From NCBI GenBank assembly GCA_017999985.1, contig JAGNKU010000006.1, positions 1-64,000 on the forward strand: a stretch of 64,000 nucleotides of DNA. Direction: 5' to 3'. Position numbers and translations under genes: made by a program. Origin of the DNA: Phycisphaerae bacterium (GTDB lineage Bacteria; Planctomycetota; Phycisphaerae; UBA1845; Fen-1342). A model generated the notes under the pieces. That model saw only the letters and a list, made by a program, of their open reading frames with translations, made no database searches and was not told where the DNA came from. Positions 1 through 64,000 of the stretch are shown here, in pieces. Every line of letters begins with the position of its first letter. Within the stretch, counting starts at the first letter, position 1.

Positions 1-47
1 ACCTGCGGTTTACAAAACCGCTGCTCTGCCGACTGAGCTACGGTGGC
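1..47 (-). tRNA. tRNA-Thr(UGU), 5' half, cut by left edge
   Basis: Read on the minus strand, 47 to 1 gives a 7-nt acceptor strand GCCACCG, TA, a D-arm (GCTC...GAGC with AGTCGGCA loop), and an anticodon stem GCGGT/ACCGC closing the loop TTTGTAA. The anticodon is TGT, which reads ACA (Thr). The variable loop, T-arm and 3' acceptor strand lie outside the window. All stems visible pair correctly, so this looks like a functional tRNA. Confidence 0.9.
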
Positions 48-234
48 AACTCAATTGCAGATAAACACTTATGATCGCTCTCGCTGACGTTCGTCACCGA
101 TCACGACGCTTCTCGCGAAGGTCGGCGCGGTGTCCTAATATACCATGGAAACGCCGCTGCCGCACGGGGAACGCCGATACAGGAAAGGTTTTCAAGGCCG
201 CTGCTCGTGCATGGCCGCAACCAAGAATCACCGC

Positions 235-1917
235 CTAACCACGACGGCCGGGCGCGAACGCGAGCAGACGCGCCAGCGAGCCGGCGAGCTGATCCAGGGC
301 GGCGGAGTCGGGCAGAGTGACCGACAGCTTCAAGCGACCATCGGTGTCATGTTCCACGCACTCCGCTAATTGCCGCCGAACGGCTTCGACCAAGTGCTCC
401 TGGCCGCCCGCCGGCGCTCCGGCGGGGGCCGACTCGGAAGGCGCGGACGGGGGCGTCGGCAACAGTTCTTCGACAAACGCGAACGCGGCACCGAGCAGCT
501 TGCCGGCCGCCAGCCCGACTCGCTCGCGCCGCGCGTAGCGCTCGGCTTCCGCGGTCTGACGGGCTTTCTCGCTCTCATCGACGGGTGCATCGGGCGGCGC
601 GCCCAGGAGGACCTCAAGCCGGTTTTTGAGCTCGCTCGCACCGCTGGCAAGATCCACGGTGTCGACGTCTGACGCAACGTCGAGGGCGGCCAGCGCGAGC
701 TCCTGCTTCGCGGAGAGCGTCCCCAGCAGGTTCTCCTCGATCGTGCCCTCAGTGATCAGGACGTACACCTGCACGGGGTTCTTCTGGCCCATCCGATGCG
801 CGCGCGCGACACGCTGCTCGAGCACGGCCGGGTTCCACGGCAAATCCACGTTCACGACGGTGTCGGCAACCTGGAGGTTCAGCCCGGTCGCACCGGCGTT
901 GGTGGTCACGAACAACCGGCAGGCGGGGTCATTCTGGAAGCGCTGTACCAGGGATTGCCGCTGCTTCTGGGGAATCGAGCCGTCGAGCCGCACGTAGGCG
1001 GCGCGCCGCCTACGGATCAGCGGCTCGATCAGCCCCAGCATGGTTGTCCACTCTGAGAACAAGACGATCTTGTGGCTCGCCTCCGCCAGGAGCGCGCCGA
1101 GCAGGTCGTCGAGCGCGGCCAACTTGCTCGAATAGCCCGGCTTCTGCTTGTCAACCAGGTACGTGCTGTCGGCCGACATGCCGCACATGAGCAACGCCTT
1201 CCGCAGGCGAAGCAGATCCATCTCGCTGATGTAGGGCTTGCGAACAATGGCGCTGACGATCCGCAGGTGCGTCCGGTGCAATTCCAACTGCTCCGCGGTG
1301 GGCGCAATGCGGACGAACTCTGTGGACCGCGGCGGCAAATCGCGCATCACCGAAGCGCGCGTGCGTCGCAACAGGATCGGCGCGAGCCGCTCGCGCAGCT
1401 CGGCGAGGTTCTTGTACCCCAGCACCTTGCCCTTGTCGTCCACGACCCGGTGACAATTGAAGAAGCGAAACACGGGACCGAGCCGCCGGTCATCGATGAA
1501 CTCCACGACGGAAAACAGCTCATCGAGCCTGTTTTCCAGCGGTGTGCCGGATAGCACCAGCGCGTAGCGGGAACGCAGGCCCTTGATCACGCGGCTGGTC
1601 TGCGCCTCCCAGTTCTTAATGCGCTGGCCCTCGTCGAGAATGATCAGGTCCCACGGGGCCTGCTCGATCGCCAGGATATCCCGCAGCACTTGTTCATAGT
1701 TGCAGATGGTGAAGAAACACGCGTTGCCGTATTGGCGGGCCCGCTCGGCGGCGCTGCCCAGCACGAGTTGGCAGTCCAGCGCGGAAAACCGCCGAATCTC
1801 GGCGCGCCATTGCGACTTGAGCGTCGCGGGGCAGACCACCAGTACCCGGCGGATGTTGGCCTCGCGCCGCAGCAGCTCGGCCACGCCGATGCCCTGGATC
1901 GTCTTGCCCAACCCCAT
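235..1917 (-). pseudogene. SNF2-family DEAD/DEAH helicase, 5'-truncated
   Basis: The open frame (560 codons from the first ATG) begins exactly at Walker A, MGLGKTIQ (residues 1-8). It carries the SNF2 motifs in order: DEGQ box (95-98), SGTPLENR (123-130), the helicase C half with LFSEW (286-290), and QRVARAHRMGQ (368-378), followed by a ~180-residue Ala/Glu/Pro-rich tail. SNF2 ATPases need about 25 residues before Walker A (Q-motif region), and bacterial members usually have a further N-terminal domain. In-frame codons upstream of the ATG read GRAILADD, the expected residues before GLGKT, but an in-frame TGA follows only about 18 codons upstream of the ATG. The gene body is therefore real but its 5' part is missing, and it is probably a non-functional remnant. 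A decayed tRNA-Thr-like sequence lies directly upstream. Confidence 0.8.
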
Positions 1918-2030
1918 GTCGTCGGCGAGGATCGCCCGGCCAGCGCCGTGTCCAATGACGCCGGAGGGTGGCGAGTATCACGCCATCGTCGTGTCCGCAC
2001 CAGGTTACCGCGGCCACGTTTGGCGCAATC

Positions 2031-2068
2031 GGGTAAAACCACCGCTTTGCCGACTGAGTCAAGGTGGC
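2031..2068 (-). pseudogene. tRNA-Thr-like remnant (5' half only)
   Basis: On the minus strand this reads GCCACC, then a D-arm-like segment with ACTCAGTCGGCA and AAGC, then GGTTTT. It matches about 28 of 34 positions of the 5' half of the tRNA-Thr at 1-47. After the anticodon 5' stem the match ends: there is no matching anticodon 3' stem, T-arm or acceptor 3' strand. It is therefore a decayed or partial copy, not a working tRNA. It sits about 50 nt upstream of the point where the truncated helicase frame begins. Confidence 0.55.
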
Positions 2069-2254
2069 AAACGATCGGCTGCAAGCAACTTATGGCACGC
2101 CCGTGGCGCCCGGGAACTGCTTGCCGTCGTCGCCGTGGCCCCCAAGTATATCACCAAATTCGCCGTCAAAGCATCTGGCCAGCCGGGCCGCGTGGCGCCA
2201 GCTGCGCCCCTACGATCAACAATCACCCCCGCCCCCCAAAGCCGTCGCCAACGC

Positions 2255-2626
2255 TCAGCGCGCAGCCGTGTAGCCGAGCTGGACCAGGGCCTCGTCCTCG
2301 TTCGCGGCGAACTTGAGCACCTTCGTCAGCTTCATGATCTCGAAGACCTTCATCAGCTCCTTGCGCAAGCTGCAGATGATGACGGTGCCCTTGATCGCCG
2401 TCGATTTCTTGTGCAGGTTCATCAGCACGCCGATCGCGGCCGACGCGAGGAACTGCACCTTCCCGAAATCGAGGATCAGCTTCTTGACGTCCATTTCGTC
2501 CACCAGCCGGTAGAGTTCTTTGGCGATCGCCTCAATCTGCTGCGCCTCGAGCAGCCGGGCCTCCTGGAAGTCCACGACCGTGACGTCCCACATTTTCTGA
2601 ACCAGGATCTTGGGGGTGGTGCTCAT
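2255..2626 (-). CDS. STAS-domain anti-sigma-factor antagonist
   Basis: A 123-residue single STAS domain, the normal length for SpoIIAA/RsbV-type antagonists. The strand-helix pattern VTVVDF...KKLILDFGKVQFLASAAIGVL fits the family. Ser62 in FLASAAIG sits where the phosphorylatable Ser of SpoIIAA lies. Such proteins bind anti-sigma (HATPase) kinases in partner-switching pathways and are controlled by Ser phosphorylation. The ATG at 2626 is preceded by GGAGAAG at good spacing; the same frame is open far upstream, but that part is low-complexity Arg/Ala-rich and unlike a protein. No cognate kinase or phosphatase lies in the window. It is transcribed away from the GTPase operon at 3308. Confidence 0.88.
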   Translation of the reverse strand: MSTTPKILVQKMWDVTVVDFQEARLLEAQQIEAIAKELYRLVDEMDVKKLILDFGKVQFLASAAIGVLMNLHKKSTAIKGTVIICSLRKELMKVFEIMKLTKVLKFAANEDEALVQLGYTAAR

Positions 2627-3140
2627 GCGGCTTCTCCGGCGTAGAACTCGACATCCGCTTAAGTCAGCACCCGCATTGTACCGTTCCGGCGCCGACTGGC
2701 ACGCGGAATCCGTCGCCGGCGACCCGGCACGGCGCGTTTTCCGCGATTCACTGGCGGCAACCGTCCGTGACCCCGGCCCATCCGTAAGCGCAACTCCGAC
2801 GCGCCACCCAGGCCAGGTCAGGCCGCTGTGGCACGCACGCGCTGCCGTGCGCCGCGGCAGCATCACGCCAGCCCGCGGAGCGCGCACGTCGGTCCACGCG
2901 GGCAGGTTGGCGACACGAAGGTTCCATGCGGTCATCCGGCAGCCGACGTGCCGGACATGAAACGGAGCGCCGGCGGCGCGAGGCGGCGCCGCACCGAGCA
3001 AGGTCCGCTGCGGCGCGTTCGCGGCGCTGGCTCCAGCGGCGCGCCCGCGCGTCAACAACGGACGGATAAACGAGCGCGATGCGCGCCCGGCCGCGGTCGT
3101 CGCCGAGGTCACGCGTGATAATGCTGCCGCGCCGCACGTC

Positions 3141-3166
3141 GGGCGGGCACGCCCGGGTGCTTTTTT
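3141..3166 (+). terminator. Orphan intrinsic terminator-like hairpin
   Basis: GC-rich self-complementary segment (CGGGCG/CGCCCG, or alternatively GCAC/GTGC closing GCCCGG) immediately followed by TTTTTT and then another T-run. It is on the plus strand, upstream of the operon at 3308 and downstream of no visible plus-strand gene, so it could end a small RNA or act in the operon leader. Confidence 0.4.
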
Positions 3167-3202
3167 GCCTTTTTCGCGACGCACGCCGTTCGACGAATCG
3201 TA

Positions 3203-3208
3203 TATTCC
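3203..3208 (+). promoter_or_regulatory. Possible -10 box for the GTPase operon
   Basis: TATATT in an otherwise GC-rich stretch, about 100 nt before the first gene of the operon. No clear -35 hexamer is seen at 16-18 nt, so this is a weak call. Confidence 0.25.
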
Positions 3209-3307
3209 CCAATGTGACACCGGCTTCCCTCACCAGTTTCCAGGCGTGCGGCGGCGGTGGGCAACCGATGCTGCACGTGAGGGCGGTCTCATAAAGACCG
3301 AAGAACG

Positions 3308-3769
3308 ATGGACATGACAACCCTCCAAAACCAACTGACATCCATACGGGCAAGTGACAGTGAGCTTGCCGAGCGTCTGTCTGAGCTGGATGCCAAGCTC
3401 GGAGTCTGGTTGTCGATTGTCGAGGCGGGGCACGCCGCGCTCCTTGAGGTGGCCCGGAAACTCGTGCCCAACGCTGTGCCCCGCGAGGCCACTGTACCCC
3501 TGGTGACGCCCGAGCCCCCGGGTGCGACGCCCGCGACGCCGAGTGCGGATCCCGCCACGTCGGCGCCCCTGCCCGCCGACGAAGCGTTCCTCCAGACGCT
3601 CGACCACGAGACCGCCCAGGCGATCCGGGTCCGGCGGCGGCTGTGTGGGGGCAACCGCAGCGTCCAGCAGCTCCTGGAGGAATACCGGGCCGCGCAAGCC
3701 CAGCAGCCAGCCGAGCAAGAGAACAAGCCGGCGGCGGGACGTGGTTGGTGGAGACGAAAGAATGACTAG
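3308..3769 (+). CDS. Small helical protein, first gene of GTPase operon
   Basis: 153 residues with no family I recognise by sequence. Residues 5-50 are heptad-like and probably coiled coil (LQNQLTSIRASDSELAERL). Residues 58-92 are a Pro/Thr/Ala-rich linker, and the C-terminal third is a basic helical segment (AQAIRVRRRLCGGNRSVQQLL) ending in WWRRKND. Its stop overlaps the start of the next gene by 8 nt, so the two are translationally coupled. A structural or adaptor role with the coiled-coil partner is an inference from the context. The ribosome-binding site is weak (GAAGAACG before the ATG); a second ATG lies two codons in. Confidence 0.7.
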   Translation: MDMTTLQNQLTSIRASDSELAERLSELDAKLGVWLSIVEAGHAALLEVARKLVPNAVPREATVPLVTPEPPGATPATPSADPATSAPLPADEAFLQTLDHETAQAIRVRRRLCGGNRSVQQLLEEYRAAQAQQPAEQENKPAAGRGWWRRKND

Positions 3770-4772
3770 CACCACAGGTAAACTGCTGGACGTGCCCGAT
3801 CTGAAGGTGGCAGAGATGGAGTCCCTCGGCCGGGCGGTGATCGCGGAAATGCGGGCGATGCGCGAGCTGCTGGCGGCGCGGACCACGGCCCTGGAGGACT
3901 GCCGCAACGCCCTGCTCGAGTTTGAGAAGGAGCTCACGCAGCGCCACGAGGAAGTCGAGCGGCGCGAAAGCGAGTTCTGCGATCGCTACGAGCAGCGCGA
4001 AGCCGATCTGACCGCGCGCGAGCAGAAATGCGCGCAGTCGGAAGCCCAGGTCAGCGCCGAGACGAAGCGCATCGCAGCCGCGCAGGCCGAACTGAAGCAG
4101 CAGCAGACCGAGCTCGAGCCGCGGCTGAAGTCCGTGGCCGCCGCGGAAGCTGATCTGGCCAAGCGCGCGGCCGCGCTGGTTGAACAGGAACAGCAGGCCG
4201 CCGCGGCCGCCAGTGCCTTGGAATCAAAGCGGACGGCGTTGGAGGAAGACCTGGCCCGCACGCGCGTTGTCGAAAGCGACCTCGCCAAGCGCTCCGACGA
4301 AGTCGCCGCGGCCAGCGCCGAGGTGGAGAAGCTGCGCAAGACGTTGACTGCCCGCGAGCAGGAACTGTCCTCCGAAAGCGAGGAGTTGCAGCGGCAGGCG
4401 GCCGAGATGCAGGCCCAGCAGGCCGCGCTCGAGCAGGCGGCTGCGGAACTGGAGCAGCGTCGTGCCGCGTTCGACGAGGAGCAGGCCGCGCTGCAGCGCG
4501 CCCAGGCGGAAGCCGCCACGGCCCGCAACGAACTGGAGAGCGCTGCCACGAACCTCGCGAGCCTGCAGAAGCAGCTCCAGGCGGAGCTGGATGCGCTGGC
4601 CGCGCAGAAAGGCGAGCTGCTCGCGAGCCCCGGTCAGCCCGAAAAGGGCAGTGGCGGCGGGAAGCGCGGTGCGGCGGCGCTGAAGCCCGCGGACCAGAAA
4701 GCCAGCGAGTCGCTGGAACGGTTCCAGAAGCTGTGCCGCGACGCCAAGCGGAAGGCAATTGGATCAGTGTAG
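3762..4772 (+). CDS. Long coiled-coil protein of GTPase operon
   Basis: 336 residues. From about residue 30 to 270 it is an almost unbroken Ala/Glu/Gln/Lys heptad pattern (READLTAREQK, AAAEADLAKRAAAL, TAREQELSSESEELQRQAAE), which predicts a long rod-like coiled coil. A Gly/Lys-rich break (PEKGSGGGKRG) follows, and then a distinct basic C-terminal motif SLERFQKLCRDAKRKAIGSV. The start at 3762 overlaps the previous gene and has GGAG in front of it; the frame is open further upstream but that part shadows the previous gene. There is no signal peptide or membrane segment, so it is cytoplasmic. It probably scaffolds the other operon products (inference). Confidence 0.8.
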   Translation: MTSTTGKLLDVPDLKVAEMESLGRAVIAEMRAMRELLAARTTALEDCRNALLEFEKELTQRHEEVERRESEFCDRYEQREADLTAREQKCAQSEAQVSAETKRIAAAQAELKQQQTELEPRLKSVAAAEADLAKRAAALVEQEQQAAAAASALESKRTALEEDLARTRVVESDLAKRSDEVAAASAEVEKLRKTLTAREQELSSESEELQRQAAEMQAQQAALEQAAAELEQRRAAFDEEQAALQRAQAEAATARNELESAATNLASLQKQLQAELDALAAQKGELLASPGQPEKGSGGGKRGAAALKPADQKASESLERFQKLCRDAKRKAIGSV

Positions 4773-4797
4773 AGCCTTGTGAGGTGAGGATCGGGCC

Positions 4798-5772
4798 GTG
4801 AACCTGACACTGTTTGCCGGTAGCAAGAAGGCCGCGAACGCGCGGAGTTCGCCACTCCACGGCGACTTCGTTCCCGCGGCACCCACGAAACCGGTCGCGG
4901 ACCTGCTGGAGCAGGCGTTGCGAGCGGGTCGCCTCGGGCACTTCGTGGCGCAGCCCTCGCCGTGGGCGAACCAGCCGCGCTTCGAAACCGTGCTGGCCGA
5001 AGCCGCCCGCGCGATCGATGAACGCTTCGCGCTGGTGCCGGCGGGAATCGTGTCGATTCCCCTGACCACCTGTGATGATCCCGGTCAGCCGGAGACGGAC
5101 TGCGAAACGCAGGAGTTCATGCTGGCCCGGCACGCTGTGACCAATGCCGACTTCCAGCACTTCGTCGACGCCGAGGGATACCGCGACATGAGTCTGTGGC
5201 CAGAGGAAATCTGGCCGCACCTCATCAGCTTCAAGGACATGACCGACACGCCGGGGCCGCGCTACTGGCAGAACGGGCGCCACGATCGACGGCTGGCCGA
5301 TCACCCGGTGGTGGGGATCTCGTTCTATGAGGCGGCGGCCTATGCGCAGTGGGCGGGCTACCGGCTGCCGACCGAGGCGGAGTGGCAGATGGCCGCCAGT
5401 TGGCAGATCCGCAGCGAGGCCAATGTCCACCAGCGCTATCCGTGGGGCGACAGTCTCGACCTGCAGCGCTGCAACATCTGGGCCTCGGGGCACAACGGCA
5501 CGCTGCCGGTGGGGGCCTGTCCCGGCGGCGCGGCGCCCAACGGTGTGCTGCAGCTCATCGGGAACGTGTGGGAGTGGACGAATTCGGATTTTCTGTGTGC
5601 GGACACGAACGGTCAGCGGGTCGTGGGGGACTCGCGCATGAACAGCATTCGCGGCGGGGCGTTCGATACGTATTTCGCGTGGCAGGCCACGGCGACGTTC
5701 CGGACCGGTCTGGCCTGCGTGGCGCGCTCCAACAACGTCGGGTTCCGGTGCGCGCTGCACGCGGTGGTGTGA
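4798..5772 (+). CDS. FGE-sulfatase-fold (SUMF1-like) protein of GTPase operon
   Basis: 324 residues. The first ~78 are unassigned; residues 78-324 are a formylglycine-generating-enzyme/SUMF1 domain, shown by VPAGIVSIPL, RHAVTNADFQHFV, RLPTEAEW (189-196), YPWGD, GNVWEW (255-260), RGGAFD (285-290) and GFRC (315-318). True FGE enzymes use a Cys pair five residues apart near the C terminus. Here only the second is present (C307 in LACVARSNN); the first position is Arg302. Classical sulfatase-activating oxidation is therefore doubtful, and the domain may act as a binding or C-type-lectin-like module. No sulfatase gene is in the window. The start is GTG with GAGGTGAGGA upstream, 25 nt after the coiled-coil gene. 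Confidence 0.85.
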   Translation: MNLTLFAGSKKAANARSSPLHGDFVPAAPTKPVADLLEQALRAGRLGHFVAQPSPWANQPRFETVLAEAARAIDERFALVPAGIVSIPLTTCDDPGQPETDCETQEFMLARHAVTNADFQHFVDAEGYRDMSLWPEEIWPHLISFKDMTDTPGPRYWQNGRHDRRLADHPVVGISFYEAAAYAQWAGYRLPTEAEWQMAASWQIRSEANVHQRYPWGDSLDLQRCNIWASGHNGTLPVGACPGGAAPNGVLQLIGNVWEWTNSDFLCADTNGQRVVGDSRMNSIRGGAFDTYFAWQATATFRTGLACVARSNNVGFRCALHAVV

Positions 5773-5812
5773 CCGGTGGCGTTCCCCCGACGGACGGGAC
5801 CGCGCTGAGGAG

Positions 5813-6700
5813 ATGACTGTGGCAACGGCGACTACCACGACAAACGGCATGCGATGCCTGATTTGCGGGACACTCAATCAGTCCCAGGCCGTCTTGTGCA
5901 CGGGCTGCTCCGCGCCGATGGCGCTGGGGCACGAGGCCGAGGGCCAAGAGCGTGAGCCGCGGATCGTGAGCATGGTCGGCGACAGCAATGTCGGCAAGAC
6001 CGTCTACCTGGGGTTCCTCCTGGACATGCTCTCGCAGCGTTCCGACGAGTTCGAGGCGGTCCCGCGCGGACCGTACTCGGTGGACCTGCCGCAACTGGTG
6101 ATCAGCCACATGGCACACCGCATGTTTCCACCGAAGACGCCCATGGAAGCCAACCAGTGGAACTGGGCCTACTACCAGGTGCGCCGCCGGCAGCGCCGCG
6201 CCAAATGGGTAGACCTGGTCATGCCGGACATGGCCGGCGAGGCAATCGCCGCAGAAGTCGCCGCGCCCTCGACGTTTCGCGTCATCGACAGTCTCCTGAG
6301 CAAGTCGGCCGCCATTCTGGTGCTCGCGGACGCGGCGCTGGCGGGCAGCGGCTCCGCCCAGCCGGACTTCTTCGCCCTGAAGATGCTGAGTTACATCGAT
6401 GGGATGTTCCCGCGCAAGCAGAACAAACGGGTGCCGATGCCAATCGCGATCGTGCTGACCAAGGCCGACTACGTGCCGGAGTGCTTCGACAACCCGCGGC
6501 AGTTCGCGCAGGCCAACCTCAACCGCATGTGGCACATGGTCGAGAGCCGCTTCGAGCGCGTGGAGTTCTTCGCCAGCAGCGTCGTGGGCTCCCTGGGCTA
6601 CGCCACGAGCGAGGAGCAAAAGTACGTGACGCCGATCCCCCTGCACACCGCTCTGCGCGGCGTCCTGGAGCCGTTTGGATGGATCCTCGACCAGATGTAA
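5813..6700 (+). CDS. Zinc-ribbon GTPase, DO-GTPase-like
   Basis: 295 residues. An N-terminal zinc ribbon (C15xxC18...C29xxC32) is followed by a TRAFAC-type GTPase domain: Walker A GDSNVGKT (56-63), a G3-like DMAGE (139-143) and G4 LTKADY (215-220). The layout resembles the double-GTPase (DO-GTPase2) families described by Aravind and colleagues from predicted conflict or signalling operons; that assignment is from memory of the family and was not searched. It is the only NTPase of the operon. AGGAG abuts the ATG at 5813, so the GTG at 5819, six nt from AGGAG, may be the true start (two residues shorter). The next gene overlaps its 3' end by 22 nt. Confidence 0.82.
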   Translation: MTVATATTTTNGMRCLICGTLNQSQAVLCTGCSAPMALGHEAEGQEREPRIVSMVGDSNVGKTVYLGFLLDMLSQRSDEFEAVPRGPYSVDLPQLVISHMAHRMFPPKTPMEANQWNWAYYQVRRRQRRAKWVDLVMPDMAGEAIAAEVAAPSTFRVIDSLLSKSAAILVLADAALAGSGSAQPDFFALKMLSYIDGMFPRKQNKRVPMPIAIVLTKADYVPECFDNPRQFAQANLNRMWHMVESRFERVEFFASSVVGSLGYATSEEQKYVTPIPLHTALRGVLEPFGWILDQM

Positions 6701-7809
6701 CCGGCGTGCGGCCGCACGCGGACGCCGTCGTCGCCGAGCAGGCCGTCTTCACGTCGATCCGCTCGCCGTGGGGCCGCGGCTATCGGCTCATCGCCAGCAG
6801 CCCCGGGATCAGCCCCGAGGAGAAGCGCGAGATCGTGCAGCGGGCCCCCTCGCACCAGAGCATCTGCGACGCCTCGGCGCACGGCTGCGGCCTGGCCAGC
6901 TTCGCGATGCAGAGCGGGCGGCGCTGCATCTTCTGCGCGCAGAACGCCGGCGTCGAACACAGCGCCCGCGGCGACCACCGCGTCCACACCCACGTGTTGA
7001 TCCTCACGCCAGCCGACTACTGCCGCCTGCGCTGCGATCCCCTGGCCATCTGGACCGCCGCGCGCGCCGCCCTCGCCGGCAAGTGGCTGAGCGAAGAGCC
7101 ACCCGTCGCCCTGGCACAACTGGAACTCGACGCGCGCGCCGCGATCGAGTACCCCGCTGCCCCCGCTACGTGGTCACCGAGCACGGACGACTTGGACCGC
7201 CTGCTCAGTGTCCTGTTGCACCTCCTGGGCGGCCGCCGGGTGCTCGTCCAGGGCCCGCTCGACGCCTTGGGGGTGCTGGCCTGGATCTGGTCCGGCGTGC
7301 CGGCGGCGCTGCGCGCGGCGCTCTCGCTCTCGTGCGGGCTGCGTTACTCGCCGGGGCGGAGCTTTCCGCTGATTCTGCTCGAGGGACCGTGTAGCGAGGC
7401 GGAGCGGAGCGGCAACGGCGCGGAGTTCACGGTCGTCGACTGGGCCGCCGCGACCCGGCCGGAGGCGTCGGAGTTTGATCCGTGGCTGAGCCTCGTGCGC
7501 CGGTACTGGGCGGCCGGCCGCTTAGCCGAATTGAATCCGATCTCGGCGGAGCTGACGGAGGCATGCACTGCGCCGGTGCTGGCCCGCGTGGCCGGGCTGT
7601 GCGCCGATCACGCGCGGCTGGCTGACGCCGATCTGGAGAGCATCGATGAATTGACGGCACGCCACGCGCGCAGCGCGTGGACGAATGGCACGGGCGCGCG
7701 GCTGTACGCAGAATTCTGCCACGCCGCGGCCGGGCGGCGTGAGCAACTGCAGCAGCAAGCGGAAGATGCCGGCGCGGCGGCTCAGGATTCCTGCGCCGGG
7801 ATTCGCTGA
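6679..7809 (+). CDS. GTPase-associated protein, GAP1-like
   Basis: 376 residues from the ATG at 6679, which has GGAG at good spacing inside the 3' end of the GTPase gene; a GTG at 6706 is an alternative. The N-terminal part (QAVFTSIRSPWGRGYRLIASSPGIS, then His/Cys-rich CDASAHGCGLASFAMQSGRRCIFCAQNAG and RVHTHVLIL) resembles the N-terminal domain of the GAP1 family encoded beside DO-GTPases. The middle and C-terminal parts are helical (LDRLLSVLLHLLGGRRVLVQG). No catalytic motif is recognised. The 22-nt overlap with the GTPase gene means co-translation and supports a direct partnership. Family assignment is from memory; the biochemical role is unknown. Confidence 0.72.
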   Translation: MDPRPDVTGVRPHADAVVAEQAVFTSIRSPWGRGYRLIASSPGISPEEKREIVQRAPSHQSICDASAHGCGLASFAMQSGRRCIFCAQNAGVEHSARGDHRVHTHVLILTPADYCRLRCDPLAIWTAARAALAGKWLSEEPPVALAQLELDARAAIEYPAAPATWSPSTDDLDRLLSVLLHLLGGRRVLVQGPLDALGVLAWIWSGVPAALRAALSLSCGLRYSPGRSFPLILLEGPCSEAERSGNGAEFTVVDWAAATRPEASEFDPWLSLVRRYWAAGRLAELNPISAELTEACTAPVLARVAGLCADHARLADADLESIDELTARHARSAWTNGTGARLYAEFCHAAAGRREQLQQQAEDAGAAAQDSCAGIR

Positions 7810-7919
7810 GCGGCGCGGCCGGCACCGGTGAGCGGCTGCCGACCCAGGCGCACCGCAGGGAACGCAGCGGTTTACGCCCGCATCATCCGCGTCGTCAGGC
7901 GTGGGACGTGGCGCGAGCG

Positions 7920-9332
7920 TCAGTCCTCGCACCGACCCGGCCAGCCCTGCGGCAGGTCAAGCTTCATGAGCCACACGCGCTCCTGGCCGACGTCCTGCCC
8001 CCAGTTGGACGCCCACACGACCCGTGATCCGTCGCGGGCGAGGCTGGCGTGCGTTTCCTCCCAGTACGCTCCCGCGGTGCCGTACACCTTCGCGAGATAG
8101 AAAACGCGCGGGTTTTGACGATCAAGACGCACGAGCGTAAGCGTGCGATCCAGCCAGTTCTGTTCGGGCCGGTCCGGCTCCGTGAACGTCGAGACCAGGC
8201 AGTAACCGGGCAGATTGCATGAAATGTGAATGCTGCTGTTCAAACCCACCGGCGAGTCCGAGTCATAAAAGAGCCGGATAAGCGGCACGCGTCCGGTGCC
8301 GGCGTAATCACCTCCGGACTCCAGGATCGGCAACGTGGTCGAGTCGAGCGGGATCAAATCGATGAAATCGGTCTGGGTATTCTGCATGACGATGATCTCG
8401 CGGCCCTCGCTGTCCAGCCCGACGTCGGCGTGCGCAATGCCATAGTCCAGGCGGTGGAATTCCGTCAGGTCGTGATTGGCCAGCGTGAGACCGGTCAGCG
8501 GCGCGCTGTTGTCCCAGTCGGCGCCGATCAGCACCCACGTGCCGTTGGGCGACATGCCAACCCAGTCGATGCGCGCCTCCTCCGCGGCCAGGGCGCGCAC
8601 ACCCAGCACGTGATCGGTCTGGCGATCCCAGGTGAACAGGTAGCGCGCGCGGTAATCCTCCGCGGAGCCCTGCAGCAGCAGTGCCCAATAGCGGAAATCC
8701 TGCGACGCTTCGCCTTCGTCCCGCATGGTGATGCGGTACAGGTCAGGGTTCGCGTTCAGGATCGGCGCAAGCGTCGGCTCGGTGGCGAAGTCCTTCACGG
8801 TCGTGACGGCGCCGCTGGCAACGTCAACGGCCACGATGCGGAACTCCTGCAGCCCCCACAGCAGCGCGGGATCGATCGGGTCCCAACGGGGTTCCTCCAC
8901 GGTCACCGCGCGGACCAGGCTGGGATCTTGATCGTACGGCACCGTGTCCGTGCGGTAGATGCGCCACTCACCGTCGGGCAAGTACATCAGCAGGATCAGC
9001 GTGCTGTCCGCATTGAACGGATCATGCCGCGCGTATTCGTGCCGCAAGCCGACTGTCTGCGTCACGCGAACCTGCGCGGTTCCGAAGCGCGTGTCGGTCA
9101 CGGCCTCACCGGCGGCAGGAACGTCGGCCGCCACCAGGGGGTACGTCGGGTTGTCGCCGGACAGTGGCGCAGGTACTTCGACGAACGCGACGTCCGCCGG
9201 CTGATTCGCGTCGCCGTTCGCGTCCGGCTCGTTCGGGTCCGAGTTCTGTGCCGGGCAGCCGAGCAGGGCGAGCCCGACCAGTCCCAGGCCCATCCTCTGC
9301 ACGGACTGCCCAAAAAACGCTGGCCCGTTCAT
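7920..9332 (-). CDS. Exported lipoprotein with beta-propeller-like repeats
   Basis: 470 residues. A type II signal peptide ends in LALLGC (lipobox Cys near residue 26), followed by an Asp/Asn/Gly linker (DPNEPDANGDANQPAD). The rest is made of blade-like segments such as EWRIYRTDT, RIDWVGMSPNGTWVLIGADW and HASLARDGSRVVWASNWG, as in TolB/WD40-type propellers that read out as display or binding surfaces. No catalytic signature is seen. GGAGGAG precedes the ATG. It is convergent with the GTPase operon and lies 55 nt downstream of the GH114 lipoprotein, which has the same kind of linker. Confidence 0.75.
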   Translation of the reverse strand: MNGPAFFGQSVQRMGLGLVGLALLGCPAQNSDPNEPDANGDANQPADVAFVEVPAPLSGDNPTYPLVAADVPAAGEAVTDTRFGTAQVRVTQTVGLRHEYARHDPFNADSTLILLMYLPDGEWRIYRTDTVPYDQDPSLVRAVTVEEPRWDPIDPALLWGLQEFRIVAVDVASGAVTTVKDFATEPTLAPILNANPDLYRITMRDEGEASQDFRYWALLLQGSAEDYRARYLFTWDRQTDHVLGVRALAAEEARIDWVGMSPNGTWVLIGADWDNSAPLTGLTLANHDLTEFHRLDYGIAHADVGLDSEGREIIVMQNTQTDFIDLIPLDSTTLPILESGGDYAGTGRVPLIRLFYDSDSPVGLNSSIHISCNLPGYCLVSTFTEPDRPEQNWLDRTLTLVRLDRQNPRVFYLAKVYGTAGAYWEETHASLARDGSRVVWASNWGQDVGQERVWLMKLDLPQGWPGRCED

Positions 9333-9387
9333 GAGTCTCCTCCAGCGGACGTGTGCCTGTCGCTGCCGCGATCGCCGATGCCAGCAA

Positions 9388-10254
9388 TCACGGCGCGCAA
9401 CTGAGCCGGAACGCGTCGTCCAGATTCAGCGGCAACACCAGCGTGTGAAACCCACGATCCTGCGCATCGTCGCATAGCGCCGTCCGCTCGGCCGCATTGT
9501 TCACATACGCGCCGGCGTACTCGGCGTTGAACACCGGCTTGCCCGCGTCGATGAACGGCTGCAGCGCGTCGCACTCGTCGTACTCGTGACACTGCTCGTT
9601 CACGCTGAAATCGAAGTACGCCACGAGCTGCGAAATCTGGTCGAGGTCGTTCTTGAGTCCTACGCACAGGCCGCGCGCGTGGGCCTCGTCGGCGATGAAG
9701 CGGTTGAAGTCGAGCTGGTCCTGTGCGGTCAGCGGGAAACCGCTGTCGTTCACGTAGCCGTCGACGTTGTCCGGCTCGACGCAGTCGCAGCCCTTTTCCA
9801 CCGCGAGGTCCAGGCGCGCCAGCATGATCTGCCGCACGTTCGCCGCGCGAATGTCGAGCCAGCGTTCACCGGCCCATTCTTCGAGCGCGTTGCCCAGCGC
9901 GGCGGCCGCGAATTCGTTCGCGTCCGCGCGGAAGTCCTCGTACGTGCCCGCCGAGAAATAACAGATCACCCGCCGCCCCTGCCCGTGCAGCTCGTCGATC
10001 AGCGCCGTGCTTGTGTCAAACAGATCGATGTCATACGCGTCCACGTCATAGGTGATGTTGATCTCATTCGCGGCGCTGGGCTGAAGCTGCCACTGCCATG
10101 TCGTGCCCACGTCGGGCTTGTACCAATCGCCGCCCGCGTCCGCCGGCGTATTCGTGTCCGCCGGCGAGTTGCCATCGGCATTGCCGTCGCGCGGGCAACC
10201 AAACCACGCGATCGCGAGCCCGAGCAAGACCACGAGACACGTTCGCTGAATCAT
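9388..10254 (-). CDS. GH114-family (endo-polygalactosaminidase-like) lipoprotein
   Basis: 288 residues. A lipoprotein signal (LAIAWFGC) and an Asp/Asn-rich linker are followed by a TIM-barrel domain of the GH114/TM1410 type: TTWQWQLQP, YDIDLFDTS, RRVICYFSAGTYEDFR, DCVEPDNVDGYVND, VNEQCHEYDEC and NAEYAGAYV. The family includes endo-alpha-1,4-polygalactosaminidase, which cleaves galactosamine-rich exopolysaccharide; Asp residues in YDVDAYDIDLF and the Glu of VEPDN are candidate catalytic acids. The protein should be anchored on the outer or cytoplasmic membrane. Its start codon directly abuts the stop of the upstream membrane-protein gene, so the two are one transcript. Confidence 0.82.
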   Translation of the reverse strand: MIQRTCLVVLLGLAIAWFGCPRDGNADGNSPADTNTPADAGGDWYKPDVGTTWQWQLQPSAANEINITYDVDAYDIDLFDTSTALIDELHGQGRRVICYFSAGTYEDFRADANEFAAAALGNALEEWAGERWLDIRAANVRQIMLARLDLAVEKGCDCVEPDNVDGYVNDSGFPLTAQDQLDFNRFIADEAHARGLCVGLKNDLDQISQLVAYFDFSVNEQCHEYDECDALQPFIDAGKPVFNAEYAGAYVNNAAERTALCDDAQDRGFHTLVLPLNLDDAFRLSCAP

Positions 10255-10977
10255 CTACGCATCCGCCGCACGGTCGTGACCGGTCGGCGCCGCCCGCCGG
10301 CTCACGCCCAGCAGGAACCCGAGCACGATCGCCAGCAGCGCCGCGATGAAGACCCGCCATTCCGCCGGCATCGAGTAATTAAACGTCTGCGCCGCGATCC
10401 AGAACAGCAGCGTCTTCGGAATGAACGCCAGCAGGAACTGGGCATCGGCCTGGGCAGCATACGCCCGCAGGCTCCAGGTTCGCCACCGGCCCTGAATCAG
10501 AAAATCCAGGTAAGTGTGCGTCACCATCATCCCCCAGCCGTACATGCCCAGGCCGTTCAGCCAGAAGCTCTTGGAGAACGCCAGCCAGAGCGACTCCGGC
10601 ACGCCCGGCACCCGCCCCGGCCACAGACTCGCCCCCACCAGCCCCTCCACCGCCGCCGAAAACGCCGGGAACGCCACCGCAAACCACATGCCGAACAGGC
10701 CCCACACGGCGGCCCGCTCCAGCGGCCGATCCAGCGCCCACGCGCCAGTCTTCAGCCGCCGCTTGAGCAGTTCCCCAAATGTGCCCAGGAAGAAGAGCTT
10801 CACGAACCCGGCGGCGAAGGGGTGCGCCTTGCTCAGCCCGGCAAATGCGGCGGGCCAGCCCAGCGCGAAGACGATGATGGCCGTCGAGCCGAGCGTGTAA
10901 ACGGCAACCGTCAGGTGCCGCGGCTGAAAACGGCCGGACGCAGCCAGAGTTCTGGGGGTGTACGATGCGCCGGTCAC
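10255..10977 (-). CDS. Polytopic membrane protein, possibly Mpv17-like
   Basis: 240 residues from GTG at 10977, preceded by GGGAG at 7 nt. The frame is open for another 97 codons upstream, but that part is Arg/Ala-rich and not protein-like. Four or five hydrophobic helices are visible: VAVYTLGSTAIIVFALGW, FAAGFVKLFFLGTF, AAVWGLFGMWFAVAFPAF, and IPKTLLFWIAAQTFNYS followed by FIAALLAIVLGFLLGV. The pattern FWIAAQTFNYSMPAEWRVF loosely resembles the C-terminal signature of Mpv17/PMP22 channel-like proteins. That family call is tentative. It lies immediately upstream of the GH114 gene with no gap. Confidence 0.6.
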   Translation of the reverse strand: MTGASYTPRTLAASGRFQPRHLTVAVYTLGSTAIIVFALGWPAAFAGLSKAHPFAAGFVKLFFLGTFGELLKRRLKTGAWALDRPLERAAVWGLFGMWFAVAFPAFSAAVEGLVGASLWPGRVPGVPESLWLAFSKSFWLNGLGMYGWGMMVTHTYLDFLIQGRWRTWSLRAYAAQADAQFLLAFIPKTLLFWIAAQTFNYSMPAEWRVFIAALLAIVLGFLLGVSRRAAPTGHDRAADA

Positions 10978-11093
10978 ACAGCGCTCCCGCAGCGGTACCG
11001 GCGCCCGAACATCATGCGGCCGTTCGCACGATCTCGCTTGCGGCGTTGAATAGTAAGGCAAATCGGTGGGGAGGGGAATGTCCGCACGGCGTG

Positions 11094-11486
11094 CTAGGCA
11101 CTCCCTTGGCATGCGGCGCGCACCGCGGGCAACAGCAGCAGGCCGATTTGCAGCACGCTGAGCAACGTCCCCACTGGCACGTACCAAAGTGACAGAACCG
11201 CGCAGCCAAGCATGGCCCACCAACCCCACGGCGATCGGCCGCCAAACCCCGCTGCCGCAGCCAGCCACGCAAGCCCGAGCAAGATGAGGCCCACTTTCAC
11301 GACCGTGGAACGCGGTTCCAGACCAACCCCACGAACCAAGTGTGCCCAGGGCCCGAGCCGGCCGGCGTGTCGCCCGGCGTTCGGTGTCACGTAGTCCCCC
11401 ACCACCAGCGCCCGACCGCCATCAAACAGCATCCACCCCCCTTCCAGCACGCCAAGCCCGACGATGACCCAACCCAGCCAAGGCAC
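11094..11486 (-). CDS. Small four-helix membrane protein, unknown function
   Basis: 130 residues from GTG at 11486 (GGAG nine nt upstream); an ATG at 11564 would add 26 less protein-like residues. Hydrophobic helices lie at WLGWVIVGLGVLEGGWMLF, VVKVGLILLGLAWLAAAAGF, WAMLGCAVLSLWYVPVGT and LLSVLQIGLLLLPAVRA, with a conserved-looking loop GDYVTPNAGRHAGRLGPWA between the first two. No family is recognised. It stands alone between the GH114/membrane pair and the MBL hydrolase. Confidence 0.6.
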   Translation of the reverse strand: MPWLGWVIVGLGVLEGGWMLFDGGRALVVGDYVTPNAGRHAGRLGPWAHLVRGVGLEPRSTVVKVGLILLGLAWLAAAAGFGGRSPWGWWAMLGCAVLSLWYVPVGTLLSVLQIGLLLLPAVRAACQGSA

Positions 11487-11604
11487 GCGGCATGCTCCGA
11501 AATTCGACCCGTAGTTACGCACTGACGAGCAATTGATACTAGCAAGCACCCGGCGTCGTCGCACGGTGCGCGAACGGCTCGATCGCGGACGCCAAGCACG
11601 CCGC

Positions 11605-12504
11605 CTAGCGCTTCAGACTGTCGACCACGATGCCTACAAACGCATCAGGATCGAATCCACCCTCGTTCTTCGCATCAAAGTCCTTCGTCGGCTTCGCGGC
11701 GATGATCTCATCACGCGTCTTGCCGGCGTCGAGGAGCTTCTGCACCCGGTCGCGAAGCGTGGCCAGCATGTCGCGGAACGTCCGCAGGTCCGCCAGCGTC
11801 GCCAGCGGCCCGTGGCCGGGAATGATCCGCGTCTGGTCGTCCGCGAGTTTGGCGATCTGGTCGAGCGCCCGGATCATACCATCGATGGACCCGCCGGCGT
11901 TGAGATCGATGAACGGGTAGCACTGGTTGAAGAATACGTCCCCGGCGTGCAGCACATTGGCCTGCTTGAACTGCACGATGCTATCGCCGTCGGTGTGCGC
12001 GGGGGCCAGGTGCAGCACGCGAATTTCTTCGCCACCGTGATACACGGTCAGGGCGTCCGTGAAAGTCAGCGTCGGCAGCGCGGCGGCGGGCGACGGCGGC
12101 ACGCGGCGGTCGAGGTTGCGCAGCACCTGCTCGCTGCTCATGCGCTGCCGGACGTTGGCGTGGGCGACGATGCGGGCACCGTGCTGGGCGAGGTACTCGT
12201 TGTTGCCGACGTGGTCGAAGTGCCAGTGCGTGTTCACGACCATGCGGATCGGCTGCGCGCTCAACTCCTTCACGGCGGCCAGCAGCTTGTCGCGCAATTG
12301 ACTGTACTCGCTGTCCACCAGCAGCACGCCGTCGTCCGCGAGCGCGACCGCCAGGTTGCCGCCGGCGCCGGACAGCATGTACACATGGTCCGCGAGGCGC
12401 GTGGACTTAAACTCGATCCGCGGCTGCTCCTGGGCCAGCAGCGGTACGGCGATGACGACGGAAAGCAGCAAACACGCAGCGATGCGGCGGTGTGTGGCGT
12501 GCAT
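11605..12504 (-). CDS. Exported MBL-fold metallo-hydrolase
   Basis: 299 residues. A cleavable signal peptide (RRIAACLLLSVVIAVPLLAQ) precedes a metallo-beta-lactamase domain with the zinc motif NTHWHFDHVGNN, a second His in HLAPAHTDGD, the bridging Asp in LHAGDVFFN and the final His in IIPGHGPLA. The closest recognisable type is the exported cyclase/hydrolase branch with an HxHxDH core, which acts on diverse esters, thioesters or lactams; the substrate cannot be read from sequence. The ATG at 12504 is preceded by GGGAG at 8 nt; another ATG five codons upstream is possible. Confidence 0.85.
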   Translation of the reverse strand: MHATHRRIAACLLLSVVIAVPLLAQEQPRIEFKSTRLADHVYMLSGAGGNLAVALADDGVLLVDSEYSQLRDKLLAAVKELSAQPIRMVVNTHWHFDHVGNNEYLAQHGARIVAHANVRQRMSSEQVLRNLDRRVPPSPAAALPTLTFTDALTVYHGGEEIRVLHLAPAHTDGDSIVQFKQANVLHAGDVFFNQCYPFIDLNAGGSIDGMIRALDQIAKLADDQTRIIPGHGPLATLADLRTFRDMLATLRDRVQKLLDAGKTRDEIIAAKPTKDFDAKNEGGFDPDAFVGIVVDSLKR

Positions 12505-12719
12505 TGGCGAATCTCCCATCGAGCCACGGGCGCGACCACCCTGCCCTGCCAGCGACGATCGCTGCCCTGCGTAAGTCAGCATAGTCGCGGCCCGGTCTGC
12601 GTACGCCGCCGGCGACAAGAATCGACAAGGCCTTGTCAGCCGGACATGCCCGTGTGGACGCAGTCCAGCCGGCGCGCCGACAGCAATCGGTGGTGTACGC
12701 GTGGGGCTTGCGCGCGGCG

Positions 12720-13082
12720 TCAGGCCGGCTTGCTCGGCTGGTCGCGGTCGAAGTGCGGGAGATCGTCGGGGATGTCCATGGCGAATTCGACGAGCCCGGC
12801 ACAGCGCCCCGCCTCGAACCAGGGCATCTGGTGAATCATGCGTTTGCGGCCGTTCTTCGTGATCGTGTAGTGGTTGGGCCGGCCCTCGGCGATGAGCCGG
12901 GCGATCTGCGCGCTGGATTCCGCCTTGTGGCAGTCGCGCAGATTCTTACCGACTAGAGCCAGTCCGCCGTCTTTGGCGTACTTCTCGGCGGCGGTGGAGT
13001 TCAGGAAGAGTATCTTCCCCTCGTGATCGCAGACGATCATCGAGACCTTCAGACCGTTGATCCAGGCTGGTTCCACGCTCAT
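12720..13082 (-). CDS. Single PAS-domain protein
   Basis: 120 residues that cover one PAS fold: WINGLKVSMIVCDHEGKILFLNSTAAEKYAKDGGLALVGKNL, then HYTITKNGRKRMIHQMPWFEAGRCAGLVEFAMDIP. There is no output domain, so it must work by protein-protein contact or ligand sensing alone. Short stand-alone PAS proteins of this form occur in many bacteria; the cofactor cannot be told. The start is chosen at the ATG at 13082, with AAGAGA about nine nt before it. Confidence 0.75.
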   Translation of the reverse strand: MSVEPAWINGLKVSMIVCDHEGKILFLNSTAAEKYAKDGGLALVGKNLRDCHKAESSAQIARLIAEGRPNHYTITKNGRKRMIHQMPWFEAGRCAGLVEFAMDIPDDLPHFDRDQPSKPA

Positions 13083-13229
13083 CCTCGGCAATCTCTTGGA
13101 ACTCGAAATCCAAGGCCATTTGACCTGCCCGGCGATCTGATTTCAATGCCCCCGCCAGGCGCGAATGTCGTGTCTCCGGTTGGCGGACATGGGGACCCGG
13201 CTGTCGTGCTGCGTGACGACTACCATGGT

Positions 13230-13256
13230 CTTGCTCTTCCAGTCTGGAAGAGCAAG
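13230..13256. repeat. 27-nt palindrome with 1-nt centre
   Basis: Arms CTTGCTCTTCCAG (13230-13242) and CTGGAAGAGCAAG (13244-13256) are perfect reverse complements around a single T at 13243. It could extrude as a cruciform or bind a dimeric protein. The central CAGTCTG resembles the centre of the second palindrome at 13485-13509. Confidence 0.8.
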
Positions 13257-13484
13257 TCGTCGAAGCTGAATGGCGTGGGTTGACGGACATCGTCGCCAGT
13301 GAAGCGGGGCGGACCGCCGCGGGCCGACATGCAGTCCGGCCGCGTACACATGCGGCCGCCGAGTAATACGGCTGGGATGCACGGAAGCCCCATACGGCGC
13401 TCTGCGTGATTCGGAACGGCGCGTGATACACACGGCTGCCACTCGACGTTGCAAGGTTGGCAATCGGACGTGCCACTCGCCTTT

Positions 13485-13509
13485 TTGAAGTCACAGACTG
13501 TGACTTCAA
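13485..13509. repeat. 25-nt palindrome with 1-nt centre
   Basis: Arms TTGAAGTCACAG (13485-13496) and CTGTGACTTCAA (13498-13509) are perfect reverse complements around a single A. T-rich sequence precedes rather than follows it on the plus strand. The central CAGACTG echoes the palindrome 230 nt to the left. Confidence 0.8.
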
Positions 13510-13641
13510 GAAACCGTGGCGGCAAGCGCGCGGGGCGATGGCAATCTGCATGCAGGGCTCTGCAAGCTCCGCTTGATCGGCCCGCCAAGCATTCAAATCG
13601 CGCGTGAGCCAAGGACACGGCCGCTTTGACGGTCCACCGCC

Positions 13642-14127
13642 TCATGGAAATACGATGGGTGTTCGTACGTCTTCACCCCGGCGGAACCGAGCTGGTGAGC
13701 GGCCGTGCCACACTCCCGCGAGGCGGCCATGCCGCCATGAGCCCCACACCAGGCCGGCCACGCCGGAACCCAGCGCGTATGCCGCTACGTCGAGCGCGTC
13801 TGCGGTGGTACGGAACACAGCGGGAAAGAGCGGCGCTATGACCTCGAAGCAGACCGACCATACCACAAGATGAAACAGCAACTCAAACGCCGTCGGGTAT
13901 CTACTCCGCTGGCGGACGCCAAGAAGACAATTTACGAGCAATACCGGTGGCAGAAAGAGGGGAATACAAAGGAAGTCGTTGAGGTAGTCCGGGAAGAAAC
14001 TAATGTACGCTCCCCAATGAGGTTTCATAAACCAGCGGTTCGCCAGGTAGATTGTCAGGGCAGTAAGACATACGGGGTCGAAGCAATACTTGAATGAACC
14101 GGGAGCCCCATCGCGCTGTTTGTCCAT
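13642..14127 (-). CDS. Multi-pass membrane protein, unknown
   Basis: 161 residues with about four hydrophobic segments: PVCLTALTIYLANRWF, FLCIPLFLPPVLLVNCLLGV, ELLFHLVVWSVCFEVIAPLF and DVAAYALGSGVAGLVWGS. The NDFLCIPLFLPP and WSVCFEVIAP patterns belong to a small membrane family common in planctomycetes and related phyla with no known function. It starts 2 nt from the stop of the upstream zinc-ribbon gene, so the two are an operon. The C-terminal ~35 residues are Arg-rich and may be a degenerate tail. Confidence 0.65.
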   Translation of the reverse strand: MDKQRDGAPGSFKYCFDPVCLTALTIYLANRWFMKPHWGAYISFFPDYLNDFLCIPLFLPPVLLVNCLLGVRQRSRYPTAFELLFHLVVWSVCFEVIAPLFPAVFRTTADALDVAAYALGSGVAGLVWGSWRHGRLAGVWHGRSPARFRRGEDVRTPIVFP

Positions 14128-14129
14128 GT

Positions 14130-14369
14130 CTAGTGCCCGCTACTTGCAGGGCCGAAGAAGAAGCTGGGCACCAGGTGCACCATGATCAGGAAGGCAGCAA
14201 CAAGTGCTATGGCCAGCATCCAGGCGATCCGCCGCAGCGACTGAGCACGCAGATCCGGGACTTCCATTAGGTAGGTTGTGACGTCAGCCGGGTTGAATTG
14301 CGTCCCGCATTCGGGACACCTGGGCTCAGATAGGCCACGCAAGTCGTAGTAACATACCTTACAGAACAT
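14130..14369 (-). CDS. Small zinc-ribbon membrane protein
   Basis: 79 residues. An N-terminal zinc ribbon (MFCKVCYYDLRGLSEPRCPECG: C3xxC6, C18xxC21) is followed by a linker and one transmembrane helix (IAWMLAIALVAAFLIMVHLV). Planctomycetes encode many proteins with this CxxCxYDLRGL...RCPECG head. The ATG at 14369 has GGGAGC about 8 nt upstream; a longer reading from further upstream runs through repeat DNA and is rejected. It is co-transcribed with the membrane protein that follows. Confidence 0.75.
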   Translation of the reverse strand: MFCKVCYYDLRGLSEPRCPECGTQFNPADVTTYLMEVPDLRAQSLRRIAWMLAIALVAAFLIMVHLVPSFFFGPASSGH

Positions 14370-14430
14370 CCTACTGTTGCTCCCTGCTGACGAGGCACCG
14401 GCAGTCTGGGCGGCGTACCGTTGTACGCGG

Positions 14431-14477
14431 CTCGGCGGGAGCTTCGCCCGCCCTACACCGGCGGGACGCCGGTGCCA
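14431..14477. repeat. Intergenic repeat with CACCGGCG hairpin, copy 1
   Basis: CTCGGCGGGAGCTTC followed by ACCGGCGGGACGCCGGTGCC. The core CACCGGCG-GGA-CGCCGGTG (14457-14475) is a perfect 8-bp hairpin. The same element, degenerate, lies at 15341-15388, and the same hairpin core with a TCT loop lies at 42387-42405. Confidence 0.7.
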
Positions 14478-14550
14478 CAGCCCACGCGCCACAGTCCGCG
14501 CTCCAGCCTCCGCACGCTCACCCTGTCCTCTCCCTGCGAGGGCGACCGTT

Positions 14551-14678
14551 TATTCACCTCCGCCGCTTGCGGCCGGGCCTTTGATTTCCACCTCCCGCAC
14601 ACAGTCGATCACCGTGCCATCGACCCACTTGATCGCCGCGACGATCTCTTCGCCGAACTTCGGCGGGTCCGGCGAGGC
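14551..14678 (-). pseudogene. citF 3'-end relic (second citrate lyase alpha copy)
   Basis: On the minus strand this reads PPKFGEEIVAAIKWVDGTV, then IDCVREVEIKGPAASGGGE and a stop. That is the C-terminus of CitF, differing from the intact copy (15444 onward) by conservative replacements (Q/K, K/E, V/I, S/C, T/A) and silent changes, with the stop at the same place. Nothing of the rest of citF is present: homology breaks off at the stop codon of the DUF5615 toxin gene. The divergence pattern suggests an old paralogue whose 5' part was lost or replaced. Confidence 0.8.
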
Positions 14679-14681
14679 GAT

Positions 14682-15062
14682 TTACCCGCCGCCGGCTTCC
14701 TCCGAGGACAGATATTCACGGATGCGATCCACCTCGACAATCCACAGCTTGTGGAGCGGCGCAGCACTCTGCAACCCGCGCAGCAGCGTGTGGACACAGG
14801 CTTCCAGCAGAGCGAGACTCGGTCTGGCGGGTGGACGGAATACAACGATGCCGGCATACTTGTCCGGGGAAAAGCGCAGTGGGTTGGCAAAATCCAGATC
14901 GAGCGTGACCAGGCAGCGGGCTTCTGCCGCGCAGTGCGCGATGAGCGTTGCATCCGGCGCGCCGGCAAGCTGCTCGTCGCGCGTGGAAGCGACATCGTGC
15001 CCCGCCTCGGCGAGCAGGCGACGCCCGCGCTCGCCCAGATTCTCGTCCAACTTGATGCGCAT
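14682..15062 (-). CDS. DUF5615 PIN-like toxin
   Basis: 126 residues of the DUF5615 (PIN-like) family: MRIKLDENLGERGRRLL with D6/E7, then HDVASTRDEQLAGAPDATLI and LVTLDLDFANPLRF with paired Asp residues. These acidic residues form the presumed metal site of a ribonuclease fold. It lies 3 nt after the DUF433 gene, the usual partner in this class of toxin-antitoxin pair. Its stop codon coincides with the end of homology to a second citF copy. RNA target unknown. Confidence 0.85.
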   Translation of the reverse strand: MRIKLDENLGERGRRLLAEAGHDVASTRDEQLAGAPDATLIAHCAAEARCLVTLDLDFANPLRFSPDKYAGIVVFRPPARPSLALLEACVHTLLRGLQSAAPLHKLWIVEVDRIREYLSSEEAGGG

Positions 15063-15065
15063 TCG

Positions 15066-15302
15066 TCACCCCGCGAGGTTGAGGTATCGCTCGCGCGACA
15101 TTTCGGCGCCGTACGCGATGCACGCGTAGATGTCGGACTCGGTCAGGCCGGGGTAGTTGTCCAGCAGTTCGCGCATGCTTGTGCCACTGGCTAACAAATC
15201 AAGAACCAACGAGACCCAGATGCGCGTCCCCCGGATGCACGGCTTGCCAAAACACACCTGGGGATCGATCGAGATCCGGGCCAGCAGTTCTTCACGGGTC
15301 AT
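15066..15302 (-). CDS. DUF433 antitoxin
   Basis: 78 residues of the DUF433 family: ISIDPQVCFGKPCIRGTRIW, then a predicted helix-turn-helix (MRELLDNYPGLTESDIYACIAYG). DUF433 proteins are the DNA-binding antitoxins of DUF5615 toxins and normally autoregulate the pair. The ATG at 15302 has GAGG at 7 nt; a GTG three codons upstream is less well placed. A perfect TATAAT lies 20 nt upstream. Confidence 0.85.
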   Translation of the reverse strand: MTREELLARISIDPQVCFGKPCIRGTRIWVSLVLDLLASGTSMRELLDNYPGLTESDIYACIAYGAEMSRERYLNLAG

Positions 15303-15321
15303 GGCAGGCACCTCACAAGCA

Positions 15322-15327
15322 ATTATA
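15322..15327 (-). promoter_or_regulatory. -10 box of the DUF433/DUF5615 operon
   Basis: Minus-strand TATAAT, 20 nt before the antitoxin start, at the edge of the intergenic repeat. No good -35 hexamer is visible because the upstream sequence is the GC-rich repeat. Confidence 0.5.
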
Positions 15328-15340
15328 CCTTGCCGGGTGG

Positions 15341-15388
15341 CTCGGCGGGAGCTTCAACCACCCCGCACCGGCGGGATGGCAGTGCCAC
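15341..15388. repeat. Intergenic repeat, copy 2 (degenerate)
   Basis: CTCGGCGGGAGCTTC and ACCGGCGGGATGGCAGTGCCAC match copy 1 at 14431-14477, with the hairpin core partly decayed. Both copies sit just downstream of a citF 3' end, one real and one relic. Confidence 0.65.
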
Positions 15389-15443
15389 ACGGAGCGGCTC
15401 AGCGTGAGCTTCGCCCTCCTACGGCCGACTCGGGGGTCGGCCG

Positions 15444-17144
15444 CTACTCCCCACCGCCGCTTGTCGCCGGACCCTTGATTTCCACCTCGCGCACGCTGTC
15501 GATCACCGTGCCATCGACCCACTTCACCGCCGCGACGATCTTTTCGCCGAACTGCGGCGGGGCCGGCGGGCCGCCGCACATGTCGTCCACTTCCTTTTTG
15601 ATCTCCTGGATCGTGCGGATGGGCAGCTTCGAGCCGGACTCCTTGATCGCCGTAATGAGGTCCTGGCGGCGCGGGTTGATCGCGATGCCGCGCTCCGTGA
15701 CGATCACGTCGATCAACTCGCCGGGACCGACCAGCGTCGTCACGTTGTCCACGATGACCGGGATGCGGTCGCGGACGCTCGGGATCGGCAGGATCACGCA
15801 CGGGCTGGCGAGGCAGTTCTGCCAGCCGCCGATGCCGTGCAACAGCCGGCCGTCGGAGTGCGTCACGACGTTGGCATTGAAGTTCACATCGACCTCGGTC
15901 GCGCCCAGCACCGCCGCATCGACGAACGTCGCGAAGTGCCCCTTGCCGTGCCAGTTGTACGACGTGAACGGCGAGGTCATGACGTGCCGCGGATTGTCGC
16001 GCATCGAGCGGACGCCGTGCAGGTCGAACGTCTGCCCGTCGAGGATGTAGTCGGTGAGGCCCTCTTCGAGCATCTCGACGAGGTATTTCGTGCTGCCGCC
16101 GCGGATGAAGCGGGCCTTGATCTTGCGCTCGCGCATGTAGTCGCGGAGGTAGATGGCGAAGCCCAACGCCGTGCCGCCGGCGCCGGCCTGGAAGCTGAAC
16201 CCGTCGCGCATGATGCCGACGTCGCGGACGAACTGGGCGGCCATCTCGGCGATCATCAGGCGGTCGGGGCTCTTGGTCAGCTCGGTCGTGCCGGAGACGA
16301 TTTTCGCCGGGTCGCCGATGACGTCGAGGACGACGACCTGGTCCACGTTGTTGCCCTGGATCTGCCACGGCACGCACGGGAACGGCACGAGGTTGTCGGT
16401 GACCATGATCGTGTGGTCGGCGTAGAGCGAATCCACCAGCCCGAAGCCGAGGCCGCCACACGCCGACGGGCCGTTGACGCCGTTGCTGTTGCCGAACGGG
16501 TCGCAGGTCGGGGCGGCGAGGACGGCGATATCGATGTGGATCTCGCCATCCTGGACGCACTGCCAGCGTCCGCCGTGCGAGCGCAGGACGCCCAGGCCGC
16601 GCATCTTGCCGGTGGAGCAGTAGTCGCCGAGGGGGCCGTTCATGCTGCCCTCGATGTGGTGGATGACGCCGGACTCGATGAGCGGGATGAGCGGGGCGTG
16701 GCACGGGAAGCACGCGGAGGGGAACCAGATGAGATCTTTGACGCCGAGCTCGGCCGCGGCCTGGAAGAGCGGGACGCCGATCTTGTCGCCGTTGCGGAAA
16801 TGGTGGTGCGAGCTGATGCGCATGCCGTCGCGGAGGCCGGCGTTCTTCAGGGCGACCTTGAGGGCCTCGACGGCGGTGGAACACGAAGCCGCCCGCGCGG
16901 GAACGAGGGCACGTGGCACCTCGATCCCTTGATCCCTCGATCCCTGGCTCCCTACCATCGCCGCCACCACCTTGTTCCCATCGCGCGGGAAGTCGTTGGA
17001 TGAGCGCACCGGCGGCGCGGCCTTGCGGGCGGTCGGCGTATACTGCCCGACGCCTTTGAACGGCACCTGTTGCTGGCCATTGACGATGGTCGGGACCATG
17101 CGTCCCGCGGCGTTCTTGACGAGCTGGACAGACGATTTCGACAT
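15444..17144 (-). CDS. citF: Citrate lyase alpha subunit (citrate CoA-transferase)
   Basis: 566 residues, slightly longer than the usual ~510. CitF transfers the CoA-like prosthetic arm between acetyl and citryl groups on the acyl carrier subunit. Family features include GMRISSHHHFRNGDKIG, HAPLIPLIESGVIHHIEGSMNG, GNSNGVNGPSACGGLG and VIVTERGIAINPRR. The start at 17144 has GGAGAGG nine nt upstream. Residues about 64-88 (VGSQGSRDQGIEVPRALVPA...) have no counterpart that I know in CitF and are encoded by a short repeat of the intergenic type, so they look like an in-frame insertion. The beta and gamma subunits are encoded as a fusion at 22779-24008. Confidence 0.9.
   Translation of the reverse strand: MSKSSVQLVKNAAGRMVPTIVNGQQQVPFKGVGQYTPTARKAAPPVRSSNDFPRDGNKVVAAMVGSQGSRDQGIEVPRALVPARAASCSTAVEALKVALKNAGLRDGMRISSHHHFRNGDKIGVPLFQAAAELGVKDLIWFPSACFPCHAPLIPLIESGVIHHIEGSMNGPLGDYCSTGKMRGLGVLRSHGGRWQCVQDGEIHIDIAVLAAPTCDPFGNSNGVNGPSACGGLGFGLVDSLYADHTIMVTDNLVPFPCVPWQIQGNNVDQVVVLDVIGDPAKIVSGTTELTKSPDRLMIAEMAAQFVRDVGIMRDGFSFQAGAGGTALGFAIYLRDYMRERKIKARFIRGGSTKYLVEMLEEGLTDYILDGQTFDLHGVRSMRDNPRHVMTSPFTSYNWHGKGHFATFVDAAVLGATEVDVNFNANVVTHSDGRLLHGIGGWQNCLASPCVILPIPSVRDRIPVIVDNVTTLVGPGELIDVIVTERGIAINPRRQDLITAIKESGSKLPIRTIQEIKKEVDDMCGGPPAPPQFGEKIVAAVKWVDGTVIDSVREVEIKGPATSGGGE
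16881..16955 (-). repeat. In-frame repeat insertion within citF
   Basis: Encodes residues about 64-88 of CitF. On the plus strand it includes CTCGATCCCTTGATCCCT followed by CGATCCCTGGCTCCC, i.e. tandem GATCCCT units. Reverse-complemented, these resemble the GAGGGATCGAGGGAAC units in the gene-free stretch at 42690-42745. The length is a multiple of three, so the frame is kept. Confidence 0.5.
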
Positions 17145-17440
17145 GCGGTGCATCCTCTCCAACGGCGGACACGAAGCGCGCACGCGTCGGCGGGTGGTCG
17201 CCCCGCCAGCGTGTAGATCCGCCATTTTCGACAAAACGCTCTGGAATGCAAAGGGGGCAGTAGGGCAGGCCTCTGTGCCCGCCAAGGCGGACGCGACGCG
17301 GCGGCGGTCCACAGAACCCAAAGCGGCAGCGCCGGGCCCGCGCAGCGTGCAGGAGAAGCACTGCTCAAGAGCAGTGGCACAAGGCCAGTCCGCGTGGCCC
17401 GTCGGAACCCGCAGCACCAGCGCCGGGTCCGCGCTGCATT
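17145..17440. other. 296-bp intergenic stretch with CACTGCTC palindrome
   Basis: No gene is seen. It contains the perfect palindrome described separately at 17359-17376. Confidence 0.5.
17359..17376. repeat. CACTGCTC-AA-GAGCAGTG palindrome, copy 1
   Basis: Perfect 8-bp inverted repeat around AA, followed by GCAC. An identical copy lies at 43936-43953 and a degenerate one at 45964-45981, all between genes. Confidence 0.8.
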
Positions 17441-18742
17441 CTATGGCAATGGCGCCAGCCGCACGTTGCGGAAGTGAATCTCCGCGCCCTCCGATTGCAG
17501 GCCGATCTTTCCTGGCGTTTCCTGCACGTCCGTCGCTTCGTTCAACACCTCGCCGTTCACGCGCAGCGTGATCGTACCGTGATCGACGGTGATCTCGTAC
17601 TCGTTCCAATCGCCGATCGGGCGCTCGGCGCCGTGCGTCTTCTTCGTGTTGCGGCCCTCGGTGCGCGCGGGATCGACCTTCATCGGGAACTCATCGATGT
17701 TCCAGAAATCGCCGGCGTTGCCGCTCTGAAGCTGGGCCTCGACGCTTTTCGGCCAGACCTTGTCCGGGCCGATCAAACGCAGCAGCACGCCACTGTTGCC
17801 AGCCTGCTTCGTGACCGGGTTGAAACGCCATTCGAGCTTCAGCACATAATTCGTGTAGTCCGCCGTCGTGCGGATGTAGCCCACCGGCTGGCCCTTGCAG
17901 ACCAGCACGCCGTCGGCGACCGTCCACACTTCATCCATCTTCCCGCCCTCGGGCAGACACGCCTGCCAGCCCGTCAGGTCCTTGCCGTTGAACAAGCGCA
18001 CCTCGCCCGGCAGCGGCGCCGCCAAGTCACGGACGCGGATGTTGCGGAACCAGACCTCGTCGCCATGATGCTGCAATGCGATGTGCCCGCGCGGCTGGAG
18101 GCCAAAGCCGTCGTACTCGCGGAACTTGCTGCCGGCGATGAGCTTCTTCCATTCATCGCCGACGAGGCGGCACTCGACCACCTTCTTGCCGTTGAGCCAG
18201 TGCTGCACGACGCCATCCTGGACGCGAATCCGCACCTGATTGAACTCGCCCGCAGGCTTGAGCACCTTGCCGGCGACGGCCGGGCAGAGATCGAACATGG
18301 ATCCGGCGGAGTGATTAGACTCCGGCGCTTCGCCGGCGCCGGCGTCGTCGAGAATCTGGTATTCCGGCCCGGTCTGCCATGTCTCGTCGTTCGCTTCGGT
18401 GACGCGGTAGATGATGCCGCTGTTGCCCTTGGGCGCGACCTTCCATTCGAGCGTCAACTCGAAATCGCCATACTGGTCGGCGGTGATAAGATCGCCGCCG
18501 GTGGCGCCTGCGACAGTCTTCAGACACCCGTCGGCAACGACCCAGCCTTCGGTGGGAAAGCTCTTCTGCTTGTAGCCGCGCCAAGCCGTCGTGTCCTTCC
18601 CGTCGAACAGAACCTTCCAGCCGGCGGCTTGCTCGGCGGGAGTGAGCTGCGATCCGGCGGGCGGCTTCGCCGGCTGCTGAGCCAGCGCCATGGCGGCCAC
18701 GCATGCGATCAATCCTGTGCTCAGAAAACGGTGTGCGATCAT
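17441..18742 (-). CDS. Exported protein with two DUF1080 domains
   Basis: 433 residues. A cleavable signal peptide (RFLSTGLIACVAAMALAQ) is followed by two tandem DUF1080 (3-keto-disaccharide hydrolase, laminin-G-like) domains: WKVLFDGKDTTAWRGYK to VWFRNIRVRDL, and EVRLFNGKDLTGWQACL to IHFRNVRLAPLP. Each shows the typical GNSG[IV] strand (KGNSGIIYRV; AGNSGVLLRL) and the PE[Y/A]Q-type motif (GPEYQILDD; SVEAQLQSG). The family is strongly expanded in planctomycetes and acts on oxidised sugars or binds carbohydrate. The ATG at 18742 has GGAGG at 8 nt. It should be periplasmic or secreted. Confidence 0.9.
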   Translation of the reverse strand: MIAHRFLSTGLIACVAAMALAQQPAKPPAGSQLTPAEQAAGWKVLFDGKDTTAWRGYKQKSFPTEGWVVADGCLKTVAGATGGDLITADQYGDFELTLEWKVAPKGNSGIIYRVTEANDETWQTGPEYQILDDAGAGEAPESNHSAGSMFDLCPAVAGKVLKPAGEFNQVRIRVQDGVVQHWLNGKKVVECRLVGDEWKKLIAGSKFREYDGFGLQPRGHIALQHHGDEVWFRNIRVRDLAAPLPGEVRLFNGKDLTGWQACLPEGGKMDEVWTVADGVLVCKGQPVGYIRTTADYTNYVLKLEWRFNPVTKQAGNSGVLLRLIGPDKVWPKSVEAQLQSGNAGDFWNIDEFPMKVDPARTEGRNTKKTHGAERPIGDWNEYEITVDHGTITLRVNGEVLNEATDVQETPGKIGLQSEGAEIHFRNVRLAPLP

Positions 18743-18862
18743 GATTGCATCCTCCAACGGCGCGCGACGCTGAACGTCAGCGGCGCACCTAATAGCCGCG
18801 GTATCCGTTCAAGCCGGGCATTCTCGGTGATTTCTACTACCATGCAAAGTGGCCCGATGGCA

Positions 18863-19636
18863 CTACGCCCGCGGCCGGAGCGCGGTCAGCCACAGGTTGT
18901 CGCCCAGGCGCGGCGCGAAGACCTCGCCGACCTCGAAGCCGGCCGCGCGGACGAGCCGGCCCAGCGTGTCCGGCGTGAAATACTGCACATGCTCCGGCCA
19001 GCGGTAGCCGGACCAATGTGCGCCGCGCCACCGCCGGAGCAGGCTATCGTAGTTCGGCACCTTGATGAACAGCGCGCCGCCGGGGCGCAGCAGATTGAAC
19101 GCCTGCCCGAGCAGCTTGGCCGGCTGCGGGTCATGCTCAAGGAAGCTGATTGCCGTGATCACGTCGAAGGACGCCGGTGCGAGGGCGAGGTCTTCAAGGC
19201 GGCCGATCAGCACGCGTTCATCGCCCAACCGCCAGCGGGCCTTCGCGGCCATCTTCGGCGACAGCTCCGTGCCCATCGGGTCGAACCCCGCCCGCAGGGC
19301 GACCGCCGCGAAACGCCCGTCGCCGCACGCGATGTCCAGCAGGCGACCGCCGCGCACGGTGCGCCGAATGCGTCGCACGGCCCGGCGTTCGCGACTGGGC
19401 TTGAGCAGCATGAGCGTGTAGGTGTAGATGCGCGTGAACGGGTTCCGCTGCCAGCGCTCCCAGCGTTCACGGGCGAAAGATGCATTCCATTCGAACTCGG
19501 TCTCGACGCGCTCGCCGGTCGGGATGTCGGGCAGGTACGCCAGGTGGCACGCGGCGCATTCGACGAGCCGCCAGGGGCCGCGCGTCAGCAGCAGGCGGGA
19601 GTCGTCGCCGCCACACACGGGGCACGCGCGGTGCAT
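18863..19636 (-). CDS. Zinc-ribbon SAM-dependent methyltransferase
   Basis: 257 residues. An N-terminal zinc ribbon (C5PVC8...C27AAC30) is followed by a class I methyltransferase domain of the Methyltransf_23 type: LLDIACGDGRF (SAM-binding motif I), GTELSPKMA, and FDVITAISFLEHDPQP (motif IV-like), then LRPGGALFIKVPNYDS. Such enzymes often act on sugar or polyketide intermediates in surface-polysaccharide pathways; the substrate here is unknown. Confidence 0.85.
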   Translation of the reverse strand: MHRACPVCGGDDSRLLLTRGPWRLVECAACHLAYLPDIPTGERVETEFEWNASFARERWERWQRNPFTRIYTYTLMLLKPSRERRAVRRIRRTVRGGRLLDIACGDGRFAAVALRAGFDPMGTELSPKMAAKARWRLGDERVLIGRLEDLALAPASFDVITAISFLEHDPQPAKLLGQAFNLLRPGGALFIKVPNYDSLLRRWRGAHWSGYRWPEHVQYFTPDTLGRLVRAAGFEVGEVFAPRLGDNLWLTALRPRA

Positions 19637-19804
19637 GACAGCGGGCGTCGCGGCGGGCGTTTCGTTGGCTGGTGATGACAGAGTCAGATCCTTTCAGGTT
19701 GCCGGCTGACGGTACTGCCGCGTCGGCGGATGGAGCGCTCGGCCCAAGCCCCAGGGTTCAGCCTGCTATTGTGCCGGCCCGGGGCAATTTCTGCCAGTAC
19801 GGAG

Positions 19805-19895
19805 GGTGGTATGGGCATCCCGCCCGTCGGGGTGGTATGGGCGTCTCGCCCGTTCTTCCCCCTGCCCTGGGAACGGGCAAGATGCCCGTACCACC
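19805..19895. repeat. GGTAYGGGC inverted-repeat cluster, copy 1
   Basis: Two forward units (GTGGTATGGGCATCCCGCCC and GTGGTATGGGCGTCTCGCCC) face one inverted unit (GGGCAAGATGCCCGTACCAC), with CGTTCTTCCC between, so the whole can fold into a long imperfect hairpin. The same arrangement occurs at 38955-39051. The rest of 19637-19920 holds no gene. Confidence 0.75.
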
Positions 19896-19920
19896 CAAGC
19901 CAAGCGCGCGCACCGCTGCG

Positions 19921-20589
19921 CTAACGCGCGACCTTGTACCGGAGCCACACGACGCCGCCCTTGAGCTTCTCGACCTGGGCGAGCTTCGCCCCGACCACGC
20001 CGGCGGCGGATGTCAGATCGGGCGCCAGGAACAGCCCGCGTGGGGTGGTGCCGCCGACAAGGCTCGGCTGAATCAGGATGCTGACTTCGCTGATGAGCCC
20101 CGCGCGGAGCAGCGCGCCGTTGAGCGTGCCGCCGCTGTCCACACGCACGACCTTCACGCCGTAGCGGGCGTTGAGCTCTTCCAGCGCCCGGCGCAGATCG
20201 ACCTGCGCGCGACCGGTGATAATGCAGTCAATGTGTCGGCGTTTGAGGTAATCGCGATACTCCCGCGGGGTCGCGCGCGAACAGAGCGCGACCATGCCGC
20301 GCCAGTACGGCGCCTGCCGCAGCGCGTGCCAACTGCGCACGCGCCCACGACTGTCGGGCACGACGAGCAGCGGGCGCTTGTCGCGCGGCTTGACCGGCGG
20401 AGGCTCGAACGCGGATGCATCCTCCGGCGGTACCGGGTCCGGGGCGGCCAAGATCGTGCCGGCCCCGACGAGCGTGGCATTCTCGCGCCAGCGCGGCACC
20501 AGGCCGTAGTACTGCGCGAGATCGATATTCAGCCAATCCATCCGGCCGTCGACGCTGACGGCGTTATGCAGAATCACACGCGGCAACAC
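19921..20589 (-). CDS. RibD C-terminal-domain reductase
   Basis: 222 residues, all RibD_C/dihydrofolate-reductase-like: LPRVILHNAVSVDGRMDWL at the start, LVGAGTILAA (NADPH-binding), RPLLVVPDSRGRV, and DSGGTLNGALLRAGLISEV with the typical substrate-side motif. RibD_C proteins reduce 5-amino-6-ribosylamino-uracil phosphates or related pterins using NADPH. There is no deaminase domain, so this is a stand-alone reductase rather than bifunctional RibD. The start is GTG at 20589 with GGAGG about ten nt upstream. Confidence 0.85.
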   Translation of the reverse strand: MLPRVILHNAVSVDGRMDWLNIDLAQYYGLVPRWRENATLVGAGTILAAPDPVPPEDASAFEPPPVKPRDKRPLLVVPDSRGRVRSWHALRQAPYWRGMVALCSRATPREYRDYLKRRHIDCIITGRAQVDLRRALEELNARYGVKVVRVDSGGTLNGALLRAGLISEVSILIQPSLVGGTTPRGLFLAPDLTSAAGVVGAKLAQVEKLKGGVVWLRYKVAR

Positions 20590-20659
20590 GGGCGCTCTAC
20601 CTCCTCAATACGCGGGACAGCCACCGCAACGGCGATGAGCAACAACTCCGGCACCCCCG

Positions 20660-21331
20660 TCAGACGAGAATCTCGCAGAAAAGACTCGACTCGTCCACCT
20701 CGATGAGCGTCCGCTGCCGGAACGCGAGGCCGTTGCTCAGGGCGAGAAACTCGTCGGCGCTGATCGTGCGGGCGGTGAAGCCGTCCTTGCAGACGATGTG
20801 CCCGTCGCGCGTAGCCGCTTCGTCGATTTCACCCAGCAGCCCTTCCGCGGCCTGCCGACGAAACCAGTCCAGCCGGTGCGGCCAGAAGCGCTCGGCGTAG
20901 GTGGACAGCAGGACGCGTCCGCCGGGGCGCGTGACGCGCAGGCTCTCGCGAATGACGGCGCGCGGCTCGACGTGAAACGCGGACAGGCCGTTCTGGATGC
21001 AGACGACCGCGTCGAACGTCGCGTCGCGCAGGCCGAGGGCGCAGGCGTCCATCTGCAGCAGCCGGCAGTTCGGCCGGTCGCGGAGCAGCTCGCGGCCCAG
21101 CGCGAGACTGGCGGCGGACGTGTCGATCCCCACGACCGAGCGGGCTACGCCGGCGAGCCGTGCAACCACGCGGCCATAGCCGCAGCCGAGTTCGAGTACT
21201 GCGTCGGTCGGTCGGACGCGGGCCAGGACGTGCTGGATTTCAGCTTCAAAGTACTGCTGCACGCGCAGCGGAGCGATTTCATAGCACCGGCGAAGGCGTT
21301 CGGCGGAGAGATGGTCGGAGTAGTAGCTCAT
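20660..21331 (-). CDS. Class I SAM-dependent methyltransferase
   Basis: 223 residues. Motif I is VLELGCGYGRVVARL, motif II VVGIDTSAASL, motif III LLQMDACALGL, motif IV FDAVVCIQNGLSAF, then RVTRPGGRVLLSTYAERFW. This is the Methyltransf_11/25 pattern; no substrate-specific domain is visible. It lies 70 nt upstream of the RibD_C-type gene on the same strand. Confidence 0.85.
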   Translation of the reverse strand: MSYYSDHLSAERLRRCYEIAPLRVQQYFEAEIQHVLARVRPTDAVLELGCGYGRVVARLAGVARSVVGIDTSAASLALGRELLRDRPNCRLLQMDACALGLRDATFDAVVCIQNGLSAFHVEPRAVIRESLRVTRPGGRVLLSTYAERFWPHRLDWFRRQAAEGLLGEIDEAATRDGHIVCKDGFTARTISADEFLALSNGLAFRQRTLIEVDESSLFCEILV

Positions 21332-21383
21332 CGCCTACGGTTGACAGAATATTGATTGCGGATCGCGCGAGTGCGTAGCGGTC

Positions 21384-21947
21384 TCACTCAGCGATTGAAT
21401 TCGGTATCACGGTCTCAGACTGCTCGCTCGGTTCCGGCGGCCGCGGGAAGACCTGCCGCACGCGCGCCCACCGCTCATCTCGCTCCACCAGCCGCGCCTT
21501 GCGCTCCTGGCGCTCCGCCTCGCGCTCGCCCTCGATCTCACCCTCGAGCGTCATATACAACGCAACGGCGGCATCCAGTTCGCCCGCCGCGAATGCCTCC
21601 TGCCGAAGCACACGCTGCTGGGTGTCGTAGAAGGAAACCACGAACACATCCCCCTCCGGGTCCGCACGATCAAAGTCCGTCTCCATGACAACGAGCACGT
21701 CCCCGACCTGCTTCTCGCTGCGCAACTGGAGGCGATCTACGCCCTGATGCCATAGTTTTCCGACGAGGATCGTGTCAAGCAGCGCTGTGCGATCGACCTC
21801 GCTCTGCATGGTCGTCAAATGCTGCCAGCCGTAGTCGTATGCCTGCTGCTCTTCCGCTGCCAGCCGCTCGGGCATCGGCTTCACCGCGAGCCCCGTGCAG
21901 CCGCCGAGTGCCAGCACCGCAGACACGATCGCAAACCGCCCGTTCAT
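21384..21947 (-). CDS. Small lipoprotein, unknown function
   Basis: 187 residues. The signal peptide ends in VLALGGC (lipobox, Cys at 17). The mature part is mostly alpha/beta with DVLVVMETDFDRADPEGDVFVVSFYD in the middle and a highly charged helical segment (EGEIEGEREAERQERKARLVERDERW) near the C terminus. No family is recognised. It should be membrane-anchored in the periplasm. Confidence 0.7.
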   Translation of the reverse strand: MNGRFAIVSAVLALGGCTGLAVKPMPERLAAEEQQAYDYGWQHLTTMQSEVDRTALLDTILVGKLWHQGVDRLQLRSEKQVGDVLVVMETDFDRADPEGDVFVVSFYDTQQRVLRQEAFAAGELDAAVALYMTLEGEIEGEREAERQERKARLVERDERWARVRQVFPRPPEPSEQSETVIPNSIAE

Positions 21948-22013
21948 CGCACTCCCTCCGTCAGGTAGACCCCTGCGCTCACGCCCCGCGCTCGTCGGAC
22001 TTACAACCGAGTG

Positions 22014-22373
22014 TCACGAATCACCTTGCGAATCAAGCTCCGCGAGCAACTTTCCCACCTCGCTCTGTAACACGGGCAGTTTCGTCTCAATCACGTTCCA
22101 CACGGTCGCGGGTTGCAGGCTGTCGTAGCCATGCACGAGCACGTGGCGGAACCCGATGATGTTGCGGTGCTCCGGAATGCGCCGAGCCACGTCGGGTGCC
22201 ACCCGGTCCAGTTGCAGCACGGCCTCCCCGATGATCTGCAATTCGCGCTCCACCGCCGAACGAAACCCGCGCTCCTGCGCATAGTCGTCCACCGCACGCC
22301 CCGCCGTGAACTCGCGCCGGAACTCGCACGAACTGAGAATGTCGTACAGGTATTTCTGCGCGTCATGCGGCAT
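22014..22373 (-). CDS. hepT: HEPN toxin of the HepT (DUF86) family
   Basis: 119 residues, typical HepT length. The HEPN catalytic-type motif is RNIIGFRHVLVHGYD (R-x6-H and R-x4-H). Upstream are the usual ERELQIIGEAVLQL helix and KYLYDILSSCEFRREFT. HepT proteins are RNases that the partner MntA nucleotidyltransferase inactivates by AMP transfer to a Tyr; the Tyr of HGYD fits that site. It overlaps the MntA gene by 11 nt. Confidence 0.88.
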   Translation of the reverse strand: MPHDAQKYLYDILSSCEFRREFTAGRAVDDYAQERGFRSAVERELQIIGEAVLQLDRVAPDVARRIPEHRNIIGFRHVLVHGYDSLQPATVWNVIETKLPVLQSEVGKLLAELDSQGDS

Positions 22374-22671
22374 ACACTGGCCTCCGGCTCTCGTTCAACC
22401 GGCGGAGAAAGTACGGGTTGCGTGGAGCATCCGCCTCGACCAGATCGACGGGCCGACCGAAGAGCTCGGACAGGGCGCGTTGCAATTCGAAGAAGGTGTC
22501 GAACCGCTGCTCGGCCGGCAGGTCGCGAAACTCGACCAGAAAATCCAGGTCGCTGCGCGCGGGATCGAATTCGCCGGTAGCCGCGGAGCCGAAGACATCA
22601 AGCCGCGCGACGTGATAGCGACGGCAAAGTGCCGTCAGTTCCGCGCGGTGTTGGTCGATGAGCGGGAGCAT
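22363..22671 (-). CDS. mntA: MntA-type nucleotidyltransferase antitoxin
   Basis: 102 residues with the minimal nucleotidyltransferase signature VFGSAATGEFDP...SDLDFLVEF (GS and DxD metal motif). It is the antitoxin partner of HepT and modifies it with AMP. The ATG at 22671 has GAGGAG at 7 nt; an upstream TTG is less likely. A TACAAT box lies about 45 nt upstream. Confidence 0.88.
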   Translation of the reverse strand: MLPLIDQHRAELTALCRRYHVARLDVFGSAATGEFDPARSDLDFLVEFRDLPAEQRFDTFFELQRALSELFGRPVDLVEADAPRNPYFLRRLNESRRPVYAA

Positions 22672-22715
22672 CGCACGCTCCTCACGAAGCAATCGCTCGA
22701 TTTACGAACACCCCC

Positions 22716-22721
22716 ATTGTA
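22716..22721 (-). promoter_or_regulatory. -10 box of the mntA-hepT operon
   Basis: Minus-strand TACAAT, about 45 nt before the mntA start. No strong -35 match is seen. Confidence 0.4.
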
Positions 22722-22778
22722 GTCGTCGGCGAGGCCAGACAGAAGCGGGCAACGACGTTTGCCCGTGTCGCCGCCGTG

Positions 22779-24008
22779 CTACTTCACCAGCCCCAGCGCC
22801 TCCGCCAGCCTTACTGTCCGCAACGCCCGCTTGACCACCGGCGGGTCGATCATCTTGCTGCCGAGCGAGACGACGCCGAGGCCCTTCTCTTCCGCTTCCT
22901 TGAACGCCGCCACGATCTTCTGGGCCTTTTCCAGCTCCGCGGGCGCAGGGGCGAAGGCCTCGTGGATGACGCGGATCTGCCGCGGGTGGATGCAGCCCTT
23001 GCCGTCGAAGCCGAGCGACTTCGCCTCCAGCACGCTGGCGCGCAGGCCGTCCATGTCGCTCACGTCGGAGAAGACCGTGTCGATCGGCTGCACGCCGGCG
23101 GCGCGGGCCGCGTTCACCACCTGGCAGCGGGCCCAGAAGCTCTCGCGCCCTTCGTTGGTCCGCTGCGTGCCGATGTCGGCGGTGTAGTCCTCCAGGCCGA
23201 TGGTCAGCGCGCAGGTGTTCTTCGACGCCGTCGCGATCTCGTACGCCTTGATCGCCCCAAGCGCGCTTTCGACGATCGGCATGAGATACACCGGCCGCGT
23301 GCCACCGCACTTCTTCTGGACCTGCTGGACGCGCGCGTCGACCTGCCGCACCTGCTCGGGGTCCTCGACCTTTGGAATCAGGATCACGTGCACGTTGTGC
23401 GGCACGATGAAGTCGAGATCGACCAGCCCGCGCTCGCCCTGGTTGATCCGCACCATGCGCTCCGCGCCCTTGAAGTCAATGCTGCGCAGCGCGTTGCGCA
23501 CCATGAGCCGCGCCTCGTCCTTCATCGGCGGCGCAACGCTGTCCTCCAGGTCCAGGATCACGCCGTCCGGCTCGTGCAGGCCGGCGTTGAGCATGAACTT
23601 CGCCTCGTTGCCGGGCAGATACAGCCGCGAACGGCGGAAGCGGTCGCGTTCGGTTGGATACTGCGCGCCGGCGACGAACTCCGGGAGCAGTTCGGGCACG
23701 GCCGACACCGACGTCGTGCCGTCGGGATGCAATCGCCGGACTGCCGCTTCGAACCGGGCCATCTGCACCCACGGCAGCGCGCCGGCGTCTTCCATCTCGA
23801 CGGTGGCGTTGGGCACGCCGAGGTGCGTCAGTCCGTCGCGGACGAGCTGGCGCGTGGCCTCGCCGTACATCACCTCGACCTTGGTCTTGAGCTGCAACTG
23901 GATACCGCCGGACGCGGTCGGCGTGATCTTCACCCAGCAATCGGAACGGACATCCGTGCCGCGCCGGCCGGCTTCGGCGGTGCGGCCGATCAGGTCGTTG
24001 TTCGTCAT
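22779..24008 (-). CDS. citE: Citrate lyase acyl carrier-beta fusion (CitD-CitE)
   Basis: 409 residues. Residues about 8-100 match CitD, the gamma acyl carrier subunit (SDCWVKITPTASGGIQLQL, VEVMYGEATRQLV, DAGALPWVQMARFEAAV); Ser22 is a candidate site for the phosphoribosyl-dephospho-CoA arm. Residues 125-409 are CitE, the citryl-ACP lyase of the HpcH/HpaI fold: RSRLYLPGNEAKFM, PDGVILDLEDSVAP, VHVILIPKVEDPEQV, VYLMPIVESALG and KGCIHPRQI, with the metal-binding Glu and Asp in IVESA and LEDS. CitD and CitE are separate proteins in the Klebsiella and E. coli systems. No ligase (CitC) or prosthetic-group genes (CitX, CitG) are in the window. Confidence 0.88.
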   Translation of the reverse strand: MTNNDLIGRTAEAGRRGTDVRSDCWVKITPTASGGIQLQLKTKVEVMYGEATRQLVRDGLTHLGVPNATVEMEDAGALPWVQMARFEAAVRRLHPDGTTSVSAVPELLPEFVAGAQYPTERDRFRRSRLYLPGNEAKFMLNAGLHEPDGVILDLEDSVAPPMKDEARLMVRNALRSIDFKGAERMVRINQGERGLVDLDFIVPHNVHVILIPKVEDPEQVRQVDARVQQVQKKCGGTRPVYLMPIVESALGAIKAYEIATASKNTCALTIGLEDYTADIGTQRTNEGRESFWARCQVVNAARAAGVQPIDTVFSDVSDMDGLRASVLEAKSLGFDGKGCIHPRQIRVIHEAFAPAPAELEKAQKIVAAFKEAEEKGLGVVSLGSKMIDPPVVKRALRTVRLAEALGLVK

Positions 24009-24068
24009 AGGTATCTCACCAACGTGTAAGCTCAGCCGCGATTTCCCAGCCGCCGGCTGAACTGCTCA

Positions 24069-24074
24069 GTATAG
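24069..24074 (-). promoter_or_regulatory. -10 box of citDE
   Basis: Minus-strand TATACT about 60 nt before the citDE start, allowing a normal leader containing GGTGAG just before the ATG. Confidence 0.4.
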
Positions 24075-24154
24075 CGGCGACGGGCCGCGGCATGAAGCCG
24101 GCGGCACTGCAGACCCCCGCGCGAACCAGCGCACAGTCCGGCCAGCTTGGCGCC

Positions 24155-24670
24155 TCAGTGTCTTGGTGGTGAATGCGGAGTTTGGAGGTCCAGTTCCAGA
24201 TACGTCGCGGCGGCGTGCGGGTTATAACGGTACGGCGCCACATCGACGAAGCCGAGGCCGCGGTACAGCTCGATCGCCGCGGTCATGTAGGAGAATGTGT
24301 CGAGTCGCATGTGCGTGTAGCCCATCTGCCGCGCGGCGTCGATCACCGCGATCGCAAGCATCCGGCCGAGGCCGCGACGACGAAACGCCGGCCGGACGTA
24401 GAGGCGCTTCATCTCGCAGATGCCGGCGGGGTCGGACGCCGGCGCGTCACCTTCCGCGAATGGCCGCAACGCTACGCACCCAGCCCAGGCCTCTACTTCG
24501 CGCGCGAGGAGCAAACGCCCACGCGGCGGTGCGTACGCCCCCGGCAAGCCGGCGAGTTCCTGCTCGAAACCCTGAAAGCAAAGATCGACCTTCAGCCAGT
24601 CCGCGTATTCGCGAAAGAGCTCGCGGACGGTGGGGATGAGCTCCGGCACGTGTGCGGCCATCAGTTCCAT
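24155..24670 (-). CDS. GNAT-family N-acetyltransferase
   Basis: 171 residues with the GNAT fold: EMKRLYVRPAFRRRGLGRML carries the acetyl-CoA R/Q-x-x-G-x-G/A loop (RRRGLGRM), followed by YTHMRLDTFSYMTAAIELYRGLGFV. The substrate is unknown. The ATG at 24670 has no ribosome-binding site, but a TATACT box ends 11 nt upstream, so the message is probably almost leaderless. Confidence 0.85.
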   Translation of the reverse strand: MELMAAHVPELIPTVRELFREYADWLKVDLCFQGFEQELAGLPGAYAPPRGRLLLAREVEAWAGCVALRPFAEGDAPASDPAGICEMKRLYVRPAFRRRGLGRMLAIAVIDAARQMGYTHMRLDTFSYMTAAIELYRGLGFVDVAPYRYNPHAAATYLELDLQTPHSPPRH

Positions 24671-24681
24671 CGTGAAAGCGC

Positions 24682-24687
24682 AGTATA
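24682..24687 (-). promoter_or_regulatory. -10 box close to GNAT start
   Basis: Minus-strand TATACT with 11 nt between it and the start codon, implying a leader of a few nucleotides only. Confidence 0.45.
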
Positions 24688-24759
24688 GCGACCGGCACGC
24701 CGGCGCGCACGCCGCCGGAATCGGGTAGCATGTCCCGCTGATTCGGGAGGCACGACACG

Positions 24760-25179
24760 ATGGACGAGCCGATCTTCGGGGACAAGTCTCACCGGCCGAA
24801 CGACGCCGATCTCGCGCAAGCGCTGGGACGCACCAAGCGCTACTGGGACGCGTTGATCGTCGCTGCGCAAGAAGCCGCGCCGAGCGCGACCGCAACCTGG
24901 AAGCACTACGGCGGTAAGAGCGGCTGGACGTTCGTCGTGCGCGGCAAGCGCAGCAATGTAATCTACATGCGCCCGCTCGCGCGACACTTCATCGCGGCGT
25001 TTGCCTTTGGCGCGGCCGCGGTTGAGGCCGCGCTGCAATCGGACCTGCCCGCGCCAATCATCGAGCTGATTCGCACCGCTCCGCAGTATACCGAAGGACG
25101 CGCCGTGCGCATCGCCGTGCAGACCGCCGCCGACGCCGCAATTGTAAAGCGGCTCTTGACAATCAAAGTGAAGAACTGA
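24760..25179 (+). CDS. DUF3788-type protein
   Basis: 139 residues resembling DUF3788: KRYWDALIVAAQEAAPSATATWKHYGGKSGWTFVVRGKRSNVIYMRP, then PAPIIELIRTAPQYTEGRAVRI. The family is small, cytoplasmic and of unknown function, with a fold thought to resemble small YdhG/DUF1801-like domains. GGGAGG precedes the ATG. It is divergent from the GNAT gene, with a 90-nt shared promoter region. Confidence 0.75.
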   Translation: MDEPIFGDKSHRPNDADLAQALGRTKRYWDALIVAAQEAAPSATATWKHYGGKSGWTFVVRGKRSNVIYMRPLARHFIAAFAFGAAAVEAALQSDLPAPIIELIRTAPQYTEGRAVRIAVQTAADAAIVKRLLTIKVKN

Positions 25180-25361
25180 CCTGCCGCCGCATTTCCGCGC
25201 ACGCCGGTCGTTTTCTCGGTCACACACGCGCACCTGGCACAGCCGCGCCCGCCAGGCAAATAAATCTCGCCCGCCGACGTTTTCTATTGCAGGTGTCGAC
25301 GCTGTAGCGAGGTCGGAGCGTGCTCCGGCCGCGACCGGCACCGGAAAGAGGAGACCGGATC

Positions 25362-26384
25362 ATGCATACGACGCAAGCACTTGGGATGCTGGCAGGGGCC
25401 GCGCTGGTCGCACTGGCACTGTTTGGGCTGCCAGGCGGCTGCACCGACGAGACGGACGTGAGCAGCCTGGTCGAGACATTGACCGCGGGCCTGGCGGCTG
25501 TCGCCGACACGGACGACGAGGAAACCACGTCCACCGCATCCGAAACAGCGAACACGGACGAGGCTGAATCAACCGCGAGCGAGGATGAGCTGTTCTTCCC
25601 CGACCCGCCACCGTCGCCGCACATGCGGCACCACGCCGTGCCGCTCACCGAAGAGCAGCAGGCCGCGCTCGCCGCCGTGCAGGAAGCCTTCGACGCCGGC
25701 GAGATCACGCAGGATGAATACTGCGCACAGATGCAGGAAATACTCGGCGATCCGCCATGTGATCTGCCATTGCCGCCGATCGCGCTGACCGAGGAGCAGC
25801 AAGCGCAGGCGGAAGACATCTACCAGGCGGCGCATGACCAGATTGTCACACTGCACGCGACGGCCCGCGAGAACGTGCTGGCCCTCCTGACCGAAAAGCA
25901 GCGACAGGCGCTCGAAGAGCTCTCGCAGCCGCCCGCCTTGCCGGAAGGTGCGGCGACACCGCCGGAGCCGTTGTGTCCGCCAACCGAGAATTCAGCCTGC
26001 GCTCGGCCGGCGGACGTGCCCCTGGCGCCGTGCCCAGAGCCACCGGCAGCGTTAGTTGAGCTGGAGGCAATCGACGTCGCCGGCGAGGACCTGCCGCCTC
26101 CGCCTCCGCCGGGTGGACGCGGCCCCGCATACGGCCCGCGGGGTCCGGAAGGCCCCGGCGGCCGGCACGGCCCGGCTCCGCTCTGCCTGAGCCCGGACAC
26201 GATCGAGACGCTGGGATTGACGGATGAGCAGGTTACGGCGATCGAGTCGCTGCACGAGACACTCCGTACGGCGACGCAACAGGTCCGCGATGATGCCACG
26301 ACGGCGTTCGAGGCGCTCCTGACCGAGGATCAGTTGGCGGAGTTGGACGAACTACCGCCCCCACCGCCCCACCATTGGTGGTGA
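25362..26384 (+). CDS. LTxxQ-repeat lipoprotein, Pro-rich
   Basis: 340 residues. Lipoprotein signal LFGLPGGC, then an acidic Thr/Glu/Ser linker. Repeated LT[ED][EDK]Q segments (VPLTEEQQAAL, IALTEEQQAQ, LLTEKQRQAL, LGLTDEQVTAI, LLTEDQLAEL), each starting a helix, recall the CpxP/Spy LTxxQ motif of periplasmic stress chaperones. Between them are Pro/Gly-rich spacers (LPPPPPPGGRGPAYGPRGP), and the protein ends PPPPPHHWW. A metal- or stress-related periplasmic role is possible but only by analogy. AGAGGAG precedes the ATG. A strong hairpin follows the stop. Confidence 0.72.
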   Translation: MHTTQALGMLAGAALVALALFGLPGGCTDETDVSSLVETLTAGLAAVADTDDEETTSTASETANTDEAESTASEDELFFPDPPPSPHMRHHAVPLTEEQQAALAAVQEAFDAGEITQDEYCAQMQEILGDPPCDLPLPPIALTEEQQAQAEDIYQAAHDQIVTLHATARENVLALLTEKQRQALEELSQPPALPEGAATPPEPLCPPTENSACARPADVPLAPCPEPPAALVELEAIDVAGEDLPPPPPPGGRGPAYGPRGPEGPGGRHGPAPLCLSPDTIETLGLTDEQVTAIESLHETLRTATQQVRDDATTAFEALLTEDQLAELDELPPPPPHHWW

Positions 26385-26404
26385 TGGTCCGAGCTACGCA
26401 GCCC

Positions 26405-26441
26405 GCAGCGCCGGGCAGGTCAACGGCCTGCCCGGCGCTGC
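26405..26441 (+). terminator. 15-bp hairpin after the LTxxQ gene
   Basis: Perfect arms GCAGCGCCGGGCAGG (26405-26419) and CCTGCCCGGCGCTGC (26427-26441) with a 7-nt loop. No T-run follows, so it may be a Rho-aided or structural terminator. It ends 2 nt before the -10 box of the next gene. Confidence 0.6.
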
Positions 26442-26442
26442 T

Positions 26443-26448
26443 ATCATG
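26443..26448 (+). promoter_or_regulatory. -10-like box close to mutM start
   Basis: TATCAT with 5 nt to the mutM ATG, which has no ribosome-binding site; consistent with a leaderless message. Confidence 0.35.
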
Positions 26449-26453
26449 CCGGC

Positions 26454-27353
26454 ATGCCGGAGCTGCCGGACATCCTGGCGTACCTGGACGCGCTGCGGCC
26501 GCGCGTCGTCGGGCAGACGCTGACGCAAGTACGCATCCTCAGCCCGTTCTTCGTTCGGACGTTCGAGCCGCCCGTTGAGTCGTTGGCGGGCCAAGTCGTC
26601 CACGATCTTCGCCGGCTTGGCAAACGCGTTGTGCTGTGCTGCGGCGAGGGCGCGCATGATCCGGTCTTCGCCGTCCTGCATCTGATGATCGCCGGCCGCC
26701 TGCGCTGGCTGGCCGCGGGCGCAAAGCCGCCGGGGAAGATCGTGCTCGCACTGTTCGACTTTCCAACCGGAACGCTGGCGATCACCGAAGCCAGCGGCAA
26801 GAAGCGGGCGTCGCTGCACGTCGTGCGCGGGGAAACCGCGCTTGCCGCGCTGGACCCCGGCGGCATCGACGTGCTCAACGCCGACACGGAGGCTTTCGCC
26901 GCCGCATTACGCCGCGAGAATCACACGCTCAAGCGTGCCCTGTCCGATCCGCGCACGTTCTCGGGCATCGGCAATGCGTACTCCGATGAGATTCTCCACG
27001 CCGCGCGACTGTCGCCGCTGACCCTGACCAGCAAGCTCAGTGACGCGGAGATCGCCCGGTTGCACGCGGCGACGCGCGCTACGCTGCAACACTGGATCGA
27101 AGTCCTGCGCGCGCAGTTCGCCGATCGCTTTCCGGGGCCGGGCGAGATCACCGCGTTTCGGCCGGAGTTCGCGGTGCACGGCAAGTTCGGGCAGCCGTGC
27201 GCGGTGTGCGGCGTCGCCGTGCAGCGCATCCGATATGCGGAGAACGAGACGAATTACTGCCCCGGCTGCCAGACTGGCGGACGCGTGCTGGCGGACCGGT
27301 CGCTCTCGCGGCTGCTGCGCGATGATTGGCCGCGGACGGTGGAGGAGTTGTAG
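26454..27353 (+). CDS. mutM: Formamidopyrimidine-DNA glycosylase / Nei-type
   Basis: 299 residues. After Met removal the N terminus is PELPD, giving the catalytic Pro1 and Glu2 of the Fpg/Nei family. The [10 protein letters not shown] segment carries the conserved Lys near position 57, and [22 protein letters not shown] is the H2TH region. The C-terminal zinc finger is [24 protein letters not shown]. The enzyme removes oxidised bases (8-oxoG, fapy, or pyrimidine lesions); Fpg and Nei specificity cannot be separated by eye. Stands alone. Confidence 0.88.
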
Positions 27354-27394
27354 AGCGTCGCCGCCACATCATGGCAGGTCGAGCACGACCTGCC

Positions 27395-28315
27395 CTACGC
27401 TTGCGGGAACAGCACGAACGGCGGCGACTCGGTACGCGTGCCGGCGTCGTCTGAAATAACGTGCACGAAACCCGGCCGTAACGCCGCGCTCGCCCACGCG
27501 CCGCCCCGCGCCGCAGGCGCCAGCGCGATGAACGCCGCCTGCCAGTCCGGCGGCACGTCGAAGCGCTCCGCGATCCGGCGTAGCACGGCGATGCAGGCAT
27601 CCAACGGGCTGGCCCCCTGCCGCATCAACTCGACGCAGAGGAACGAGCCGCAGACACCCATGATCAGCTCGCCATTACCGGTCGCCGCGGCCGCGCCCGC
27701 CTGTTGATCCACGTACAGCCCGTGCCCAATGATCGGCGAATCGCCGACGCGCCCAGGCAGCTTGAACGCCATGCCGCTCGTCGAGCAGGCGCCCGCCAGA
27801 TGCCCGGCGCGATCGCACGCGAGCAGGCTGACGGTGTCGTGGCTGGATGTCGAAAAGTCACCTGGCGGCGTGCAACCGCGGCAGACGGCACCACTGTCGG
27901 GTGCGGTCTTCTGCTGCCACTCGCGCCAGCGCTGCAGCGCGGCGTCCGTGAGCAACGCGCGCGGTGTGAAACCCTGGCGCGCAGCGAACAGCTCGGCGCC
28001 CCGCCCGACCAGCATGACATGCGGCGTGCGCTCCATCACGCACCGCGCCAGCGCGGTCGGATTCGCGTAGCGGCGGATATCCGCGACGGCCCCGCAGCGA
28101 TTCGGGGCGGTCATCACGCACGCATCCAGCGTGACTTCGCCGCTCGCGTCCGGCGTGCCGCCGACGCCGACGCAATCGACGCTCTCATCGTCCTCGACCG
28201 CGGTGGCACCGGCCACCACGGCGTCGAGGGCGATCCCGCCCGCGTGCAACAGCGGCCACCCCGCCGCATTCGCGATCGTACCGAACTTCCAGGTCGAAAG
28301 CAGTAACGCGCTCAT
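27395..28315 (-). CDS. Asparaginase 2-type Ntn hydrolase (aspartylglucosaminidase-like)
   Basis: 306 residues. The self-cleavage site is HDT with the nucleophilic Thr (FSTSSHDTVSLLACDRAGHLAGACSTSGMAFKLPGRVGDSPIIG), followed by the GHG...GAAAATGNGELIM strand typical of N4-(beta-N-acetylglucosaminyl)-L-asparaginase and isoaspartyl peptidases. The start at 28315 has no clear signal peptide. It would autoprocess into alpha and beta chains before Thr and cleave glycosylasparagine or beta-aspartyl peptides. Confidence 0.85.
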   Translation of the reverse strand: MSALLLSTWKFGTIANAAGWPLLHAGGIALDAVVAGATAVEDDESVDCVGVGGTPDASGEVTLDACVMTAPNRCGAVADIRRYANPTALARCVMERTPHVMLVGRGAELFAARQGFTPRALLTDAALQRWREWQQKTAPDSGAVCRGCTPPGDFSTSSHDTVSLLACDRAGHLAGACSTSGMAFKLPGRVGDSPIIGHGLYVDQQAGAAAATGNGELIMGVCGSFLCVELMRQGASPLDACIAVLRRIAERFDVPPDWQAAFIALAPAARGGAWASAALRPGFVHVISDDAGTRTESPPFVLFPQA

Positions 28316-28436
28316 GAGCGTGAGTTTAGCCCACGGATCGTGGCTACGCACGACATGGCGTACGCCCATCGAGCATCTCGAATCTCAGACCGTGGGTTGA
28401 TGCAGCCGCAGGTGTGCGCGGGCCGCGCCGGCGCGG

Positions 28437-30701
28437 CTACAGCGTCCCGCTCATCCATTTCACCACGTCCTGGAACGTCACCAGCACGAACGCCAGCACG
28501 ATCAGCCCCAGCCCAACCAGCGTCGTGACCACCTGGACCTTCAGGTTCATCGGCTTGCGGCGAATCTTCTCCAGCAGCAGAAACATCATCACGCCGCCGT
28601 CAACGACCGGCAGCGGGATGAAGTTGATCACCGCCAGGTTGACCGAGATGTACGCCATGAAGGACAAGAGATCGCCCATGCTGGCTTCGGCATGCTGCAT
28701 GGCGACGCGCACAATGCCGAGCGGCCCGGAGACGTCCTGCACACCCACGCGGCCGCGCGGCGACAGCATGCTGCGCAGAACGGCGTAGACGCTCCACAGG
28801 ACGCGTCCCGTCTGCTGCACGCCCATCTGCAGCGCCGCCAGCGGATTGCCGTGGGCCGTCACTACTACCATGCTGGGTTCGAAACACCGCAGGATTTCCG
28901 GGTCAAACCGATATTGCCCACGCATCTGCCACGGATCCGTGTTGTCGGCGCGCACCGTAAACGTGCTCGTCTCCTGCCTAGCGTCCAAAAAGCTCGACAG
29001 CCAGGTCACCGTCACCGTGTTCCCGACATTCCGCCGGAGCAGCTCCTGGACCGCCCGCGTCGCCGGCAACGCCACCTCGCGGCCCGATTCGAGCCGCACC
29101 TTGGTTTCGCCGTTGATGGCCTTGATCTGCGCGGAAGGCGGCAGTTGCAGCTCATTCACAATGCTGCTGGGCACCTGCATGCGACCGACAAGCTCCTCGG
29201 TGCCAGCGCGCGAGCGAACTGTCACCATCCGCCCGGCCGCCGCCCGCAGCACCTCAAACGCTGCAGCCCAGGTGTGCACCGGCTGCTCGTCCACTGCGCA
29301 CAACTCCGCCCCGCGCGGCAACCCCAATTCCGCCGCCGGCGTGTCCGCAACCACGTCGGCCACAACCGGCCGATCTTCCTCACCACCGAACCCCACCCCC
29401 ACCCGCGCCGCGCGCGTGCCGAACAGGCTGAACGGCCGGCGCGGCGTCACCGTCAGCGACACCGGCTGCCCGTCACGCTCCACCACCACGGGTATGGGCG
29501 TGTCCACACTCTTCTCGTTGCTGGCCGTGATGTCCCCGAGCAGCGGATTGGCGATGTTACCCCATTGAGCGACCACATCACCCACTTTGAACCCGGCCGC
29601 CGCCGCCGGTCCACCCGGCTCGACGCTCTCAACGCGCGAGCGCCGCAGCAACCCCAACAGGTGCCGGGTGTCCGCGGCCGGCTGCGCCGCCAGCTCGTCG
29701 CTCGCGGGCCCCAGCACCAGCGACGCGTGCTGCACGAGCGTCAACGTCTGCGACTGGCCAGGCTGCCGCGGATCGGGCCGCTCGATCGTGAACTCCAGCG
29801 GCCGCCCGCCGCAACGCTCGACCGCCACGATCAGTTCGTACAGGGTCGCGACCGGCCATTCGTTCACGCGCGTGATGCGATCACCGGTCTGCAGACCCCG
29901 CGGGTCGGACAGCGCGCGAAGCTCTCGATTCACAGTCGTCGTGTACACCGGCGAGATGCCCAGCAGCTCCGTCAAGCTGCCGGCGCGTGCGCCGGCCGCG
30001 ACCGTAATCTCCTTGTCCAGCAGGACCCCGTTCCGCTCCACCCGGACGCGCAGCGGAGCCTTGGCCACGGCGGCCGCCATGCCCAGATCATCGAGCGACT
30101 CGATCGGCGCGCCGTCAATCTCCGTGAAGCGATCGCCGGCCTGCACGTTGGCGCTCGCCGCGGCCCCGCCCATGTCCACGACCCCCACGACCGGCGCAAA
30201 CTTCCGCGCTCCCAGAAACAGGAAGATCGCCGCATACACGAGGACCGCGAACAGCATGTTGCAGATGACGCCGGCCGACACGACGACCATCCGCCGACCG
30301 ACCGACTTGTTCGTGAACGCCCGCGGGTCCGCACTCGGCTTGACCTCGCCGGTCTCCTCGTTCACGACGATGTCGTCCTCGCCGAGCATCTTCACGTAGC
30401 CGCCGAAGGGCAGCGCGTTGATGCAGTAATCCGTTTCGCCGAAGCCACGCGCCGTCAACTCCTCCGGCTTGTACGTCGGCCGCCGCCCGAACGTGAAACC
30501 CTCGCCGCGCCGATAGCCGCACACGCGGTAGAAGAACCCGAGCGCGAAGCGGTCGACGCGCACCCCCATCCACTTGGCCGCCGCGAAGTGCCCCAGCTCG
30601 TGCACGAAGATGATGATCGAGAAGCCGATCAGCACCTTGATGAACAGGTAGCTGTTGAGCAGCCACTGCAGCATACTCTCATTCACGCTCAGGTTTTCCA
30701 T
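28437..30701 (-). CDS. rseP: Site-2 protease RseP (RIP metalloprotease)
   Basis: 754 residues, far longer than E. coli RseP (450). The zinc motif HELGH lies near residues 34-38 in the first transmembrane helix, and the second zinc-ligand motif NFIPLPVVDGG lies near the C terminus. FGGYVKMLGEDD and KSVGRRMVVVSAGVICNMLFAVLVYA are typical. Between the membrane parts are at least three PDZ-like segments (VQAGDRFTEIDGAPIESLDD, LQTGDRITRVNEWPVATLYE, FKVGDVVAQW) and extra exported sequence, which explain the length. It cleaves membrane anti-sigma factors. The ATG at 30701 is 8 nt after dxr; a TTG at 30725 is an alternative. Confidence 0.9.
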   Translation of the reverse strand: MENLSVNESMLQWLLNSYLFIKVLIGFSIIIFVHELGHFAAAKWMGVRVDRFALGFFYRVCGYRRGEGFTFGRRPTYKPEELTARGFGETDYCINALPFGGYVKMLGEDDIVVNEETGEVKPSADPRAFTNKSVGRRMVVVSAGVICNMLFAVLVYAAIFLFLGARKFAPVVGVVDMGGAAASANVQAGDRFTEIDGAPIESLDDLGMAAAVAKAPLRVRVERNGVLLDKEITVAAGARAGSLTELLGISPVYTTTVNRELRALSDPRGLQTGDRITRVNEWPVATLYELIVAVERCGGRPLEFTIERPDPRQPGQSQTLTLVQHASLVLGPASDELAAQPAADTRHLLGLLRRSRVESVEPGGPAAAAGFKVGDVVAQWGNIANPLLGDITASNEKSVDTPIPVVVERDGQPVSLTVTPRRPFSLFGTRAARVGVGFGGEEDRPVVADVVADTPAAELGLPRGAELCAVDEQPVHTWAAAFEVLRAAAGRMVTVRSRAGTEELVGRMQVPSSIVNELQLPPSAQIKAINGETKVRLESGREVALPATRAVQELLRRNVGNTVTVTWLSSFLDARQETSTFTVRADNTDPWQMRGQYRFDPEILRCFEPSMVVVTAHGNPLAALQMGVQQTGRVLWSVYAVLRSMLSPRGRVGVQDVSGPLGIVRVAMQHAEASMGDLLSFMAYISVNLAVINFIPLPVVDGGVMMFLLLEKIRRKPMNLKVQVVTTLVGLGLIVLAFVLVTFQDVVKWMSGTL

Positions 30702-30709
30702 CAGGCCGC

Positions 30710-31861
30710 TCAGCTCCGCAGACAACGTTTCACTTCTTCACGCGCCCAGGCGTCACACGCCAACAGGTCCGTCAGCGCCGGCCGCGCCACCGGTCGATGC
30801 CGCCGGCAGACTTCGCCCGTCACCGCGGCAATCTCCCCGAACGGGATTTCACCCGCCCGGAACCGCTCCACCGCCACCTCGTTTGCAGCGTTCAGCACCG
30901 CTCCGGCCGCACCACCATCCCGCGCCGCCGCGTAACCCAGCTCGAGCGCCGGAAACCGCGCCCAGTCCGGCGGCTCAAAGTGCAGACAGCGCGCCTGGCT
31001 CCAGTCGAGCGGCTCGGCGATCCCGGTCATACGCCGGGGGTACGTCAGCGCGTACTGGATCGGCGTTTTCATGTCCGGCGTGCCCAGTTGGGCAATGATC
31101 GACCCGTCCTGAAACTCCACCATCGAATGCACGATCGATTCGGGGTGGATCAGCACGTTAATCTGGTCCGCCGACAACCCAAATAGCCAGTGCGCCTCGA
31201 TGATCTCCAGCGCCTTGTTCATCATTGTAGCGCTGTCGATCGTGATCTTCGGACCCATCGACCACGTCGGGTGGTTGAGCGCGTCCGCCAACGTCGCCTG
31301 CGCGATCCTTTCCGGCGACCACTGCCGGAACGGCCCGCCGGATGCCGTGAGATGGATGCGTCGGACGTCCTCGCGGTGGCCGGCGTGCAGCGCCTGGAAG
31401 ATCGCGGAATGCTCGCTATCAACCGGGATCAACGCGCCGCCGCGCTCCGCGGCCAACGGCATCAGCAACGATCCCGCCACCACGAGCGATTCTTTGTTGG
31501 CCAACCCGACGTCCAGGCCGCGCTCCACCGCCGCCAGCGTCGCCGGCAGGCCCGCGGCGCCCACGATGGCGGCCAGCACGAAGTCGGCGTCCAGCGCTTC
31601 AACCAGTTCGACCAGTCCCGCGGTCCCGGCGCGCACCCGCGCTCCGGCCGGTGCGGCCCGCCGCAGGTCGTCGTAGCAAGCCTCGTCGGCGATCGCCAGG
31701 TCGGCCACGCCGAACCGCCCGGCCTGGGCCGCGAGCGGCTGCCAGTTGTGGCGTGCCGCCAGGCCCACCACGCGCAGCTCATCCCCCAGCGCCGCAGCCA
31801 CCTCGAGCGCCGAGCGGCCAATCGACCCCGTCGAACCCAGAATGATTACCCGCTTGGGCAT
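30710..31861 (-). CDS. dxr: 1-deoxy-D-xylulose-5-phosphate reductoisomerase
   Basis: 383 residues, normal length. NADPH-binding GSTGSIGRSALEV is at the N terminus; active-site segments include ALIPVDSEHSAIFQAL, LTASGGPFR and GPKITIDSATMMNKALEIIEA. The enzyme makes 2-C-methyl-D-erythritol 4-phosphate in the MEP isoprenoid pathway. It is directly followed by rseP, the common dxr-rseP arrangement. The ATG at 31861 has a TATACT box only about 7 nt upstream, suggesting a leaderless message. Confidence 0.95.
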   Translation of the reverse strand: MPKRVIILGSTGSIGRSALEVAAALGDELRVVGLAARHNWQPLAAQAGRFGVADLAIADEACYDDLRRAAPAGARVRAGTAGLVELVEALDADFVLAAIVGAAGLPATLAAVERGLDVGLANKESLVVAGSLLMPLAAERGGALIPVDSEHSAIFQALHAGHREDVRRIHLTASGGPFRQWSPERIAQATLADALNHPTWSMGPKITIDSATMMNKALEIIEAHWLFGLSADQINVLIHPESIVHSMVEFQDGSIIAQLGTPDMKTPIQYALTYPRRMTGIAEPLDWSQARCLHFEPPDWARFPALELGYAAARDGGAAGAVLNAANEVAVERFRAGEIPFGEIAAVTGEVCRRHRPVARPALTDLLACDAWAREEVKRCLRS

Positions 31862-31868
31862 GGGGCGT

Positions 31869-31874
31869 AGTATA
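31869..31874 (-). promoter_or_regulatory. -10 box abutting dxr start
   Basis: Minus-strand TATACT, 7 nt before the dxr ATG. Transcription would begin at or next to the start codon. Confidence 0.5.
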
Positions 31875-31901
31875 GCGTTGAATCCCCCGCGCCGCCGCCG
31901 G

Positions 31902-33956
31902 CTAGGCCGAGGCCGCCTTCACATCCGCGTTCGCAAACAACCCGTTGGCACGCTCGTTCTCGATCCGGGGCGGCGGCGGTTCCAGGTGGAAGGCCGGCAC
32001 GATCTCCTTCAGCCGCTGTCGCGCTTCCTCGCGCGAGAGCGTGTCCGCATCCGCCACTAGCCGGTCGATGTCCCGGACGAGTGTGTCCCAGTCCGTGGGG
32101 ATGTTCTGCCAGATGCCGATCTTGGGGTGCGCCGTGCGCGACACGCCCTCGCCGTCGATCGCCAGTTCCTCGTAGAGCTTCTCACCCGGGCGCATGCCGC
32201 AGAACGCGATCTTGATGTCCACGTCCGGACGGAAGCCGGACAGCGTGATCATCTGCCGCGCGAGATCGACGATCTTGACCTGCTCGCCCATGTCGAGCAC
32301 GAAGATCTCGCCGCCCTGGCCCATCGATGCCGCCTGCAACACGAGCTGCGCGGCCTCCGGGATGGTCATGAAGTAGCGCACCATTTCCGGGTGCGTCACG
32401 GTCACCGGGCCGCCGCGCGCGATCTGCTCCTTGAAGATCGGAATCACGCTGCCGCTGCTGCCCAGCACGTTGCCGAACCGCACGGTGACGAACTGCGTCT
32501 CGGAGCGCGCGTCCAGCCCCTGGATGTACATCTCGGCCACGCGTTTCGAGCAGCCCATGATGCTCGTCGGGTTGACTGCCTTGTCCGTGGAGATCATCAC
32601 GAACTTCTCGCAGCCATACTCCGTCGCGGCATCGGCCACGGTGCGCGTGCCGCGCACGTTGTTCTTGATCGCCTCGCCCGGGTTGTGTTCCATCATCGGA
32701 ACGTGCTTGTGCGCGGCCGCGTGGAACACCGCGCTCGGGCGCTCGGTGGCAAAGACGTGCCGTATGCGGGCCCGGTCGCCGACGTCCGCGATGTACGGCA
32801 CTATGTCCGTGCGCTGAAACTGGCGCCGCAGCTCCTGGTCGATCGGGAACAACCCCGGCTCCGACCGCTCGATCAGCACCAGCCGCCGCGGCTCGAACCG
32901 CGCTATCTGCCGGCACATCTCGGACCCGATCGACCCGCCCGCGCCGGTCACCACCACCACGCGGCCGCGGATGAACTTGGCGATCTCATCGTCGTCCAGC
33001 TTGACCGGCACCCGCCCCAGCAAGTCGTTGATGTCAACGTCGCGGATTTCCTTCACCGAGGCCCGGCCCGCGATCAGGTCGGTCAGCGCCGGCAACGTCT
33101 TGAACCGCAGGTTCGTACCCTGGCACAACTCGACCACGCTGCGCAGCCGCGCGCGCGTCGCGGACGGAATCGCGATGAGGATTTCGTCCACCGCGTACTC
33201 GTCGCAGATCGCCTTGATGTTCCGGATCGGCCCGAGCACCTCGTACCCGTGGATCGACGTTCCCGCCTTGGTCTCGTCGTCGTCCACGAAGCCCACGACG
33301 CGGTAACGCGCGACCGGCATCCGCAGGATTTCGCGCACCACGTTCTCACCCGCGTCGCCCGCGCCCACGATCAGCAGCTTGGGCATCACGCCCTCCGTGG
33401 CCGGCCGCACCTCCTCGTGATACAGCCGCACCGCCAGCCGCCCGCCGCAGACCAGCGCGATCGTCCCCGCGAAATCCAGCACGAACACCGAATCCGGGAA
33501 TTTCTCGCCGAAGGGCTGAATCGGCAACCCGAGCGAGCTCGCGTTCTGCAGCCCATAGTACAGGATGAAAATGCCGAAGAAGCTCCACCAGGCCCCGCGC
33601 GCAATCGCGAACACGTCGCGCAGGCTGACATACCGCCATGCGGCCCGGTGCAGCCCGAACAGCACGAACACCGTCAGCTTGATCGCCAGCACCGGCACCA
33701 GCAGCGGCAGGCAGAAATCCGTCAGCCAGTCGAACACCCCCGGCTCGAAGGGCGGAACCTCGATGAACAGCGACTTGATCCACAGCAGTGGCCGTGACAG
33801 CGTGGGCGACTGCTTGAAGTTGTACGCCAGGCCGAACGCCAGGAACCAGGCGCACGCAAACAGAACCAGGTGCGCGGTGACACTCACCGGCACGCGGTGT
33901 CGCCCCAGCCACTCGAGCCAGGCCCCCTGCGCCAGCTTCTCCTCATCCCTGTGCAT
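31902..33956 (-). CDS. CapD/FlaA1-type nucleotide-sugar 4,6-dehydratase
   Basis: 684 residues. The N-terminal 200 residues hold four transmembrane helices (VTAHLVLFACAWFLAFGLA and others) and a first Rossmann domain (LLIVGAGDAGENVVREIL). The second Rossmann domain is the extended SDR dehydratase: VVVTGAGGSIGSEMCRQIA, then MISTDKAVNPTSIMGCSKR (catalytic segment of the FlaA1/PglF/WbpM class), PIFKEQIARGGPVTVTHPE and FGNVLGSSGSVIP. These enzymes convert UDP-GlcNAc to the 4-keto-6-deoxy sugar for surface glycans. It is membrane-bound and stands alone here. Confidence 0.92.
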   Translation of the reverse strand: MHRDEEKLAQGAWLEWLGRHRVPVSVTAHLVLFACAWFLAFGLAYNFKQSPTLSRPLLWIKSLFIEVPPFEPGVFDWLTDFCLPLLVPVLAIKLTVFVLFGLHRAAWRYVSLRDVFAIARGAWWSFFGIFILYYGLQNASSLGLPIQPFGEKFPDSVFVLDFAGTIALVCGGRLAVRLYHEEVRPATEGVMPKLLIVGAGDAGENVVREILRMPVARYRVVGFVDDDETKAGTSIHGYEVLGPIRNIKAICDEYAVDEILIAIPSATRARLRSVVELCQGTNLRFKTLPALTDLIAGRASVKEIRDVDINDLLGRVPVKLDDDEIAKFIRGRVVVVTGAGGSIGSEMCRQIARFEPRRLVLIERSEPGLFPIDQELRRQFQRTDIVPYIADVGDRARIRHVFATERPSAVFHAAAHKHVPMMEHNPGEAIKNNVRGTRTVADAATEYGCEKFVMISTDKAVNPTSIMGCSKRVAEMYIQGLDARSETQFVTVRFGNVLGSSGSVIPIFKEQIARGGPVTVTHPEMVRYFMTIPEAAQLVLQAASMGQGGEIFVLDMGEQVKIVDLARQMITLSGFRPDVDIKIAFCGMRPGEKLYEELAIDGEGVSRTAHPKIGIWQNIPTDWDTLVRDIDRLVADADTLSREEARQRLKEIVPAFHLEPPPPRIENERANGLFANADVKAASA

Positions 33957-34047
33957 ATCCCGTTCGCCGCGCGCGACCCGCGCGCCACATCTTATGACCG
34001 GTCGGCCGCGCGACGGCAGCGCGCCCTGCCGTGCCTCTGGTCGTCGC

Positions 34048-35181
34048 TCACGGCATCACGGCCCGCAGCGCCGCTGCGAAATTCAGCAGTTCGTCCGTCC
34101 GGCCCGGGTCGCGCATAGCCAACTGTTCCACCTGCCCCAGCGCTAGCTGCGCCGCACCTGAGTCCCCCAGCCGCCACGCGCAGTACGCCTGCAGCGCCTG
34201 GGCCGAGGGTGAACCTGGATTCAACTCGGCAATCCGCGCGTAGCGCCGCATTTGCATTTCGAGGAAGGCCGACCGCCCCGTGGCGGACGCGTCGCCGAAG
34301 TACGCATCGAACTCGCCCGGTGCGCCGGTGAACACGCTCTGCGCCCGGCGCAGCGCCGCCAGCAGGTCGTCCACCGCCTGCAGCGGTCGCTCCTGCTCCA
34401 AGGCCAGGTGCGCCATCAACAGCAACGGCACCGCGGTTTGGCGATCCAGCTCGCTGGCCATCCGTAAACGCTGCATGGCGCGCACGAGGTTCTCGTTGCA
34501 GTCCGTGCACCGCTCGAAACGCAGCGTCTCCGGATGGCGCATGTCTACCGTGGCCTGCTTGAAGAGCGCGATTCCCTCACGCTCCGCCTGCGCCGCGCGC
34601 TCCGCGGTGCGTTGCTCCAGTCGTTCCGCCACGGTGGTCGTCAGCGGCACCGCCGGCTCCGTCGGGACCGGGGTTAACCCCAGCAGGTTCTCGAACCGCG
34701 TCGCGGGCGCGCGCGGCGTATAGCGCGACGCGCTGAGCGCGGGCACGTACCCGATCGGCACGCCCGGCAGCGGAAGCTGCAGGCTCCGCGCGGCATCCAG
34801 GCCCGTGATCATCCCGAACTGCTGATCTCGGTTCGCAAACAGGTCGGCGTAAAACGTCCGCTGCGGCATTCCCATCGTCGCGCGCAGTCCCAGTCGGGCG
34901 GTCTGCAGAAGCCCCTGGTTCGCTGTGCTGTTCAGGTCACCCCGGGACGGCAGCCGGGGCTGCCCCAGGAGAGCCACGCTGGATTCACGCCGCGTGGCGC
35001 TGAGCGGCGCCAGAGGCGAACGCGTAAAATACCCGCCGAGCGACGTCGATGGCCCCTCGTCGGCCGGTCGCCGGATCAGGTTATCCAGTGTGCGCGCGCG
35101 CTGCGCCTGGGCGGATGCACCTGGAACGGTCGCCAGCACACCCAGTGCGCCCCCCACCCACAGCCAATACCACCAACGCAT
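34048..35181 (-). CDS. Exported TPR-like protein, unknown
   Basis: 377 residues. A signal peptide (WYWLWVGGALGVLATVPGASA) is followed by about 170 residues of low-complexity, Arg/Pro/Ser-rich sequence. A helical C-terminal half (ERLEQRTAERAAQAEREGIALFKQATVD, SAFLEMQMRRYARIAELNPGSPSAQALQAYCAWRLGDSGAAQLALGQ) has the spacing of tetratricopeptide repeats. No enzyme motif is present. A pair of direct repeats (AACCGGTCAA) lies just upstream of the start and may control it. Confidence 0.7.
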   Translation of the reverse strand: MRWWYWLWVGGALGVLATVPGASAQAQRARTLDNLIRRPADEGPSTSLGGYFTRSPLAPLSATRRESSVALLGQPRLPSRGDLNSTANQGLLQTARLGLRATMGMPQRTFYADLFANRDQQFGMITGLDAARSLQLPLPGVPIGYVPALSASRYTPRAPATRFENLLGLTPVPTEPAVPLTTTVAERLEQRTAERAAQAEREGIALFKQATVDMRHPETLRFERCTDCNENLVRAMQRLRMASELDRQTAVPLLLMAHLALEQERPLQAVDDLLAALRRAQSVFTGAPGEFDAYFGDASATGRSAFLEMQMRRYARIAELNPGSPSAQALQAYCAWRLGDSGAAQLALGQVEQLAMRDPGRTDELLNFAAALRAVMP

Positions 35182-35685
35182 TCGAGTGACCTCAAACCGG
35201 TCAAACGTTCCAACCGGTCAATAGTACCATCGGCGTCCTGTCCGTAAAACGTCTACTTACGTCATTTGCGCGCTAAGATTCAGCCCGCCTGCAACTTCCG
35301 TAAACGTCCCAGCGTTTGGTACGTCCGCCGGCGCACGCCGTTCGCCCGGCAATGCAACCCGTGCCATCCACCATGTCGACCGCTCCAACCACACACTTGC
35401 GGTCCGCAACCTTTCGCGCACACCTAGTTATCGGCATCCAGTGGTCCGATCGCCCACCGGCCCCGAGTCGTCCCAAGGGCATGCGTAGTGTAAACGCCCA
35501 ATGCTTCAGGAAGCGCGTTCGGGAGCGATCCCGACCTGCGCGGCCTCCGGCAGTCTAATGCCGAGCGGCCACCGCGCCTACCCTTGGAATTACCACGCGT
35601 TCGAGATACCCTGCGGCAGCGGGCCGACGCCCTGCGACCGGCCTCTTCTCCTCCGCGCCGGACGTAACGCTCCAAGGAGCCTGAC
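35182..35685. other. 504-bp divergent intergenic region
   Basis: No gene is seen on either strand. It holds the direct-repeat pair at 35195-35221 near the TPR-like gene and a good ribosome-binding site (CCAAGGAGCC) just before the DAHP synthase start; nothing else is recognisable. Confidence 0.5.
35195..35221 (-). promoter_or_regulatory. AACCGGTCAA direct repeats (operator candidate)
   Basis: The 10-mer AACCGGTCAA occurs at 35195-35204 and 35212-35221, 17 nt apart. Read on the minus strand it is TTGACCGGTT twice, ending about 14 nt before the start codon of the gene at 34048-35181. Tandem 10-mers at this spacing fit a response-regulator or repressor site (inference). Confidence 0.5.
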
Positions 35686-36699
35686 ATGCTGGTCGTGATG
35701 AACGCCAATGCCACGCCCGCCGAAGTGGCAGCGGTCGCCGACAAGATCCGCGCGCTGGGCTACGCCCCGCACGTCATCCCCGGACCCACGCGGACCGCCA
35801 TCGGCATTACCGGCAATCGCGGGCCGGAGGGCCGCGAGGCCCTGCTGCTGATGCCCGGCGTCCAGGATGTGGTACGCGTTACCGCGGGCTACAAGCTCGT
35901 GTCGCGCGAGACGCACCCGGACAGCAGCGTTTTCCCCATCGCCAGCACGCGTGTGGGCGACGGCTTCACCATCATCGCGGGCCCCTGCTCCGTCGAGAAC
36001 GAGAAGATGATCATCGAGACGGCGCAGTTCATGGTCGGCCTCGGCGTAAAGCTGATGCGGGCCGGCGCATACAAGCCGCGCACGAGCCCATACGCCTTCC
36101 AGGGCCTGGGCAAGGAGGGGCTGCGGATTCTGGCCAAGGCGCGCGCCGAGACCGGCATCGGCGTCGTGACCGAGGTGCTCGACACGGAGAACGTCACGGC
36201 CATCGAAGAGGTCGCCGACGTGCTCCAGGTCGGTACGCGCAACATGCAAAACTACGCCCTGCTCCGCCGTCTTTCGACCACGTCGAAGCCCGTGCTGCTG
36301 AAGCGCGGCATGGCGGCCACCGTCGAGGAGTGGCTGCTGGCGGCAGAGTACATCATGAGCGGTGGCAACCGGCAGGTGTTGCTCTGTGAGCGCGGTGTGC
36401 GGACCTTCGCCGACCACACGCGCAACACGCTCGACCTCTCGATCATCCCGGTCGTGAAGCACCTGTCGCACCTGCCCGTCATCATCGACCCCAGCCACGG
36501 CACCGGCCGTGCCGAGTTTGTGCCGGCGATGTCGCGGGCCGCGCTGGCCGCCGGCGCGGACGGCCTGATCGTCGAGGTGCACCCCAACCCGCGGAGCGCG
36601 TTGTCCGACGGGCAGCAATCACTGGATTTCCCGACCTTCACCAACCTGCTCGCGTCGCTGCACCCGCTGGCGGACGTGTTGAAGGTCGCGGTGTTGTGA
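35686..36699 (+). CDS. aroF: DAHP synthase (3-deoxy-7-phosphoheptulonate synthase), type I-beta
   Basis: 337 residues. Residues 1-75 form the ferredoxin-like regulatory domain of Thermotoga-type enzymes, followed by the catalytic barrel: FTIIAGPCSVENEK (94-107), KLMRAGAYKPRTSPYAFQGLG, VLQVGTRNMQNYALL, VLLKRGMAAT and PVIIDPSHGTGRAEFVP. It condenses PEP and erythrose 4-phosphate, the first shikimate-pathway step; the N-terminal domain binds Tyr or Phe for feedback control in this class. AAGGAG lies at good spacing before the ATG. Confidence 0.95.
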   Translation: MLVVMNANATPAEVAAVADKIRALGYAPHVIPGPTRTAIGITGNRGPEGREALLLMPGVQDVVRVTAGYKLVSRETHPDSSVFPIASTRVGDGFTIIAGPCSVENEKMIIETAQFMVGLGVKLMRAGAYKPRTSPYAFQGLGKEGLRILAKARAETGIGVVTEVLDTENVTAIEEVADVLQVGTRNMQNYALLRRLSTTSKPVLLKRGMAATVEEWLLAAEYIMSGGNRQVLLCERGVRTFADHTRNTLDLSIIPVVKHLSHLPVIIDPSHGTGRAEFVPAMSRAALAAGADGLIVEVHPNPRSALSDGQQSLDFPTFTNLLASLHPLADVLKVAVL

Positions 36700-36767
36700 G
36701 ACTGGGGGACCGGCCGCCGGTCGGTCGAACGGGCTCGCAGTGGCCGCCCGACGGATCGATGGAGGTT

Positions 36768-38846
36768 CTACGTCTTGGCCACGGTCGGCGCGGCCGCGGC
36801 CGGCTCGGCGGTCTGCACCGACTGCCACAGGATCTCCGCAATGTCGAGCTGTGCCACGCCCTCGAGCCCCTGGTCCGCCAGGCCGTCCGTCAGCATCGTC
36901 TTGCAGAACGGGCACGCCGAAGCGATCGTGCATTCCTTGCCGCCGCTGGGCAGGACCGTGAGCAACTGCCGCACCCGCGTGTGATTCACCCGCGCGGCCC
37001 CCTGCTCCTCTTCCTTCCACATCTGCGCCCCGCCCGCCCCGCAGCACATCCCGCGATCGCGGCTCTGCTCGGCCTCCGCCAGCCGTATGCCGGGGACTGC
37101 GGCCAACACGTCGCGCGGCGGCTCATAGATCTCATTGTGCCGGCCGAGATAGCAGGCGTCGTGATACGTGACATGCGCGTCGACGCGCTGCCGCGGCTGC
37201 AGCCGCCCCGCGCGGACCAGTTCGGCCAACAGCTCGCTGTGATGGATCAGCGCGTAACGCCCGCCGAAATCGGGATACTCGTTCTTCAGCGTGTTGTAGC
37301 AGTGCGGACAGGTGGTCACGATCTTGCGGACGTTGTAGCGGTTGAGTGTTTCGACGTTCGCCTGCGCGAGCATCTGGAACAGGAACTCGTTCCCCGCCCG
37401 GCGGGCCGGGTCGCCGTTGCATTGTTCCTCCGGCCCGAGGATCGCGAAGCTGACGCCGGCTGTCTTGAGCAGTTGCGCGAACGCCCGCGCGATCTTCCGC
37501 GAGCGATCGTCGAACGACGCCGCGCAGCCGACCCAGTACAGGTACTCCACGTCGGACTTCTCGGCCATCAACGGCACGTCCAGCCCTGCGGCCCACTCGG
37601 CGCGCTGCTCATTCGGATAGCTGTACGGGTTGCCGACCGTCTCAAGCCCTTTGAAGGCGGTCTGAAGCTGCTCCGGGAACTCGCCGCGCTCCATGACCAG
37701 GTGCCGGCGCAGGTCGACGATCTTGTCGATGTAGGTGATGAAGACCGGGCATTCCTCCTCACACGCTGCGCAGCTCGTGCACGCCCAGAGCACCTCCGGA
37801 TTCACGGTCGCGGGCACCAGCAGCGTTTGCTCCTCGGTTGGCGCAGCCTCACCAGCGCCCTCGACTTTGGGCACCGCACCGGCCGCGAGCAGCTCCTCCT
37901 GGTGTTCATACATGTAGTCGCGCAGGCCGGTCGTCAGGTGCTTGGGCGACAGCAGCTTGCCGGTCTTCGTCGCCGGGCACTGGTCCGAGCAGCGCCCGCA
38001 TTCGGTGCACGTGTAGAAGTCCAGCACGTCCTTCCAACTGAAGTCCTGCACGCGCTTGACGCCCAGCGTCTCCTCCCGCTCCAGCCGACCCTCGATGTCC
38101 GCGAGCGGGGCGAGCCGGCCGCGCGGCGTGAGCTGGCGGCAAAACACGTTCGGGATGACCGTCAGGACGTGGAAGTGCTTCCCATACGGCAGCAGGTTCA
38201 GGAACAGCAACACGAGCGCGGAGTGCGTCCAGAACCCAACGTGAAACAGCACGTGCTGGGCCTCGCTGGGCAGCGGCGCGAGCACCTTCGCGGTCAGTGA
38301 GGCAAACGGCATCACGGCGGCGAACTTCCCGCCGTGTTGCTGATTGATCTCCACGCCCTCGTACACCAGGTCGGCGATCATCATCGTGAAGATGATGCCG
38401 AGGATCAGCAGGCCCTCGAAGTTGAGCGTCAGCCGCTTCAGCCGCGCGATCAGCCGGTTGTAGAAGAACACCAGCACGCCGAGGATGACCAGCACCGTGA
38501 AGATGTCGCGCAGGAAGGCATAAATCATACCGAGCGGCTGATCGAGGCCAAACACCCAGAAGTCGAAGTCGCGCACATACCCGCGGCCCCACAGGATCAG
38601 CGAGTTCAGCAGCAAGACCATGAACCCGAAGAAGACGATGATGTGCGCCCAGCCGGCGGCAAAATAGCGCGGCATGCGCTTCTGCACGAAGACGTATTCG
38701 AGCACGGCCCCGATGCGCCGCCCGATCTGATCGGCCCGGTTCTCGGGTCGCTTGGCCACCAGCATCAATCGCCAGCGTTTGCTGGCGGAATACGCGAACG
38801 CGGCCAGCGTGACCGCCAGCAGGATCGTCATTCCGACAGGACTCAT
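36768..38846 (-). CDS. Membrane Fe-S oxidoreductase (HdrD/GlpC-like with CCG domains)
   Basis: 692 residues. The N-terminal ~270 have about six transmembrane helices of the NarI/cytochrome-b type. Two [4Fe-4S] ferredoxin motifs follow (CTECGRCSDQCPATKTGK and CTSCAACEEECPV), then two CCG cysteine-rich domains (CPHCYNTLKNEYP, YHDACYLGRHNEIY, CCGAGGAQMW, ACPFCKTML). This layout is seen in oxidoreductases that pass electrons from ETF or similar donors to menaquinone. The ATG has GAGGTG 5 nt upstream. No ETF genes are in the window. Confidence 0.88.
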   Translation of the reverse strand: MSPVGMTILLAVTLAAFAYSASKRWRLMLVAKRPENRADQIGRRIGAVLEYVFVQKRMPRYFAAGWAHIIVFFGFMVLLLNSLILWGRGYVRDFDFWVFGLDQPLGMIYAFLRDIFTVLVILGVLVFFYNRLIARLKRLTLNFEGLLILGIIFTMMIADLVYEGVEINQQHGGKFAAVMPFASLTAKVLAPLPSEAQHVLFHVGFWTHSALVLLFLNLLPYGKHFHVLTVIPNVFCRQLTPRGRLAPLADIEGRLEREETLGVKRVQDFSWKDVLDFYTCTECGRCSDQCPATKTGKLLSPKHLTTGLRDYMYEHQEELLAAGAVPKVEGAGEAAPTEEQTLLVPATVNPEVLWACTSCAACEEECPVFITYIDKIVDLRRHLVMERGEFPEQLQTAFKGLETVGNPYSYPNEQRAEWAAGLDVPLMAEKSDVEYLYWVGCAASFDDRSRKIARAFAQLLKTAGVSFAILGPEEQCNGDPARRAGNEFLFQMLAQANVETLNRYNVRKIVTTCPHCYNTLKNEYPDFGGRYALIHHSELLAELVRAGRLQPRQRVDAHVTYHDACYLGRHNEIYEPPRDVLAAVPGIRLAEAEQSRDRGMCCGAGGAQMWKEEEQGAARVNHTRVRQLLTVLPSGGKECTIASACPFCKTMLTDGLADQGLEGVAQLDIAEILWQSVQTAEPAAAAPTVAKT

Positions 38847-38883
38847 GCCGCACCTCGCTCAGCCGGATGGGTGAAGGACGGGC

Positions 38884-38889
38884 ATTGTA
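38884..38889 (-). promoter_or_regulatory. -10 box of the Fe-S oxidoreductase gene
   Basis: Minus-strand TACAAT about 38 nt before the start, giving a normal leader. Confidence 0.4.
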
Positions 38890-38954
38890 GCGGGCGGGCA
38901 AGTCGTTGCGAATGGGGCGGCAATTCACCCGTCGGGTGGCCGGACCTCTGGCTG

Positions 38955-39051
38955 GGCGGTACGAGCACCATGCTGGGTGGTACGGGCATCTTGCCGGGTG
39001 GTACGGGCATCTTACCCGTTCTTCCAGCGGGCGAGACGCCCGTACCACCTG
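38955..39051. repeat. GGTAYGGGC inverted-repeat cluster, copy 2
   Basis: Three forward units (GGTACGAGCACCATGC, GGTACGGGCATCTTGCC, GGTACGGGCATCTTACCC), then GTTCTTCC, then an inverted unit GGGCGAGACGCCCGTACCACC. It can form a long imperfect hairpin. Same family and layout as 19805-19895; it fills the gap after rsmE. Confidence 0.78.
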
Positions 39052-39054
39052 GTC

Positions 39055-39798
39055 TCAGCTCGCCAGGGTCACCCCTGCCCATTGCGCGGCCGCAGCCAGC
39101 GCCGCCGTCTCGACCCGCAGAACGTGTTCCGTCAGACGCACGATCTCGCCGCCCGCGGCCCGCACCGCAGCGACCTCGACGGCCGCCAGTCCGCCTTCCG
39201 GCCCGATCACAACGGCCAGGTCCGCGGCCGCGCGGCCGCGCGTCACCAGCCACTGCACGAATGTCAGTGCGGATCCATCAAGATGTGCCGCCACGAGCGC
39301 GCCGCGCTGGGCCGCCAACACATCGGCCAACGTGACCCCCGCCGTGATCTCGGGCAACCACGCCCGCCGGCATTGCTTGCAGGCCGCGAGCGCCGTGCGA
39401 CCGAGGCGGGTCGCGTGCGCCGCCCCGGTGTGCACGACCGAATGCTCGAACTCCGCCAGCACCAGCCGCGTCACGCCCAACTCGGTGGCCTTCTCCGCCA
39501 GCCATTCCAGCCGCGCGCCCTTGCAGCCCGCGACGATCAGCGTGAGCGTCCGCGCCGGCAGTGGCACCGCGTCGATCGCGTCGATGTTGACGATCGCCTG
39601 TCGCGCTGCCTTCCGGCCGCGTCCGGTCGCCGCATCGCCACGCAGCGTCCCGTGCCCCACGTGCCCGCGGCCGTCGAAGAGTGTGGTCGCATCGCCTGCG
39701 GACAAACGCAGGCTCTTCAGCGCATGCTCGGCTTCGGCACCGTCCAGCATGACTTCGCCGGCGTGAACATCCGGACAATAGAACCAGGGTGCGACCAT
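39055..39798 (-). CDS. rsmE: 16S rRNA (uracil1498-N3)-methyltransferase RsmE
   Basis: 247 residues, normal length. The RsmE/SPOUT pattern includes LIVAGCKGARLEWLAEKATELGV, the knot segment AVVIGPEGGLAAVEV, and VRLTEHVLRVETAALAAAAQW (the LG.RILR.ETA-type SAM-binding motif). It methylates U1498 of 16S rRNA. The ATG at 39798 has a TATAAT only 6 nt upstream and no ribosome-binding site, so the message is probably leaderless. It lies 7 nt after the cysteine desulfurase gene. Confidence 0.93.
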   Translation of the reverse strand: MVAPWFYCPDVHAGEVMLDGAEAEHALKSLRLSAGDATTLFDGRGHVGHGTLRGDAATGRGRKAARQAIVNIDAIDAVPLPARTLTLIVAGCKGARLEWLAEKATELGVTRLVLAEFEHSVVHTGAAHATRLGRTALAACKQCRRAWLPEITAGVTLADVLAAQRGALVAAHLDGSALTFVQWLVTRGRAAADLAVVIGPEGGLAAVEVAAVRAAGGEIVRLTEHVLRVETAALAAAAQWAGVTLAS

Positions 39799-39804
39799 GC
39801 GGCC

Positions 39805-39810
39805 ATTATA
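39805..39810 (-). promoter_or_regulatory. TATAAT abutting rsmE start
   Basis: Minus-strand TATAAT with 6 nt to the rsmE ATG and overlapping the last codons of the cysteine desulfurase gene. Predicts a leaderless internal promoter. Confidence 0.45.
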
Positions 39811-40948
39811 GAGCGGCGACCTTGCGTAGCGCGCCCGGCAGAATCTGGAATAGCCGGTCGAGGTCGGCGTCCGTGTTGAACCGCCCGAGCGAGAAGCGCA
39901 CCTCGCCGAGCGCGATCGGGGCCGGGATGCCCATCGCCTTCAGCACGTGCGACGGTTTCTGCGAGCCGCTCGCGCACGCCGCCCCGCCCGACGCACAGAT
40001 GCCGACGTCGCTCAACAACATCAACAGCGCCTCGGACGCAACGCCCTCAAAGCACACCAGCGTTGTATTCGGCAGTCGCTCCGCACCGCCGCCGATGATG
40101 TGTGCGTTGGCGAACTGCCGCCGCAACTCTGCTTCGAGTCGCGTACGCAGGGCCGCGATGCGCGTTCGCTCAACCGCGCCCTCGTTTTGCAGAATCTGGC
40201 ACGCCACGCCCAGGCCGACGATCCCCGGCGCGTTCAGCGTCCCGCCCCGCCGCTGTCGTTCCTGTGAACCGCCGGTCTGCCAGGCCCGAAATGGCGTGCC
40301 GCGCCGCACGTAAAGCGCACCGACGCCCTTTGGGCCGTAGATCTTGTGGCTACTGAGCGACAGTAGCGCCACGCCCAGTTCGTCCACGCTCACCGGCATC
40401 TTGCCCAGCGCGTTCACCGCGTCCGTATGCACCGGCACGCCGCGCGACTGTGCAATCTGACAGACTTCCCGCAACGGCAAGATCACGCCGGTCTCGTTGT
40501 TTGCCAGCATGACCGAGATCAGCGCCGTGTCGGAACGAATCGCGGCCTCCAGCGCCGCCAGATCGAGCCGCCCCTCACGATCCACACCGATGCGCGTGAC
40601 CGTGACGCCCTCGTACTCCAGCCGCTCGGCGGTCTCCAGCACGGCATGATGCTCGACCGCGGAGACGATCAGGTGGCGCTTGGCGGGATCCGCCGCCAGC
40701 ACGCCGCGCAGCGCCGTGTTGTCCGCTTCCGTCCCGCCGCTGGTAAAGACGATCTCGCTGTCGCGCGCGCCGATCAACCCAGCGACACGCGTCCGTGCTT
40801 CTTCGATCTCGCCGGCAACCTGCGCCCCGAAGTGGTGCCCGCTCGACGGGTTACCCCAGCGCTCGGTCAGCAGCGGCAGCATGGCCTGCACGACGCGCTC
40901 GTCCGGCCGGGTCGTCGCGTTGTTGTCCAGGTAGGTGATTGTGCTCAT
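39806..40948 (-). CDS. Cysteine desulfurase (NifS/IscS family)
   Basis: 380 residues. TYLDNNATTRPDERVVQAML is the N-terminal signature. PLP is held by the Lys in SLSSHKIYGPKG, and the catalytic Cys is in the loop GICASGGAACASGSQKPSHVL, the short-loop NifS/IscS pattern (GSACxS-type). It supplies sulfur for Fe-S clusters or tRNA thiolation. No IscU or SufU partner is in the window. Its ATG overlaps the stop of the prepilin-like gene by 4 nt (ATGA). Confidence 0.93.
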   Translation of the reverse strand: MSTITYLDNNATTRPDERVVQAMLPLLTERWGNPSSGHHFGAQVAGEIEEARTRVAGLIGARDSEIVFTSGGTEADNTALRGVLAADPAKRHLIVSAVEHHAVLETAERLEYEGVTVTRIGVDREGRLDLAALEAAIRSDTALISVMLANNETGVILPLREVCQIAQSRGVPVHTDAVNALGKMPVSVDELGVALLSLSSHKIYGPKGVGALYVRRGTPFRAWQTGGSQERQRRGGTLNAPGIVGLGVACQILQNEGAVERTRIAALRTRLEAELRRQFANAHIIGGGAERLPNTTLVCFEGVASEALLMLLSDVGICASGGAACASGSQKPSHVLKAMGIPAPIALGEVRFSLGRFNTDADLDRLFQILPGALRKVAAL

Positions 40949-41670
40949 TGGTTCGGTGTGTTCGGATCCAGGTCCCAGTCTTCCGCGAGTTGCTCCTTGA
41001 GACCTGTCTGGCGCTCGGCATGCCCATCATTGTAGGCGTAGTTCGCCCCGCCGTAGTGCCGCTCATCGATGTACGCCTCGCCTTCGAGCCCGGCAATGTG
41101 CTCCTTGGGGATGTAGCTGATGAGCAGGTCGTTCGGGTCGGTCACCTGCGGATTGCCGTCCATGATCAGCGGCATCTTCGCCTTGATGTGATCGAGCGAG
41201 CCCTTCAGCCAGCTCAACTCGTACACGCGGTAGTGCCCGGTGCTGTTGGCCATCGGCACCGCTTCCTTGCAGACCCACAGCTCGTAGCGCCCGTCGCGGT
41301 TCCGCTGGACGGGGAAGTCCTCGTTGTCCGCAAAGTCCTTGTCCTGGTACAGGTAGACGTACAGCGCTTCGGCCCAGCCGTGCCGCGGCGAGTTCTCCGT
41401 GTCCGGCTTCACGTCGTAGACCATCGGCGGCAACTGAAAATGGTTGTCGCTGCTGTACGCCGTGAGCGCCTTCATAAACTCGGCCAGGCGTGTCAGGCAG
41501 ACCGTGGCCTTAGCCTGCTGACGTGCCCGGCTCAGCGAAGGCGTCAGGATCGAGATCAGGAGGGAGATGATCCCCACGACGACCAGCAGCTCGATGAGCG
41601 TGAAGCTACCCCGCACCGCGGAATGTCGCCGCCGGACGGAGGACTGCCTTCGCGGTGCAACGTGGCGCAT
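40945..41670 (-). CDS. Prepilin-type N-terminal (type II pseudopilin-like) exported protein
   Basis: 241 residues. The prepilin peptidase site and helix are RGSFTLIELLVVVGIISLLISILTP, preceded by a basic leader. The C-terminal part contains YGGANYAYNDGHAE, the H-x9-DG-type motif region of planctomycete prepilin-like proteins (DUF1559 relatives). These proteins are exported and probably assemble or bind at the cell surface. The ATG at 41670 has AAGG nine nt upstream. Overlap with the cysteine desulfurase gene means translational coupling of two unrelated functions. Confidence 0.85.
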   Translation of the reverse strand: MRHVAPRRQSSVRRRHSAVRGSFTLIELLVVVGIISLLISILTPSLSRARQQAKATVCLTRLAEFMKALTAYSSDNHFQLPPMVYDVKPDTENSPRHGWAEALYVYLYQDKDFADNEDFPVQRNRDGRYELWVCKEAVPMANSTGHYRVYELSWLKGSLDHIKAKMPLIMDGNPQVTDPNDLLISYIPKEHIAGLEGEAYIDERHYGGANYAYNDGHAERQTGLKEQLAEDWDLDPNTPNQ

Positions 41671-41728
41671 GCGTTCGACCTTGGGCGGCCACCCGGTCAA
41701 CGGGCAATACCCGGGCCCGCCGACATAG

Positions 41729-41735
41729 TATTATA
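41729..41735. promoter_or_regulatory. Bidirectional -10 element
   Basis: TATTAT (plus) overlaps TATAAT (minus) midway between the divergent prepilin-like and release-factor-like genes, about 60 and 75 nt from the two starts. Confidence 0.4.
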
Positions 41736-41810
41736 GGTGCGCGGGCAACCATGGTGCCACGGCGTAACGTGGATCGCCGAGGGAATCTGTGCCCGCCCCG
41801 CAGGACCGCA

Positions 41811-42365
41811 ATGACTCCGCCCGCACCGTCGCCGGACGTCCCCGATAATGACGCCGCGCACGAACTGCGCGCTCGGCTGGACTTTGATGATGCCCGATTG
41901 CTGGCCGAATGTGACATTCATCTGCATCGCGCCGGCGGCCCTGGCGGCCAGCATCGCAACAAGGTCTCGTCCGCGGTCCGGCTTGTGCATCGGCCGACCG
42001 GGTTTACCGTGACGGCGAGCGAACGGCGGTCGCAGCACGAAAACCGCGCGAACGCGCTGCATCGGCTGCGTGAGGCCATCGCCATCGGCGTGCGCAGCAC
42101 GGTGCCGGTGCAGGTTGTCTGGCCCGACAGCGTCAACATTCGTAATGGGCAGCTCAAGGTGGGCGCGCAGAATCCCGCGCTGTGCCACGTTCTGGCGCTC
42201 GCGCTCGATGCCCTGGCGGCGTATGGCGGCCAGGTTGGCAAAGCCGCCGCCCATCTCGGCGTGACCACGTCGAGCCTGACGCGTTTCCTCGCGGACCATC
42301 CGAAGGCGTGGGTGGAGGCGAACCGCATCCGGCAGCACGCGGGCCTGGCACCGCTCCGCGCGTAG
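41811..42365 (+). CDS. Release-factor-like protein with GGQ domain
   Basis: 184 residues. HRAGGPGGQHRNKVSSAVRLVHRPTG is the class I release factor GGQ loop, here within a domain otherwise like ArfB/YaeJ or RF-H. The C-terminal ~60 residues (DALAAYGGQVGKAAAHLGVTTSSLTRFLADHPKAW) are not the basic tail of ArfB and look like a helix-turn-helix. It would hydrolyse peptidyl-tRNA on stalled or damaged ribosomes; which subclass is uncertain. Annotated in other genomes as peptide chain release factor-like protein. Confidence 0.85.
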   Translation: MTPPAPSPDVPDNDAAHELRARLDFDDARLLAECDIHLHRAGGPGGQHRNKVSSAVRLVHRPTGFTVTASERRSQHENRANALHRLREAIAIGVRSTVPVQVVWPDSVNIRNGQLKVGAQNPALCHVLALALDALAAYGGQVGKAAAHLGVTTSSLTRFLADHPKAWVEANRIRQHAGLAPLRA

Positions 42366-42386
42366 CGGCCGGCCTGTTGCGGGTGG

Positions 42387-42468
42387 CACCGGCGTCTCGC
42401 CGGTGTGGGGAGAGCAAAGCTCCAGCTTTGCTCCTGACAGCCGCCGGTAGGGCGAAGTTCCGCTTCGC
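42387..42468. repeat. Three successive short hairpins after the release-factor-like gene
   Basis: CACCGGCG-TCT-CGCCGGTG (42387-42405), GAGCAAAGCT-CC-AGCTTTGCTC (42412-42433), and GCGAAG-TTCCG-CTTCGC (42452-42468). The first shares its stem with the repeat at 14457-14475. No T-run follows any of them. Confidence 0.75.
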
Positions 42469-42507
42469 ACGCCCACGGGCCCTCGCTCGCGCTTCGGGCT
42501 CGGATGC

Positions 42508-42587
42508 GGTTGGTACCCTTGCCCGGCCAGCTCCCGATAAGGCCGCGGTTCTGAGTCCGCCGGTCGAAGGGTACCAAGGGTACCAAC
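42508..42587. repeat. Inverted repeat GTTGGTACCCTTG / CAAGGGTACCAAC
   Basis: A 13-bp perfect inverted repeat (arms inside 42508-42521 and 42575-42587) with a 53-nt spacer, and a further partial copy GGTTGGTACTC just to the right. Confidence 0.65.
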
Positions 42588-42712
42588 TTCTTGTGGGGGC
42601 GGGTTGGTACTCTTCCTGAGCCGTCAGCCATCGGCCGTCGGCCGTCAGCCAGACCGGAAGCGACGAAGTCACGCAGGCACGAGGGGCGGGGATTGAGGGA
42701 ACGAGGGATCGA

Positions 42713-42745
42713 GGGAACAGGGAACAGGGAACAGGGAACAGAGAA
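42713..42745. repeat. Tandem GGGAACA heptamer repeat
   Basis: About four consecutive GGGAACA units, preceded by GAGGGAACGAGGGATC variants. A microsatellite-like array between genes; the related GATCCCT unit also occurs inside citF. Confidence 0.75.
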
Positions 42746-42912
42746 ACGCGCACACTGGGCAAGGATGGGCGCGCGGCTCGTGAGGGGCAAGATCCGCGTG
42801 GCGGTTTGGCGAGAACGTGTGGATTCTGGCGGGGATTGGCGGTGTGTGGTGCGATTTTGCGGTGCGCTCCGCCGTGAGCGTGTTCTGACGGCTCGTAAGA
42901 CCGGTCTGGCCT

Positions 42913-43818
42913 TCAATCCCCGTGTGGCCGAGTTGGGGGCGTTGCGCGTATGAGCCAGTTGTCGAGCATCTGCGTGTATTCCCAGTTGTGCTCGAAGCCG
43001 GCCGTGTTGTGACCGCCGGGAGTCTCGATGAACTGCTTCGGCTCGCAGGCCGCGTCGAAAAGACGTCGGGCATTCTCCAGCGGGATGAGTTCATCGTCCC
43101 GGCCGTGCAGGAATAGCTTGGGACATGGAATCCGGCCGACGCGGCGAACCGATTCGTAACGGTGCGTGCAGATCAGGCCCACGGGCAGGAGCGGGTACTC
43201 GCGCCGGCCGATGTCAACCATGCTCGTGAACGTGCATTCGACGACCAACGCCGCGGGCGTGTGCCGGGATGCCAGTTTGATCGCGACCGCGCCGCCGAGC
43301 GAACGGCCGATGATTACGATGCGCTCGGGCGGCTCGCGACGCGTCTCCACCAGGTAGCGCCAGGCCGCCTCGGCATCTGAGTAGAGCCCTGCCTCCGTTG
43401 GCTGGCCGGCGCTCCGGCCGTAGCCGCGGTAGTCCAGCGCCAGGACCGCGAAGCCGAGGCGATGCAGCGTCTGGAGTGTCGGCGTGATGTCGCCGAGATT
43501 GTCGGCATTGCCGTGGCAGAAGAGCACCGTGCCGCGCGGTGCGGCGTGCGGCAGGTACCAGGCGGCGAGCGCGACGCCGTCCGCAGCGTGGAGCGTCAAG
43601 TCCTCGAAATCGAGCTTGAGATCGGCGGGAGTCAGGTGATAGGTCGGCGCCGGCATGTAGATCAAGTACGGCTGGGCGAAGAAGATGCCGGCGCAAATCA
43701 GCACATACGTGCCGACGATGGCGGCCGCAACGATGCACAGCAGACGGCGTAGAGGACGCCGCCGGCGCGCGGGCGGCGGCGACATGCGAGAGTCGGGTGG
43801 GTTGGGGTCAGTGCTCAT
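42913..43818 (-). CDS. Membrane-anchored alpha/beta hydrolase (Bem46/ABHD-like)
   Basis: 301 residues. One N-terminal transmembrane helix (LLCIVAAAIVGTYVLICAGIFF) is followed by an alpha/beta hydrolase: GTVLFCHGNADNLGD (oxyanion), VIIGRSLGGAVAIKLA (nucleophile Ser in GRSLGG), LFLHGRDDELIPLENA (acid Asp) and ETPGGHNTAG (His). This is the serine aminopeptidase S33/Bem46 type of esterase or lipase. A start 11 codons later (MSPPPARRRR) is possible. Confidence 0.88.
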   Translation of the reverse strand: MSTDPNPPDSRMSPPPARRRRPLRRLLCIVAAAIVGTYVLICAGIFFAQPYLIYMPAPTYHLTPADLKLDFEDLTLHAADGVALAAWYLPHAAPRGTVLFCHGNADNLGDITPTLQTLHRLGFAVLALDYRGYGRSAGQPTEAGLYSDAEAAWRYLVETRREPPERIVIIGRSLGGAVAIKLASRHTPAALVVECTFTSMVDIGRREYPLLPVGLICTHRYESVRRVGRIPCPKLFLHGRDDELIPLENARRLFDAACEPKQFIETPGGHNTAGFEHNWEYTQMLDNWLIRATPPTRPHGD

Positions 43819-43935
43819 CAGGGCATTCTACCGCGACGCGAGTGCTATCGAGTTCGCGGACTTCATACACGCGTGCGGCATCTTGACGTTCGCTCACTGC
43901 CGTTCGTGGCTCCGAACCGCGCGGCGCGCGTATCC

Positions 43936-43953
43936 CACTGCTCAAGAGCAGTG
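43936..43953. repeat. CACTGCTC-AA-GAGCAGTG palindrome, copy 2
   Basis: Identical to 17359-17376, here followed by TTAC. It lies in the 43819-44086 gap, which has no gene and also contains CTTCGTCG and GCTGATC/GCTGACT tandem units. Confidence 0.8.
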
Positions 43954-44086
43954 TTACACGAGCTTCGTCGCTTCGTCGCTCCGTTGCTCCGTCACTTCCG
44001 TTCCGGCTGAAAGCTGATCGCTGACTGCTGACGGCCCGCAATCGCCCGTTGACGCCTTCGGCCATCCTGACTACGGTTCCGCCTGC

Positions 44087-45886
44087 ATGTCCACCAAACC
44101 TGGAATCGAAGACGCTGCGACCGCAGCCGCTCGTTGCCGGCGGCGCGCGGGCTGGTCCGTCACGCTGCTCCTCGCGGCGCTCGCCCTTGTCGCCTTCAGC
44201 CAGATCATCACACGCTCCGCGGCCCCTGGCGTCGCCGCTTCGCAGCCCATCGCGCCGGGCGCGTTCTACGGCGCGTGGGTGCTGACGCCCGCGATCGTCA
44301 CGATCGTGCTCGCCATCGTCCTGCGGCAGGTCGTGCCGGCCCTCGCGATCGGCATACTGCTCGGGGCGTTCATGCTGGTGCCGTTCCCGCCCGCCGGCAC
44401 GAGCTTCGGCACCGGCTTCGTGGCGGGCGTGCAACTCAGCCTCGAGCACTACCTCGTCGGCGCCCTCGCCGACCACGGGCACGTCAAGGTCATCGTGTTC
44501 ACGCTGCTGATCGCCGGCATGGTGGGCGTGATCGCAGCGAACGGCGGCACGGGCGCGGTCGTCAACGCCGTCGCGCGCTGGGGTTCCACCCGCCGCCGGG
44601 GCCAGGTCGTCACGTGGTTTGCCGGCCTGATCGTGTTCTTCGACGATTACGCGAACGCGATGATCATCGGGCCGGCGATGCGGCCGGTCTGCGACCGGCT
44701 GCGCATCAGCCGGGCGAAGCTCGCGTACATCGTGGACTCGACCGCGGCCCCGGTGTCGTCGCTCGCCGTGATCAGCACGTGGATCGGCTACGAGATTGGC
44801 TGCATCCAGGCGGGGCTCGACCAGCTTGCGGCGCGGCCGGACTTCCTGGCCGACGTCGGCGGTTACCAGGCCTTCATTACGAGCCTGCCGTTTCGGTTTT
44901 ACCCGATTCTGGCGCTGGTGCTGGTGCTGCTGATCGGGCTGTTGGACCGTGACTTCGGACCGATGCTGCGCGCGGAGCGCGAGGCGCTGCGCACATCGCC
45001 CATGGAACCAAGTGCCGCGGATGGCGTTGTCATCGGCCGCGCCTGGTGGGCGATTTTCCCGGTGGTGGTGCTCGTGGTGCTGACGCTGGTACTGCTCGTG
45101 CTGCCGGGGTGGCGAGCCGTCGACTGGGGCATGTTCCAGCCGCCACCGGGCATGGGCTACGCGCTCGGCGCGGTGCACGCGGTCATCGGCCAGGCCGACG
45201 CATTCAACCCGATCCTCTACGCGGGAGCGGCGGCCCTGCTGAGCGCAGTGGTGATCTCGCTGGCGACCGGGGCGCTCACGCTGCCGCAGACGATCGACAG
45301 CGCCACGGAGGCGATGTCGCGGCTGGTGCCGACGCTGATCGTGCTGGTCCTGGCGTGGACGCTGTCGGCGACGATGAAGGACCTGCAGCTCGCGGAGGTT
45401 GCCGTCGGGTTGCTGCGGTCCGCAGGCTTCGATGATCCGTTTCGGCTGCGCGCGCTGCCGGTGTGCATCTTTGCGGCGGCGTGCGTGGTGTCGTTCGCCA
45501 CCGGCACGTCGTGGGGGACGATGGGCATTCTGTGCCCGGCGACGGTGACGATCGCGGCCGGGCTGGTGCCGGTCCTGTCGCCGGCGGAGGCCCAGCACGT
45601 GTTCTACGCGTCGGTGGGCGCGGTGCTGGCGGGCGCGGTGTTCGGCGATCACTGCTCGCCGATCAGCGACACGACGGTGCTTTCATCGCTGGCGACCGGC
45701 TGCACGCTGGAGAGCCACGTGTGGACGCAGATGCCGTACGCGGTCGTCGTGGCGGCGGTGTCGATGCTGTGCGGCGACGTGTTCGTGCGCTACACGGACC
45801 TCCCGCCGTGGGGCGGATTGCTGCTGGGCGCGGTGCTGCTGCTGGTCATCGTCCGGGTCTTCGGCCGTCAGCCGACGACGAGCTAA
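44087..45886 (+). CDS. NhaC-family Na+/H+ antiporter
   Basis: 599 residues with about 11-12 hydrophobic helices. Typical NhaC-type signatures are HVKVIVFTLLIAGMVGVIAANGG, VFFDDYANAMIIGPAMRPVCD, STAAPVSSLAVISTWIGYEIG, FATGTSWGTMGILCPATVTI and VFGDHCSPISDTTVLSSLATGC (paired Asp/His in the transport path). It exchanges sodium or organic ions for protons across the cytoplasmic membrane. No clear ribosome-binding site precedes the ATG at 44087. Confidence 0.92.
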   Translation: MSTKPGIEDAATAAARCRRRAGWSVTLLLAALALVAFSQIITRSAAPGVAASQPIAPGAFYGAWVLTPAIVTIVLAIVLRQVVPALAIGILLGAFMLVPFPPAGTSFGTGFVAGVQLSLEHYLVGALADHGHVKVIVFTLLIAGMVGVIAANGGTGAVVNAVARWGSTRRRGQVVTWFAGLIVFFDDYANAMIIGPAMRPVCDRLRISRAKLAYIVDSTAAPVSSLAVISTWIGYEIGCIQAGLDQLAARPDFLADVGGYQAFITSLPFRFYPILALVLVLLIGLLDRDFGPMLRAEREALRTSPMEPSAADGVVIGRAWWAIFPVVVLVVLTLVLLVLPGWRAVDWGMFQPPPGMGYALGAVHAVIGQADAFNPILYAGAAALLSAVVISLATGALTLPQTIDSATEAMSRLVPTLIVLVLAWTLSATMKDLQLAEVAVGLLRSAGFDDPFRLRALPVCIFAAACVVSFATGTSWGTMGILCPATVTIAAGLVPVLSPAEAQHVFYASVGAVLAGAVFGDHCSPISDTTVLSSLATGCTLESHVWTQMPYAVVVAAVSMLCGDVFVRYTDLPPWGGLLLGAVLLLVIVRVFGRQPTTS

Positions 45887-45963
45887 CTCAGGTGGTATGC
45901 AATGCCCCGCCACGGCCCGCGCTTCCCACGGGCCGGCTGCGCCAGACCGTGCCACGGCGACGA

Positions 45964-45981
45964 CGCTGCTCAAGAACGGTG
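45964..45981. repeat. Degenerate copy of the CACTGCTC palindrome, copy 3
   Basis: CGCTGCTCAAGAACGGTG matches the palindrome at 17359 and 43936 with four changes. About 27 nt to its left GGCTGCGCCAGACCGTGCCAC is another unit, also found near 55010-55031. The gap 45887-46051 holds no gene. Confidence 0.65.
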
Positions 45982-46051
45982 GCACACTCCGGCTGATCGC
46001 TGAGTGCTGACCGCTGACCGCTCAGATGGTGGGCCGTGCCCACCCGACGGC

Positions 46052-47707
46052 CTATAGCTGATTCAGGCGCTGTGGGCCGGCCTTGATGACCTCCTCCGCA
46101 CAGCCGGAAGAGAACAGCTTGAAGTTCTCGATGAAACGCGCCGCGAGGGCGTCGTACTTCTTCCAGTACTCGTCCTTGTTGCCCCACGTGCTGCTCGGGT
46201 CGAGCACGTCCTGCGGCACGTCCGGGCACGCGGTCGGCACGTCGAAGCCGAACAGCTTGTCCTTGCGGTACTCCACCTTCTGGAGCTGGCCGTCGAGGGC
46301 CGCGTTCAGCAGGTTCCGCGTGTGGCGAATGCTGATGCGCTTGCCGACGCCGAACGAGCCGCCGGTCCAGCCGGTGTTCACCAGCCAGCAGGTGACGCCG
46401 TGCTTGGCCATCTTCTGTTTCAGCAACTCGGCGTAGACCGACGGGTGGTGGACCATGAAAGGCGCGCCGAAACACGTGCTGAACGTGATCTGCGGCTCGA
46501 TGCCGAGGCCGATCTCGGTGCCGGCGATCTTCGACGTGTAGCCGCTAATGAAGTGGTACATGGCCTGCGCCGGATTGAGCCGCGCGATCGGCGGCAGGAC
46601 GCCGGATGCGTCGCACGTCAGGAAGATCACGTTTTTCGGGTGCGTGCGGGTCATCTTCTCCGGGACGACGTTGGGGATGAACTCGAGCGGATACGAGCAG
46701 CGCGTGTTCTCGGTGAGGCGGTCGTCGTTGAGGTCGATCTTGCGGGTGGTCGGATCATAGACCACGTTCTCGAGGATCGTGCCGAAGCGATGCGTGCAGG
46801 CGTAGATCTGCGGCTCATGCTCGGCGGACAGGCGGATCACCTTCGCGTAGCAGCCGCCCTCGAAATTGAACACGCCGTCGTCGCTCCAGCCGTGCTCGTC
46901 GTCGCCGATCAGCTTGCGCTTGGGGTCGGCCGACAGCGTCGTCTTACCCGTGCCGGACAGGCCGAAGAATAGGGCGGCGTCGCCGGCGGCGCCGACGTTG
47001 GCCGAGCAGTGCATCGCCAGCACGCCGTCGTTGGGCAACAGGAAGTTCATGATGGTGAAGACGCTCTTCTTGATCTCACCGCCGTACGAGCTGTTGGCGA
47101 TGATGGCCAGGCGCTGGCCGTAGTTGAGCAGGATGGCCGTCTCGCTGCGCGTGCCGTCGATGCGCGGATCGCACTTGAAGCCGGTCAGCGCGACGACCGT
47201 GAAGTCCGGCACGAAGCGCTTGGCCTCGTCCTGCGTCTGCACCGGGATGAACATGTTGCGCGCGAAGGCGCTGTGCCAGGCCTTCTCGGTGATCACGCGA
47301 ATGGGCAGGCGGTAGTTCGGGTCGGCGCCGGCGTAGCAGTCCTGGACGTAGAGCTCCTCGCCGATGAGGTAGGACTGCATGCGGGCGATGAGGCTGTTGA
47401 ACTTCTCGGCGCTGAACGGCCGGTTGTACTCGCCCCACCAGATCTTGTCCTGGGTGGATTCTTCCTGAACGATGAACTTGTCGGCGGCGGCGCGGGCGGT
47501 GTGCTGGCCAGTGGCGACGACAAACGCTCCGCCGGCCGCCAGGTGCCCTTCGTTGCGGAAGATGGCCTCTTCGTAGAGCGCCTCGCTGGGGAGGTTCCAG
47601 AAGACGCGGTCGAGGTACTGGAGCCCCAGGTTGTGCAGCTTATGGTCGCTGGCCCAATCGCCGGCCTGCCTAGTCGCGGGGGTGTCGAACTCGAGGTACT
47701 TCGGCAT
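46052..47707 (-). CDS. pckA: Phosphoenolpyruvate carboxykinase (ATP)
   Basis: 551 residues, normal length. The ATP-type P-loop is GLSGTGKTTLS (249-259), with DDEHGWSDDGVFNFEGGCYAKV just after it (the kinase-2 metal site) and NSSYGGEIKKSVF and the TGWTGG substrate loop elsewhere. It makes PEP from oxaloacetate. The start at 47707 (MPKYLEFD) has CGGAG at 8 nt. It follows the ORF6N gene by 25 nt on the same strand. Confidence 0.95.
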   Translation of the reverse strand: MPKYLEFDTPATRQAGDWASDHKLHNLGLQYLDRVFWNLPSEALYEEAIFRNEGHLAAGGAFVVATGQHTARAAADKFIVQEESTQDKIWWGEYNRPFSAEKFNSLIARMQSYLIGEELYVQDCYAGADPNYRLPIRVITEKAWHSAFARNMFIPVQTQDEAKRFVPDFTVVALTGFKCDPRIDGTRSETAILLNYGQRLAIIANSSYGGEIKKSVFTIMNFLLPNDGVLAMHCSANVGAAGDAALFFGLSGTGKTTLSADPKRKLIGDDEHGWSDDGVFNFEGGCYAKVIRLSAEHEPQIYACTHRFGTILENVVYDPTTRKIDLNDDRLTENTRCSYPLEFIPNVVPEKMTRTHPKNVIFLTCDASGVLPPIARLNPAQAMYHFISGYTSKIAGTEIGLGIEPQITFSTCFGAPFMVHHPSVYAELLKQKMAKHGVTCWLVNTGWTGGSFGVGKRISIRHTRNLLNAALDGQLQKVEYRKDKLFGFDVPTACPDVPQDVLDPSSTWGNKDEYWKKYDALAARFIENFKLFSSGCAEEVIKAGPQRLNQL

Positions 47708-47732
47708 GTGCGTGCTCCGAAAAAACGCTCCG

Positions 47733-48350
47733 CTATCCGCCGACAAACCCGATCCGGCCTTTCCGCGGCGGGGGCGGCGGGTTCATCAGCTCGTCGAGAA
47801 GGTCGTAAAGGCGGCGAATGTGCTGCTCGTGCGCATCAGTCCGGTCGGCGAACTCGCGTTCGAGGGCTTCGATCCGGCGGGCCAGCTCGCGATGCTCGGC
47901 GAGGATGTGCCGCAGTCGGACGAACGCCCGGACGACGAGCACACTGACCTGGACGGCGCGTGGTGACTTCAGCACAGTGGCAGCCATGAGGGCGCCGTGC
48001 TCGGTGAAGGCGTAGGGGCGGTACTTCGAATGCTTGCCGCGCAGCGAACCCTCTGGATCGTCCCTCTGGGCGAGAGGCCCGATAACGTCTAAGGTCGCAT
48101 TTTGCGACCTTAAAGACTCGGCCTCGTCCGCCGTGAGTTGGAACACGAAGTCGGCCGGGAAACGCTCCGGGTTGCGTTTGACCTGCTCGTTCAGCCGCTT
48201 GGTCGAGACTTCATAGAACGCCGCGAGCGCAGCGTCCAGCATGACACGTTGGCCGCGTATGACGAAGATCGATTGCTCGATGCGCGTCAGCGGAACCAGG
48301 TCAGCGTTGTCCTTCAGGGCGGTCTGAGCTGGCTGTGTGCGCTTTGCCAT
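47733..48350 (-). CDS. ORF6N-domain (KilA-N-type) protein
   Basis: 205 residues. ORF6N domain: ADLVPLTRIEQSIFVIRGQRVMLDAALAAFYEVSTKRLNEQV, then RNPERFPADFVFQLT, SLRSQNATL and KYRPYAFTEHGALMAA. A helical C-terminal region and a Pro-rich end follow. The domain binds DNA and is common in phages and mobile elements, but many bacterial chromosomes carry solitary copies. The LRSQNATL codons lie in a perfect DNA palindrome (48090-48112). Confidence 0.85.
   Translation of the reverse strand: MAKRTQPAQTALKDNADLVPLTRIEQSIFVIRGQRVMLDAALAAFYEVSTKRLNEQVKRNPERFPADFVFQLTADEAESLRSQNATLDVIGPLAQRDDPEGSLRGKHSKYRPYAFTEHGALMAATVLKSPRAVQVSVLVVRAFVRLRHILAEHRELARRIEALEREFADRTDAHEQHIRRLYDLLDELMNPPPPPRKGRIGFVGG
48090..48112. 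repeat. Palindrome inside the ORF6N coding region
   Basis: Arms TAAGGTCGCA (48090-48099) and TGCGACCTTA (48103-48112) with a TTT centre, within the codons for SLRSQNATL of the ORF6N domain. GTCT and AGAC flank the arms and extend the symmetry imperfectly. Confidence 0.75.
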
Positions 48351-48447
48351 CGGCGTCGCTCGCGCTGCTCCGTCAGTGTCTCAAGCCCGCGTGGGCCGCC
48401 GCCAGCCCCAGTCTGGCTGGAGGCTAACGGCTGCAAGCGAATGGCCT

Positions 48448-49662
48448 CTACCAGTCGCGAATCAGCTTCCGCGTCCCGATGTACAACTCGTTCGGCGCAT
48501 TCGGGTCGAGGACCCACTTCATGCGCTCGATGCCCTCGGTGATGTCCTTGATCGTGCCGCAGTAGCTGATGCGCAGGTAGCCGTCGAGGCCGAACTCGAT
48601 GCCCGGCATCACCAGCACGCGGACCTTGTCCAGCAGCAACTGCGCCAGCTTCTGCGAACTCTTGTTGTAGGCGCTGAAGTCCGCGAAGCAGTAGAAGGTG
48701 CCGTCGGGCTTGGGCACTTTCACGCCGTCGAACGTCTTCAGCCGGTCAACCAGCACGTTGCGGTTGTTCTCGAGCGTGAGGCGCAGGCTCTCGACGCTGG
48801 ACTGCACGCCGTTGAGCGCGCCGACGGCCGCCTGCTGGCACAGTGCGGACGGCCCGGACGTCTGGTGGCTCTGGATGTTGGTCATCACGCGGATGAGCTT
48901 CTTGTTCGCGACCGCCCAGCCGATGCGGAAGCCCGTCATCGCGTACTGCTTGGACACGCCGTTGACGACGATCAGCTTCGAGCTTTCGTCGAGCTTCTTC
49001 GCGTATTCGTAGCAGTTGATCGGCTTGCGGCCGTCGAAGATCAGCCGGTGGTAGATGTCATCCATGATGAGGTACAGGTCGCGCCGCTCGCAGAACTCGA
49101 CGATCTCGGCGATGAAGGAGGCAGGGTACATCGCACCGGTCGGGTTGTTCGGGCTGTTGATGATGACGGCGCGCGTGTACTGGCCGACCTTGGCCTCGAT
49201 GTCCTGGATGCGCGGATAGAAGGTCCCGTCCTCGGAGTAGACCGGCACGCCGACGCCGCCGCAAAGCTTGGCCATCTCAGGGTAGCTGACCCAATAGGGC
49301 GCCGGGTAGACGACCTCTTCCTGCGGGTTCAGGATCGCCTGGAGGGCGACCATGATCGACTGCTTCGCGCCGCCGGAGCAGATGATGTTCTCGGGCGCAA
49401 CCTGTCGACCGTAGTACTCCTCGGTGTAGCGGATGACCGCTTTCTTGAGGGCGGGGATGCCGTCGGCGGGGGTATAGCGGATCTCCCCGGAGTTAAGCAG
49501 GGCCGACGCCGTGACGAGCGCGTCCATGGGGGGCTTACTCTTGGGCTCGCCGCCGCCGAGATGAATGACCGGTTCACCCTTGGCGCGCAGGACGGCCGCC
49601 ATTTCGTTGAGTTTCAGCGTGGCGGATTCGCCGATGGATCGACCAATCTGGCTAATACTCAT
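48448..49662 (-). CDS. PLP aminotransferase, class I (aspartate aminotransferase-like)
   Basis: 404 residues. Fold-type I features: PVIHLGGGEPKSKPP, IRYTPADGIPALKKAV, ICSGGAKQSIMVALQAI, VIINSPNNPTGAMYP, DIYHRLIFDG, and the PLP lysine in VVNGVSKQYAMTGFRIGWAV. The ATG at 49662 has AGGA nine nt upstream; the frame is open further but the extra part is not protein-like. Probable role is aspartate or aromatic amino acid transamination; specificity is not visible. Confidence 0.92.
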   Translation of the reverse strand: MSISQIGRSIGESATLKLNEMAAVLRAKGEPVIHLGGGEPKSKPPMDALVTASALLNSGEIRYTPADGIPALKKAVIRYTEEYYGRQVAPENIICSGGAKQSIMVALQAILNPQEEVVYPAPYWVSYPEMAKLCGGVGVPVYSEDGTFYPRIQDIEAKVGQYTRAVIINSPNNPTGAMYPASFIAEIVEFCERRDLYLIMDDIYHRLIFDGRKPINCYEYAKKLDESSKLIVVNGVSKQYAMTGFRIGWAVANKKLIRVMTNIQSHQTSGPSALCQQAAVGALNGVQSSVESLRLTLENNRNVLVDRLKTFDGVKVPKPDGTFYCFADFSAYNKSSQKLAQLLLDKVRVLVMPGIEFGLDGYLRISYCGTIKDITEGIERMKWVLDPNAPNELYIGTRKLIRDW

Positions 49663-49791
49663 GGTAAAGGGTTCCTGGGAGCATAGGCACCTGTGGTCCG
49701 TGTCGCGCGGACCGGGGGAAAGCATGGCAGCCTACCGGTGGGGTGCAAGGCCGTCAACGCGCGGCCGGCGGCGCGTTGCACGTTGGGTGGG

Positions 49792-49844
49792 CCGCACTTA
49801 GCATCTATCCGGACGGGCAACGCGGCCCCGCCCGATAAGTGCGG
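49792..49844. repeat. Hairpin in the leader of the sigma factor gene
   Basis: CCGCACTTA (49792-49800) pairs with TAAGTGCGG (49836-49844); an inner GACGGGC/GCCCG stem can extend it. It lies about 80 nt before the presumed TTG start of the ECF sigma factor. A regulatory role is only a guess. Confidence 0.35.
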
Positions 49845-49920
49845 TTCCAGCCGCAACTTGGCCACGAGTCCGCGCTCCGGTGAACTGGGGTCGGCCGGGC
49901 CCGTACTAGAGGTTGAGCAC

Positions 49921-50517
49921 TTGGACCCGAGAAGCGACGAGCAACTGCTGGCCGAGCACCTCGCCGGGAAAGCCGGTGCCTTCGACCTGCTCGTCGCGCG
50001 ATACGTGGAAGACCTGTACAGCTTCTTCCAGCGTTTCGTCGGGAACGCCGCGGCGGCGGATGACCTGGTGCAGGAGACGTTCCTGCAGGTGCACCTGGCG
50101 GCCGGGACGTTCGACCCGCAGCGGGCGTTCAAGCCGTGGCTGTACACGGTGGCGGCCAACAAGGGCCGCGACTACATGCGGGCCCGCGGGCGACGGCCGG
50201 TGCAGTCGCTCGATGGTCCGGGAGCGGGTGCGGAGGGGCCATCGGGCGCCGCCCTGCTCGAAGCGGGTGACACGTCGGCGGTCGAAGAATACGAGACGGA
50301 AGAACGGAAAGAACTGGTGCGTACGTTGATCGCGAAACTGGCGGAACCCCAACGGCTGATTCTGGTGCTGGGCTACTACCAGAAACTGCCGTACTCGGAG
50401 ATCGCCGACATCCTCGGCGTCCCGGTCGGGACCGTCAAATCGCGGCTGCACGCGGCAGTCGGCGCGTTCGCCAGACTGTGGGCGGCCCAGGCCCCCACAA
50501 CTACCCCGGAGCGGTGA
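49921..50517 (+). CDS. ECF-type RNA polymerase sigma factor
   Basis: 198 residues from TTG at 49921, with GAGG 8 nt upstream; the frame is open for 76 more codons but those are not protein-like. Region 2: DLLVARYVEDLYSFFQRFVGNAAAADDLVQETFLQVHLA, then FKPWLYTVAANKGRDYMR. Region 4: LPYSEIADILGVPVGTVKSRLHAAVGAF, a good helix-turn-helix. It directs RNA polymerase to a specific promoter set. The following gene looks like its membrane anti-sigma partner. Confidence 0.88.
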   Translation: MDPRSDEQLLAEHLAGKAGAFDLLVARYVEDLYSFFQRFVGNAAAADDLVQETFLQVHLAAGTFDPQRAFKPWLYTVAANKGRDYMRARGRRPVQSLDGPGAGAEGPSGAALLEAGDTSAVEEYETEERKELVRTLIAKLAEPQRLILVLGYYQKLPYSEIADILGVPVGTVKSRLHAAVGAFARLWAAQAPTTTPER

Positions 50518-50534
50518 AGCGGAGGCAATGTTGG

Positions 50535-51560
50535 ATGTCCGAGGCGCGTGATTACGAGTTCGACCCGCGGCTGCTGGACCTGCATCTCGGGCATCTGTCC
50601 GAGGCGGAGCAGGCCGAGTTGCGGCGGCGGATCGCCGGCGATCCCATGCTGGCGAGCCAGGACGAGGCCCTCGCGACGGCGTTTCGCGCATTGGGCGCGC
50701 TGCAGGCGCAACCGATGCCCGCGGACCTGCCGGCGCGCACGCTGGCCCGTGTCCAGGCGGCCGGCCCGGCGCCGCGGGTGATCCGACCGGCGGACGGGCT
50801 CACCCGGGCAGTCGAGCGCCACGGCTGGCGACTGGTGACGCTCGGCGGGAACCTGCGCGATGTCATCGCGATTGCGGCGCTGATCGTCCTGGCGATTGGC
50901 ATTGGCGTGCCGGGCATGCTGCACATGCGCGACCGCCAGCAGCGGCTCGGCTGCTCCTGGAACCTGGCCCAGCTCGGGCGCGGCGTACAGCAATACGCCA
51001 ACGTTTTCGGCGGTAACCTGCCATTCGCCGGCTGGAGCAGCGGCAACTCGTGGCAACCGAGCAATGACCCGCGTGTCGAGCTGGTGCCGAACCGCCGGCA
51101 TGTGTACCCACTGCTGCGGATGGCCTACATCGGCGACCCGCGGCAATTCATCTGTCCATCGCAGGCGCACGTGCCGATGCCGCGGGACGAGATCCAGCGG
51201 CATCACGACTTCCTCGAAGGCCGCAACGTCAGCTACGCGTATCAGAACATGGCCGGCCGGCGGGCCTCGACGCACGACGACCCGCGCATGCCGATCCTGG
51301 CCGACGAGAACCCGCTGTTCGCGGACGGCATCCCGCTGTTCGACGCCCGGCGACTGGCGCACCTGGATCCGGCCCGCGCGAACTCCCGCGCGCACGCCGG
51401 TGCCGGCCAGAACGTGCTTACGCTGATCGGCGAGGTGCGCTGGGTAACGACGCCGTTCGCCGGCGTGAACGACGACAACATCTGGACGCTCGATGGGGTC
51501 ACGGACTACACCGGCCGGGAGGGTCCGCTGACGGCCACCGATTCGCATCTGTTGAAGTAG
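50535..51560 (+). CDS. Membrane anti-sigma-like protein with prepilin-like exported domain
   Basis: 341 residues. The N-terminal ~60 residues (YEFDPRLLDLHLGHLSEAEQAELRRRIAGDP) form a helical, cytoplasmic anti-sigma-like segment without the zinc HCC motif. A single transmembrane helix (VIAIAALIVLAIGIGVPGML) follows. The exported part (LGCSWNLAQLGRGVQQYANVFGGNLP... DENPLFADG... NVLTLIGEVRWVTTP) resembles planctomycete prepilin-like DUF1559/H-x9-DG proteins. GGAGG lies nine nt before the ATG at 50535. Pairing with the sigma factor 17 nt upstream suggests it sequesters it (inference). Confidence 0.72.
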   Translation: MSEARDYEFDPRLLDLHLGHLSEAEQAELRRRIAGDPMLASQDEALATAFRALGALQAQPMPADLPARTLARVQAAGPAPRVIRPADGLTRAVERHGWRLVTLGGNLRDVIAIAALIVLAIGIGVPGMLHMRDRQQRLGCSWNLAQLGRGVQQYANVFGGNLPFAGWSSGNSWQPSNDPRVELVPNRRHVYPLLRMAYIGDPRQFICPSQAHVPMPRDEIQRHHDFLEGRNVSYAYQNMAGRRASTHDDPRMPILADENPLFADGIPLFDARRLAHLDPARANSRAHAGAGQNVLTLIGEVRWVTTPFAGVNDDNIWTLDGVTDYTGREGPLTATDSHLLK

Positions 51561-51745
51561 CCCTCACGCAGGCTTCTTCAAGTCCTCCCGACGACGGGCG
51601 CGAGATTGGGTCTCGCGCCCGTCGTCGCGCGCTGGTGCCGGCTTGTTGGATGGACGCCCGGCGGATACGTTGTCGCGATCCGCGCGGACGGTGTTGGACG
51701 TCCGCCACCGCGCACACTTCGCTGACGTCCGCGTGGAGAGCAAGC

Positions 51746-53632
51746 ATGAATCGGGTCCCGCGAATGTGGGCGCGTGCGGCCGCGCTGTGTTTCGCAACAC
51801 ACGTGTGCGTGGGGTACACGGCGGGCCAGACCGCCGTGCCGGCGCGGGCGGAGATCCCCGCGCGTTATCGGTGGGACTTGAGTCAGAGTTACGCGGACCA
51901 GGCGGCGTGGGAAGCGGACTTCGCGCGGGCGCAGCGGGAGGTGCAGGAGCTGGCGGCGAGCAAGGTCGCCGCGTTTGAGAACCCTGAAGCGCTGCGCCGG
52001 CTGCTGATGCTGCGCGACGATACCCGCTGGCGGGTGGACAAGCTGGTGGTGCATGCCAGCCAGCTCTGCGACCAGGACACGCGCGACAATGCCGCGGTCG
52101 CGCTCAAGAACCGCGCGGCGGCGCTCTACGTGGCGTATGGTAAAGCGGTCGCCTGGATCGAGCCGGCGCTGCAGGCCACGCCTGAGGAGCAAGTGCAGGC
52201 ATGGTGCCGGGCTGACAAACAGCTCGGTGTCTACAGGCACTACTTCGACAATGTGCTGCGGGCCAAGCCGCACGCGCTCCCGGCGCGCGAGGAGGAGCTG
52301 CTGGCCCTGTTCGGCAGCCTGGCGGCTAATCCGGAGGAGACCTTCAGCACGCTCCTGAACAGCGAGCTGCGCTGGCCCTCGATCGAAGACGAAGAGCATC
52401 AAGCGACACAGCTCAGTCCGGCGCGCTTCGACAAGTTCCAGCGCTCGACCGACCGCCGGGTCCGGAAAGACGCGTTCTTCGGCGGCATGTCGGCTTACGC
52501 GCAGTTTCAGAACACGTTCGCGTCAACGTTCAACGGCGCGGTCCAGCGCAACCTCTTATATGCCCGCGCTCGCGGATTCGACAGCGCCCTGGATTCCGTG
52601 CTCTTCCCGGACAACCTGCCTGCAGCGGTCTACGCCAACCTGGTCGAGACCACGCAGCGGCACTTGTCGTTGCTGCACCGCTGGGCCGCACTGCGGAAGC
52701 AGACGCTCGGCGTCGATGAGCTGCATGTGTACGATCTGTACCAGCCCCTCGCCACCGGCGGCGCAGCGGAGATCAAGTATGATGACGCCGTGGCGTTGAT
52801 CACGGCCGCGCTGCAACCGTTGGGGCCGGAGTACTGCACGGTGGTGCAGCAGGGATTTGCGTCGCGCTGGGTCGACGTGTACGAGTCGCAGGGGAAACGC
52901 GCCGGCGGATACTCGTGGGGCTCGTACGACACGCCGCCCTACATTCTGGTGAACTACAACGGCACGCCGCGCGACATGTCCATCCTGGCCCATGAGCTGG
53001 GGCACTCCCTGCACAGCTACTTCACGCACAAGACGCAGCCCAAGGCGTACGGCGATTACAGCGGGTCCGTCGCCGAGGTGGCGTCGATCCTCAACGAGCT
53101 GCTGCTGGAGGAATATCGGCTCGCCCATGCGGCGACGCCCGCAGAGAAGCTCCGGCTGGTCAACGAGCAGATCGACAACCTGATCGGGACGACGTTCCGG
53201 CAGGTCCTGTTCGCGGAGTTCGAGTACGAGGCGCACGCGCTCGTCCAGCGCGGCGAAGCGATCACGGCGCAGCGTCTGGGACAACTGTACCTGGACACGT
53301 TCCACAAGTACTGGGGGCCGGACGTGGCGCGCGACGCGGAGCACGCCGTGTACTGGGCGCGGATCCCGCATTTCTACATGAATCACTACGTGTTCCGGTA
53401 CGCACTGGCGTACTGCGCCGCGGCCGCACTCGCCGAGAACGTGCTGGCCGAGCAGCCTGACGCGCGGGACGCGTATCTGACGCTGCTGAGGTCCGGCTCG
53501 TCGGACTATCCTCTGGAGCTGTTACGCAAGGCGGGCGTCGACCTGACCACGCCGGCCCCGATTGAGGCTACCATGCGCCGGCTGGAGCGTCTGCTCGGGG
53601 AGTTCGAGCGGCTGCAAGCCGCGCCGGGGTAG
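51746..53632 (+). CDS. pepF: Exported oligoendopeptidase F (M3 family)
   Basis: 628 residues. A signal peptide (RAAALCFATHVCVGYTAGQT) is unusual for PepF, which is normally cytoplasmic. The catalytic core is HELGHSLHSYF (HExxH) with the downstream Glu in AEVASILNELLLEEY. Also typical are GAVQRNLLYARARGF, YDLYQPL, RAGGYSWGSYDTPPYILVNYNG and the family C-terminus WARIPHFYMNHYVFRYALAY. It degrades small peptides outside the cytoplasm. GGAGAG precedes the ATG at 51746. Confidence 0.9.
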   Translation: MNRVPRMWARAAALCFATHVCVGYTAGQTAVPARAEIPARYRWDLSQSYADQAAWEADFARAQREVQELAASKVAAFENPEALRRLLMLRDDTRWRVDKLVVHASQLCDQDTRDNAAVALKNRAAALYVAYGKAVAWIEPALQATPEEQVQAWCRADKQLGVYRHYFDNVLRAKPHALPAREEELLALFGSLAANPEETFSTLLNSELRWPSIEDEEHQATQLSPARFDKFQRSTDRRVRKDAFFGGMSAYAQFQNTFASTFNGAVQRNLLYARARGFDSALDSVLFPDNLPAAVYANLVETTQRHLSLLHRWAALRKQTLGVDELHVYDLYQPLATGGAAEIKYDDAVALITAALQPLGPEYCTVVQQGFASRWVDVYESQGKRAGGYSWGSYDTPPYILVNYNGTPRDMSILAHELGHSLHSYFTHKTQPKAYGDYSGSVAEVASILNELLLEEYRLAHAATPAEKLRLVNEQIDNLIGTTFRQVLFAEFEYEAHALVQRGEAITAQRLGQLYLDTFHKYWGPDVARDAEHAVYWARIPHFYMNHYVFRYALAYCAAAALAENVLAEQPDARDAYLTLLRSGSSDYPLELLRKAGVDLTTPAPIEATMRRLERLLGEFERLQAAPG

Positions 53633-53650
53633 AGCTGGAAGACAGAACGT

Positions 53651-54994
53651 ATGCCGATTGACGAGCACGAATCCGCCGCGGACGAGCGCCCCGCGGAGCT
53701 GCCACCCGACCCGGCGGCGCTGGCGCAGGAGCACCCGGCCGACATTGCCGACGTGATTGAAGCGCTGCCGCCCGAGGAAGGCGCGCACGTGCTCGCCGCC
53801 CTGCCGCCCGCGGCCGCCGCTGACGCCCTCGAGCAAATGGACGAGGAGGACGCGGAGGAGTACGTCGAGGAGCTTGCGCCGGAGACCGCGGCCAGCGCGG
53901 TCGGCGAGATGGCCCTGGACGACGCCGCCGACCTGCTGGCCGAGTTGCCGGACGAGCGCCGGGCCGAGATTCTGGAGAAGCTGGCGCCGGAGGACCGCGC
54001 GCAGCTCGAAGACCTGATGGCATATCCGCCGGACAGCGCCGGCGGCATCATGTCGCCGGAAGTCACGGCCCTGTCGCAGGACCTGACCGTGCCGCAGGCC
54101 ATCGCCGAGCTGCGGCGGATCGCGGACACGTCCGAGCAGGTTTACTACACATACGTGGTGGATGGCGCCAAGCGGCTGGTGGGCGTGCTCTCGCTACGCG
54201 ATCTGCTGTTGGCGCGCGAGACGCGGCGGCTGCGTGACATCATGATCCCGGACCTGGTCACCGTGCCGGCGACGATGGACCGCGAGGAGGTCGCCGCGCT
54301 GCTGACGAAGTACGGGTACTACGCTTTGCCGGTCGTTGATGCACAGAACCGCCTGCTGGGGATCGTCACGGTCGACGACGTCATGGACGTGATCGAGGAA
54401 GAGGCGACCGAGGACATGCAGCGCATGGTGGGTGCCGGTGCGGACGAGCACATCGAGTCGCCGGTGCTGCTTGTCCTGCGTCGCCGCGTGCCGTGGCTGC
54501 TCATCAACCTCGCGACGGCGTTTTTGGCGTCGTTCGTCGTGGGGGCTTTCGAGAGCACGCTCAGGGAGCTGACCGCGCTAGCGGTCCTGCTGCCGATCGT
54601 CGCGGGCCAGGCGGGCAACTCCGGCCTGCAGTCCATGGCGGTGATGATCCGCAGCATTGCGACCGGCGAGACGCGCGGGCTGGTGCTGGCGTGGGTGCTG
54701 CTGCGCGAGGTGTGGATCGGCCTGGGCACGGGCGCGTTGATCGGAGTAACCTGCGCGGTGGCGAGTTACCTCTGGCGGCACGATCTTGGCATATCGCTGG
54801 TGCTGGGCGCGGCGATGGTGGCCTGCATGTTGATCGCGACGGTCAGCGGTGCGCTGGTCCCATGGTGCATGAAACGCCTTGGCTTCGATCCGGCACAGTC
54901 GGCCAGTATCATCCTGACGACGATCACCGATGTGACCGGCTTTGGCATCTTTCTCGGGCTGGGCACGCTGCTGCTGGTGACGCAGGGGACGTAG
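53651..54994 (+). CDS. mgtE: Magnesium transporter MgtE
   Basis: 447 residues. The N-terminal superhelical domain (EHPADIADVIEALPPEEGAHVLAALPP, EMALDDAADLLAELPDE) is very acidic. Two CBS domains follow (TYVVDGAKRLVGVLSLRDLLLA, YALPVVDAQNRLLGIVTVDDVMDVIEEEA), then five transmembrane helices with VAGQAGNSGLQSMAVMIRSIA. These cytoplasmic domains sense Mg2+ and gate the channel. It starts 18 nt after pepF, which it may share a message with. Confidence 0.95.
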   Translation: MPIDEHESAADERPAELPPDPAALAQEHPADIADVIEALPPEEGAHVLAALPPAAAADALEQMDEEDAEEYVEELAPETAASAVGEMALDDAADLLAELPDERRAEILEKLAPEDRAQLEDLMAYPPDSAGGIMSPEVTALSQDLTVPQAIAELRRIADTSEQVYYTYVVDGAKRLVGVLSLRDLLLARETRRLRDIMIPDLVTVPATMDREEVAALLTKYGYYALPVVDAQNRLLGIVTVDDVMDVIEEEATEDMQRMVGAGADEHIESPVLLVLRRRVPWLLINLATAFLASFVVGAFESTLRELTALAVLLPIVAGQAGNSGLQSMAVMIRSIATGETRGLVLAWVLLREVWIGLGTGALIGVTCAVASYLWRHDLGISLVLGAAMVACMLIATVSGALVPWCMKRLGFDPAQSASIILTTITDVTGFGIFLGLGTLLLVTQGT

Positions 54995-55180
54995 CGCTTC
55001 GCCACGGCTTGACTGCGCCAGACCGTGCCACCCTTTGGATGTTCGCCGGCGCGCCCCTCGCCCTGCCCCTCCCTACAAGCGAGGGGTGTGTTTGTGCCAC
55101 GGCTGGCGGCGCGGGGGCTCCGGCGTCAAGATGCACGTGCGCCGCCCACGGCCGGCGAGTGCACCTGGAGGCCCAACGGT
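54995..55180. other. 186-bp gap with GGCTTGACTGCGCCAGACCGTGCCAC unit
   Basis: The segment 55008-55031 matches the unit GGCTGCGCCAGACCGTGCCAC at 45937-45957. The rest is Pro/Arg-coding-like GC DNA with no gene; spmA starts at 55181. Confidence 0.5.
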
Positions 55181-56158
55181 ATGCGCGTCCTTGGCAACTG
55201 CCTGCGTTGGTTCCTCAGCATCAACACGATCTGGGGACTGTTGATCCTGTCCGCGTTCGTCCTGTGCGTGGCGCAACACTACCTGCCGACAGCAACGGTG
55301 CTGCCGGCCGACCACATTCAACCCGGCGATAACCACCTCACGATTCGCGTGACCGGCCGAGAAAAACGCGCGCAGGACTATGCCTTTACGCTCGTCGCGC
55401 GGCATGATGCGCTCGACATCCGCGCGGAAGACCAGCAGGCCGACGTCGAGCGCCCCTGGCTCATCGACGTCCGCCGGATCGGTGCGGGGCTGGTGCTGAG
55501 GTGGGATTGCCAGCAGACGGGGCCGTACGAGGTGGCGCTGGGCGAAGCGGTTGTCGCTCGCGGCCGGCTCGTGAACCTGCAGTCGCTGACGGACGCCGCC
55601 TTCGAGTATGCCACGATCGGTTTCGACATCGCGCTGGGCCTGGTGGCCGCGATGGTGCTCTTCCTGGGGTTGATGAAGGTGGGCGAGGACGCGGGCATCG
55701 TCCAGATCGTGGCGCGCGTGTTTCGCCCGCTGCTGCGGTTCCTGTTCCCGGAGGTGCCGCCCGACCATCCCGCCAACGGCGCGCTGCTGATGAACATCAC
55801 TACCACCGTGCTGGGGCTGGGCAACGCCGCCACGCCGTTCGGCCTGAAGGCCATGAAAGAGCTGCAGTCGCTGAACCCGCACCCGAATGTCGCCACGAAT
55901 GCGCAGGTGATGCTGCTGGGCTACAACACGGCGGGCTTTGCGCTGCTGCCGACCACGCTGCTGGCGGTGCGCAAGTCCGCCGGCTGCAGCGACCCCTTCG
56001 AGATCATCGGGACCTGCATGCTGGCCGGCGCCGCCGCGACCATCACCGCCATCACCATGGTGAAGCTCCTCGGGCGGCTGCCGATGTTCTCGGTCGCGGC
56101 GGCCGTGGCGGAGCAGGAGCGTGAGAAGCAGGCGGCACCGGGCGGGGAGGGCGCGTGA
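55181..56158 (+). CDS. spmA: SpmA-like nucleoside-recognition membrane protein, long form
   Basis: 325 residues, against about 200 in Bacillus SpmA. The TM1 segment INTIWGLLILSAFVLCV leads straight into an extra ~100-residue exported, beta-rich domain (residues 33-135: GDNHLTIRVTGREKRAQDYAF, RPWLIDVRRIGAGLVLRW). The family core then resumes: SLTDAAFEYATIGFDIALGLVAAMVLFLGLMKVGEDAGIV, MNITTTVLGLGNAATPFGLKAM (nucleoside-recognition, gate domain). GGAGG precedes the ATG at 55181. spmB overlaps its stop. Confidence 0.88.
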   Translation: MRVLGNCLRWFLSINTIWGLLILSAFVLCVAQHYLPTATVLPADHIQPGDNHLTIRVTGREKRAQDYAFTLVARHDALDIRAEDQQADVERPWLIDVRRIGAGLVLRWDCQQTGPYEVALGEAVVARGRLVNLQSLTDAAFEYATIGFDIALGLVAAMVLFLGLMKVGEDAGIVQIVARVFRPLLRFLFPEVPPDHPANGALLMNITTTVLGLGNAATPFGLKAMKELQSLNPHPNVATNAQVMLLGYNTAGFALLPTTLLAVRKSAGCSDPFEIIGTCMLAGAAATITAITMVKLLGRLPMFSVAAAVAEQEREKQAAPGGEGA

Positions 56159-56706
56159 TGGCCGCCGCGACGCTCTTCAAGCTGGTCGTCAACCAGATCT
56201 CGCTGTTGACGATTCCCGTGCTATTCTTTGTGATCATCGGCTTTGCCATGCTGAAGCGCGTGAAGGTGTACGAGTCCTTCATCACCGGCGGCAAGGAAGG
56301 CTTCAACATCTTTCTGCAGGTCATGCCGTACATCGTCGCCATCCTGGTGGCGATCGGCATGTTCCGCATGTGCGGCGCGCTGGAATACCTTTCCGAGCTG
56401 CTGGCGCCCGCGACGCTATTGATCGGCATGCCGCCGGAGACACTGCCGGTCGCGCTGATGAAGCCGCTGTCCGGGTCCGGGTCGCTGGGGCTGGTCGCGG
56501 AGGTCGTCCAGGCCGCGCCCGACTCATTCACTGCCAAGGTCGCTTCGACCATGTTCGGCAGCACGGACACGACCTTCTATATCATCGCGCTGTACTTCGG
56601 CTCGGTGGGCATCAAGAAGATCCGCCACGCGATGGTCGCGGGGCTGATCGCCGATGCGGCCGGGCTGCTCGCCGCCGTCTGGATCTGTCACGCGGTATTC
56701 AAGTAA
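56158..56706 (+). CDS. spmB: SpmB-like nucleoside-recognition membrane protein
   Basis: 182 residues from ATG 56158, which shares its A with the spmA stop (TGATG); a GTG one codon earlier is possible. GGGAGGG gives the better spacing to the ATG. Helices and motifs match SpmB: GGKEGFNIFLQVMPYIVAILVAIGMFRMCGAL, PVALMKPLSGSGSLGLV, and FGSTDTTFYIIALYFGSVGIKKIRHAM. In Bacillus, SpmA and SpmB are needed for spore-core dehydration and are made with DacB. Here they must have another role. Confidence 0.9.
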   Translation: MAAATLFKLVVNQISLLTIPVLFFVIIGFAMLKRVKVYESFITGGKEGFNIFLQVMPYIVAILVAIGMFRMCGALEYLSELLAPATLLIGMPPETLPVALMKPLSGSGSLGLVAEVVQAAPDSFTAKVASTMFGSTDTTFYIIALYFGSVGIKKIRHAMVAGLIADAAGLLAAVWICHAVFK

Positions 56707-56730
56707 CCCGCCACACAGGAGTCCGAATTC

Positions 56731-58200
56731 ATGAACGGCTGCAAGACGCGTGGCCTTGGCCTGGGGCTGTGGCTGCTGACCTTGGCCGCGGGCGGCTGTG
56801 TTACGCCGCACGTGCGACACGACCCGGTACTGACCGAGCGGCTGGACGCGATCCTGACGCGGCGGGCGTATACCGGGGCGATCGTGGCGGCGCGGGTGGT
56901 GGAGCTGCCGAATCGGCGTGAGCTGTATGCGCGCCACAGCGATGTGCCCTTCACGCCGGCGAGCAACATGAAGATCCCCGTCAGCGCCGCGGCGCTGGAC
57001 ATGTTCGGGCTGCACCACAGCTTCAAGACGTACCTGGCGCTGGACGGCGACGATCTGTGGGTCGTCGGCACCGGTGATCCGGGGATCGGCGACGCGCGGC
57101 TGGCGAAGGCGCGCGGTGCGACGACGATCGCCGTGCTGGATGAATGGGCCGATGCGCTGGTGCAGCGCGGCGTGCGGCAGATTGCGGGGGATTTGTGCTA
57201 CTACGACAGCGCGCTCGATGCGTTGTGGGCGCATCCGACGTGGGGCGACAGTCTGCTGCACTGGTACGGCGCGCCGGTCTCCGGGCTCAACTTCAACGAC
57301 AACTGCGTGGACATTACGATTCGGCCGAGCCAGTCGGGGCAGCCCGTGCTGTACGAGGTCATTCCACCGGTGCAGGGCATTGCGGTTGTGAACCTGTGTC
57401 AGACGGCGGAGCAGCATGCGCCGACGATCGTGAAGCTGCCGGGCGGCAACCAGTACATACTGGGCGGGACGTGCGCGAAGGAGGAGACGCTGAAGAGCAA
57501 GCCCGTGGACGACTCCGGGATGTTCTTCGCCGATGCGCTGCGTACGCACCTGGCCGCGCGCGGGATCACGATTGCGGGCGAGCTGCGCCGGGCGCCGGCG
57601 CCGCTGGGCGGGGCGATTCCGCCGCCGGCCGAGAAAACGGTCGCCGTGCACGCGACGAACATGCGCGACATACTGGGTCGGATCAACACGAACAGCCAGA
57701 ATCTCTTCGCGGAGGCGCTGTGCAAGCTGACAGGGCAGGCGTACGCGGCGCGGCTTGGACGACAGGTGCCGGGGTCGTGGGCATACGCGGACATGGCGAT
57801 CCGCGCGTTTCTGCGGCGGAACAAGATTGATGACAAGGGGTTTGTGCTCGGCGACGGCTCGGGACTGAGCGTGGACAACAAGGTGACCGCGCGGCTGATG
57901 ACGGATTTGTTCGCCGTGATGAAGGCCCGGCCGGATGGGGATGCGTTTGTCGACAGTCTGGCGAAGGGCGGCGTGAATGGAACACTGGAGAAGCGTTACG
58001 CGGGCCTGGAGGGGCACGTGTTCGCGAAGACGGGGTACATCGAGGGCGTGCGGGCGCTGAGCGGGTACGTGCAGACGCGCGGCGGGCGCTGGCTGACGTT
58101 CTCGATCATCTACAACCGTGTTCCGGGCTCCGTCACGCCGTACGAGGCGTTGCAGGACGAAGCCGTCCGTCTGCTCATCGACTGGCCCGCCCTCCCCTGA
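56731..58200 (+). CDS. dacB: D-alanyl-D-alanine carboxypeptidase/endopeptidase, S13 (PBP4-type), lipoprotein
   Basis: 489 residues. Lipoprotein signal LTLAAGGC. The SxxK motif is PASNMK (S78, K81), SxN is NTNSQN, and KTG is FAKTGYIEGV. S13 enzymes have an extra domain between the first two motifs, here VLDEWADALVQRGVRQIAGDLCYYDSAL and following. It trims or cleaves peptidoglycan peptides. It lies 24 nt after spmB on the same strand, the same functional trio as in Bacillus, where DacB is of the unrelated S11 family. Confidence 0.93.
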   Translation: MNGCKTRGLGLGLWLLTLAAGGCVTPHVRHDPVLTERLDAILTRRAYTGAIVAARVVELPNRRELYARHSDVPFTPASNMKIPVSAAALDMFGLHHSFKTYLALDGDDLWVVGTGDPGIGDARLAKARGATTIAVLDEWADALVQRGVRQIAGDLCYYDSALDALWAHPTWGDSLLHWYGAPVSGLNFNDNCVDITIRPSQSGQPVLYEVIPPVQGIAVVNLCQTAEQHAPTIVKLPGGNQYILGGTCAKEETLKSKPVDDSGMFFADALRTHLAARGITIAGELRRAPAPLGGAIPPPAEKTVAVHATNMRDILGRINTNSQNLFAEALCKLTGQAYAARLGRQVPGSWAYADMAIRAFLRRNKIDDKGFVLGDGSGLSVDNKVTARLMTDLFAVMKARPDGDAFVDSLAKGGVNGTLEKRYAGLEGHVFAKTGYIEGVRALSGYVQTRGGRWLTFSIIYNRVPGSVTPYEALQDEAVRLLIDWPALP

Positions 58201-58207
58201 AAACGTG

Positions 58208-59839
58208 TCAGGACTCGTTTGCCGGGCGCCAGCCGGGGCCGCGGACGACTTGGCCGGGCTTGGCGCCGGTGTGCTCGCCGTCCTTCAGGACCTGCACCCC
58301 GTTGACGAAGACGTGACGCATGCCGACCGCGTACTGGTGCGGCTGCTTGAACGTGGAGCGGTCCGCGATTGTGGCCGGATCGAAGACCACGACGTCGGCG
58401 AAGTACCCGGGGGCGAGCCGCCCACGGCGCTGGAGCTTCAGGTTGTCGGCCGGCAGCGACGTGAGACGTCGGATCGCCTCGGCCAGCGAGATCAGGCGCT
58501 CTTCGCGCACGTACTTGCCGAGCAGCCGCGCGAAGGCACCGTAGGTGCGCGGATGCGGGCTGCGCTTCAGGAACACGCCCTCGGTCGCGATCGACTGCGC
58601 ATCCGAGCAGAAGCTGATCCACGGCACCTGGATTTCCTTCCGGATGTTGTCTTCCGTCATGGTGAAAAACGCCGCCCCCACGTTGTTCTCGTCCTCGACA
58701 ACCAGGTCGAACGCCGTGTCCTCCGGCGGCGTGCCGCGCGCGGCGGCGACCTCGGCAAGCGTCTTGCCGGCCAGCGGCTTAAGGCGCTCCTGCTTGAACC
58801 CGGTGAGGATGATGTTCTCCGGGCTGCCGGCCGAGAGCCAGCCGTTATCCCACGTTGTCGCCGGCGTGTTCATCTCCTGCCTGACACGGGCGCGAATGCC
58901 CGGGTCGCGCAGGCGCGCGATCCAGGCCTGGCGCCCCCCTTCCTGCACCCACGGGGGCATCACGGCATCGAGCCCGGTCGAACTGGCGTGATACGTGTAC
59001 ATGTCGGCGGTGATCGGCAGGCCGGCGGCACGCGCCGTCTCGATGCGGGCCAGCAACTCATCGAGCTTGTGCCAGTTCGCGCGGCCTGACGCCTTGATGT
59101 GGTAGACCTCGGCGGAGATCCGCGCGCGGCGCGCGATGGCCAGAAACTCGTCGAACGCTTCCAGCAGGCTGTCCGCCTCGTTGCGCAGGTGCGAGATGTA
59201 CATGCCGCCGTATTCGGCCGCGACTTCGGCGAGCGCGACCAGCTCCTCGGTGTCGGCATAGATCGAAGGCGCGTAAATCAGCGCGGAGGAAACGCCCAGC
59301 GCGCCTTCTTCCATGCCCTGCCGCAGCAGCGCCCGCATGTTGTCGAGCTCGGGCGGCGTAGGCCGACGATCGGCGTGCCCGACCTCGTGGATGCGCAGCG
59401 TGGTGGCGCCGACGAATGAGGCGACGTTGGGCGTGATGCCACGTCGGACAAGGAAATCGAGGTACTCGCCGAGCGTGGTCCATTCGATGTCGTAGCGCAC
59501 ATCGCCCTGCTGCTCGAGTTGCTCCTGCTTGAGGGCGGCGTTGAGCGGGCCCATCGACCAGCCTTCGCCCAGCACTTCGAGCGTGACGCCCTGGCGGATG
59601 TCGCTCTGCGAGCGCCCGTCGTGGATGAGCGCCTCGTTGGCCCAGCTCAGCATGTTGATGAAACCGGGCGCGACAGCGAGGCCGGTGGCGTCGAGTTCGA
59701 TGCGGCCGCGCGCGGCGCGCAAAGCGCCGACGGCCGCGATGGTGTCGCCGGCGAGGGCCACGTGGCCGACGACGGGCGGGTGGCCGAGGCCATCATAGAT
59801 CGTGCCGTTGCGGATGAGCACGTCGAATTCGGGCGGCAT
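58208..59839 (-). CDS. N-acyl-D-amino-acid deacylase-like amidohydrolase
   Basis: 543 residues of the D-aminoacylase group of amidohydrolases: FDVLIRNGTIYDGLGHPPVVG, LDATGLAVAPGFINMLSWAN, MYISHLRNEADSLLEAFDEF, EVYHIKASGRANWHKL, YADVVVFDPATI. The first metal motif expected after the PGFI turn (HxH) is not present: the sequence there is PGFINMLSWANEALIHDG. The later His (ISHLRNEA, VYHIKASG) and Asp sites remain. It may use one metal. It is convergent with dacB; the start is ATG at 59839, without a strong ribosome-binding site. Confidence 0.85.
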   Translation of the reverse strand: MPPEFDVLIRNGTIYDGLGHPPVVGHVALAGDTIAAVGALRAARGRIELDATGLAVAPGFINMLSWANEALIHDGRSQSDIRQGVTLEVLGEGWSMGPLNAALKQEQLEQQGDVRYDIEWTTLGEYLDFLVRRGITPNVASFVGATTLRIHEVGHADRRPTPPELDNMRALLRQGMEEGALGVSSALIYAPSIYADTEELVALAEVAAEYGGMYISHLRNEADSLLEAFDEFLAIARRARISAEVYHIKASGRANWHKLDELLARIETARAAGLPITADMYTYHASSTGLDAVMPPWVQEGGRQAWIARLRDPGIRARVRQEMNTPATTWDNGWLSAGSPENIILTGFKQERLKPLAGKTLAEVAAARGTPPEDTAFDLVVEDENNVGAAFFTMTEDNIRKEIQVPWISFCSDAQSIATEGVFLKRSPHPRTYGAFARLLGKYVREERLISLAEAIRRLTSLPADNLKLQRRGRLAPGYFADVVVFDPATIADRSTFKQPHQYAVGMRHVFVNGVQVLKDGEHTGAKPGQVVRGPGWRPANES

Positions 59840-60601
59840 GCGTGGTACCCGTGGAACGAGTCCGGAGGATCGCGCGGGCCGGCCGTGACCCGCGCGGCGA
59901 GCGCGATGGTAACGGTAACCCCGGACGTCGGCACGGGCGGGCGACGGTCGCGGCTGTGAATTCCCGTGCGGCGAACAATCGGTCAACGTCGTCTTGGCTT
60001 CTTTATTTGTTAACCTAATTAATGTATGCACGCCGCCCCTGTGAATGGTAAGGGGTGCCCCAGCCCAGTTCCGCATGGAGCGGGTGCACGGAGCACCCTC
60101 GCCGTCAGGACAGGCCGCAGGTAGCCGGCAGTCCGTGCGGCATAGGTGGCGCGAAGTGGCGTGGCAGCGATCGCGGTGCGCGACGCGGGCCGCCGCGGGT
60201 GCCCGGCAGGTACTTCAGCAGCCGGACGCGCGGACATGGACTGACGCGCGGACTGGTCGAGATCCCTGCCGCCTTCAACCGCACGCCGTCAACCTGTCCG
60301 CGACCGAACGCGTATGTCGCGCGTGCCGGGCTCGGCGTGTGCCCACACGCGGCACTTCAGCGCCCGCGCGTTTCGGAACTCGGTTCACAGCCCGATTCTG
60401 CGCTTTCGAGGGGTGTTTTCCTTGCGATGCCGGCCGGCCGCGTGGTACCATACGGAGTATCCGGGGGCCGGCTTGGCGGCGACCCGGGTGGATTTTGTCC
60501 ATTTCCGGGACAAAGGGAGAGAGGAATCTCGGTCAAGCAGCGGCGTGCAAGTTCCGGGTCACCGGGCGCTGCTGGACGAACAACTCGTGGAGGAGCGTGT
60601 A
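59840..60601. other. 762-bp divergent region with an AT-rich island
   Basis: No gene is seen. A short AT-rich island (60001-60025, TTTATTTGTTAACC and AATTAATG) stands out in GC-rich DNA and is a likely promoter region for one or both divergent genes. GGAGGAG lies before the PEP-CTERM gene. Confidence 0.45.
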
Positions 60602-61894
60602 ATGAGAAGCAAATGGCTGTTGGTGGTGGTGGCCCTGGGCGTGATGGCCCCGGTGGCATGGGCAACGTCCTATGCTTCGGGCATCACGAGCCTGGGCGGC
60701 GGTGACTATTCATTCGTGCTGAATCAGGATGCGACCGACGTCGTCATCCAGCGCCCTGGTGACACGCCGCTGGTGTTGGGTGCCCTGAGCAAAGGGACGC
60801 ACACGTTCAATGTCGGGGCCGGCACGGGCTACGAGATTCGGGTGTACAGCAGCGCCGCGCCGGGCTGGTCGCAGATCAGCGTCGACAGCACGCCCACGTC
60901 GTTCTACTCCCCGGCGGGGATCTCGGTGAACAAGTACGCGGGGAGCGCGAACTTCGGCCGGCTCTACGTATCGAACGCGGTGGCGGGCACGACGGCGTTC
61001 GGACGGGTTTCGCAGGATGGGATCTACTCCCTGCAGGCGGACATGGTGGACACCGGATTCCACACGGGCGGATGGGACTGGGCAGGCAGCTCGGGGCCGT
61101 TCAAGAGCACGATCGGACCGGACGGCCACCTGTACGTGGCGGACTTCTCGGATGACCTGGTCGTCGAGTTCAGCGCGGACATGGCAACCGCGACGGGGCT
61201 GATTGACGCCACGAACAAGACGACGAATCAGTGGGTCGAGAGCATCTACGTCCAGGGGACCCAGGCGGCCGGCAACCGGAAGATCTACCTGGTGAACTCG
61301 AATTACAACGACAATGACCGCAAGGGTCTGATCCAGTATGACCTGAGCGGCAACGCGACGGCGACGCCGGGCGACACCGGTATGCAGTACATCGGGCCGT
61401 CGTATTTCGCGTTCTATCCGCGCGATGTCGCCCGCGACAGCAACGGTGACTGGTACATGTGCCAGTTCCGCTTTGATCCGACGCAGGCGCCGGCGATCTC
61501 GAAGTTCCTCGACGGGCCGCCGCCGATCAACACCGCGGCCTGGGAAACGCCGCTGGCTGCTCCGTACAACGGTGCGTACGGCATCGACATCTTCGAGCCG
61601 GAAGGCTGGGTCGCGTACGGGAACTACTACGACGGCTGGGTGCACATCTTCGACATGGATGACGGCAGCTACGTGGGCGGTTTCGACGCGGGCAGCCGCG
61701 TGCGCGACGTCGCATTCGACGCAGCCGGCAATCTGTACACGGTCGACAACCTGACCGAGTGGCTGCGCGTCTGGTCGCCGGGTGGCGACTATGCGGCGAT
61801 CACAAGCTCGAACGGTACGTTCTATCTGGTGCCGGAACCGGCGGGGCTGATCCTGTTGGCGGTGGGCGGGCTCATGCTGCGACGGCGGCGCTAG
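60602..61894 (+). CDS. PEP-CTERM exported protein, beta-propeller-like
   Basis: 430 residues. A signal peptide (WLLVVVALGVMAPVAWA) and a C-terminal VPEP-AGLILLAVGGLMLRRRR: a PEP-CTERM exosortase sorting signal (PEP motif, hydrophobic helix, basic tail). The middle has repeated NHL/beta-propeller-like units (SPAGISVNKYAGSANFGRLYVSN, TIGPDGHLYVADFSDD, DVARDSNGDWYMCQF, DVAFDAAGNLYTVDNL). GGAGGAG precedes the ATG. No exosortase gene is in the window. Confidence 0.88.
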   Translation: MRSKWLLVVVALGVMAPVAWATSYASGITSLGGGDYSFVLNQDATDVVIQRPGDTPLVLGALSKGTHTFNVGAGTGYEIRVYSSAAPGWSQISVDSTPTSFYSPAGISVNKYAGSANFGRLYVSNAVAGTTAFGRVSQDGIYSLQADMVDTGFHTGGWDWAGSSGPFKSTIGPDGHLYVADFSDDLVVEFSADMATATGLIDATNKTTNQWVESIYVQGTQAAGNRKIYLVNSNYNDNDRKGLIQYDLSGNATATPGDTGMQYIGPSYFAFYPRDVARDSNGDWYMCQFRFDPTQAPAISKFLDGPPPINTAAWETPLAAPYNGAYGIDIFEPEGWVAYGNYYDGWVHIFDMDDGSYVGGFDAGSRVRDVAFDAAGNLYTVDNLTEWLRVWSPGGDYAAITSSNGTFYLVPEPAGLILLAVGGLMLRRRR

Positions 61895-61920
61895 CAGCGG
61901 ACGGCTGCGGTTTCGATTTC

Positions 61921-61955
61921 CGGCGAGGTCGTCCGTCGAGCGGGCGGCCTCGCCG
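61921..61955 (+). terminator. Hairpin after the PEP-CTERM gene
   Basis: CGGCGAGG (61921-61928) pairs with CCTCGCCG (61948-61955). No T-run follows, so the terminator call is weak. Confidence 0.35.
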
Positions 61956-62027
61956 CGTATTCGGGTATTGCGGGTGTAGCAGGCAGGTCCATTGACTTCA
62001 TTCGGGAACCTCAGGCAGGAGAAAGCG

Positions 62028-64000
62028 ATGCAACGGAAAGTTCGACTTGTGGGCGTGGTCGTGTTGACCGCGCTGCTCGGCCCCTGGTCGGCGTGGGCGC
62101 AGTACCCCTCGGACCTGGTGGGCTTCAACGGCCCGCCGATCAACGATCCGGCGACCTCCCAGGAAATGTTCCAGCCGCCGCAGTTTTCGGGGTCGACCAG
62201 CGCGTACATTCAGGCCAACACGGCCGGGTACAACAACAATGCGGCATATCGCGCCGATGGTCTGCAGACCGAAGGCGATGCGGCCATGGACGTGTTCTTC
62301 AAGTGGGTTGACCCGGCTGATCCGTATGCATGGGTCCGCCTGACGACGTACGCCGGTGCGGAGCGGCCCAACCCGGCCCTGGACACGCGGGGCAAGGTGC
62401 GGTTCTACCTGACGAACCAGAGCGAGTACTTCCAGGGCAAGGTGGGCATCTGCCTGGGCATCCGCGAGACGGGCGGGAACGCGCCGCAGCTCGCCGACGG
62501 TGGCACGAGCGGGCCGATCGAGTGGGTGGGCGTGAGCACGACGCCCAACGCCCTGGTGGCCGGCGCGGACATGATCGTCGATACGACGGCGGCGGGCGAT
62601 GACGTGCAGGTGTACCCGGTGGGGACGGACCTGGCGGCGTTGGGCCTGGTGAGCGGGACGGCGATCATCACGCCGGGCGCCAACGGGGTGATCAACACGA
62701 CCCCGGCGGGGGACGATCAGTTGCGGAAGGGGTACACGCTGGGGGCGGACAACCAGCGGGTGCCGATTCCGGCGATTGAAGTGGACGTGTTGCCGTTCGC
62801 GGTGCTGCTGGAATGGAACCTGGCGACGGGCGTGGTGAGCGTGGACGGGGTGCCGCAGGGTGGCGGGCTGGCGGGTTTCACGGGTGATGGGATCGCCAAC
62901 GCGCCGGACTTCCGGGGCACGCTGGAGCACATTGCGTTCACGAACGTGACGACGGACGCGGCGGTGCTGATCGAAGTGGCGATTGACGAGCTGCAGTTCG
63001 AGGCGACGGTTCCGGATCCGACGCCGCCGCCGAGCATTCAGGCGCCGGTGGTGAGCACGGACACGGTGGTGCGGGTGGACTGCATCGCGGCGGCGACGTC
63101 GGCGGAGTTGTTCCGCAATGGCGGGTCGCTGGGGACGCGGGTGCCGTCGGCGGGGGTGGCGACGTGGACGGGGCTGACGCTGAACGTGGGGGACATCTTG
63201 ACGGCGACGCAGACGGCGAACGGGCTGGTGAGCCCGCTGTCGGCGCCGGTGGTGGTGTACGCGGCGGGGACGGCGTTGGCGGAGAATTTTGACGGGTATG
63301 CGTCCCAGGCCGAACTGGAGTCAATGTGGACGCAGACGGAGCCGACGAACGCCCGGCGGGTCCTGCTGGGCACGGGCAGTGCGTCGAGCTGCGATAACTT
63401 CGTCTACACCAACTACCTGGCCGGCACGACCGTCTCGAAGCTGTACGTTTCGATCGGCACGGTGAACGGGACGGACGCGCAGCCGCTGAAGGTGACGTAC
63501 CGCTTCAAGCACGACATCAATTCGGCGGACACGCGCTGCCGCTTCGAGCTGACGCCCGCCCTTCCGAAGACCTACGGCGCGCTCGGGTTTGCGCTCACCA
63601 ACGGCCTCAGCGGACTGTTCGGGACGCAGTACACGAGCATGACCAACTCGACGACACCGATCATCGAGGGCTACCGGACCGACTACTTCGGCTATGACTA
63701 CGGACTCACAGGCATCACGCGGGTGCCGGGCGTGTGGCACAAGATGCAGATCGAGGTGAAGTCGAGCGTCGTGAACTTCTACATCGACGACGTGCTGGCG
63801 AACCCGATCGACCCGAACGACGGCGTGACGCCGCTGTATCCGGACGGCGTGCCGCGCGTGAACAACGACGCGTTCAAGTACATCATCCTGGGGGTCGGGT
63901 ATTCAAACAATGGCCCGACGATCATGTACGACGACATTTCGGTCACGCTGGGTGACACGCCGCTGCCGTTCGGCGATCCGAACCCGGTGAACTCGCCGAC
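62028..64000 (+). CDS. Large exported protein, truncated by right edge
   Basis: At least 657 residues with no stop before the window ends. A signal peptide (KVRLVGVVVLTALLGPWSAWAQ) is followed by Thr/Gly/Val-rich, beta-rich sequence. Near residue 220 is a PAIEVDVLPFAVLLEWNL segment and around residue 325 a Pro-rich joint (VPDPTPPPS), after which a laminin-G/concanavalin-like domain seems to begin (AENFDGYASQAELESMW, VYTNYLAGTTVSKLYVS, HKMQIEVKSSVVNFYIDDV, YDDISVTL). GGAG precedes the ATG at 62028, 133 nt after the PEP-CTERM gene. The C terminus, and so any sorting signal, is not visible. Confidence 0.8.
   Translation, partial: MQRKVRLVGVVVLTALLGPWSAWAQYPSDLVGFNGPPINDPATSQEMFQPPQFSGSTSAYIQANTAGYNNNAAYRADGLQTEGDAAMDVFFKWVDPADPYAWVRLTTYAGAERPNPALDTRGKVRFYLTNQSEYFQGKVGICLGIRETGGNAPQLADGGTSGPIEWVGVSTTPNALVAGADMIVDTTAAGDDVQVYPVGTDLAALGLVSGTAIITPGANGVINTTPAGDDQLRKGYTLGADNQRVPIPAIEVDVLPFAVLLEWNLATGVVSVDGVPQGGGLAGFTGDGIANAPDFRGTLEHIAFTNVTTDAAVLIEVAIDELQFEATVPDPTPPPSIQAPVVSTDTVVRVDCIAAATSAELFRNGGSLGTRVPSAGVATWTGLTLNVGDILTATQTANGLVSPLSAPVVVYAAGTALAENFDGYASQAELESMWTQTEPTNARRVLLGTGSASSCDNFVYTNYLAGTTVSKLYVSIGTVNGTDAQPLKVTYRFKHDINSADTRCRFELTPALPKTYGALGFALTNGLSGLFGTQYTSMTNSTTPIIEGYRTDYFGYDYGLTGITRVPGVWHKMQIEVKSSVVNFYIDDVLANPIDPNDGVTPLYPDGVPRVNNDAFKYIILGVGYSNNGPTIMYDDISVTLGDTPLPFGDPNPVNSP

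Follow-up and report, generated by a model that had tools for sequence, protein, structure and literature searches.

The five genes at positions 3308-7809 of the window, by which we mean the whole 64,000-nt stretch of DNA analyzed here, appear to encode a conserved GTPase/GAP switch module analogous to MglA/MglB, a reading to which we assign a probability of roughly 55%. It builds on gene content and order, their conservation, the motifs of the GTPase, predicted folds and an invariant arginine together with its place in the model of the putative regulator. Overall, the operon looks like a built-in signaling module rather than an anti-virus system.

Operon architecture and conservation

All five open reading frames lie on the plus strand and were confirmed as a real operon. 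The junctions from gene 1 to gene 5 are an 8-nt overlap, a 25-nt gap, a 40-nt gap and a 22-nt overlap, which reproduces the coordinates and spacings of the preliminary description. The same gene order is found again in relatives and thus does not reflect chance. The proposed family names held as well: the Pfam families DO-GTPase1/2, GAP1-N2 and FGE-sulfatase score above their cut-offs and gene 2 encodes a true coiled coil. The GTPase was correctly singled out as the only one of the five proteins with an NTP-binding motif; it also carries an N-terminal CxxC...CxxC zinc ribbon. None of the five proteins in the window has a transmembrane segment. GAP1 had been described as beginning inside the GTPase gene, and the 22-nt overlap is indeed present and recurs in 43 relatives. 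However, the annotated start codon falls within the codons of the conserved EPF-x-W motif of the GTPase and thus might not be the true start, for which an in-frame GTG at 6706 is an alternative.

In 95 homologous loci with sufficient flanking sequence, the FGE gene adjoins the GTPase gene 94 times and GAP1 does so 90 times. The GTPase therefore keeps its neighbors, in line with the earlier claim that the genes act together. Two families (four loci, L213 and L215-L217) retain coiled coil, FGE protein and GTPase but have no GAP1 next to them, and the core operon is present in the cultured Blastopirellula marina DSM 3645 (L164). Within the taxonomic order of the window, 75 of 114 genomes carry the operon, nearly always in single copy. 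Moreover, the GTPase tree mostly follows lineage (10 label changes compared to 23.9 after shuffling). As judged from distribution and phylogeny, the operon is a conserved lineage trait that is mostly vertically inherited.

The first two proteins had been called unassigned and both are still nameless, but their roles in the operon differ. Gene 1 (3308-3769, +; 153 aa) encodes a helical N-terminus, a low-complexity linker and a conserved C-terminal motif, ETAxAIRxxRRLCGGxRSVxxLL; searches of Pfam, NCBIfam and PADLOC returned nothing above cut-off. Homologs occupy the same position in part of the window's order only, which marks gene 1 by its occurrence as a lineage-restricted accessory. The 336-aa product of gene 2 (3762-4772, +) has a strong hydrophobic periodicity of 3.5 residues (power 75 compared to 1-27 at the other periods tested) and, according to the alignment, a conserved basic C-terminal motif, LERFQKLCRDAKRKAIG (4713-4763, +), whose Pirellulales form in upstream ORFs is MAQFAKLQRDISRRR. 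Most relatives, across classes, carry in front of the FGE gene a coiled-coil gene whose product has this motif at its C-terminus; a coiled-coil gene is present in at least 74 of 88 loci, and the motif is also seen at loci devoid of GAP1. By synteny, the coiled-coil gene with its conserved basic tail is a core member of the operon, which is new as far as could be checked.

In some Planctomycetia the operon, going by gene neighborhood, runs on into chemosensory genes (CheA, receiver-PATAN, FHA), likewise a new observation as far as could be checked. The extension at locus L211 comprises CheW, MCP, CheA, REC-DUF4388 and FHA. CheA, REC-DUF4388 and FHA were also identified by Pfam or homology at L085/L219, L168, L212 and L214, and a receptor and CheW are part of the Planctomycetia extension wherever the sequence reaches that far. 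In the window's order, CheW is weakly associated with GAP1 (57 with both, 18 with GAP1 only; P = 0.053) and PATAN is nearly absent (3/114). Thus, the chemosensory link is not general, and a general chemosensory requirement is unsupported.

The GTPase and its putative regulator

Gene 4 (5813-6700, +) encodes a 295-aa DO-GTPase of Ras/Arf/Rag-like type that scores above cut-off with PF19975/PF19993 (DO-GTPase1, 46.8 bits; DO-GTPase2, 43.8 bits; cut-off 27 each). Its AF2 model (pLDDT 92.2) matches Arl3, RagD and Rap1 at Z of about 15, and the structures at this level are Arl, Rag, Rap and Ras proteins. DO-GTPases are TRAFAC GTPases defined by a Walker B glutamate in the sequence DxxGE (PMC7159879). 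The protein in the window combines its Pfam scores with D139-x-A-G142-E143 in the switch II/Walker B motif DMAGE (6227-6241, +), where D139, A141, G142 and E143 are invariant in 61/61 homologs and Glu143 occupies the position of Ras Gln61. G56, G61 and K62 of the P-loop GDSNVGKT (5978-6001, +) are invariant in the same number of homologs, as are the four cysteines of the zinc ribbon (C15-x2-C18...C29-x2-C32; 5855-5908, +), an N-terminal element found in 60% of DO-GTPases. Two paralogous GTPases occur in 38% of DO-GTPase systems and are not needed for membership; the operon contains no second GTPase and the genome yields one DO-GTPase1 match.

Gene 5 (6679-7809, +) encodes a 376-aa GAP1 of the GAP1-N2 type (PF20013, 38.6 bits; cut-off 24). 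The profile is matched by 72/72 GAP1 relatives, and these scores together with a coherent structural match bear out the family assignment made earlier. GAP1-N2 was also flagged in Corynebacterium glutamicum, and a plasmid search for GAP1 outside the phylum gave no match. The AF2 model (pLDDT 92.7, pTM 0.89) shows three regions, which we predict to be a longin domain, a cDENN-like domain and a helical C-terminal domain; the GAP1-M profile matches 6 of the 72 members, weakly. In VIA-align, residues 12-347 of this predicted model align with DENND1A (Z 9.1, 276 aligned, 6.5 A), DENND10 (Z 8.9, 252 aligned, 5.1 A) and DENND1B (Z 8.8, 239 aligned, 4.9 A), with Z values that are moderate and near those flagged by the tool as possible common arrangements. 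Foldseek likewise returns DENND10 (E 2.4e-4, probability 0.99). Asgard longin, NPRL2, Lst4, FNIP2/FLCN and C9orf72-SMCR8 follow at Z 6-8. Longin/DENN proteins account for 15 of the first 16 rows of structural matches, the remaining one being TagF.

The longin beta4-beta5 loop of the model, EHSARGDHR (6955-6981, +), contains a candidate arginine finger, Arg97 (codon 6967-6969), between strands 82-92 and 100-109. Arg97 is invariant in 72/72 GAP1 relatives and has an equivalent in 22/22 further GAP1-N2 matches sampled across the phylum; in the same loop, E93 is invariant and G98/G99 are near-invariant. In DENN GAPs, an arginine finger between longin beta4 and beta5 tells GAPs from GEFs (PMC12803157), and Arg147 of SMCR8 has been observed inside the active site of ARF1 (PMC8213707). 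GAP1 thus has a conserved arginine where DENN/longin GAPs carry theirs. The modeled resemblance to longin-DENN regulators (DENND1, DENND10, folliculin, SMCR8, NPRL2) combined with Arg97 would be new, as far as could be checked. GAP1 might be an arginine-finger GAP of the DENN type in bacteria, acting on the Ras/Arf-like DO-GTPase encoded next to it, a tentative proposal that we place slightly below even odds.

GAP1 might instead act as a GEF, the activity first ascribed to most DENN proteins, or as an effector of the GTPase without catalytic activity, and Arg97 would then be structural. DENND1A/B, the top full-length structural matches, are Rab GEFs; however, the invariant arginine sits exactly in the loop that separates DENN GAPs from GEFs (PMC12803157), and the conservation of E93 and G98/G99 also speaks against this alternative, which we consider rather unlikely. 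Just as doubtful is the idea that the resemblance to DENN proteins represents a common arrangement of a longin-like alpha/beta unit and helices, reflecting neither homology nor shared function. A Z of only about 9 fits this idea, longin/roadblock/PAS-like sheets are widespread, and the C-terminal helices of GAP1 resemble unrelated helical proteins. Furthermore, a sequence match to DENN is absent: the uDENN/DENN/dDENN Pfam profiles gave no match among the hits listed up to E 1 for the 72 GAP1 members, and a profile search of the PDB returned helical repeats only and no DENN. Against a mere common arrangement stand the dominance of longin/DENN proteins among the first 16 rows, the finding that DENN/FNIP proteins and TagF alone align across the longin and middle domains together, and the position of GAP1 next to a small-GTPase gene.

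The FGE-fold partner and the conflict-system question

Gene 3 (4798-5772, +) encodes a 324-aa protein with the FGE-sulfatase fold (PF03781, E 6.7e-43), and the same orthologue is found throughout the window's order (47-64% identity). We predict it to be a pseudo-enzyme or ligand-binding domain. Its relatives are EgtB, SUMF2 and FGE, and the match to SUMF2, an FGE paralogue regarded as inactive, is full-length. Were the protein an active oxidase or sulfoxide synthase, the operon would be a metabolic or protein-modification pathway. The best NCBIfam scores are of EgtB/SenA type and PDB matches include EgtB/OvsA, but the score reaches only 121.5 bits against a cut-off of 360, and the match is confined to the FGE-like C-terminal part, with the N-terminal domain absent. 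Moreover, column counts in 42 homologs reveal no conserved cysteine in the RGGAFDTYF region, within RGGAFDTYFAWQATATFRTG (5650-5709, +), the site of the catalytic cysteine pair in FGE. The missing pair and the scores below cut-off led us to reject an active FGE or EgtB, and we regard an enzymatic pathway as very improbable. The preliminary description had pointed to conflict systems, and a GAP1-N2-type system for anti-phage defense or immunity, in which the FGE protein would serve as the effector, would agree with the prediction of DO-GTPase and GAP1-N2 families as conflict components and with FGS (FGE-fold) effectors in some planctomycete GAP1-N2 systems (PMC7159879). Instead of a mobile neighborhood with variable effectors, we find the same orthologous genes at nearly all of the 95 loci, a single FGE orthologue, an order-wide and nearly single-copy distribution and a GTPase tree that follows lineage. 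FNIII domains were detected neither in the five proteins (Pfam) nor among conserved flanking families, and PADLOC gave no match for genes 1, 3, 4 and 5 and generic coiled-coil similarity only for gene 2. The suggested linkage to defense genes was looked for at the window and at the flanks of relatives and not found: the flanks vary, with no conserved flanking genes and no recurring defense gene. A conflict system is therefore improbable here. The largest flanking cluster resembles an antisense reading of the coiled-coil gene. A nearby SNF2 helicase, similar to those of DISARM/Zorya/Dpd, was rejected as a defense link with scores far below the cut-offs.

Proposed mechanism and comparison with known systems

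In the proposed switch module, the zinc-ribbon DO-GTPase would be the switch. GAP1, whose model suggests the three-part layout of DENN modules in eukaryotes, most likely binds the GTPase and, as a GAP rather than a GEF, accelerates GTP hydrolysis by inserting Arg97 from the longin beta4-beta5 loop; the GTPase has a glutamate where Ras has its catalytic glutamine. The FGE-fold protein, which lacks the catalytic cysteines and is membrane-anchored in some lineages, and the coiled coil with its basic tail may form an effector or scaffold arm positioned by the active GTPase. By analogy, the CheA-type pathway encoded upstream in other lineages probably provides input to the switch, much as Frz/RomR does for MglA/MglB, and the output might be polarity, motility or surface organization.

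The 2020 paper that introduced GAP1 as a hitherto unrecognized protein assigned it no fold or activity and mentions neither DENN nor longin (PMC7159879). The DENN-like model and the arginine in finger position offer a direct and cheap test of the role of GAP1 in all GAP1 systems. The model also has a bearing on the origin of longin-DENN GTPase regulators. If the proposal is true, bacteria possess, across the GAP1 superfamily, an equivalent of the eukaryotic pairing of longin-DENN proteins with small GTPases (Rag/Arf/Rab), connected here to a coiled-coil/FGE-fold effector and, in some planctomycetes, also to chemosensory arrays. At least the planctomycete branch would thereby shift from conflict system to conserved signaling.

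The planctomycete GAP1-N2 systems with an FGS domain reported in 2020 (PMC7159879) share a zinc-ribbon DxxGE DO-GTPase, a downstream GAP1 and a nearby FGE-fold gene. The operon in the window differs in its single GTPase with one zinc ribbon, in having no FNIII repeats or transmembrane segments, in the tailed coiled coil as fixed partner and in its vertical, order-wide and invariable occurrence, with upstream chemosensory genes in some lineages. With the monomeric DENN GAPs Avl9 and DENND6A (PMC12803157) and the longin-DENN GAPs SMCR8-C9orf72, FLCN-FNIP and NPRL2 of GATOR1, GAP1 shares the invariant beta4-beta5 arginine and a putative Arf/Rag/Ras-like GTPase partner, and its model suggests a similar order of longin, cDENN-like and helical domains. 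Unlike these, GAP1 is bacterial, has no detectable sequence similarity to them, is encoded in an operon with its own GTPase and has a predicted GAP role.

TagF of type VI secretion (structure 9t0n) aligns with residues 14-341 of the GAP1 model at Z 8.0. We know of no GTPase partner of TagF, and GAP1 sits in different operons. TagF binds an FHA protein (PMC5995506), which parallels the FHA gene in some planctomycete versions of the operon. Finally, the MglA/MglB-RomR-Frz system (PMC4316618) is likewise built around a bacterial Ras-like GTPase and its dedicated regulator, and resembles the operon in the linkage of chemosensory and PATAN/receiver genes to the GTPase in some genomes. None of the five proteins has a Pfam match to a roadblock-fold MglB partner; the partner is GAP1. 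Compared to MglA/MglB, the GTPase belongs to another family, the zinc-ribbon DO-GTPases, the regulator is DENN-like in its model rather than of roadblock type, and the operon adds FGE-fold and coiled-coil partners.

Operon composition and inheritance

The five genes lie on the plus strand, and their order, overlaps and gaps match the preliminary description exactly: a small protein (gene 1, 3308-3769), a coiled coil (gene 2, 3762-4772), an FGE-fold protein (gene 3, 4798-5772), a DO-GTPase (gene 4, 5813-6700) and GAP1 (gene 5, 6679-7809). The family names proposed there for the last three agree with Pfam, which assigns gene 3 to FGE-sulfatase (E 6.7e-43), matches gene 4 with DO-GTPase1 (46.8 bits) and DO-GTPase2 (43.8 bits; cut-off 27 for each) and identifies gene 5 as GAP1-N2 (38.6 bits, cut-off 24). 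The same search gave no family above cut-off for genes 1 and 2. None of the five proteins has a clear transmembrane segment. The first possible GAP1 start creates a 22-nt overlap with the GTPase gene in 43 relatives and one of 25 nt in six. Because this start codon sits within the codons of a conserved GTPase motif, EPF-x-W, the overlap may have arisen as a by-product of coding and, taken alone, is no evidence of coupling.

GAP1 occurs in 75 of the 114 genomes of the window's order, in single copy in nearly all; one genome, G337, carries two copies at separate places (C230 and C76). The named relatives comprise Phycisphaerae MAGs and a distant Planctomycetia/Pirellulales set; one member of the latter, Blastopirellula marina DSM 3645, is in culture. 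Identity to the window's proteins within the order is 50-74% for the GTPase and 47-64% for the FGE protein, and 37-40% for the GTPase in the Planctomycetia set. Among 95 loci with enough flank, the GTPase gene is adjoined by the FGE gene in 94 and by GAP1 in 90, and the coiled coil with its tail motif could be identified at no fewer than 74 of 88 loci. The sole locus lacking FGE (L218) encodes a DO-GTPase that is more distantly related. In two families, represented by four loci (L213, L215, L216 and L217), the genes for the coiled coil, FGE protein and GTPase are retained with no adjacent GAP1; thus, these three appear to form the core, with GAP1 as the regulator. As an operon neighbour, gene 1 is confined to a subset of the window's order and is absent from the Planctomycetia loci; we class it as accessory.

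The GTPase tree mostly tracks family labels (10 label changes, against a minimum of 6 and a mean of 23.9 after shuffling), and no conservation of the operon-flanking genes was found in relatives. A mobile system whose effectors vary would show a different distribution, synteny and tree, which argues against the conflict system suggested previously. Three relatives with the same operon (L106, L125 and L159) are deposited under Alphaproteobacteria, Candidatus Binatota and Deltaproteobacteria; their identity is planctomycete-like (59-64%), and the records are probably mislabelled MAGs. Upstream of the window's operon lie, on the minus strand, a divergent gene for an anti-sigma-factor-antagonist-like STAS-domain protein (2255-2692), not found next to the operon in relatives, and an SNF2-type helicase (235-1917) scoring far below the family cut-offs for DISARM, Zorya and Dpd helicases.

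GTPase and GAP1

The GTPase contains one zinc ribbon (C15, C18, C29, C32) and the motifs GDSNVGKT, DMAGE and TKAD. Its AF2 model (pLDDT 92.2) aligns at a Z of around 15 with Arl3, Arl2, RagD, Rap1 and Ras. Glu143 occupies the position of Ras Gln61, and hence unaided GTP hydrolysis may be slow.

The GAP1 AF2 model, built from 72 homologs, has a pLDDT of 92.7 and a pTM of 0.89. VIA-align ranks DENND1A (Z 9.1), DENND10 (8.9) and DENND1B (8.8) highest, moderate values over 239-276 residues each, followed by an Asgard longin, TagF, NPRL2, Lst4, FNIP2/FLCN and C9orf72-SMCR8. Foldseek likewise retrieves DENND10 (E 2.4e-4, probability 0.99), and no sequence-level match linking GAP1 to DENN was found. 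In the model, residues 16-132 follow the strand-helix order of a longin domain, residues 159-294 form a middle alpha/beta region, and the C-terminal part is helical. This predicted succession resembles uDENN-cDENN-dDENN. The founding GAP1 paper mentions neither DENN nor longin (PMC7159879), and a search of the papers available to us turned up no report of a bacterial DENN. The type VI secretion protein TagF (PDB 9t0n) aligned to model residues 14-341 with Z 8.0, hinting that it might share a longin/DENN-like architecture.

Six GAP1 columns are invariant in 72 of 72 sequences (G34, Y35, E93, R97, R212 and R227). In the model, R97 lies between strands 82-92 and 100-109, the counterparts of beta4 and beta5. 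The DENN GAP arginine finger was placed between longin beta4 and beta5 in a study of Avl9 (PMC12803157), and Arg147 of SMCR8 was observed in the ARF1 active site (PMC8213707). All 22 further GAP1-N2 matches examined in the phylum have [ED]-x-[ST]-x-R or the same Arg after a small preceding change: a scripted pattern caught 21, and the last, at locus L222, reads DCSGR. The matches with this candidate finger (L221-L241) include ordinary-type systems, which have longer reading frames.

Coiled coil and FGE-fold protein

The coiled coil claimed for gene 2 is genuine, as judged by hydrophobic periodicity (power 75 at 3.5 residues, 27 at 3.6 and <5 at other periods tested). Its C-terminal end bears a strongly conserved basic tail, FQKLxRDxKRKxxG, still recognisable in Pirellulales as FAKLQRDxxRRR. 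The gene 3 product is kin to EgtB, OvsA, SUMF2 and FGE. The region of the FGE catalytic Cys pair reads RGGAFDTYFxxQAT in its family, with no conserved Cys there among 42 homologs, and scores with EgtB/SenA models fall far short of the cut-off. We interpret the protein as a pseudo-enzyme or ligand-binding domain that has been conserved. Several Pirellulales-type loci encode an FGE protein with an N-terminal hydrophobic segment or hairpin, suggesting that the complex is probably membrane-associated there; the FGE proteins of the GAP1-less loci L213, L216 and L217 have such an N-terminal hydrophobic segment.

Proposed switch and chemosensory context

We propose that the DO-GTPase acts as a switch that would be turned off by GAP1 via Arg97, and that the active GTPase would place an arm formed by the coiled coil and the FGE-fold protein. 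At six loci from several Planctomycetia families (L085/L219, L168, L169, L211, L212 and L214), the operon is extended upstream by a CheA homolog, receiver-DUF4388 (PATAN) and FHA, followed by coiled coil, FGE, GTPase and GAP1. The chemosensory and operon genes span 22-11852 in L211 and lie on the minus strand in L219. Where the sequence reaches, MCP is present in L211, L212 and L219, and CheW in L211. In the window's order, the operon lacks the chemosensory genes, PATAN is uncommon and CheW shows only a weak association with GAP1. Where present, the chemosensory genes would, in this proposal, give sensory input to the GTPase switch. The chemosensory extension of the operon parallels the setting of MglA, whose linked genes are those of Frz, RomR and in some cases PATAN (PMC4316618).
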